DNA from: a virus
Virus record (IMG/VR): IMGVR_UViG_3300021792_000025
Coordinates: 1 to 21,166 of that record
Reading direction: 5' to 3' (one strand)
Length of the DNA: 21,166 nt
Position 1 is the stretch's first letter, and each line of letters starts with the position of its first letter. Below the pieces are notes generated by a model. That model did not search any database. It saw only the letters and a program-made list of their open reading frames with translations, and was not told the DNA's origin. This document shows, in pieces, positions 1 through 21,166 of the stretch. A program made the position numbers and the translations under genes.

Positions 1-1750
1 TTACTGGAGAACCATTATCAGCACCAAACATAAAATTTACACCAGCATCTAAAACTTTACCAATTTTATCTCCAATTGCTAATTCATCATTAATATGTTC
101 ACCAATTAACGGATAATTTAAAATTGTATAAGGGAAATATTGTTTTCCTTCTAAAATATGATTATCAATATCAGTTATTTTAATAAATTTATAAATTTTC
201 CAACCTCTTTCTTCAGCATCATCATATTCATAATCTCTTTGAATTGGTCTATCTACAAATATTTGATTATTATCAGTATCAATATTTTCAATTGTATATT
301 CTTCATAATAATCACTTCCATAAATTTGTTCTTCAGTTGGATAATTTGGAAGTAATTTAATTGTATCACCAATATTTAAATTTCCTAAATCTGTTACAAA
401 AATTTCTATATCACCTGCAAATATATCTTCTTTTGTTTCAATAACATATCCATCACTATCTAATGCAGGTTTAAAAATTTTTTCTTCTTTTCTTCTCCAA
501 ATTGCATAATCAGTTGTTCTTGGATTTAATGGAACCCCATCAACTGTTTTTGCTAAAATATTATCTTTTACTTGAATATAATTTGAATTTCCATTAATTA
601 CAGTTTCAATATATAATTTTTTACCAAATCCATCTACAAATTCAGGATCTTTTGAAACTAACCATCTTTCAACTTCAACACCATCTTCATAAACTACTAA
701 ATAAAATGCTTTCATATCAGGATAATCAGGTGATTTTTCAATTCCTATTTCTAATTTATCATTCCATTCACCTGGATTTACACCAGTTACTAAAAATGTA
801 AACATCTGATTCCAAATTGAAACTTTTGTTACTTTATAAATTGCATCAGTACTTTTAACTGTTACAGGTTGTTTTGTTTTTACAAAGAATAAACTAATTT
901 GATCTTTGAATTTTTGAATTGCTTTATCATCACTTTCTGAACCATCTGCATTTAATTTTACAATTTCATCGCCATCGTGAAATTCATCAGAATTTGCAAC
1001 TACAATATATGGACTATCAACTGCATCAAGTAAAACTACAGTTGTTGCACCATTTGTTTTATTTTTAATTACATCACCTTTTTTAACTGTCATTGTAGTT
1101 TGATTACCATCTGAATCTTTATCAAATACAATTCTATCAAACGGTTTTCTTTCTTCTACATCAACTACATCAACTACATTAAATTTTTCAGTTTCTACAT
1201 CATAATCAGTTAATGGTGCATAATTAGGATTTGAACTAATTACAATTTTTTCACCCGCTTTAATATTTTTAGGTTCACCATTTAATACAAATTCATATGT
1301 ATTAATATAATCTGCACCTGCTTGGTCTAACATTTTTTCAATTTGAATTTTTCCAGGCTCTTGAATAAATAAAAATTTATCATATTCTTCTTGTGTTAAT
1401 CCAGCAGGTAAAGGTTCAACTACTCTCTTAATATTATCTGAATATTTATCTCCAATTTCAAAATTTCCACCTCTAACAAGAACACCACCATATTTAATAT
1501 CATCTGATGCTGCTCTTACTACCCATAATTTATCAGTGTATTTACTTAACCAAACGGCGCCATTTGTTTCAGGATATCTTAAATCTGGAATACCAAATTT
1601 ATCAATTAATTCATTTTCACCTGTAATTAAAATAGGTTTATTAACAGGTCCTTTTCTAAATCTTCCTACAATTCCTGTATAAATACCAGATAAACTTTGA
1701 ATTATTGCAGATCTATCTTGTGTAGCAAATATTACTTTTGCAGCTCCCAT
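1..1750 (-). CDS. Contractile tail sheath protein, gp18-like (3' end outside window)
   Basis: This gene starts at 1750 and is still open at base 1, giving 583 codons so far, so only the N-terminal part is visible. It begins MGAAKVIFATQD and then has GIYTGIVGRFRKGPVNKPI, a Lys-Leu-Trp-Val-Val-Arg-Ala-Ala stretch near residue 75, and long beta-rich segments. The GxYxGIVxxxxKGPVN signature followed by KLWVVRAA is typical of T4 gp18-family sheath subunits, which polymerise around the tail tube and contract at infection. The family match is from memory of those motifs; the C-terminal domain that interlocks neighbouring subunits is not visible. The ATG is preceded by AAAGGATAATT, and that AAAGGA is made from the last codons of the upstream 63-aa gene, so translation is probably coupled. 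Confidence is high for sheath identity. Confidence 0.9.
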   Translation of the reverse strand, partial: MGAAKVIFATQDRSAIIQSLSGIYTGIVGRFRKGPVNKPILITGENELIDKFGIPDLRYPETNGAVWLSKYTDKLWVVRAASDDIKYGGVLVRGGNFEIGDKYSDNIKRVVEPLPAGLTQEEYDKFLFIQEPGKIQIEKMLDQAGADYINTYEFVLNGEPKNIKAGEKIVISSNPNYAPLTDYDVETEKFNVVDVVDVEERKPFDRIVFDKDSDGNQTTMTVKKGDVIKNKTNGATTVVLLDAVDSPYIVVANSDEFHDGDEIVKLNADGSESDDKAIQKFKDQISLFFVKTKQPVTVKSTDAIYKVTKVSIWNQMFTFLVTGVNPGEWNDKLEIGIEKSPDYPDMKAFYLVVYEDGVEVERWLVSKDPEFVDGFGKKLYIETVINGNSNYIQVKDNILAKTVDGVPLNPRTTDYAIWRRKEEKIFKPALDSDGYVIETKEDIFAGDIEIFVTDLGNLNIGDTIKLLPNYPTEEQIYGSDYYEEYTIENIDTDNNQIFVDRPIQRDYEYDDAEERGWKIYKFIKITDIDNHILEGKQYFPYTILNYPLIGEHINDELAIGDKIGKVLDAGVNFMFGADNGSPV

Positions 1751-1752
1751 AA

Positions 1753-1944
1753 TTATCCTTTAATAATATTTATTTGAGCACCTTTAGGTAACTCATTCAT
1801 AATTTTTTTAATTTGTTTTTCTGAAATATTTAAAGTAATTCTTTCACCTAATCCTATTACATAAATATTTTCAGGTTTTGAATTACCCATAGTATCTACT
1901 ACAAATTGTCTTTCTTTTCCATTAATTATCTCAACTTTAACCAT
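1753..1944 (-). CDS. Small unknown protein directly upstream of the tail sheath gene
   Basis: The product is 63 aa, starts MVKVEIINGKERQF and ends INIIKG. It has no signal peptide, membrane segment or Cys. Alternating hydrophobic residues in the first half suggest a small beta fold, and the second half (ISEKQIKKIMNEL) looks like one amphipathic helix. The start has an AAGGATTTGAATA leader, and the stop lies 2 bases before the sheath ATG, with the sheath ribosome site inside its last codons. It is therefore co-transcribed and likely co-translated with the sheath gene. I do not recognise a family. The position suggests a small tail or neck accessory protein, but this is inference only. Confidence 0.75.
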   Translation of the reverse strand: MVKVEIINGKERQFVVDTMGNSKPENIYVIGLGERITLNISEKQIKKIMNELPKGAQINIIKG

Positions 1945-1966
1945 TATTCAAATCCTTATATTTTTT

Positions 1967-2791
1967 TTATTTATTTAAAATTTCTTTTTCGTGTAAACTT
2001 TCACAAGTTTCTTCTTCAATTAAATGTGTATTTTCATCAACTTTACAAGTTTCAGAACATACTAATTGATTTTTATTATAATTATTTAAATTATATGATG
2101 TTAAAACTGATATATCACTTTCTTTATTAAATGCAAATACTCTTAAATCAATTTCTTCAATAGTATTTGTATTATCAAGATAATAAAACGGACTGAAAAA
2201 TACACCATATACATTAAATGTAAATTCTATTAATTGTATTCCACCATATGATTGAACGTTAATAAAATCAATTGAATCTATAGGTTCAAAATAAGTATTA
2301 TAATCAATCTCTAAAGGTTCACCATCTAATGAATATGTTACTAAAATTGGAGGATTAACATCATAAAAAATTGTATTATATAATAATTCAAATAAATAAA
2401 TTATTTTTGCTTCTGATGAAAACAATTTAATATTAAATGTTGTTTTTCCATAAAATACATCTCTTAATTCAATTCCATTTTTTGTATATATTCTTAATTT
2501 ATCTTGTGGATTTAAAATAAATGGAGAAACACCATTTTCTTCATTTTTAAATTTTAAAATTGGAGTTCTTTTCCATATTGCTATATTTATATCATCTAAT
2601 TTTTCAGATCCTAATAATTCTTTTGCTACATCAGTACTTAAAGAATTATTTATTTTTGAAAATCTATCTTTTCTAAATTCTTCAATAAAATCCATTTCAG
2701 GTGAATATTTAAATGAAACATTTATACCCATTTTTTCTAAAATTCTATCTTTAATAAATTTAATAATACTTGCTTCAAATAATTCTACCAT
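1967..2791 (-). CDS. Putative tail terminator / sheath stabiliser (gp15-like), tentative
   Basis: The product is 274 aa. The middle (about residues 110-205) has the pattern of gp15-type tail terminators: a beta strand (FNIKLFSSEAKIIYLFELL) running into a helix, and later IQLIEFTFNVYGVFFSPFY, resembling the T4 gp15 segment that ends in a strand-turn with aromatic and Pro residues. Length (T4 gp15 is 272 aa) and position just before the sheath gene agree. The gp15-type role is to cap tube and sheath and join the tail to the neck. The C-terminal 35 residues look unlike the rest: acidic and Cys-bearing, with VCSETC and ETCESL. The ATG has AAAGGATATTTAAAT in front. The assignment rests on remembered similarity and synteny, not a search; another neck protein is the main alternative. 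Confidence 0.5.
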   Translation of the reverse strand: MVELFEASIIKFIKDRILEKMGINVSFKYSPEMDFIEEFRKDRFSKINNSLSTDVAKELLGSEKLDDINIAIWKRTPILKFKNEENGVSPFILNPQDKLRIYTKNGIELRDVFYGKTTFNIKLFSSEAKIIYLFELLYNTIFYDVNPPILVTYSLDGEPLEIDYNTYFEPIDSIDFINVQSYGGIQLIEFTFNVYGVFFSPFYYLDNTNTIEEIDLRVFAFNKESDISVLTSYNLNNYNKNQLVCSETCKVDENTHLIEEETCESLHEKEILNK

Positions 2792-2804
2792 ATTTAAATA
2801 TCCT

Positions 2805-3422
2805 TTAACTTAACAAATCAATTACTTTATTCCAACCATCATTTGTTGTTCCTTTTAATTCATCTAATACTCTTTCAACTAATTGTTCACCTTCATCTCT
2901 CAAATCTCTAATATCAAATGGTAATTCTGATAATGCAAAATCTGTTCTATTATGCCCAATATAAATTAACGATAATCCTATCATTAATTCTAAAAATAAT
3001 GTTTCATTTGACTTAATATCTTCTAAAACAGGAGTACATAATGCTTCAATATAAAAATGTTCACCTGGTGCTGAAAAATATAAAACTTTTTTAATATTAT
3101 CATATTTCCAACTATATGGAACTTTTAATGCATTTTTTGAATTTGCCCATAAATTTTTTGTATAATCATTAAAATAAATATTATTGATATTTAAAATATT
3201 TCTAATAATACCAAAATTATCTTCAATTTTTTCCAATTTCATTTTATGATTATTAATAAATATTGGAGATATTACATATACAGGATTATAATCTCCCCAA
3301 ATATTTAATGCTCTTTTAATTAATCCATCTAATACAGGTTCAGTAATTTCAAAATTTTCTTTTCCTACAAAATATTGATTTGTATTAACTAAAATATAAT
3401 TATATACTTCTTCTTTTGTCAA
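2805..3422 (-). CDS. Putative neck / head-tail connector protein, unassigned
   Basis: The product is 205 aa. It is mostly helical at both ends (EEVYNYILVNTNQYF at the start, LVERVLDELKGTTNDGW at the end) with a beta-rich, Trp/Tyr-containing middle. No signal peptide or membrane segment is evident. The start is TTG at 3422, preceded by AAGGGTAAATA, and an in-frame stop lies two codons upstream, so no ATG start is available nearby. It is the first gene after a strong terminator and lies just before the putative tail terminator and sheath genes, the place where T4-type phages carry neck genes (gp13/gp14). That placement is the main support; I recognise no diagnostic motif. Its stop codon overlaps the ribosome site of the next gene (TAAAGGATA). 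Confidence 0.45.
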   Translation of the reverse strand: MTKEEVYNYILVNTNQYFVGKENFEITEPVLDGLIKRALNIWGDYNPVYVISPIFINNHKMKLEKIEDNFGIIRNILNINNIYFNDYTKNLWANSKNALKVPYSWKYDNIKKVLYFSAPGEHFYIEALCTPVLEDIKSNETLFLELMIGLSLIYIGHNRTDFALSELPFDIRDLRDEGEQLVERVLDELKGTTNDGWNKVIDLLS

Positions 3423-3464
3423 TATTTACCCTTTTTATAATATTTAATAAATATTTAAACATTA
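3423..3464 (-). other. A+T-only spacer after terminator, possible weak promoter
   Basis: This short spacer contains a TATAAT (3461-3466) directly after the terminator T tract, and nested AT dyads (aatattt/aaatatt; outer ttataat/attataa). No acceptable -35 is seen 16-18 bases upstream. If the terminator is efficient, a promoter for the neck-sheath unit must lie here, but the sequence does not prove it. Confidence 0.25.
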
Positions 3465-3499
3465 TAAAAAAGGCAGAAAAATTAAAGTAATTTTTCTGC
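3465..3499 (-). terminator. Strong intrinsic terminator overlapping the end of the 249-aa gene
   Basis: On the minus strand, a perfect 12-bp stem (GCAGAAAAATTA against TAATTTTTCTGC, arms 3488-3499 and 3473-3484) with a 3-base CTT loop is followed by CCTTTTTTAT. The 5' arm is coding sequence (Ala-Glu-Lys-Leu) and the stop codon TAA begins the 3' arm. Confidence 0.9.
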
Positions 3500-4231
3500 T
3501 AATACATCTGATTCTTGTTTTTCATTCATTGTATTATTAATATTACCATCAATTAATTTTTCAAGTAAATCAACTTTACTTTCATTATGTTCAAACATTT
3601 CAACTGATTCTTTAATTCCATTTTCATTTGATTCATTTAAACTTTCAATAATTTTATTTTTCATTTTTTCTTCAATTTCAGGAATTAAATCTTCAGTTAA
3701 AATATAAATATTTTCACCATTTTCAATTGCTTTTTCTAATAATTTGAAGTTTTCTTTTCCAATTGCTTCTGCAATTTTTTCATCTAATTTTTCAATAAAT
3801 TCTTCTTCAATTGTTTCTATTTCAGATTCTCCTATTACATATATTTTTTCATTATTTTCAATTGCACTTTCAAGTTTTCTAAAATTTTCTTTTCCAATTG
3901 CTTCTTTTAATTTTTCTTCAACTTCTTCTAATAATTCATCTTCTGCAATTTTAACTTCTTTATCTGTTAAAATATAAACATTTTCATCATTTTCAATTGC
4001 ACTTTCCAAAATTTCAAAATTTTCTTCACCTAATTTTTCTCTAAATTTATTTTCTATTTCTTCAATTAATTTTTCTTTTTCAGATTCAATAATATTTTTT
4101 AATTCTGATTCTGTTAAAACTACATTTTCAGATAAAATCGTTTCATACGCTTCTAAAAACGCTTGTTTTTTAATTTCTTTAATATCAACTGATTCTGTTA
4201 ATTTTTTTTGTTTTCTTAAATCTTTAATCAT
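3482..4231 (-). CDS. Acidic repeat protein, putative internal head / second scaffold protein
   Basis: The product is 249 aa, very rich in Glu and Lys. It contains three tandem repeats of about 45 residues (about 67-110, 111-155, 156-195), each with GxENFxxLExAIEN, then (N/K)(V/I)Y(I/V)(L/I)(T/G), then a charged helix. Residues 28-66 (ETILSENVVLTESEL...) look like a degenerate fourth copy. Residues 108-111 (LKE|A) and 153-156 (IAE|A) at repeat joints match the L/I-x-E cleavage preference of T4 gp21 proteases. The last six residues, LAEKLL, are identical to the last six of the protease-scaffold protein. No membrane or signal segment is seen. Its place in the head cluster and its shared tail suggest a scaffold or internal core protein processed by the prohead protease. 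That role is inference; no family is recognised. Confidence 0.7.
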   Translation of the reverse strand: MIKDLRKQKKLTESVDIKEIKKQAFLEAYETILSENVVLTESELKNIIESEKEKLIEEIENKFREKLGEENFEILESAIENDENVYILTDKEVKIAEDELLEEVEEKLKEAIGKENFRKLESAIENNEKIYVIGESEIETIEEEFIEKLDEKIAEAIGKENFKLLEKAIENGENIYILTEDLIPEIEEKMKNKIIESLNESNENGIKESVEMFEHNESKVDLLEKLIDGNINNTMNEKQESDVLAEKLL

Positions 4232-4786
4232 TTATTGTCCTTTCACTATAATTTTATCATCATAAATATCAACTTCAAAGTTTTCAAGATCATTTTCAAT
4301 TGATTTGAAAAAATCAACCAATTCATCTGAATAAGGTAATTCAATTTCATTATCACTAATAATAAATATTTCAATATTTGGAAATTCATTATCTAATAAT
4401 TGTGCTAAATCATCAATTGTAACAATTGAATCTACAGGAGTATCGCCTAAATCATCAATTGAACCATCTGCTCCTTCATTTAATCCATCAATAAATAAAT
4501 CTTTAATTAATAATTGATATTTATCTTTAACAATTAATTTATCTAAAGGATAATACGGACTTAAAAGTATTTGTAATTTTCTTGCATCATATAATTTTGA
4601 ATTAATTAATGTTCCTTCATCTGAAATTACAATATCATCTTGTTTTACACCAAATGTTTTTAAAACATCAATAATTTGAGGAATTACATCATCAGATTCT
4701 TTAAAAATTATTAATCCATTTATTGTTTCTTTGTATTTTAAATTTGATTTTTCTAAAATTTTTTTAATATCATTTAAATTAATCAT
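4232..4786 (-). CDS. Unknown acidic protein in the head gene cluster
   Basis: The product is 184 aa, starting MINLNDIKKILEKSNLKY. A longer reading to 4852 is open but would begin inside the preceding gene with a poly-Lys N-terminus. The ATG at 4786 has a typical AAAGGATAAAA site, so I use it; the start overlaps the previous stop by 8 bases. The sequence reads as alternating short helices and strands (GLIIFKES, QDDIVISDEG, IEIFIISDNEIEL, FEVDIYDDKIIVKGQ), and its C-terminal half is strongly acidic. No Cys, signal or membrane segment is present. The ribosome site of the next gene (AAAGGACAAT) lies in its last codons. I recognise no family; a head-associated structural or core protein is the likeliest role from context. 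Confidence 0.7.
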   Translation of the reverse strand: MINLNDIKKILEKSNLKYKETINGLIIFKESDDVIPQIIDVLKTFGVKQDDIVISDEGTLINSKLYDARKLQILLSPYYPLDKLIVKDKYQLLIKDLFIDGLNEGADGSIDDLGDTPVDSIVTIDDLAQLLDNEFPNIEIFIISDNEIELPYSDELVDFFKSIENDLENFEVDIYDDKIIVKGQ

Positions 4787-5123
4787 TTTTATCCTTTTTT
4801 GAATTTCTTCTTGTTCTTTTTTGTTTAACTTTTTCTTTAGTTTTTTCCTCAACTTTTTCTTCTTTTACTTCTTCAGTTTCAACTTTTTCTTCTTTTACTT
4901 CTTCAGTTTCAACTTTTTCTTCTTTTACTTCAATTTCAACTTTTTCAGATTCTTTAGATTTTTTAGATTCATTTATTTTTTCAATTATTAAAACTGAAGG
5001 TTTTCTTAAAATAAAAGATTCTTCAATTAAAACATATTCACCAGGTTTTACTGATACTGATGTATAATCTTTTTTCAAAAAAACAGCAATTGTATTTGAT
5101 ACATTTTTTAACTTAATAACCAT
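4779..5123 (-). CDS. Small protein: N-terminal beta domain plus repetitive Lys/Glu tail
   Basis: The product is 114 aa. Residues 1-52 look like a compact beta domain (VIKLKNVSNTIAVFL, VSVKPGEYVLIEE), a pattern common in small phage head or tail surface proteins. Residues 53-114 are a low-complexity charged tail with tandem KEEKVETEEV units and a strongly basic end (KQKRTRRNSKK). The repeat is exact at DNA level (see the repeat entry). The start has AAAGGATATTAAA. It is the first phage gene after the inserted endonuclease and so probably originally followed the capsid gene; a capsid decoration or vertex-associated protein is plausible but unproven. Confidence 0.7.
   Translation of the reverse strand: MVIKLKNVSNTIAVFLKKDYTSVSVKPGEYVLIEESFILRKPSVLIIEKINESKKSKESEKVEIEVKEEKVETEEVKEEKVETEEVKEEKVEEKTKEKVKQKRTRRNSKKDKND
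4851..4941. repeat. 30-bp tandem repeat, about 2.7 copies, inside the 114-aa gene
   Basis: Units begin at 4851, 4881 and 4911. The first two are identical over 30 bases and the third matches for 21. The period is a multiple of three and encodes the 10-residue unit KEEKVETEEV, so copy number can change without a frameshift. Confidence 0.95.
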
Positions 5124-5141
5124 TTTAATATCCTTTTTAAA

Positions 5142-6854
5142 TTATTTAAAAATATAATTTTTATAATATTTAAAATTTCCAACATCATAAATAATTCTAT
5201 ATCCATTATTAAAAATATTTTCTTTTGCTGATAAATTTTCATTATAAATATTTAAAATATTTTTTAATTTATGTTTTTGAAATTTTATTCTATGATATAA
5301 ATTTAATTCATCATTAAATACATAAAAATTTGGCTCAATTATTTTTTCTAATTTCATAAATTTTTGATAAACATTATTTTTATATACCCATCTTCTATTA
5401 CCAAATGAAATTAATTTTTTAATATTTAATTTTTTAATATAATTATTTTCAAAATATTTTAAAAATTTTCCAAACAAACCTCTTATAGTTATATATTTTT
5501 TTGAAGCAAATCTTATTAATTCATATTCATCTTTTTTAAATCTACTTTTTCCAAATGTCATTACAGCTAATAATTCATTATTAATAAAAAATCCTAATTT
5601 TATTTTTGATTCTGAGTAACCTTGTAAATGATTTTCTTTTAAAAATTGTCTTGCTATTTTTGTTTCAATTTTTTTTATAATACCATCTCTTGCATTATAT
5701 TTTTTAATTTTTTTTGATTTTAATTTTAATAATATTTTAGATTTCCATATATCTTGTTTTATTTCATCTAACCATTCATTTGAAAAAATATGAAATAAAT
5801 GAATGCCGTTTTGTTCACATAATTCTGTTTTTTCTAAATGATAATTTTTGTCAATATTTTTGAAAAAAGGATGATTTCCTTGTGAATGAAAAAATATTCC
5901 ATCATATTCAATTGCAAAATTAAATTCTGGTATATAAATATCTAATTCTTTATTTGGAATTATTTTTCTTGTATTTGTTAAAATTTCTCCATCATAATGT
6001 TTTTTAATAAATTCTAAAATTTCTTTTTCTTTAGAGTTTTTTAATTTTCCAGAAATATTAAAATCGTGAATAATTTTATACGTATAACTATCTGAAATAT
6101 TAAAATATTCTTTTATCCCTTTAAAATCAATGATTCCATTTTTAATAAAATTTTCTTCTATAAAATTTTTATTAAAATTATTAGAATTTTTTATATGATT
6201 TTTTGTATGGTGATTATTTTTATATTTTTCTAATTGAAAAATTGATTTTACACCATATTTATTTTGTATATTTTCTACAAATAAATTTTTATATTTATTA
6301 TTTTTCATATGATTTTCAAATCCATATTTTTTTAAACAAGTTTTTTTTGCTTTTTCTCTATTATTAAAATTTTCATTTCCATATTTTTTTAAACAAGTTT
6401 GTTTTCTTTTTTCAGATATAATTTTAGATTTTTCAGAAATTTTTTTCCTTCTAATTTGATTTAATTCTTTATTATTTGTAGAACATTTATAAGAACAAAA
6501 TTTAATTTCTTCTTTAAAAGGATTATAAAATTTATTTTCTAAAATATATTTTTCAAATAAATTTTTTCCACAAGTCAAACATTTAGGATCTTCAAAACCT
6601 TTTTTATTCCAAAGGTATTTAATTATTTTTGTTTTAATTGAATCTTCAATAACAAAATTTGAATTTTTAAATCTTAATGTATCAATATTAATTAATTCAT
6701 TAATATATTTATCATCAAAATTATTATTTTTAATTTTTTCTAAACAATATAATTTTTTATGAGTATTATTACAAAATAGTTTATTATCAAATTTTTGAAT
6801 ATATTTTTTATTTTTTATTTCAGAATTACAGTAGAAACAATTTCCATAAGACAT
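5142..6854 (-). CDS. Free-standing homing endonuclease, Vsr-like EDxHD family
   Basis: The product is 570 aa. The N-terminus has zinc-finger-like Cys pairs (C6-x2-C9, C92-x2-C95, C120-x3-C124). Residues 150-205 carry three KYG modules (TCLKKYGNENF, TCLKKYGFENH, NKYGVKSIFQ) of the kind seen as DNA-binding repeats in phage homing enzymes. Residues 302-323 hold the nuclease core: KELDIYIP, then IEYDGIFFH with E316, D318 and H323, followed by YHLEKTELCEQNGIHLFHIFSNEW. This matches the Vsr-fold EDxHD group typified by I-Bth0305I. Residues about 400-490 (ARQFLKENHLQGY, LLAVMTFGKSRF, SFGNRRW) resemble the GNAT-like C-terminal domain often found in such proteins. Both neighbours are intact, so it sits between genes rather than in an intron. 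It has its own promoter and is even poorer in G+C than the capsid gene. Family assignment is from remembered motifs; the target site is unknown. Confidence 0.85.
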   Translation of the reverse strand: MSYGNCFYCNSEIKNKKYIQKFDNKLFCNNTHKKLYCLEKIKNNNFDDKYINELINIDTLRFKNSNFVIEDSIKTKIIKYLWNKKGFEDPKCLTCGKNLFEKYILENKFYNPFKEEIKFCSYKCSTNNKELNQIRRKKISEKSKIISEKRKQTCLKKYGNENFNNREKAKKTCLKKYGFENHMKNNKYKNLFVENIQNKYGVKSIFQLEKYKNNHHTKNHIKNSNNFNKNFIEENFIKNGIIDFKGIKEYFNISDSYTYKIIHDFNISGKLKNSKEKEILEFIKKHYDGEILTNTRKIIPNKELDIYIPEFNFAIEYDGIFFHSQGNHPFFKNIDKNYHLEKTELCEQNGIHLFHIFSNEWLDEIKQDIWKSKILLKLKSKKIKKYNARDGIIKKIETKIARQFLKENHLQGYSESKIKLGFFINNELLAVMTFGKSRFKKDEYELIRFASKKYITIRGLFGKFLKYFENNYIKKLNIKKLISFGNRRWVYKNNVYQKFMKLEKIIEPNFYVFNDELNLYHRIKFQKHKLKNILNIYNENLSAKENIFNNGYRIIYDVGNFKYYKNYIFK

Positions 6855-6868
6855 ATTAGTTCCTTCTT

Positions 6869-6910
6869 TACAATATTTTCAAAATTATATCAAATTTAAA
6901 AAATATTGTA
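6869..6910. promoter_or_regulatory. 11-bp perfect inverted repeat around the endonuclease promoter
   Basis: Arms TACAATATTTT and AAAATATTGTA (6900-6910 and 6869-6879 as read on the minus strand) are perfect complements separated by 20 bases. The -10 box lies in the spacer and the end of the -35 box lies in one arm, so this could be an operator. It could also fold as an mRNA hairpin near the ribosome site. No regulator is identified. Confidence 0.45.
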
Positions 6911-6912
6911 AA
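6884..6912 (-). promoter_or_regulatory. Sigma70-type promoter for the homing endonuclease gene
   Basis: TTTACA (6907-6912), a 17-base spacer, then TATAAT (6884-6889) with an extended -10 TGA directly upstream. It lies just downstream of the capsid gene terminator and 30 bases before the endonuclease ATG, so the endonuclease is expressed as its own unit. A host-like promoter implies expression by unmodified host RNA polymerase. Confidence 0.75.
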
Positions 6913-6962
6913 AAAGGAAAAAAGAAAAACAAGAATTAAGCGTTAAGTACTTTAATTCTTGT
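6911..6962 (-). terminator. Strong intrinsic terminator of the major capsid gene
   Basis: The minus strand carries an 11-bp perfect stem (ACAAGAATTAA against TTAATTCTTGT, arms 6952-6962 and 6929-6939) with a 12-base loop, followed by TTTTCTTTTTTCCTTTTT. The stop codon is in the 3' arm and the 5' arm encodes Thr-Arg-Ile near the end of the capsid protein. It ends the very highly expressed capsid transcript. Confidence 0.9.
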
Positions 6963-8336
6963 TGCAAGTGTAGGAACAACTGCTTTACTTCCTGCCATTG
7001 CAGCAGCTGCTTTTTGTGCATTAAGTGGATTATGATCCATTCCGTGGAAAGTATCTGTAACGAATAACGGCATATATGGTGCATATACCACAGCTGCAGT
7101 GAATGGATCTTCACCTTTACTTACTACAATCATTTCATCAGCAGGTAATACAATACTTCTAATTACAGGTCTTCCATCAAGTGTTCCATAAAAATGTGTA
7201 CCTAAAGTTGCTTTAACATCTTGTGCTGGCACAAATCCAGGTAATGCTCTTAATAATCCAGCAACGCTTGTTCCAACTATATATACAATATCTCCACCAA
7301 TTCTACCTGCTTGTTCTAAAATTTTATTTTCAGCTTCTGCAAGTGTTGCAGTAAAGCTTAATAAATGTTCCATATATCCTACACCACTTGGTGCTTGTCT
7401 ATCCCAAGTTAATGCACCTGGTGTTGCTAAATATAATTTTTTAACTACATCAGTTGAAATATTAGTTGTTAATTCATTTACTAAATCTTGAGCTAAAACT
7501 TCTTCAGGATTAATATTAAATCTTTTTTGCATTTCATATGATTTGAATAATCCAATTTCAGTTCTTAATGCAAATGTTCTTGCTACAATTTCAGTACTGT
7601 CAAATTGAGTTTGAATTGTTTGAAGTTCTGTTAAACTTTCAAGATTTGTTGCATATGTTGCATTAACAGTTGCACCATCTCCTGGAGCAGTATCAAAACT
7701 TACAGTTACTTCACCTGTTTGATAATTAATAGTACCTTTTCCACCTACACCAATTAAATTACCTTGTCCGTCATCAATTAATTTTGTAGCAGGTTGATCA
7801 CTAACAGTAATTGTAACAGTTCTTAATCTTACTGGTGGATATTTTACTACAAATGTAAAATCTGTTGCTTTTCCATCTCCAGATGCTTCAACTTCATTTT
7901 CAACTATTTCACCAGCGTATCCTTCTGGAAGTCCAACTCTTCCGTGTGTTGCACTTAATAATGTTTGTCCTGCTTGAATATTACCTCTTGTGTTTGTTGC
8001 TACTACATTTTTAAACCAAACAAGACCTTTTCTTTCATTAATAGGTTGAACTGATGCAAACAATGGAATAACACTTGAAGCATTTGCAGCAGTAATAACA
8101 TCTAATGCAATTTTAGGTAATACACCTAAATCATCAGCACTACCATTTGCTTCTTTGAAAGATTTCCAATTTTCAAATTGTTCTAATTGAGCACCAAGAA
8201 CAGCTAAATCCCATTCATCAACTCTTTTTTTAGCTTTTGCTAATGCAGATTTTTTTTCAAATACATCAAAATATTTTTTATATTTTTTTTCATAAGTTCC
8301 AAGTTTTTCCATTACAGCTTCTTTACCAAATGCCAT
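6936..8336 (-). CDS. Major capsid protein, T4 gp23-like, with inserted beta domain
   Basis: The product is 466 aa. Residues 1-62 form a charged, helical N-terminal segment; after it, VITAANASSVIPLFASVQPIN aligns by pattern with the start of mature T4 gp23 (…IAGVQPM…). A cut after E62 (FKE|A) would parallel gp23 removal of 65 residues. Residues about 150-230 are an extra beta-sandwich-like domain (GDGKATDFTFVVKYPPV, KGTINYQTGEVTVSFDTAPGDGATVNATY), a module seen in several phage structural proteins. The rest (RTEIGLFKSYEMQKRFNINPEE, GGDIVYIVGTSVAGLLRALPGF, GRPVIRSIVLPADEMIVV) fits the HK97-type P and A domains. It is the least A+T-biased gene here and is rich in Ala and Gly, as expected of a highly expressed capsid gene. 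The start has AAAAGGATTAAA. The family call is from motif memory; the cleavage site is inferred. Confidence 0.9.
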   Translation of the reverse strand: MAFGKEAVMEKLGTYEKKYKKYFDVFEKKSALAKAKKRVDEWDLAVLGAQLEQFENWKSFKEANGSADDLGVLPKIALDVITAANASSVIPLFASVQPINERKGLVWFKNVVATNTRGNIQAGQTLLSATHGRVGLPEGYAGEIVENEVEASGDGKATDFTFVVKYPPVRLRTVTITVSDQPATKLIDDGQGNLIGVGGKGTINYQTGEVTVSFDTAPGDGATVNATYATNLESLTELQTIQTQFDSTEIVARTFALRTEIGLFKSYEMQKRFNINPEEVLAQDLVNELTTNISTDVVKKLYLATPGALTWDRQAPSGVGYMEHLLSFTATLAEAENKILEQAGRIGGDIVYIVGTSVAGLLRALPGFVPAQDVKATLGTHFYGTLDGRPVIRSIVLPADEMIVVSKGEDPFTAAVVYAPYMPLFVTDTFHGMDHNPLNAQKAAAAMAGSKAVVPTLATRIKVLNA

Positions 8337-8494
8337 TTTAATCCTTTTTAATTTTTTTTTTTTAATTATTTAAAATTATTTAATTTTTTTACCTTGATAT
8401 TTTACAAATTTTTATTAATATCGGAAATGTGTCCGATTTTAATACTTAAATATTTTAATTATTTAAAATACTTAAATATTAAAATCAGCGGAAA
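8337..8494 (-). promoter_or_regulatory. 158-bp capsid gene leader with repeats and hairpins
   Basis: The gap between the protease-scaffold and capsid genes contains, in reading order, the scaffold-end hairpin, a 14-base direct repeat AATACTTAAATATT on the plus strand (8441-8454 and 8467-8480), an 8-bp AT inverted repeat between the copies (8451-8470), a GC-containing 6-bp hairpin (8420-8437), and an A-rich leader with a 12-A run and AAAAGGAT. I find no good TTGACA/TATAAT pair. A phage-specific late promoter or a processing site is possible; the direct repeats are the best candidates for factor binding. Confidence 0.45.
8420..8437. other. GC-bearing 6-bp hairpin in the capsid gene leader
   Basis: ATCGGA (8420-8425) and TCCGAT (8432-8437) pair perfectly around a 6-base loop. 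In DNA this A+T-rich, three G:C pairs in each short arm stand out. No T tract follows on the minus strand, so it is not a terminator there. It could be an operator, an RNase processing site or an mRNA-stabilising stem. Confidence 0.5.
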
Positions 8495-8513
8495 TTAAAG
8501 TAATTTTTCCGCT
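8487..8513 (-). terminator. Hairpin at the end of the protease-scaffold gene (probable partial terminator)
   Basis: On the minus strand AGCGGAAA (8506-8513) pairs with TTTCCGCT (8487-8494), with TTA/TAA able to extend the stem above a 2-base bulge and the CTT loop. Only GATTTTAATATTT follows, so termination may be incomplete and some portal-operon transcripts could read into the capsid gene. The stop codon lies within the hairpin. Confidence 0.6.
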
Positions 8514-10471
8514 AAAATTATTTCTTTTTCTTTTTCAACTATTTCAAATGAATTTTCTACAATATAATTATTTTGTAAATTTTGCATTTCTTTTTCTTCT
8601 AAAATTTGTTTTGCTTTTTCTATATTATAATTATTTAAAATATTTTTTACAGTTGATTCATCAATATTTTTATATAAAGTTTTCAAATATAAAATTTGAT
8701 AATTTTTTAATTCTTCTTGTAAATTTTTAATTTCATTTTCCAATTTTTCATTTATTGAATTATTTATTTTTTCTGATATTTGTTTTAATTCATTATTTTT
8801 ATTATTTAATTTTTCTTCAATAATATTTATATTATTTTGTAATTTTTTATTTTCATTTTCTAATAAATTTATTTTTTTAATTAATTTATTTTTTTCTTTT
8901 TCATATAAATTATTAATTTTATTTAATTCTTTTTCTTTTAATTTTAATTTTTCTTCAATATTTTCAATTTTATAATTTGTTAATTCTTCATATTTTTTTG
9001 ATATTTCTTTTTCAAGATTTTCTGCAATTTCTTTTCTTACACTTTCAATTATCTTAATTTTTTCATTTTCAACTTTCGTTTCAAAGTTTTCTTTTAAAAT
9101 TTGATATTCTTTTTCAATATTATTTAATTTTTTTTCTAATATTTTTTTATTTTCTTTCTCAGTATTTAAATCTTCTTGTAAATTTTGAATTTTATTTTTA
9201 AAAGTTTTTATTTTTAAATTTAATTGTTCTATAATAATATTTTTATTATTTAATTCTTTTTTTAATTTTTTAAAATCTTCAGCAATAAAATTATATTTTT
9301 TAATTTTATTTTCACTTTCAATTAATTTATTTGATAAATCTTTAATTATATCTTTATAATCATTTATTAAATTTTCATTTTCTTTTTGAGTTAAAAAATC
9401 ATTTAATTCTTTTCCAAAATTATAAATTTTTTCTTCTTTTGATTTTTCTTTATATTGTTCTAATAATTTATCAATTATTTCAATAATTTTATTTGTATAA
9501 ATTGATTCTATTTCATTTAATTTATTTTTTAATTTTTTTAAATTTTCTTCATTTATTTCATCATCATCTAAAAATTCAATTATTTCTTTAACAATATCAT
9601 CTCTACTTTTTAATACTGATATTTTTTTAAGATAATTTTCAATTTCAGCAATTAATAATTCTTTTAAATCATTTGTATCAATATTATTTATTAATTTTTG
9701 TTCTAATGATTTATTTTCGTCTTTTAAATTTTTAATTATTTTTTCATATTTTTTAATTTTTTCATCATATTGTTTTTTTATATTTTCATATAATTCCACT
9801 TCTTCAATGATTGTGCAAATACCATCTTCGCATAATGTTATTTTACTTTCTTTAAGTTTTTCAATATCTTTTTTATTTTCTTTTTCAAGTTTTTCTACTA
9901 ATGATACATCAACTGAAGCAATACCAGGTTTAATAACAAAATCAATACTTTCTAATTTAAAATTTTTAGGATTAATTACTTGATATTTTCTTCCATCAAT
10001 TTCTTTGTATTCATTTACAAATTCTCCAAATGCTCTTGTTGAAACTTTTAATTTTGAACCTGCTTTTAATACAGTATATAAAATTCTTCCAGCAGGAGTA
10101 TCTAAAATTTCATAAGTTGCATATCCAAATCCATCATTTCCAATTCTGATATCAGTTACAATATGTGAAACTTTACCTTCTGCTAATAAATCATCTAAAG
10201 TATAATTTTCAGGATGTCCAATACAACCAAACATTAATTTATCATTTAACATTTGTATTACTTCAGGATCTTTTAAAGCATTTTCCCATAATTCTTTTGG
10301 ATAATATCTTCCATTCCTACTTACACCATTAAGAACAAATGATTTCCCTTCAACTATTCCTAATATTGAACTTTTATCAGAAGGTTTATAAGATTCATTT
10401 ACATTTTTATATTCTTCAACCGTATAAAAATTTTTAGGTTGAAAATTAAATTCATCAATAAATTTTAACAT
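8495..10471 (-). CDS. Prohead protease fused to a long coiled-coil scaffold-like domain
   Basis: The product is 658 aa from the ATG at 10471, which has AAAAGGATAAAA; an ATG 21 bases further upstream lacks a ribosome site. Residues 35-195 are a T4 gp21/S21-type serine protease: ILGIVEGKSFVLNGVSRNGR, a catalytic His in CIGHPENY (H86), a catalytic Ser in KVSTRAFGEF (S144), then KLESIDFVIKPGIASVDVS. These residue numbers are close to H85/S140 of T4 gp21. From about 195 to 645 the protein is continuous Lys/Glu/Asn/Leu heptad-like coiled coil, as in phage scaffolds, ending LAEKLL. T4 encodes protease (gp21) and scaffold (gp22) separately. There is no Met between about residue 85 and 630, so no ATG-initiated separate scaffold exists. 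Presumably it builds the core and then digests itself and the capsid N-termini. Protease identity is strong; the scaffold role is inferred. Confidence 0.85.
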   Translation of the reverse strand: MLKFIDEFNFQPKNFYTVEEYKNVNESYKPSDKSSILGIVEGKSFVLNGVSRNGRYYPKELWENALKDPEVIQMLNDKLMFGCIGHPENYTLDDLLAEGKVSHIVTDIRIGNDGFGYATYEILDTPAGRILYTVLKAGSKLKVSTRAFGEFVNEYKEIDGRKYQVINPKNFKLESIDFVIKPGIASVDVSLVEKLEKENKKDIEKLKESKITLCEDGICTIIEEVELYENIKKQYDEKIKKYEKIIKNLKDENKSLEQKLINNIDTNDLKELLIAEIENYLKKISVLKSRDDIVKEIIEFLDDDEINEENLKKLKNKLNEIESIYTNKIIEIIDKLLEQYKEKSKEEKIYNFGKELNDFLTQKENENLINDYKDIIKDLSNKLIESENKIKKYNFIAEDFKKLKKELNNKNIIIEQLNLKIKTFKNKIQNLQEDLNTEKENKKILEKKLNNIEKEYQILKENFETKVENEKIKIIESVRKEIAENLEKEISKKYEELTNYKIENIEEKLKLKEKELNKINNLYEKEKNKLIKKINLLENENKKLQNNINIIEEKLNNKNNELKQISEKINNSINEKLENEIKNLQEELKNYQILYLKTLYKNIDESTVKNILNNYNIEKAKQILEEKEMQNLQNNYIVENSFEIVEKEKEIILAEKLL

Positions 10472-10481
10472 TTTTATCCTT

Positions 10482-10946
10482 TTAATAATCATTGAAATAA
10501 TTTAATATTTCAATTAACATTATTTTATAATTATTTAATAAATTAGGATTAAATATTAAATTTTTAAAATCATTTAATAATTTATTATAATTATTTAAAA
10601 AATAATTTGTTATATTTAAAAATTCTTTTAATTGTTTTCTATTTGATTCATAATATTCTAATTCTATAAAAATATGAGTTAAAATTGATGATAAAGTTTT
10701 ATATATAAAAATTATATCTGAATAATTAAATTCATTTTTATCAAGTATTTCCAATGATTTTTTAATTTTTTCTTTAAATTTTTTTCTATTTGTTGAATTA
10801 TTCCATTTTTCTCTTGCTTCATCAAATTCAAAAATATTATTAATATTTGAAAAGGGATTTAACAGTTTTATTTTTCTTATATAGTCTTCTTCTGATAAAT
10901 TTAATAAATCCCATTCAAATTTATCATCTTTATTTTTAAATTTCAT
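10482..10946 (-). CDS. Unknown helical protein between portal and protease
   Basis: The product is 154 aa, almost wholly alpha-helical and rich in Asn, Leu, Lys and Ile, with no Cys, signal or clear membrane span. It starts MKFKNKDDKFEWDLLNL and ends LIEILNYFNDY. The start follows GAGGATTAATA made from the last codons of the portal gene, and its stop lies 10 bases before the protease start, so it is translated as part of the packaging/prohead operon. T4 has small core genes (67, 68) between portal gene 20 and protease gene 21. This gene is at the equivalent place and could be a prohead core protein, but I see no sequence proof. Confidence 0.65.
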   Translation of the reverse strand: MKFKNKDDKFEWDLLNLSEEDYIRKIKLLNPFSNINNIFEFDEAREKWNNSTNRKKFKEKIKKSLEILDKNEFNYSDIIFIYKTLSSILTHIFIELEYYESNRKQLKEFLNITNYFLNNYNKLLNDFKNLIFNPNLLNNYKIMLIEILNYFNDY

Positions 10947-10948
10947 TA

Positions 10949-12403
10949 TTAATCCTCATCATTATTTTCATCATCTTTTTCTAATGTAAAAAACATATCT
11001 TCATCTGAAAATAATTTTTTAAATGTTTTATTATAAAATTTAATTAATGATTTTCTATTTACATTTACACCTAATTCTTCTGAACTTTCAGCAATACTAT
11101 CAATAAAATCTTTAATTGTTCCCATTGTTTCAATTACCATTGAAAGATATTCAATTTTTTCTAAATCAGATATATTAATTACATTTGTAAATTCTATTAA
11201 AATATTTTTATAATTAATATCAAAATTTTGATTTTTTAAATGAATTAAAAATAATTGTTGAAGACCATATTTTAATGATTGTTGAAACATTTTTAATTTT
11301 TTTGTATATCTAACATTATTTTGAATTAAATCAATTCTTTGTGTTGATTCATTTTCAAAAATTGAACTTGGGAACCCATTTGTATTCAAAATTAAATTTC
11401 TTAAATCATTTATTTTTTCATATATATCATCTAATTCTGAATAAACTTCTAAATCTTGTTTTTGAATTTGTCCTTTATTACCCCAATCTGGAATAACTTT
11501 TACTTTACTTGTATTTTCTAAAATACTATCTAATGTTTCTTTAATATTTTCAAAATCAATTTCTACTTTATTTAAAGAATTATTAATTAATTTTTCATAT
11601 GATTTTGCAATATTAATTGCTTGGTCTGGCTTAATATTTTCAGGTACTGTTACTGTTAAAATCGGTTGTTTTGATGCTTTTTTAATTAAATTTATATGAA
11701 CTAATCCTTCTAATAAATATAATGATCTTATTAATGGTAATACAGGTTTCAATAATCCTTTTCCAATTTTAAAATAAATTATTTTATCATCATTTAATTC
11801 TATATTTACTTTAATTCTTTCATTTCCATATCCAAAATAAACATATTTATAAGGAGATTCTTTATAAATTTTTCCGTCTTTAATTACATTATAATAAATA
11901 ATTTGATTATCTCTCCATACAGGAATAATTGTTGAAGGATCTACATCATCGTGAATATTAATTATTCCTTTTAAAACATTTTCAGAATTTTGCGAATTAA
12001 CATCTAATCTTAAATAATGAGTTCCATATGTTAAAATTTCAGATGAAATATCTATTATAATTTTTTCAATATTTAAATTTCTTTTTAATAATCTTGCTTC
12101 TTTAGTTGCTAATTCATTTTCAGAACCATCATCATTATAAATTGTTACTTTAAATAATTCATTTGAATCTACAGTTGGATTTAAACTATCATCAATAATT
12201 CTATTTATCATTAATTGTGAAATATAAAAATCTTTTAATATTGATAATTCATTATATATTTTTTTTAAATTATTATGTGTATTTACAATTGCAATATTTA
12301 TTTTTCTTTCTTCACTACTATAATTTAATCCTACTAAAGGATCTTGTTGTGTATTTTTCCACCAAAATAATTTTTGAGTTAATTTATTCCATTCAAAAGA
12401 CAT
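10949..12403 (-). CDS. Portal protein (T4 gp20-like)
   Basis: The product is 484 aa (T4 gp20 is 524). The N-terminal half is mixed alpha/beta with EILTYGTHYLRLDV and a wing-like region. Residues 216-247 (KGLLKPVLPLIRSLYLLEG followed by LVHINLIKKASKQP) match the long clip/stem helix of gp20-type portals. Then VKVIPDWGNKGQIQKQDLEVY, and ILNTNGFPSSIFENES, a region equivalent to the tunnel-loop segment of portals. The C-terminus is acidic (EKDDENNDED). A dodecamer of this protein forms the DNA entry vertex, docks TerL and nucleates prohead assembly. It lies between terL and the protease gene, as expected. The start has AATAGGAGATAAATAAA. Identification is from pattern and synteny and is fairly secure. 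Confidence 0.85.
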   Translation of the reverse strand: MSFEWNKLTQKLFWWKNTQQDPLVGLNYSSEERKINIAIVNTHNNLKKIYNELSILKDFYISQLMINRIIDDSLNPTVDSNELFKVTIYNDDGSENELATKEARLLKRNLNIEKIIIDISSEILTYGTHYLRLDVNSQNSENVLKGIINIHDDVDPSTIIPVWRDNQIIYYNVIKDGKIYKESPYKYVYFGYGNERIKVNIELNDDKIIYFKIGKGLLKPVLPLIRSLYLLEGLVHINLIKKASKQPILTVTVPENIKPDQAINIAKSYEKLINNSLNKVEIDFENIKETLDSILENTSKVKVIPDWGNKGQIQKQDLEVYSELDDIYEKINDLRNLILNTNGFPSSIFENESTQRIDLIQNNVRYTKKLKMFQQSLKYGLQQLFLIHLKNQNFDINYKNILIEFTNVINISDLEKIEYLSMVIETMGTIKDFIDSIAESSEELGVNVNRKSLIKFYNKTFKKLFSDEDMFFTLEKDDENNDED

Positions 12404-12431
12404 TTTATTTATCTCCTATTTTTTAAATTAT

Positions 12432-14273
12432 TTAAAACTTTAAATAGTCAATTTCTTTATTTTTAAATTGTAATAATTCATTATATATTTCATCATCTGA
12501 TTTGATTTTTGTTTTAACTGTAAGTTCATTTATGAAGTTTTCATTTTCAAATGGAGATGCAGGAATTTGTTGAAAGTTATAGAGAGCATTTGTGAGAGCA
12601 TCAGCAATATCTTTAGATATCATTAAATTTCTTTGTTTTAAAATTTCAATATTTGATTTTACATCTTGTAAGTGATCTATTTTCTTTTCGGTTTCAATTA
12701 ATGAAGTTAATTCTTCTTTTAATATTTTATTATTTGGTAAAGCAATTCTTTCTTCTTCAATTGCATATTTTAAAGTATAATATGCTTTTTTATCTCTATC
12801 AACTGAATATTGTTTTACATTATAACCTTCATTTTGCAATATTTGTTGAGTATCAACTGACTGATAACCATCCATTACAATTATTTCAATTTCAAACCCA
12901 ATATCTTTTAAATCTCTAATAAAATCTCTTACTTTTTCTAATCTAATTTTTTTTGCAGGATTTTCCGGTAACATTGCAATTGCTAAATCAGCCCAATAAA
13001 CAAAATCTTCATATGTTCCTAATTTCCCTGCTATTTCTCTTTCAATTTTTTTAACAGACCTTCTATGTAACATTACAAATCCAAGTCTGTCTCTATTTAA
13101 TCCAAAATCAATACCAATTACTCTTTTTTGTTTTAATCCAAATTTTATTAAATTATTAATATCAAAATTATCAATAATTTTTTCTGAAACTTTATCTGTA
13201 ACTAAAATATAATCTTTATTATATAATTTTGTTAAACTCATTACTTTATTTAATAAAGTTTTATCTTTAATAAATGTTTTAGTATTAATTGTAGGCTTAC
13301 CTAAAACATCTTGAATACCTGCATAAATATTTACTATAAATTCTTGTTTATGTTCTATTGGAACTTCAAATATTTTAGTAGGATCTATATCAATTGCTTT
13401 TTGTAAATCTTCTTCAGATTCAATTATAAAAGGATCTGCATCATAAGTTCCAATAAATACCTTAAATTTTTTACCTGAATATGGTATTTTATGTTTTAAA
13501 ACTTCAAACCTTGCCGGATTAATAATTTCAATTGAATCTTTCATCTCTTCAAATTGTTCTTTTATTTTTTCAGTTAAAGAATTTTCAGTTTGAGCAGATG
13601 AAATTACAAAATAATGACCAGGCCATTTATTTCCTGCCATAAGGAATCTTGAATTGATTCTGTTAATCATTTCAGTAACTAATTCAAAAGAGCCACCTTT
13701 TACTACTTCTTGATTAATTTCATCTGAAATTGCACTAAAAACATCTCTACCTACTAATTGTCTTTTTCTACTTGCAATTTTTATATCTATATTTTTATCA
13801 AATAAAGTTCTTCCTGTTTTTGAAAAATGTTCGACAAAAAATGGACTTTCTCTTATAATTGCCATCATAGGATCATAATTAATACTTTCAGCAGTTTCTA
13901 ATGAACTATTCGTAAGCATAAACACAATTTTTGTTGTATCTGGCAATTTAAATTCAGCTTGTGGATTTTTTAAATGTAAAATTCTGCAAATATCATATAA
14001 TAATGCATATGTTGATATTTTTGTTTTTCCAATCCCTGTTGCTCCTGTTAATAAAATAATTTTTTTATCAGGATCATATTCATAAAAAGGAGTTGGATAT
14101 AACTCCTGTAATTTTGTTTTCCAATATGGAAATATTCTTTTTCCTTCTTGTGTTTCCTCACCCAAATAATATGGATTTGTTAAAAATTCAATTATTGTTG
14201 GAGGTGCACTTTCATATTTTTTTAATTTTTTTGCTATTTGTTGGTAAAATTTTTTTTCTGATTTTATATTCAA
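12432..14273 (-). CDS. terL: Terminase large subunit (ATPase and nuclease), TerL
   Basis: The product is 613 aa, complete. Walker A is GATGIGKT (77-84), a Walker B-like strand is VFSAISDEIN with D184/E185, and the coupling motif is SSAQTE (225-230). The RNase H-like nuclease domain has IGIDFG (D389), IVMDGY (D468) and KDIADALTNAL (D558). This is the motor that cuts concatemeric DNA and pumps it through the portal. Length fits the family (T4 gp17 is 610). The start is TTG at 14273, with AAGGGATAAA formed by the last codons of the 84-aa gene; no better ATG precedes the ATPase domain. A TTG start may hold TerL below the level of its upstream partner. Confidence 0.95.
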   Translation of the reverse strand: MNIKSEKKFYQQIAKKLKKYESAPPTIIEFLTNPYYLGEETQEGKRIFPYWKTKLQELYPTPFYEYDPDKKIILLTGATGIGKTKISTYALLYDICRILHLKNPQAEFKLPDTTKIVFMLTNSSLETAESINYDPMMAIIRESPFFVEHFSKTGRTLFDKNIDIKIASRKRQLVGRDVFSAISDEINQEVVKGGSFELVTEMINRINSRFLMAGNKWPGHYFVISSAQTENSLTEKIKEQFEEMKDSIEIINPARFEVLKHKIPYSGKKFKVFIGTYDADPFIIESEEDLQKAIDIDPTKIFEVPIEHKQEFIVNIYAGIQDVLGKPTINTKTFIKDKTLLNKVMSLTKLYNKDYILVTDKVSEKIIDNFDINNLIKFGLKQKRVIGIDFGLNRDRLGFVMLHRRSVKKIEREIAGKLGTYEDFVYWADLAIAMLPENPAKKIRLEKVRDFIRDLKDIGFEIEIIVMDGYQSVDTQQILQNEGYNVKQYSVDRDKKAYYTLKYAIEEERIALPNNKILKEELTSLIETEKKIDHLQDVKSNIEILKQRNLMISKDIADALTNALYNFQQIPASPFENENFINELTVKTKIKSDDEIYNELLQFKNKEIDYLKF

Positions 14274-14274
14274 T

Positions 14275-14529
14275 TTATCCCTTATTTTCCTCTTTTATAT
14301 TTTCATTTTCAGATTCTTTTTTATTTTCAATATTTTGTTTTATATCTTTTAAAATATCATTTGAAAGTTCATCGACTATCATACAAATTTTTTCCATATC
14401 TAATGTTTTGTCATCTGTTGCTTTAATTAAAGTTGTTAATAATGCAATTCCTTTTAATGCATCACCAACTGTAATATCATCTCCTTCTAATTTTACATTT
14501 TCATCAATAATAATTTTTATTTCTTTCAT
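14275..14529 (-). CDS. Small acidic protein in the terminase small subunit position
   Basis: The product is 84 aa: a beta start (MKEIKIIIDENVKLEGD), two helices (VGDALKGIALLTTLIKATDD and EKICMIVDELSNDILKDIKQ), then a Glu/Lys/Asn-rich tail. It lies immediately upstream of terL (1 base between stop and TTG) and is the first gene after a perfect consensus promoter, with the best Shine-Dalgarno here (AAAGGAG). Position suggests a terminase small subunit, but typical TerS proteins are larger (T4 gp16 is 164 aa) and have an N-terminal helix-turn-helix, which I do not see. Alternatives are a truncated TerS or a regulator of packaging. Gene is well supported; function is not. Confidence 0.7.
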   Translation of the reverse strand: MKEIKIIIDENVKLEGDDITVGDALKGIALLTTLIKATDDKTLDMEKICMIVDELSNDILKDIKQNIENKKESENENIKEENKG

Positions 14530-14535
14530 AATACT

Positions 14536-14561
14536 CCTTTATTATTTTTTTATAATTATAA
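14536..14561 (-). repeat. 26-bp promoter-leader block, copy 1
   Basis: Positions 14536-14561 match 15231-15256 at 25 of 26 bases. The block runs from the -10 box (TTATAATTATA) through an A-run to the start of the Shine-Dalgarno sequence. The outer flanks differ, so this is a small duplicated or independently conserved expression module. Confidence 0.85.
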
Positions 14562-14583
14562 CAAAAAATTAAATTAATGTCAA
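14555..14583 (-). promoter_or_regulatory. Perfect consensus sigma70 promoter of the packaging operon
   Basis: TTGACA (14578-14583), exactly 17 bases, then TATAAT (14555-14560), with an extended -10 TGT. The -35 is formed by the Leu-Thr codons at the end of the 217-aa gene. It drives the 84-aa gene and, by continuity, TerL, portal, the 154-aa protein and the protease-scaffold. A perfect promoter of this kind suggests strong host-polymerase transcription of head genes rather than a T4-style modified late promoter. Confidence 0.85.
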
Positions 14584-15222
14584 TAATTTTTTATAATCTT
14601 TTAATGAATTTTGCATATTTATTGTCAAAAATGTTGATAAATATTCATCTTTTTTAACTATACTAAAAATTAATTTTTTATGTCTAAAAAAATAAAAATA
14701 TTTAGTAAATATTTCAAAAAAATCTTTTTTAAATTTATTATTATTTAATTTTTCAGATATTCTTATTCTTACAATATTTTTATAAAAATTACCTTCAATA
14801 TGAATAAGTTTGTGAAGTCTAATTGAAATATTATCTTTTGTTGAATTATTTTTATTATCAATTGAAATTAAATTAAATTCTTTATATAAATAATCTTCTA
14901 ATTCTTGTATCAAACCTTTTGATAATAATTTATATAATTTTGTTTTTAATTCTTTTATTCTTTTAACAAATAATTTTAATAAATAATATAAATTTTTTCT
15001 TCTTTTTGTTTCACCTAAAAATGTATAATAAAAATATTTTCCATCTGTAAAAAAATTAATATATTTATTTTTATTTATTGACATATTTGCAATTAATGAA
15101 TTTTCAAATATTTGAATTGATTTCATATCAAATAATTGAGATCTTTTTAATGCACCTAAAATTAATTTAAAATAATTATCTTTAGAAACATTTTCAATAT
15201 TCCAATTAGAATACTTTTTCAT
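14569..15222 (-). CDS. Unknown basic, helical protein with its own promoter
   Basis: The product is 217 aa, rich in Lys, Leu, Ile, Phe and Tyr. Residues 75-115 form a long basic amphipathic stretch (ETKRRKNLYYLLKLFVKRI then KELKTKLYKLLSKGL), which may bind nucleic acid or be a helical bundle; a second aromatic/basic cluster is YFYFFRHKKLIF near 175-187. No Cys, signal peptide or true membrane span. It sits alone between the tail/adsorption run and the packaging operon, with promoters on both sides, so it is transcribed from its own start and can read into the packaging operon. Its last codons supply the -35 box of the next promoter. I recognise no family. Confidence 0.65.
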   Translation of the reverse strand: MKKYSNWNIENVSKDNYFKLILGALKRSQLFDMKSIQIFENSLIANMSINKNKYINFFTDGKYFYYTFLGETKRRKNLYYLLKLFVKRIKELKTKLYKLLSKGLIQELEDYLYKEFNLISIDNKNNSTKDNISIRLHKLIHIEGNFYKNIVRIRISEKLNNNKFKKDFFEIFTKYFYFFRHKKLIFSIVKKDEYLSTFLTINMQNSLKDYKKLLTLI

Positions 15223-15230
15223 TATTTATT

Positions 15231-15256
15231 CCTTAATTATTTTTTTATAATTATAA
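15231..15256 (-). repeat. 26-bp promoter-leader block, copy 2
   Basis: This is the partner of 14536-14561, with one mismatch. It covers the -10 box and the A-rich leader to the Shine-Dalgarno sequence of the 217-aa gene. Confidence 0.85.
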
Positions 15257-15279
15257 TATATTTTTAAAAAATATGTTAA
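15250..15279 (-). promoter_or_regulatory. Sigma70-type promoter of the 217-aa gene
   Basis: TTAACA (15274-15279, five of six to consensus), an 18-base spacer, then TATAAT (15250-15255). The spacer contains an AT dyad (ATATTTTT/AAAAATAT). No TG extension is present, so it is weaker on paper than the packaging promoter next door. Confidence 0.65.
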
Positions 15280-15282
15280 ATT

Positions 15283-15918
15283 TTATAAAAACATTTCTTC
15301 TGTTACATCAATTATTGTATCATCTCCTATTTTTTTATCAGTTTGTTCTATTGTTCTTTCATTATTTGCAACTTTCTTAATATCAGCCATTCCCTGTTCT
15401 AATAAATCATTTAAAAATTCTTCAGTTGTATTATCTACATTAATTTCATTTTCTATCATTTTTTCTGCATATTCTTGATTTAATTTTTTACTTGTTGTAA
15501 TATTAATATTATCTTTTGTTACTGGAACTACAATTGCTTTTGTATAAATATGACCAAAATCATCATTATTAGATTGTAAATCTGCAACTTTATATAATTG
15601 TTCACCTGCAGGCATTTTAAAAATAATTAATGAATTAATCGGTACTTCAGTTAAATCATCAAAATATATTGCTTTTTCATCTCCATTTAGTTCGTCATAA
15701 AATCCACCAAAATGTTGTTTTGAACCTGCAAATACAAAAGGAGCTAAAAATTTACCAGTCCAATCAGGAGTTTCATTATAAATAATTTCGTCATCATATC
15801 CACCTCTTCCTGATTTAAATCCTTTAGGATAATACATTTCTCCATCAATACCAAATAAATTTGATAATACTTTTACAGATGTTCTGCCTGCAATTCTTAA
15901 TACGGGACTAAATAACAT
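15283..15918 (-). CDS. Beta-rich structural protein of unknown role
   Basis: The product is 211 aa. It starts MLFSPVLRIAGRTSVKVLSN and continues FGIDGEMYYPKGF with a Gly-rich loop (GRGGYDDE), then WTGKFLAPFVFAGSKQHFGG. Residues about 90-135 (DDLTEVPINSLIIFKMPAG, EQLYKVADLQSN, YTKAIVVPVT) read like a small beta barrel of the kind used in head-closure or baseplate adaptors. Residues 140-211 are a charged, helical tail ending DVTEEMFL. The start has AAAGGCAATAA and overlaps the preceding gene by 11 bases. It is the last gene of the tail/adsorption run, before a new promoter. I recognise no family with certainty. Confidence 0.6.
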   Translation of the reverse strand: MLFSPVLRIAGRTSVKVLSNLFGIDGEMYYPKGFKSGRGGYDDEIIYNETPDWTGKFLAPFVFAGSKQHFGGFYDELNGDEKAIYFDDLTEVPINSLIIFKMPAGEQLYKVADLQSNNDDFGHIYTKAIVVPVTKDNINITTSKKLNQEYAEKMIENEINVDNTTEEFLNDLLEQGMADIKKVANNERTIEQTDKKIGDDTIIDVTEEMFL

Positions 15919-16246
15919 TTATTGCCTTTGAAAATATTTTACATTCACAAGGTTTATATTCAATTGTTTCAAAAATAATATTTTGATTAGTTTTTATTTT
16001 ACATTCACAAGGTTTATATTCAATTGTTTCAAAAATAATATTTTGATTAGTTTTTATTTTACATTCACAAGGTTCAAAAAAATTTATTTCAATTTCATTA
16101 TGAAAATTATTTCCAAAAAATGTTAAATTATTATTAAAATAATATTTTTTTGACTCAATATAATGATTATTTGTACATATTTTATTTTGGTATTTTCTTT
16201 TTAATATTGGCTTAAATAATGGATTAGATAAATTTAAACATTTCAT
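15908..16246 (-). CDS. Small protein with Cys-x-Cys tandem repeats
   Basis: The product is 112 aa. Residues 1-57 are basic and Asn/Tyr-rich with one Cys at each end of the first 25 residues (MKCLNLSN, NKICTNN). Residues 58-105 are tandem 20-residue units PCECKI-KTNQNIIFETIEYK, two full and a third cut after PCECKI. Three evenly spaced Cys-Glu-Cys pairs could bind a metal or form disulfide ladders between subunits; neither can be told from sequence. No signal peptide is present. AGGATTTTATA precedes the ATG, the LamG-like gene ends just upstream, and it overlaps the next start by 11 bases. The exact DNA repeat shows a recent expansion. No family is recognised. Confidence 0.65.
   Translation of the reverse strand: MKCLNLSNPLFKPILKRKYQNKICTNNHYIESKKYYFNNNLTFFGNNFHNEIEINFFEPCECKIKTNQNIIFETIEYKPCECKIKTNQNIIFETIEYKPCECKIFSKAINVI
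15935..16074. repeat. Exact 60-bp tandem repeat, 2.3 copies
   Basis: Bases 15941-16000 and 16001-16060 are identical, and 16061-16074 repeats the first 14 bases; the match extends 6 bases to the left. The unit encodes 20 residues including PCECKI, and a multiple of three keeps the frame when copies are gained or lost. Confidence 0.97.
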
Positions 16247-16255
16247 TATAAAATC

Positions 16256-16981
16256 CTATAAAATTTTGTATGATATATTATCAATACAAACATTTTTTGC
16301 AAAATCTGAATAATTGTGTTCATTTCCGTCTTGATAATCACTTGCACCAATTATCCAATCACCATTATCAAAATCATTCCAAACAAATTTTCCTGATATT
16401 TTTTTTATTAAATTATCATTAAAATATATTTCAATATCATCTTTTTGTATTAATTTAAATTTATATAATTTTTCAATTTCAAAAGATTTATTAAATTCAA
16501 TAATTCCAATATTTGTTTTTAAAATAAAATAAAATATATTATTTTTAATTAAAAAAGCAAATCCAGATGCTTCATTATCATCATATTTTGCTGAACTACC
16601 ATAAAAAAATGACATTATATATCCTGATGGGTTTTCTTTTAAAAATATATCTGCATTTATTTCAAATGATTTATCAAATATTTTTTCTTTACCTTCAGAT
16701 CTTTTCATAAAAATAATATATTTTGAACCATCAAAAAAATTATTACAAGTATATGTAATTTCTTTATTATTTTCAGAATTACATAATTCTAATAAATTTT
16801 CATTAGTAGGAATATAATTTGAATTACAAAAATCTATAAATCCATTTCCTGTGGTATCTAAAAATTGAATTTTTTGTTTATTATAATATAAATTACACTC
16901 AATTATTTCATTTTTTATTTTATTTAACTTTTTTTCAAAATCATTAAATTTTTTAGTATTAATTTTTTCAAAAATTCCCAC
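16256..16981 (-). CDS. LamG / concanavalin-like lectin domain protein, probable tail or adsorption protein
   Basis: The product is 241 aa. An N-terminal coiled coil (residues 5-35, KFNDFEKKLNKIKNEIIE) is followed by a beta region and then a LamG-like jelly-roll (about 95-241). Its pattern includes FEINADIFLKENPSGYIMSF, ASGFAFLIKNNIFYFILKT, YKFKLIQKDDIEIYFNDNLI and a C-terminal strand DNISYKIL. Such domains bind sugars in many phage tail proteins and cell-surface proteins. The coil-plus-lectin layout fits a small trimeric fibre. The start is GTG at 16981 with AAGGATTAATTT; no ATG is suitable. It lies between small unknown genes in the fibre region. Domain assignment is from the strand pattern, without a search. 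Confidence 0.6.
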   Translation of the reverse strand: MGIFEKINTKKFNDFEKKLNKIKNEIIECNLYYNKQKIQFLDTTGNGFIDFCNSNYIPTNENLLELCNSENNKEITYTCNNFFDGSKYIIFMKRSEGKEKIFDKSFEINADIFLKENPSGYIMSFFYGSSAKYDDNEASGFAFLIKNNIFYFILKTNIGIIEFNKSFEIEKLYKFKLIQKDDIEIYFNDNLIKKISGKFVWNDFDNGDWIIGASDYQDGNEHNYSDFAKNVCIDNISYKIL

Positions 16982-16984
16982 AAA

Positions 16985-17257
16985 TTAATCCTTAATTAAA
17001 TCTTTATTATCAGTAAATAATGTTTGATTTACATAATCATAAATTGCTTGAATTCCAAATTCATCATAAAATATATATGCGCCATCAGTATATATTTTAT
17101 TTTCATATTTTAAATTATTTTCTAAAGAAAAATTATCAGGATTCAAATCTTTTACATATTTTGAATATTTCATATTATTTATTATATTATAAATTTTATT
17201 ATTTGAACATTTATTTATTATTCTTTTATTCATTGCTATCAAATTTGTTATATACAT
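16985..17257 (-). CDS. Small unknown protein in the fibre region
   Basis: The product is 90 aa, rich in Asn, Ile, Lys and Tyr, with the end YDYVNQTLFTDNKDLIKD. The ATG at 17257 has AAAAGGTAAAAT and overlaps the preceding gene by 32 bases; a Met at residue 9 lacks a comparable site. The aromatic-rich segment KIYTDGAYIFYDEFGIQAIY is probably a beta hairpin. Its stop lies 3 bases before the GTG of the LamG-like gene. No signal, membrane segment or known motif is seen. Possibly a chaperone or small structural partner of its neighbours, on position only. Confidence 0.6.
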   Translation of the reverse strand: MYITNLIAMNKRIINKCSNNKIYNIINNMKYSKYVKDLNPDNFSLENNLKYENKIYTDGAYIFYDEFGIQAIYDYVNQTLFTDNKDLIKD

Positions 17258-17837
17258 ATTTTACCTTTTTATCTAAAAAATATTTTTTTGTTAAATATCT
17301 TTCTACTTTTTTTGTTGAAATAAATTCAATTAATTTATAAAAATGTTTATTCAATTCTTTATGTAATTTTTTATTTCTTATTTTAGGATAAGCTGTTAAT
17401 GCTTTACCTAATTTAGATATTGTATAATTATTTAAAATAACTGAACCAACTTTATTTAAAGCATATGCAAGATAATATTTAAAACTTGGATCATCAGAAT
17501 ATAATTTTATAGGATCATTAATATATAATTCTGAAAATCTTTCTTTATGATATTCTCTATATGGTATTTGTAAAATTTGAAGATATTTTGGTCTTTTATG
17601 AATTTTATTTTTTTTATCAAAATATTTTTTACCTTCAACTATAAAATATAGATTAATAAATGGAACTAAAACTTCTTCTTGTATTTCATAATATTCAATA
17701 CTCCAACCTTTATATTCAATTTTTCCAAGTTGTTTTTTTCTTTTATTTATTGATTCTTTAAACATTGTATTTTGTGTATTATATTTTAAATTTTTTAAAG
17801 AAAGTTGAGAAGGAAAATATTTATGATATAATATCAT
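17226..17837 (-). CDS. Unknown basic protein in the fibre region
   Basis: The product is 203 aa. Residues 35-100 contain a beta-rich Tyr/Trp segment (YKGWSIEYYEIQEEVLVPFI, NLYFIVEGKKYF, RPKYLQILQIPYREYH), followed by helices (FKYYLAYALNKVGSVILNNY) and a very basic C-terminus. It has no Cys and no signal peptide. The start overlaps the preceding gene by 17 bases. The ribosome site is weak (AGAAAGTATAAAAA), so it may depend on coupling from upstream. The start codon lies in a 15-base palindrome (ATGATAT-T-ATATCAT, 17823-17837) that could hide it in a hairpin. I recognise no family. Confidence 0.6.
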   Translation of the reverse strand: MILYHKYFPSQLSLKNLKYNTQNTMFKESINKRKKQLGKIEYKGWSIEYYEIQEEVLVPFINLYFIVEGKKYFDKKNKIHKRPKYLQILQIPYREYHKERFSELYINDPIKLYSDDPSFKYYLAYALNKVGSVILNNYTISKLGKALTAYPKIRNKKLHKELNKHFYKLIEFISTKKVERYLTKKYFLDKKVKYVYNKFDSNE

Positions 17838-18012
17838 TTTTTATACTTTCTATATTTATTTTATTTTTAAAAAATTTTTTATCATTGAAAGAATTAATAT
17901 ATCCCAATAAATAATTACCATCAAAATCAATTATAATTTTTTTAGGATTTTCTTTAAAATTATTTTTAATATATTTTTTAATTTTTAATAACTTTTCTTT
18001 ATTAATTTTCAT
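17821..18012 (-). CDS. Very small unknown protein after the fibre gene
   Basis: The product is 63 aa, starting MKINKEKLLKIKKYIKNNF. A longer open frame to 18060 would overlap the fibre gene far more; the ATG at 18012 overlaps the fibre stop by 11 bases and has GGAATTGAAT in front, so I prefer it. Half the residues are Lys, Ile or Asn: a basic N-terminal helix and then a beta hairpin (KKIIIDFDGNYLLGYINSF). T4-type fibre genes are often followed by small chaperones, but nothing in this sequence shows that role. Confidence 0.55.
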   Translation of the reverse strand: MKINKEKLLKIKKYIKNNFKENPKKIIIDFDGNYLLGYINSFNDKKFFKNKINIESIKNDIIS

Positions 18013-20830
18013 ATTCAATTCCAATCCAATGTAAAATCCAATTATATTGTTTGGCATCATTTAAATAATCATTGCTATCATAATTACAATATAAATAAAC
18101 TCTAAATCCATTTTTTGTAGGATTATAAATACTTGTTGTTCCCGTCGTTTTCCATAAATGACTATTTCCACTTAAACTTGTAAAATAAATTACATTATCA
18201 GAAAAATTATAATTACTTGTATCTATATCTATATATAATCCTTTTGAATCATATATTTTCCAGTTATTTGAATATCCAGTTTCAATTCTTTTTATTTTAT
18301 TCGTAAATATTGGAGTAATTTGTTTTTCAAAATTTTCATAAATAATCAAACTTTCAAGTGCATATATTTCATCATTTTTATCTTGATTTTTATTAAATAC
18401 TATTTCAATTTTATTTTCATCTTTTGCAATAAATGGAATTTCAATAACTGATCTTATATAATACTTTCCATTTAAAAATTTAAAATTTTCATTTGTTATA
18501 TTTGATAATTCACCAGATTCGCATAAAATAATATTTTTATCAATTTGTGATTTATTTAATAAATTTTTAATTTTTTCATCATATTGTGAAATTCCATAAT
18601 TAAAATAATTTTTATCATTAATATTAATTTGTATTTTATCCGTTGTATCAATTGTATTTATACTTAAAATAGATAATCTTAAAAAATATTGTTTTCCTAT
18701 ATTTAATTTTATATTTTCTGTTAATTTTTTAATTTTATCAGTAAAAACTACAAATCCTCCATTTTCTTTAATAATATTATTTTTTGATAGTTGTGAATTA
18801 TTTTCAAAATTTGAAATATTCCAATATTTATAAATTTTATAATTTGGCAATGATTCAACTTTTATATTCAATACATTCATCATTTCATTTTCGTAATCTT
18901 CGTTTAAAGTATTAAAAAATTGTAATAAAATATTTTTATCAAAAAAATCTGTTATTTCAAAATGTCCAATAATATCTTTATTATCAGACGTTAAAGTATT
19001 TGTCCAAGAACAAAATTTATCATTATATTTTTCAAATTTAACAATATTTGATTTATAATTAAAAGGTTCATATTTTTTTTGTGTTGCATTATCTTTAAAT
19101 ATTAATTTATCATTTAATTTTATACCATATTGTTCACCATCCCAAGATCCACTCAAATGAATATCAAATGAAATTTTATAAAATGCAAGATTTTTGTTAT
19201 CAATTTCTATAAATGAATTATAATCTTTATTTATAAATTTTTTATTAGGTACTGCAATTAATTCATTATTATTTATTTTACCTGACCACGTTATTGGTAA
19301 TTTACTTTCTGAATGTAAAGGTAAAAAATCAGAATTTTTAATATATGATTCATCAATGTTTTTAAAATAAAAATCCAAAATTTGATAATATTTACCAAAA
19401 TAACATAAATAAACATTATCATAATCGTCATCAATATCAATTTGATATTTAAACCAAGTTATATTTTCATTTGAAAGTCCAAAATTATCAAATTTTTTTT
19501 CTGATAAATTACTAATAAATTTATTTTGTAAAATATCAAAATAAATAACATTATTGTTTTTAATTATTTTTAATACTTTACTCATACCTTCTGATGATTC
19601 TAAATCATATATTAATGATCCTATTTCATATTTTCCTTTTTTTAATTTGATAGGAATTTTAAAATATAATGGATTATCATTATCTTTTGATGTATATAAA
19701 TTTGATTTCATTGAACCACCAAGCCCAGTATCTAAAATATGATTATTATCAAATGGATAATTATCATCTTTCATATCACAAACAGCAGTTGCTTGAAATT
19801 GATTTGAAAATTCTGAAATAACTTTATAATCAATTAATTTTGAATTAATATTATGTATAGAATTAATATTATTTGGATATTCTTCATTATACATTACAAT
19901 ATATCCAAATCCAGGATAATCTCTTTGATATACTTTAAAAGTTATTTGTATTTCATCACCATCTTGTTCATTTAATAAATATCTTAAATCTAAATTATTA
20001 TGCTCACATTTTGTTCTTCTTGAACCACCTGATGACCCACAATCATTAAATCTTTTTGATTCGCCTGTAATAGGATTGATTAAATCAAAATAATTTGTAG
20101 TTTCAGTATCAGTAAATTCATATTTTAAATAAGTTTTACCAGATGTAAAAATATATCTACTTACTGTAATTGTTTTTGATGTTGTTCCTCTTGATTCTGT
20201 TAAAAATCCATTATATTCATATCTTGTAATTTTTACAGGATTTATTAATGAATTTGTCATATTTTTTAATAAATATATTTTTTTTGTAATTGATGAATTT
20301 AAAGCATTTACATTTGCATTAGGATTTAATAAGTTAAAAATTTGATTTTCAATTCCATCAATTTGATTATTTAAATCATTAAATTTATTATTAAAATTAT
20401 TAATAATATTTTTTTCTGTATTATTAATTTTATTATTTAAATTATTATATTTTTTATTACATTCTGTATTTAAACTGTTAATTTTATTTTCTAATTCTGT
20501 TAATTTTTTGTTAAATAAATTTTCTAAATTATTAACTTTTTCTTCAATTTTTTTTATATCATCAATATAATTTTCTAATACATCAATTTTTGATAAATTA
20601 TTATACAATATTTCATATTGATTTGTAATATTATCAATTTTTTTATTCCATTCTTCAATTAATAAATTTATTTCTTTAACATTTAAATTTTCTAGTTCAT
20701 TCAAATTTATTAATATTTCATCAAGTAATGTTCTAATTGTTTTATCATCTGGATTATATTTTAATAAATAATCAGTTTCAATATAATCATTAGTATTTTT
20801 ATTATAAATTTTATCTGTTCTTATTGGCAT
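18002..20830 (-). CDS. Large tail-fibre-like protein with N-terminal coiled coil
   Basis: The product is 942 aa. The N-terminus (MPIRTDKIYNKNTNDYIETD) is probably the attachment part. Residues about 35-170 form a long Asn/Lys/Leu/Ile coiled coil (repeated NNLENLFNKKL, NKINNTEKNIINNFNNKF), the usual trimerising shaft of phage fibres. From about 200 on it is beta-rich with several strand-rich modules, including CGSSGGSRRTKCEHNN (two Cys within a Gly/Ser loop), repeated carbohydrate-binding-like segments (LAFYKISFDIHLSGSWDGEQ) and a last domain ending GFRVYLYCNYDSND…YNWILHWIGIEYEN. That GF-x-VYL…A…W-x-x-x-WIGI ending resembles the C-terminal knob of many tail fibres. Start: ATG with AAAGGATAAAA. 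It overlaps the upstream gene by 20 bases. A receptor-binding or baseplate-attached fibre is likely; the exact class is unknown. Confidence 0.7.
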   Translation of the reverse strand: MPIRTDKIYNKNTNDYIETDYLLKYNPDDKTIRTLLDEILINLNELENLNVKEINLLIEEWNKKIDNITNQYEILYNNLSKIDVLENYIDDIKKIEEKVNNLENLFNKKLTELENKINSLNTECNKKYNNLNNKINNTEKNIINNFNNKFNDLNNQIDGIENQIFNLLNPNANVNALNSSITKKIYLLKNMTNSLINPVKITRYEYNGFLTESRGTTSKTITVSRYIFTSGKTYLKYEFTDTETTNYFDLINPITGESKRFNDCGSSGGSRRTKCEHNNLDLRYLLNEQDGDEIQITFKVYQRDYPGFGYIVMYNEEYPNNINSIHNINSKLIDYKVISEFSNQFQATAVCDMKDDNYPFDNNHILDTGLGGSMKSNLYTSKDNDNPLYFKIPIKLKKGKYEIGSLIYDLESSEGMSKVLKIIKNNNVIYFDILQNKFISNLSEKKFDNFGLSNENITWFKYQIDIDDDYDNVYLCYFGKYYQILDFYFKNIDESYIKNSDFLPLHSESKLPITWSGKINNNELIAVPNKKFINKDYNSFIEIDNKNLAFYKISFDIHLSGSWDGEQYGIKLNDKLIFKDNATQKKYEPFNYKSNIVKFEKYNDKFCSWTNTLTSDNKDIIGHFEITDFFDKNILLQFFNTLNEDYENEMMNVLNIKVESLPNYKIYKYWNISNFENNSQLSKNNIIKENGGFVVFTDKIKKLTENIKLNIGKQYFLRLSILSINTIDTTDKIQININDKNYFNYGISQYDEKIKNLLNKSQIDKNIILCESGELSNITNENFKFLNGKYYIRSVIEIPFIAKDENKIEIVFNKNQDKNDEIYALESLIIYENFEKQITPIFTNKIKRIETGYSNNWKIYDSKGLYIDIDTSNYNFSDNVIYFTSLSGNSHLWKTTGTTSIYNPTKNGFRVYLYCNYDSNDYLNDAKQYNWILHWIGIEYEN

Positions 20831-21166
20831 TTTTATCCTTTATTACTAAACAATTAACTATAATATTTTCATTTGCAAAATCTTTATTAATATTATCTAA
20901 ATATATTCTCCAATTATCATTTGTATAATAAATTGAATTTGAACCTGTATAAAAATCTTTATAATTTTTAAAATATAAAGATATATAAATTATATTTTTA
21001 TTTGATAATGGAATATCAATATAAGAATTATTATTATAATTTTGAAAATTTCCAAAAAATTGATATAATTCAATATTTAGAATTGATAATGAATTAATTG
21101 TGTCAGGTAATTTTATATTATTTATTTTATTTGTAATATAATTAAATTTATTATTAAAATTTTTGA
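20811..21166 (-). CDS. C-terminal part of an unidentified tail-region protein (5' end outside window)
   Basis: An open frame enters from the right edge and ends at TAA 20811-20813; 117 residues are visible. They read NKFNYITNKINNIKLPDTIN, a short coil, then alternating strands (SYIDIPLSNKNIIYISLYF, DNWRIYLDNIN, NIIVNCLVIKDKN). The coil-then-beta layout and Asn/Ile richness match the fibre gene that follows. It overlaps that gene by 20 bases and contains its ribosome site, so the two are coupled. The N-terminus is missing, so no function is assigned; a fibre or baseplate-associated protein is likely. Confidence 0.7.
   Translation of the reverse strand, partial: KNFNNKFNYITNKINNIKLPDTINSLSILNIELYQFFGNFQNYNNNSYIDIPLSNKNIIYISLYFKNYKDFYTGSNSIYYTNDNWRIYLDNINKDFANENIIVNCLVIKDKNANKNR

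Follow-up and report, generated by a model that had tools for sequence, protein, structure and literature searches.

A short C-terminal motif common to the protease-scaffold and a companion protein of a T4-like phage most likely serves docking during head assembly

Two different proteins encoded in the head-gene block of a T4-like phage, a prohead protease fused to a scaffold and a companion repeat protein, end in the same six residues, LAEKLL. We favour, with a probability of about 0.62, the interpretation that this peptide is a short linear docking motif used by both proteins at a common prohead site, most likely on the inner surface of the gp23-type capsid protein. In this view, the six residues most likely serve docking while the head is assembled, and the RNA hairpin found across the stop codons of the two genes is an ordinary add-on. 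Both proteins are probably used in building the interior of the head.

The head-gene block and its two proteins ending in LAEKLL

The window, that is, the whole stretch of DNA analysed, comprises 21,166 nt of the IMG/VR record IMGVR_UViG_3300021792_000025, with 20% GC and 21 proteins; both the window and its relatives are metagenomic fragments. Its minus strand contains a T4-type myovirus head-gene block in the order terminase, portal, a 154-aa protein, the protease-scaffold (665 aa), the gp23-type capsid protein, an inserted endonuclease-like ORF and then proteins of 114, 206, 249, 205 and 274 aa, where the portal and endonuclease labels were given by position and general appearance, without a family match. 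The major capsid protein (6936..8336, minus strand), our candidate docking partner, was recognized by Pfam Gp23 (3.6e-21).

The endonuclease-like ORF (570 aa, 5142-6854, minus strand) is flanked by the capsid gene and the 114-aa gene and also appears in the related contig L003, and we noticed no counterpart at the same place in the other relatives. The capsid-protein gene is split into three pieces in L035 (8870-13723) and into two in L036 (10889-13109), with other sequence between them, which suggests introns or similar insertions; an Rfam search of the window, L035 and L036 retrieved no family at threshold. Elsewhere in the window, a 112-aa protein (15908-16246, minus strand) contains near-identical tandem repeats of ca. 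20 residues each (KPCECKIKTNQNIIFETIEY).

The identity of the 665-aa protein (g665; 8495..10492, minus strand) as a prohead protease fused to a coiled-coil scaffold is based on Pfam, PHROG and AlphaFold/Foldseek comparisons. It passes the curated cut-off of Pfam Peptidase_S77, PF03420 (35.2 bits, cut-off 27), its residues 46-629 match PHROG 207, head maturation protease, and its AlphaFold model shows the gp21 fold, with a Foldseek match to the T4 gp21 structure 5jbl_A (E 3.1e-7, TM (target) 0.67). The protease domain, matching 5jbl, spans residues 43-190 (9923..10366, minus strand) and is beta-rich, with block pLDDT mostly 70-88, and residues 225-642 (8567..9820, minus strand) form a helical/coiled-coil scaffold region, as deduced from long helices in the model and coiled-coil PDB hits. 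Residues H93, S151 and D184 are invariant across the 11 family members and are candidates for a catalytic His/Ser/Asp triad. The model ends in a linker (residues 643-659) at low confidence and a short terminal helix (660-664), also at low confidence, and the motif, conserved in the 11 family members, occupies residues 660-665 (8498..8515, minus strand). No relatives of the protease-scaffold were found in the bacterial genomes searched.

The companion protein (g249, 249 aa; 3482..4231, minus strand) has homologs or positional counterparts in eight related contigs, and synteny together with the common motif make it a probable prohead core protein. From the ORF translation and the alignment of companions, its terminal LAEKLL corresponds to residues 244-249 (3485..3502, minus strand). 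An internal copy, LLEKLI, which the sequence-only reading of this DNA had not mentioned, lies 22 residues upstream, at residues 222-227 (3551..3568, minus strand), where relatives have LAEKLI, LAEKLL, LAEKLM, LAERLL or LAEALM. The AlphaFold model of g249 was poor (mean pLDDT 44) and was left out of the fold search, and a profile search against PDB and PHROGs gave weak matches only, to repetitive or helical sequence, with no informative family; the companion was also undetectable in annotated phages. The two ORFs thus confirm the earlier statement that both proteins end in LAEKLL, and a C-terminal hexamer common to two of the 21 window proteins would be expected only 4e-5 times.

Conservation of the motif in related contigs

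From IMG/VR searches we drew related contigs with the head block, some of 93 and 105 kb, and compiled 11 protease-scaffold genes (window included) and nine companion genes, those of L036-L038 being identified partly from position and motif, with a sequence identity of 23-27%. Both families keep the tail pattern L-(A/L/V)-(E/G)-(K/R)-L-(L/I/V/M) with diverging preceding residues: mean pairwise identity is 0.67 in the last six residues vs 0.23 in the 12 before for the protease-scaffolds, and 0.66 vs 0.15 for the companions. Nine of the 11 protease-scaffolds end in LAEKLL, LVEKLL, LAEKLV, LAERLI or LAEKLI, and the two most distant (L037/L038) in a degenerate RLSKLV. Likewise, all nine companions have the motif at the C-terminus, as LAEKLL, LAEKLI, LAGRLL, LAGKLI, LAESLI or LLEKLA, and every one contains at least one additional internal copy, usually starting 21-23 residues ahead of the terminal one, with a total of three copies in L010 and L011. 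A C-terminal degron is disfavoured by these conserved internal copies, which have no free carboxylate.

Searching whole contigs with a degenerate pattern of the tail plus stop codon matched only the two gene kinds, with exactly two ORFs in each of the 93- and 105-kb relatives, and the reversed control gave zero matches; the pattern demands Ala at position 2 and fixed positions 3-4, leaving the LVEKLL, LLEKLA and LAESLI ends uncounted. In all, the motif is a C-terminal end common to two proteins, the second of which is a presumed core protein.

Hairpins and codon usage at the gene ends

The observation, made from the sequence alone, that the two genes have nearly the same DNA at their 3' ends holds: the 24-nt pattern AAATTAAAGTAATTTTTCNGCTAA occurs at exactly two window sites, 3479-3502 and 8492-8515, as compared with 0.01 expected from shuffles, and the two ends differ at one base. 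Nevertheless, under the codon usage of the window, in which TTA, GCA, GAA and AAA dominate, two LAEKLL ends would be identical or one base apart with P = 0.47, so the near-identity is no evidence of copying.

In both genes, a hairpin supported by folding and shuffles spans the stop codon. That of g249 (3473..3499, minus strand) has 12 bp, GCAGAAAAATTA-CTT-TAATTTTTCTGC, with -12.0 kcal/mol and a z of -3.3; that of g665 (8485..8515, minus strand) has 10 bp and a loop of 11, AGCGGAAA...TTTCCGCT, with -13.3 kcal/mol, a z of -3.35 and no good U-tract. Of 300 codon-and-UTR shuffles, none equalled one of the hairpins in energy and pairing, and a single one equalled the other. The g249 hairpin is followed by a CTTTTTT tract (3466..3472, minus strand) and, with its GC-containing stem and U-tract, it is the only site resembling an intrinsic terminator at these gene ends; the g665 hairpin was not reported in the terminator scan, which is by itself weak evidence, with three sites in the whole region vs 1.6 expected. 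In Escherichia coli, the translating ribosome represses terminators this near a stop codon (PMC4824070), and the strength of a terminator here is therefore uncertain. Past the g665 hairpin, two more hairpins precede the capsid gene (8400-8485, minus strand), first a long one made of A and U only and then one of the CGGA type, with a z of -7.3 for this whole segment.

The sequence-only reading had proposed a silent change compensated within the stem. Indeed, the last codons do pair past the stop in both genes, and the pair at the Ala wobble position differs between them, being A-U in g249 and G-C in g665; however, the stems are in different registers, because the g665 3' arm is two bases closer to the stop, its TTA-TAA is unpaired and its loop has 11 nt vs 3 nt in g249, and the change is therefore not one substitution in one homologous stem. 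Aligning relatives, the stem covaries among five genes of the window, L003, L007 and L011, picked for their visible stem: three of 12 pairs are changed on both sides, and 91.7% of the cells are paired vs 48-63% in shifted controls. The peptide, however, persists without the stem. L008 and L012 keep the exact LAEKLL, encoded by different codons, with zero coding-to-UTR pairs, L012 having instead a strong ordinary hairpin entirely downstream of the companion stop; the scaffold genes of L010, L036, L037 and L038 have a stem no better than shuffles; and the internal motif copies are not next to a stop codon. These cases indicate that the peptide is maintained as protein, and relatives that have the peptide but lack the stem are among the outcomes that the sequence-only reading had itself named as speaking against its proposal.

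These results bear on two explanations that start from the nucleic acid. Selection of a single element as both RNA stem and peptide, as formerly proposed, would agree with the stability of the stems, with their covariation and with the use in g665 of GCG, a rare codon (3/171 Ala codons in the window) that favours selection on that one stem and is the sole hint of codon-level selection; yet the genes and internal copies that have the peptide without the stem make such a coupling very improbable. Even harder to sustain is the proposal that a 3' terminator cassette was copied from one gene to the other, with the common peptide as a by-product. The 24 nt identical except for one base would be its signature, but codon bias suffices to explain this identity, the similarity ends at the motif, internal copies exist, and relatives use different codons for the same peptide, as in L012 (CTAGCAGAAAAACTTTTG and TTAGCAGAAAAACTTTTA); the copied cassette is hence not needed, and duplication of a cassette is rejected by the codon analysis. 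From these comparisons, we consider the hairpin a real but separable and lineage-limited feature, and read the stems as terminator-like or 3'-end-protecting RNA that, in some members only, reuses the last codons as its 5' arm.

A proposed docking role and comparison with known systems

The idea of a capsid- or core-binding tail, already raised from the sequence alone, gains support from a motif that is conserved in both families despite their deep divergence, repeated in the companion and apparently displayed after a low-confidence linker. The protease-scaffold has the consensus L-A-E-(K/R)-L-(L/I/V/M) once, at its very C-terminus, and the companion has two or three copies in a putatively flexible tail. 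As the prohead assembles, both proteins would dock at one site, for which the inward-facing side of the gp23-type capsid protein is the most likely candidate. The core would be filled by the coiled coil or the repeat body, anchored to the shell through the tails and later destroyed by the protease. We infer the prohead-core location of the two proteins, the capsid protein as partner and the cleavage of the core, the choice of partner following the 80alpha/SaPI1 and herpesvirus precedents; the portal, the protease or the membrane could be the partner instead. Six residues make a short motif, and L037/L038 have it in degenerate form. A six-residue tag on the protease-scaffold and on a second, unrelated core candidate offers a concrete, cheaply testable handle and, if it works in isolation, it could serve as a C-terminal tag to load cargo into such heads.

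Two other explanations, both of which we consider unlikely, concern the peptide itself. Its L-A-E could be a T4-type prohead-protease cleavage site (L/I-x-E) that marks the trimming of both core proteins and not binding, given that T4 gp21 cleaves after L/I-x-E, with processing of the C-termini of gp21 and Alt (PMC9026906), that a T4-type gp21 (L039) ends in ...LAEAMKKAL and that Glu is present in 26 of the 31 motif copies, which are related and non-independent sequences. The cleavage context pointed out earlier is thus possible, but the remaining five copies have G (L007, L010 and L011) or S (L037/L038) in place of Glu, and cleavage would remove only three end residues. Leu at position 5 (31/31) and K/R at position 4 (29/31) are more constant than Glu, and we therefore favour binding over pure cleavage, although both can coexist. 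With a comparably low probability, the motif could make some other assembly contact, be it docking on the portal or the protease, a helix bundle formed by the tails of scaffold and companion, or attachment to the membrane as the prohead is initiated. A short leucine-rich helix, present in multiple copies in the companion, would suit such contacts, and prohead assembly in T4 begins at a portal bound to the membrane (PMC9958956); however, the tails common to scaffold proteins that we found in the literature bind capsid protein (PMC5644958, PMC12474303), and sequence data do not tell the candidate partners apart.

The preferred docking on the capsid protein has its closest parallels in other viruses. 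The scaffold protein SP of phage 80alpha and CpmB of SaPI1 both carry RIIK as a C-terminal motif, through which they bind one and the same capsid-protein cleft (PMC5644958), and, as here, a short basic-hydrophobic motif lies near the C-terminus of two different scaffold proteins. Conversely, RIIK is absent here, where the consensus is LAEKLL, and one of their partners comes from a satellite, whereas both our genes are in one phage, one of them fused to a protease and the companion with two to three copies; LAEKLL may work like RIIK, but it is not a sequence member. The protease-scaffold and scaffold of herpesviruses bind the MCP via a shared C-terminus, which is removed by cleavage at the M site (PMC12474303). 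UL26 and UL26.5 thus resemble our pair in that a protease is fused to a scaffold, at a comparable length (635 vs 665 aa), and the C-terminus of the fusion recurs in another protein, but their common end results from nested in-frame genes, while here the genes are separate, ca. 4.3 kb apart, and have only the motif in common.

Within T4, head-core proteins likewise have a short peptide in common, the capsid targeting sequence of the internal proteins, and its context is that of L/I-x-E cleavage, although this sequence is N-terminal, of ca. 10 aa and removed, and the motif described here is C-terminal and internal, with a Glu that is not essential. Several small head-region ORFs of Vibrio phage 1.031.O (L017 12652-15731) have a common N-terminal motif of the ILxICE kind that is reminiscent of those targeting sequences. 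As for the RNA, the g249 hairpin is like the intrinsic terminators that abut stop codons in its stem and U-tract, and differs in that its 5' arm is within the last codons.

T4-type gp21 and gp22 have the protease fold and short hydrophobic C-termini in common with the proteins described here, for example ...SLAEALTRFAK in phiM7 gp22, but in T4 protease and scaffold are encoded by separate genes and the motif is not identical to ours. By-eye comparison of scaffold and protease C-termini from annotated phages revealed other short hydrophobic-basic ends, such as SLTSRLM (Rhizobium), GLSKKLM (Acinetobacter Ab1-TPeters), RAGKLM (IME392), and SRFGRMV and SRFSRMI (Vibrio), as well as SLAEAL in phiM7 gp22 and LAEAM in a T4-type gp21. 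In Thermus phage phiLo (L019 7857-11967), the protein encoded just ahead of the capsid gene ends in ILDRLGRF and the protease in ILKRIGL, possibly another tail common to core proteins. Tentatively, then, and with the odds against it, the motif could be a general, portable C-terminal address for T4-type prohead cores, multivalent in the companion and degenerate in gp21/gp22 of other T4-like phages (SLAEAL in phiM7, SLTSRLM in Rhizobium, GLSKKLM in Acinetobacter and ILKRIGL/ILDRLG in phiLo); if true, this would account for the attachment of core proteins to the gp23 shell.
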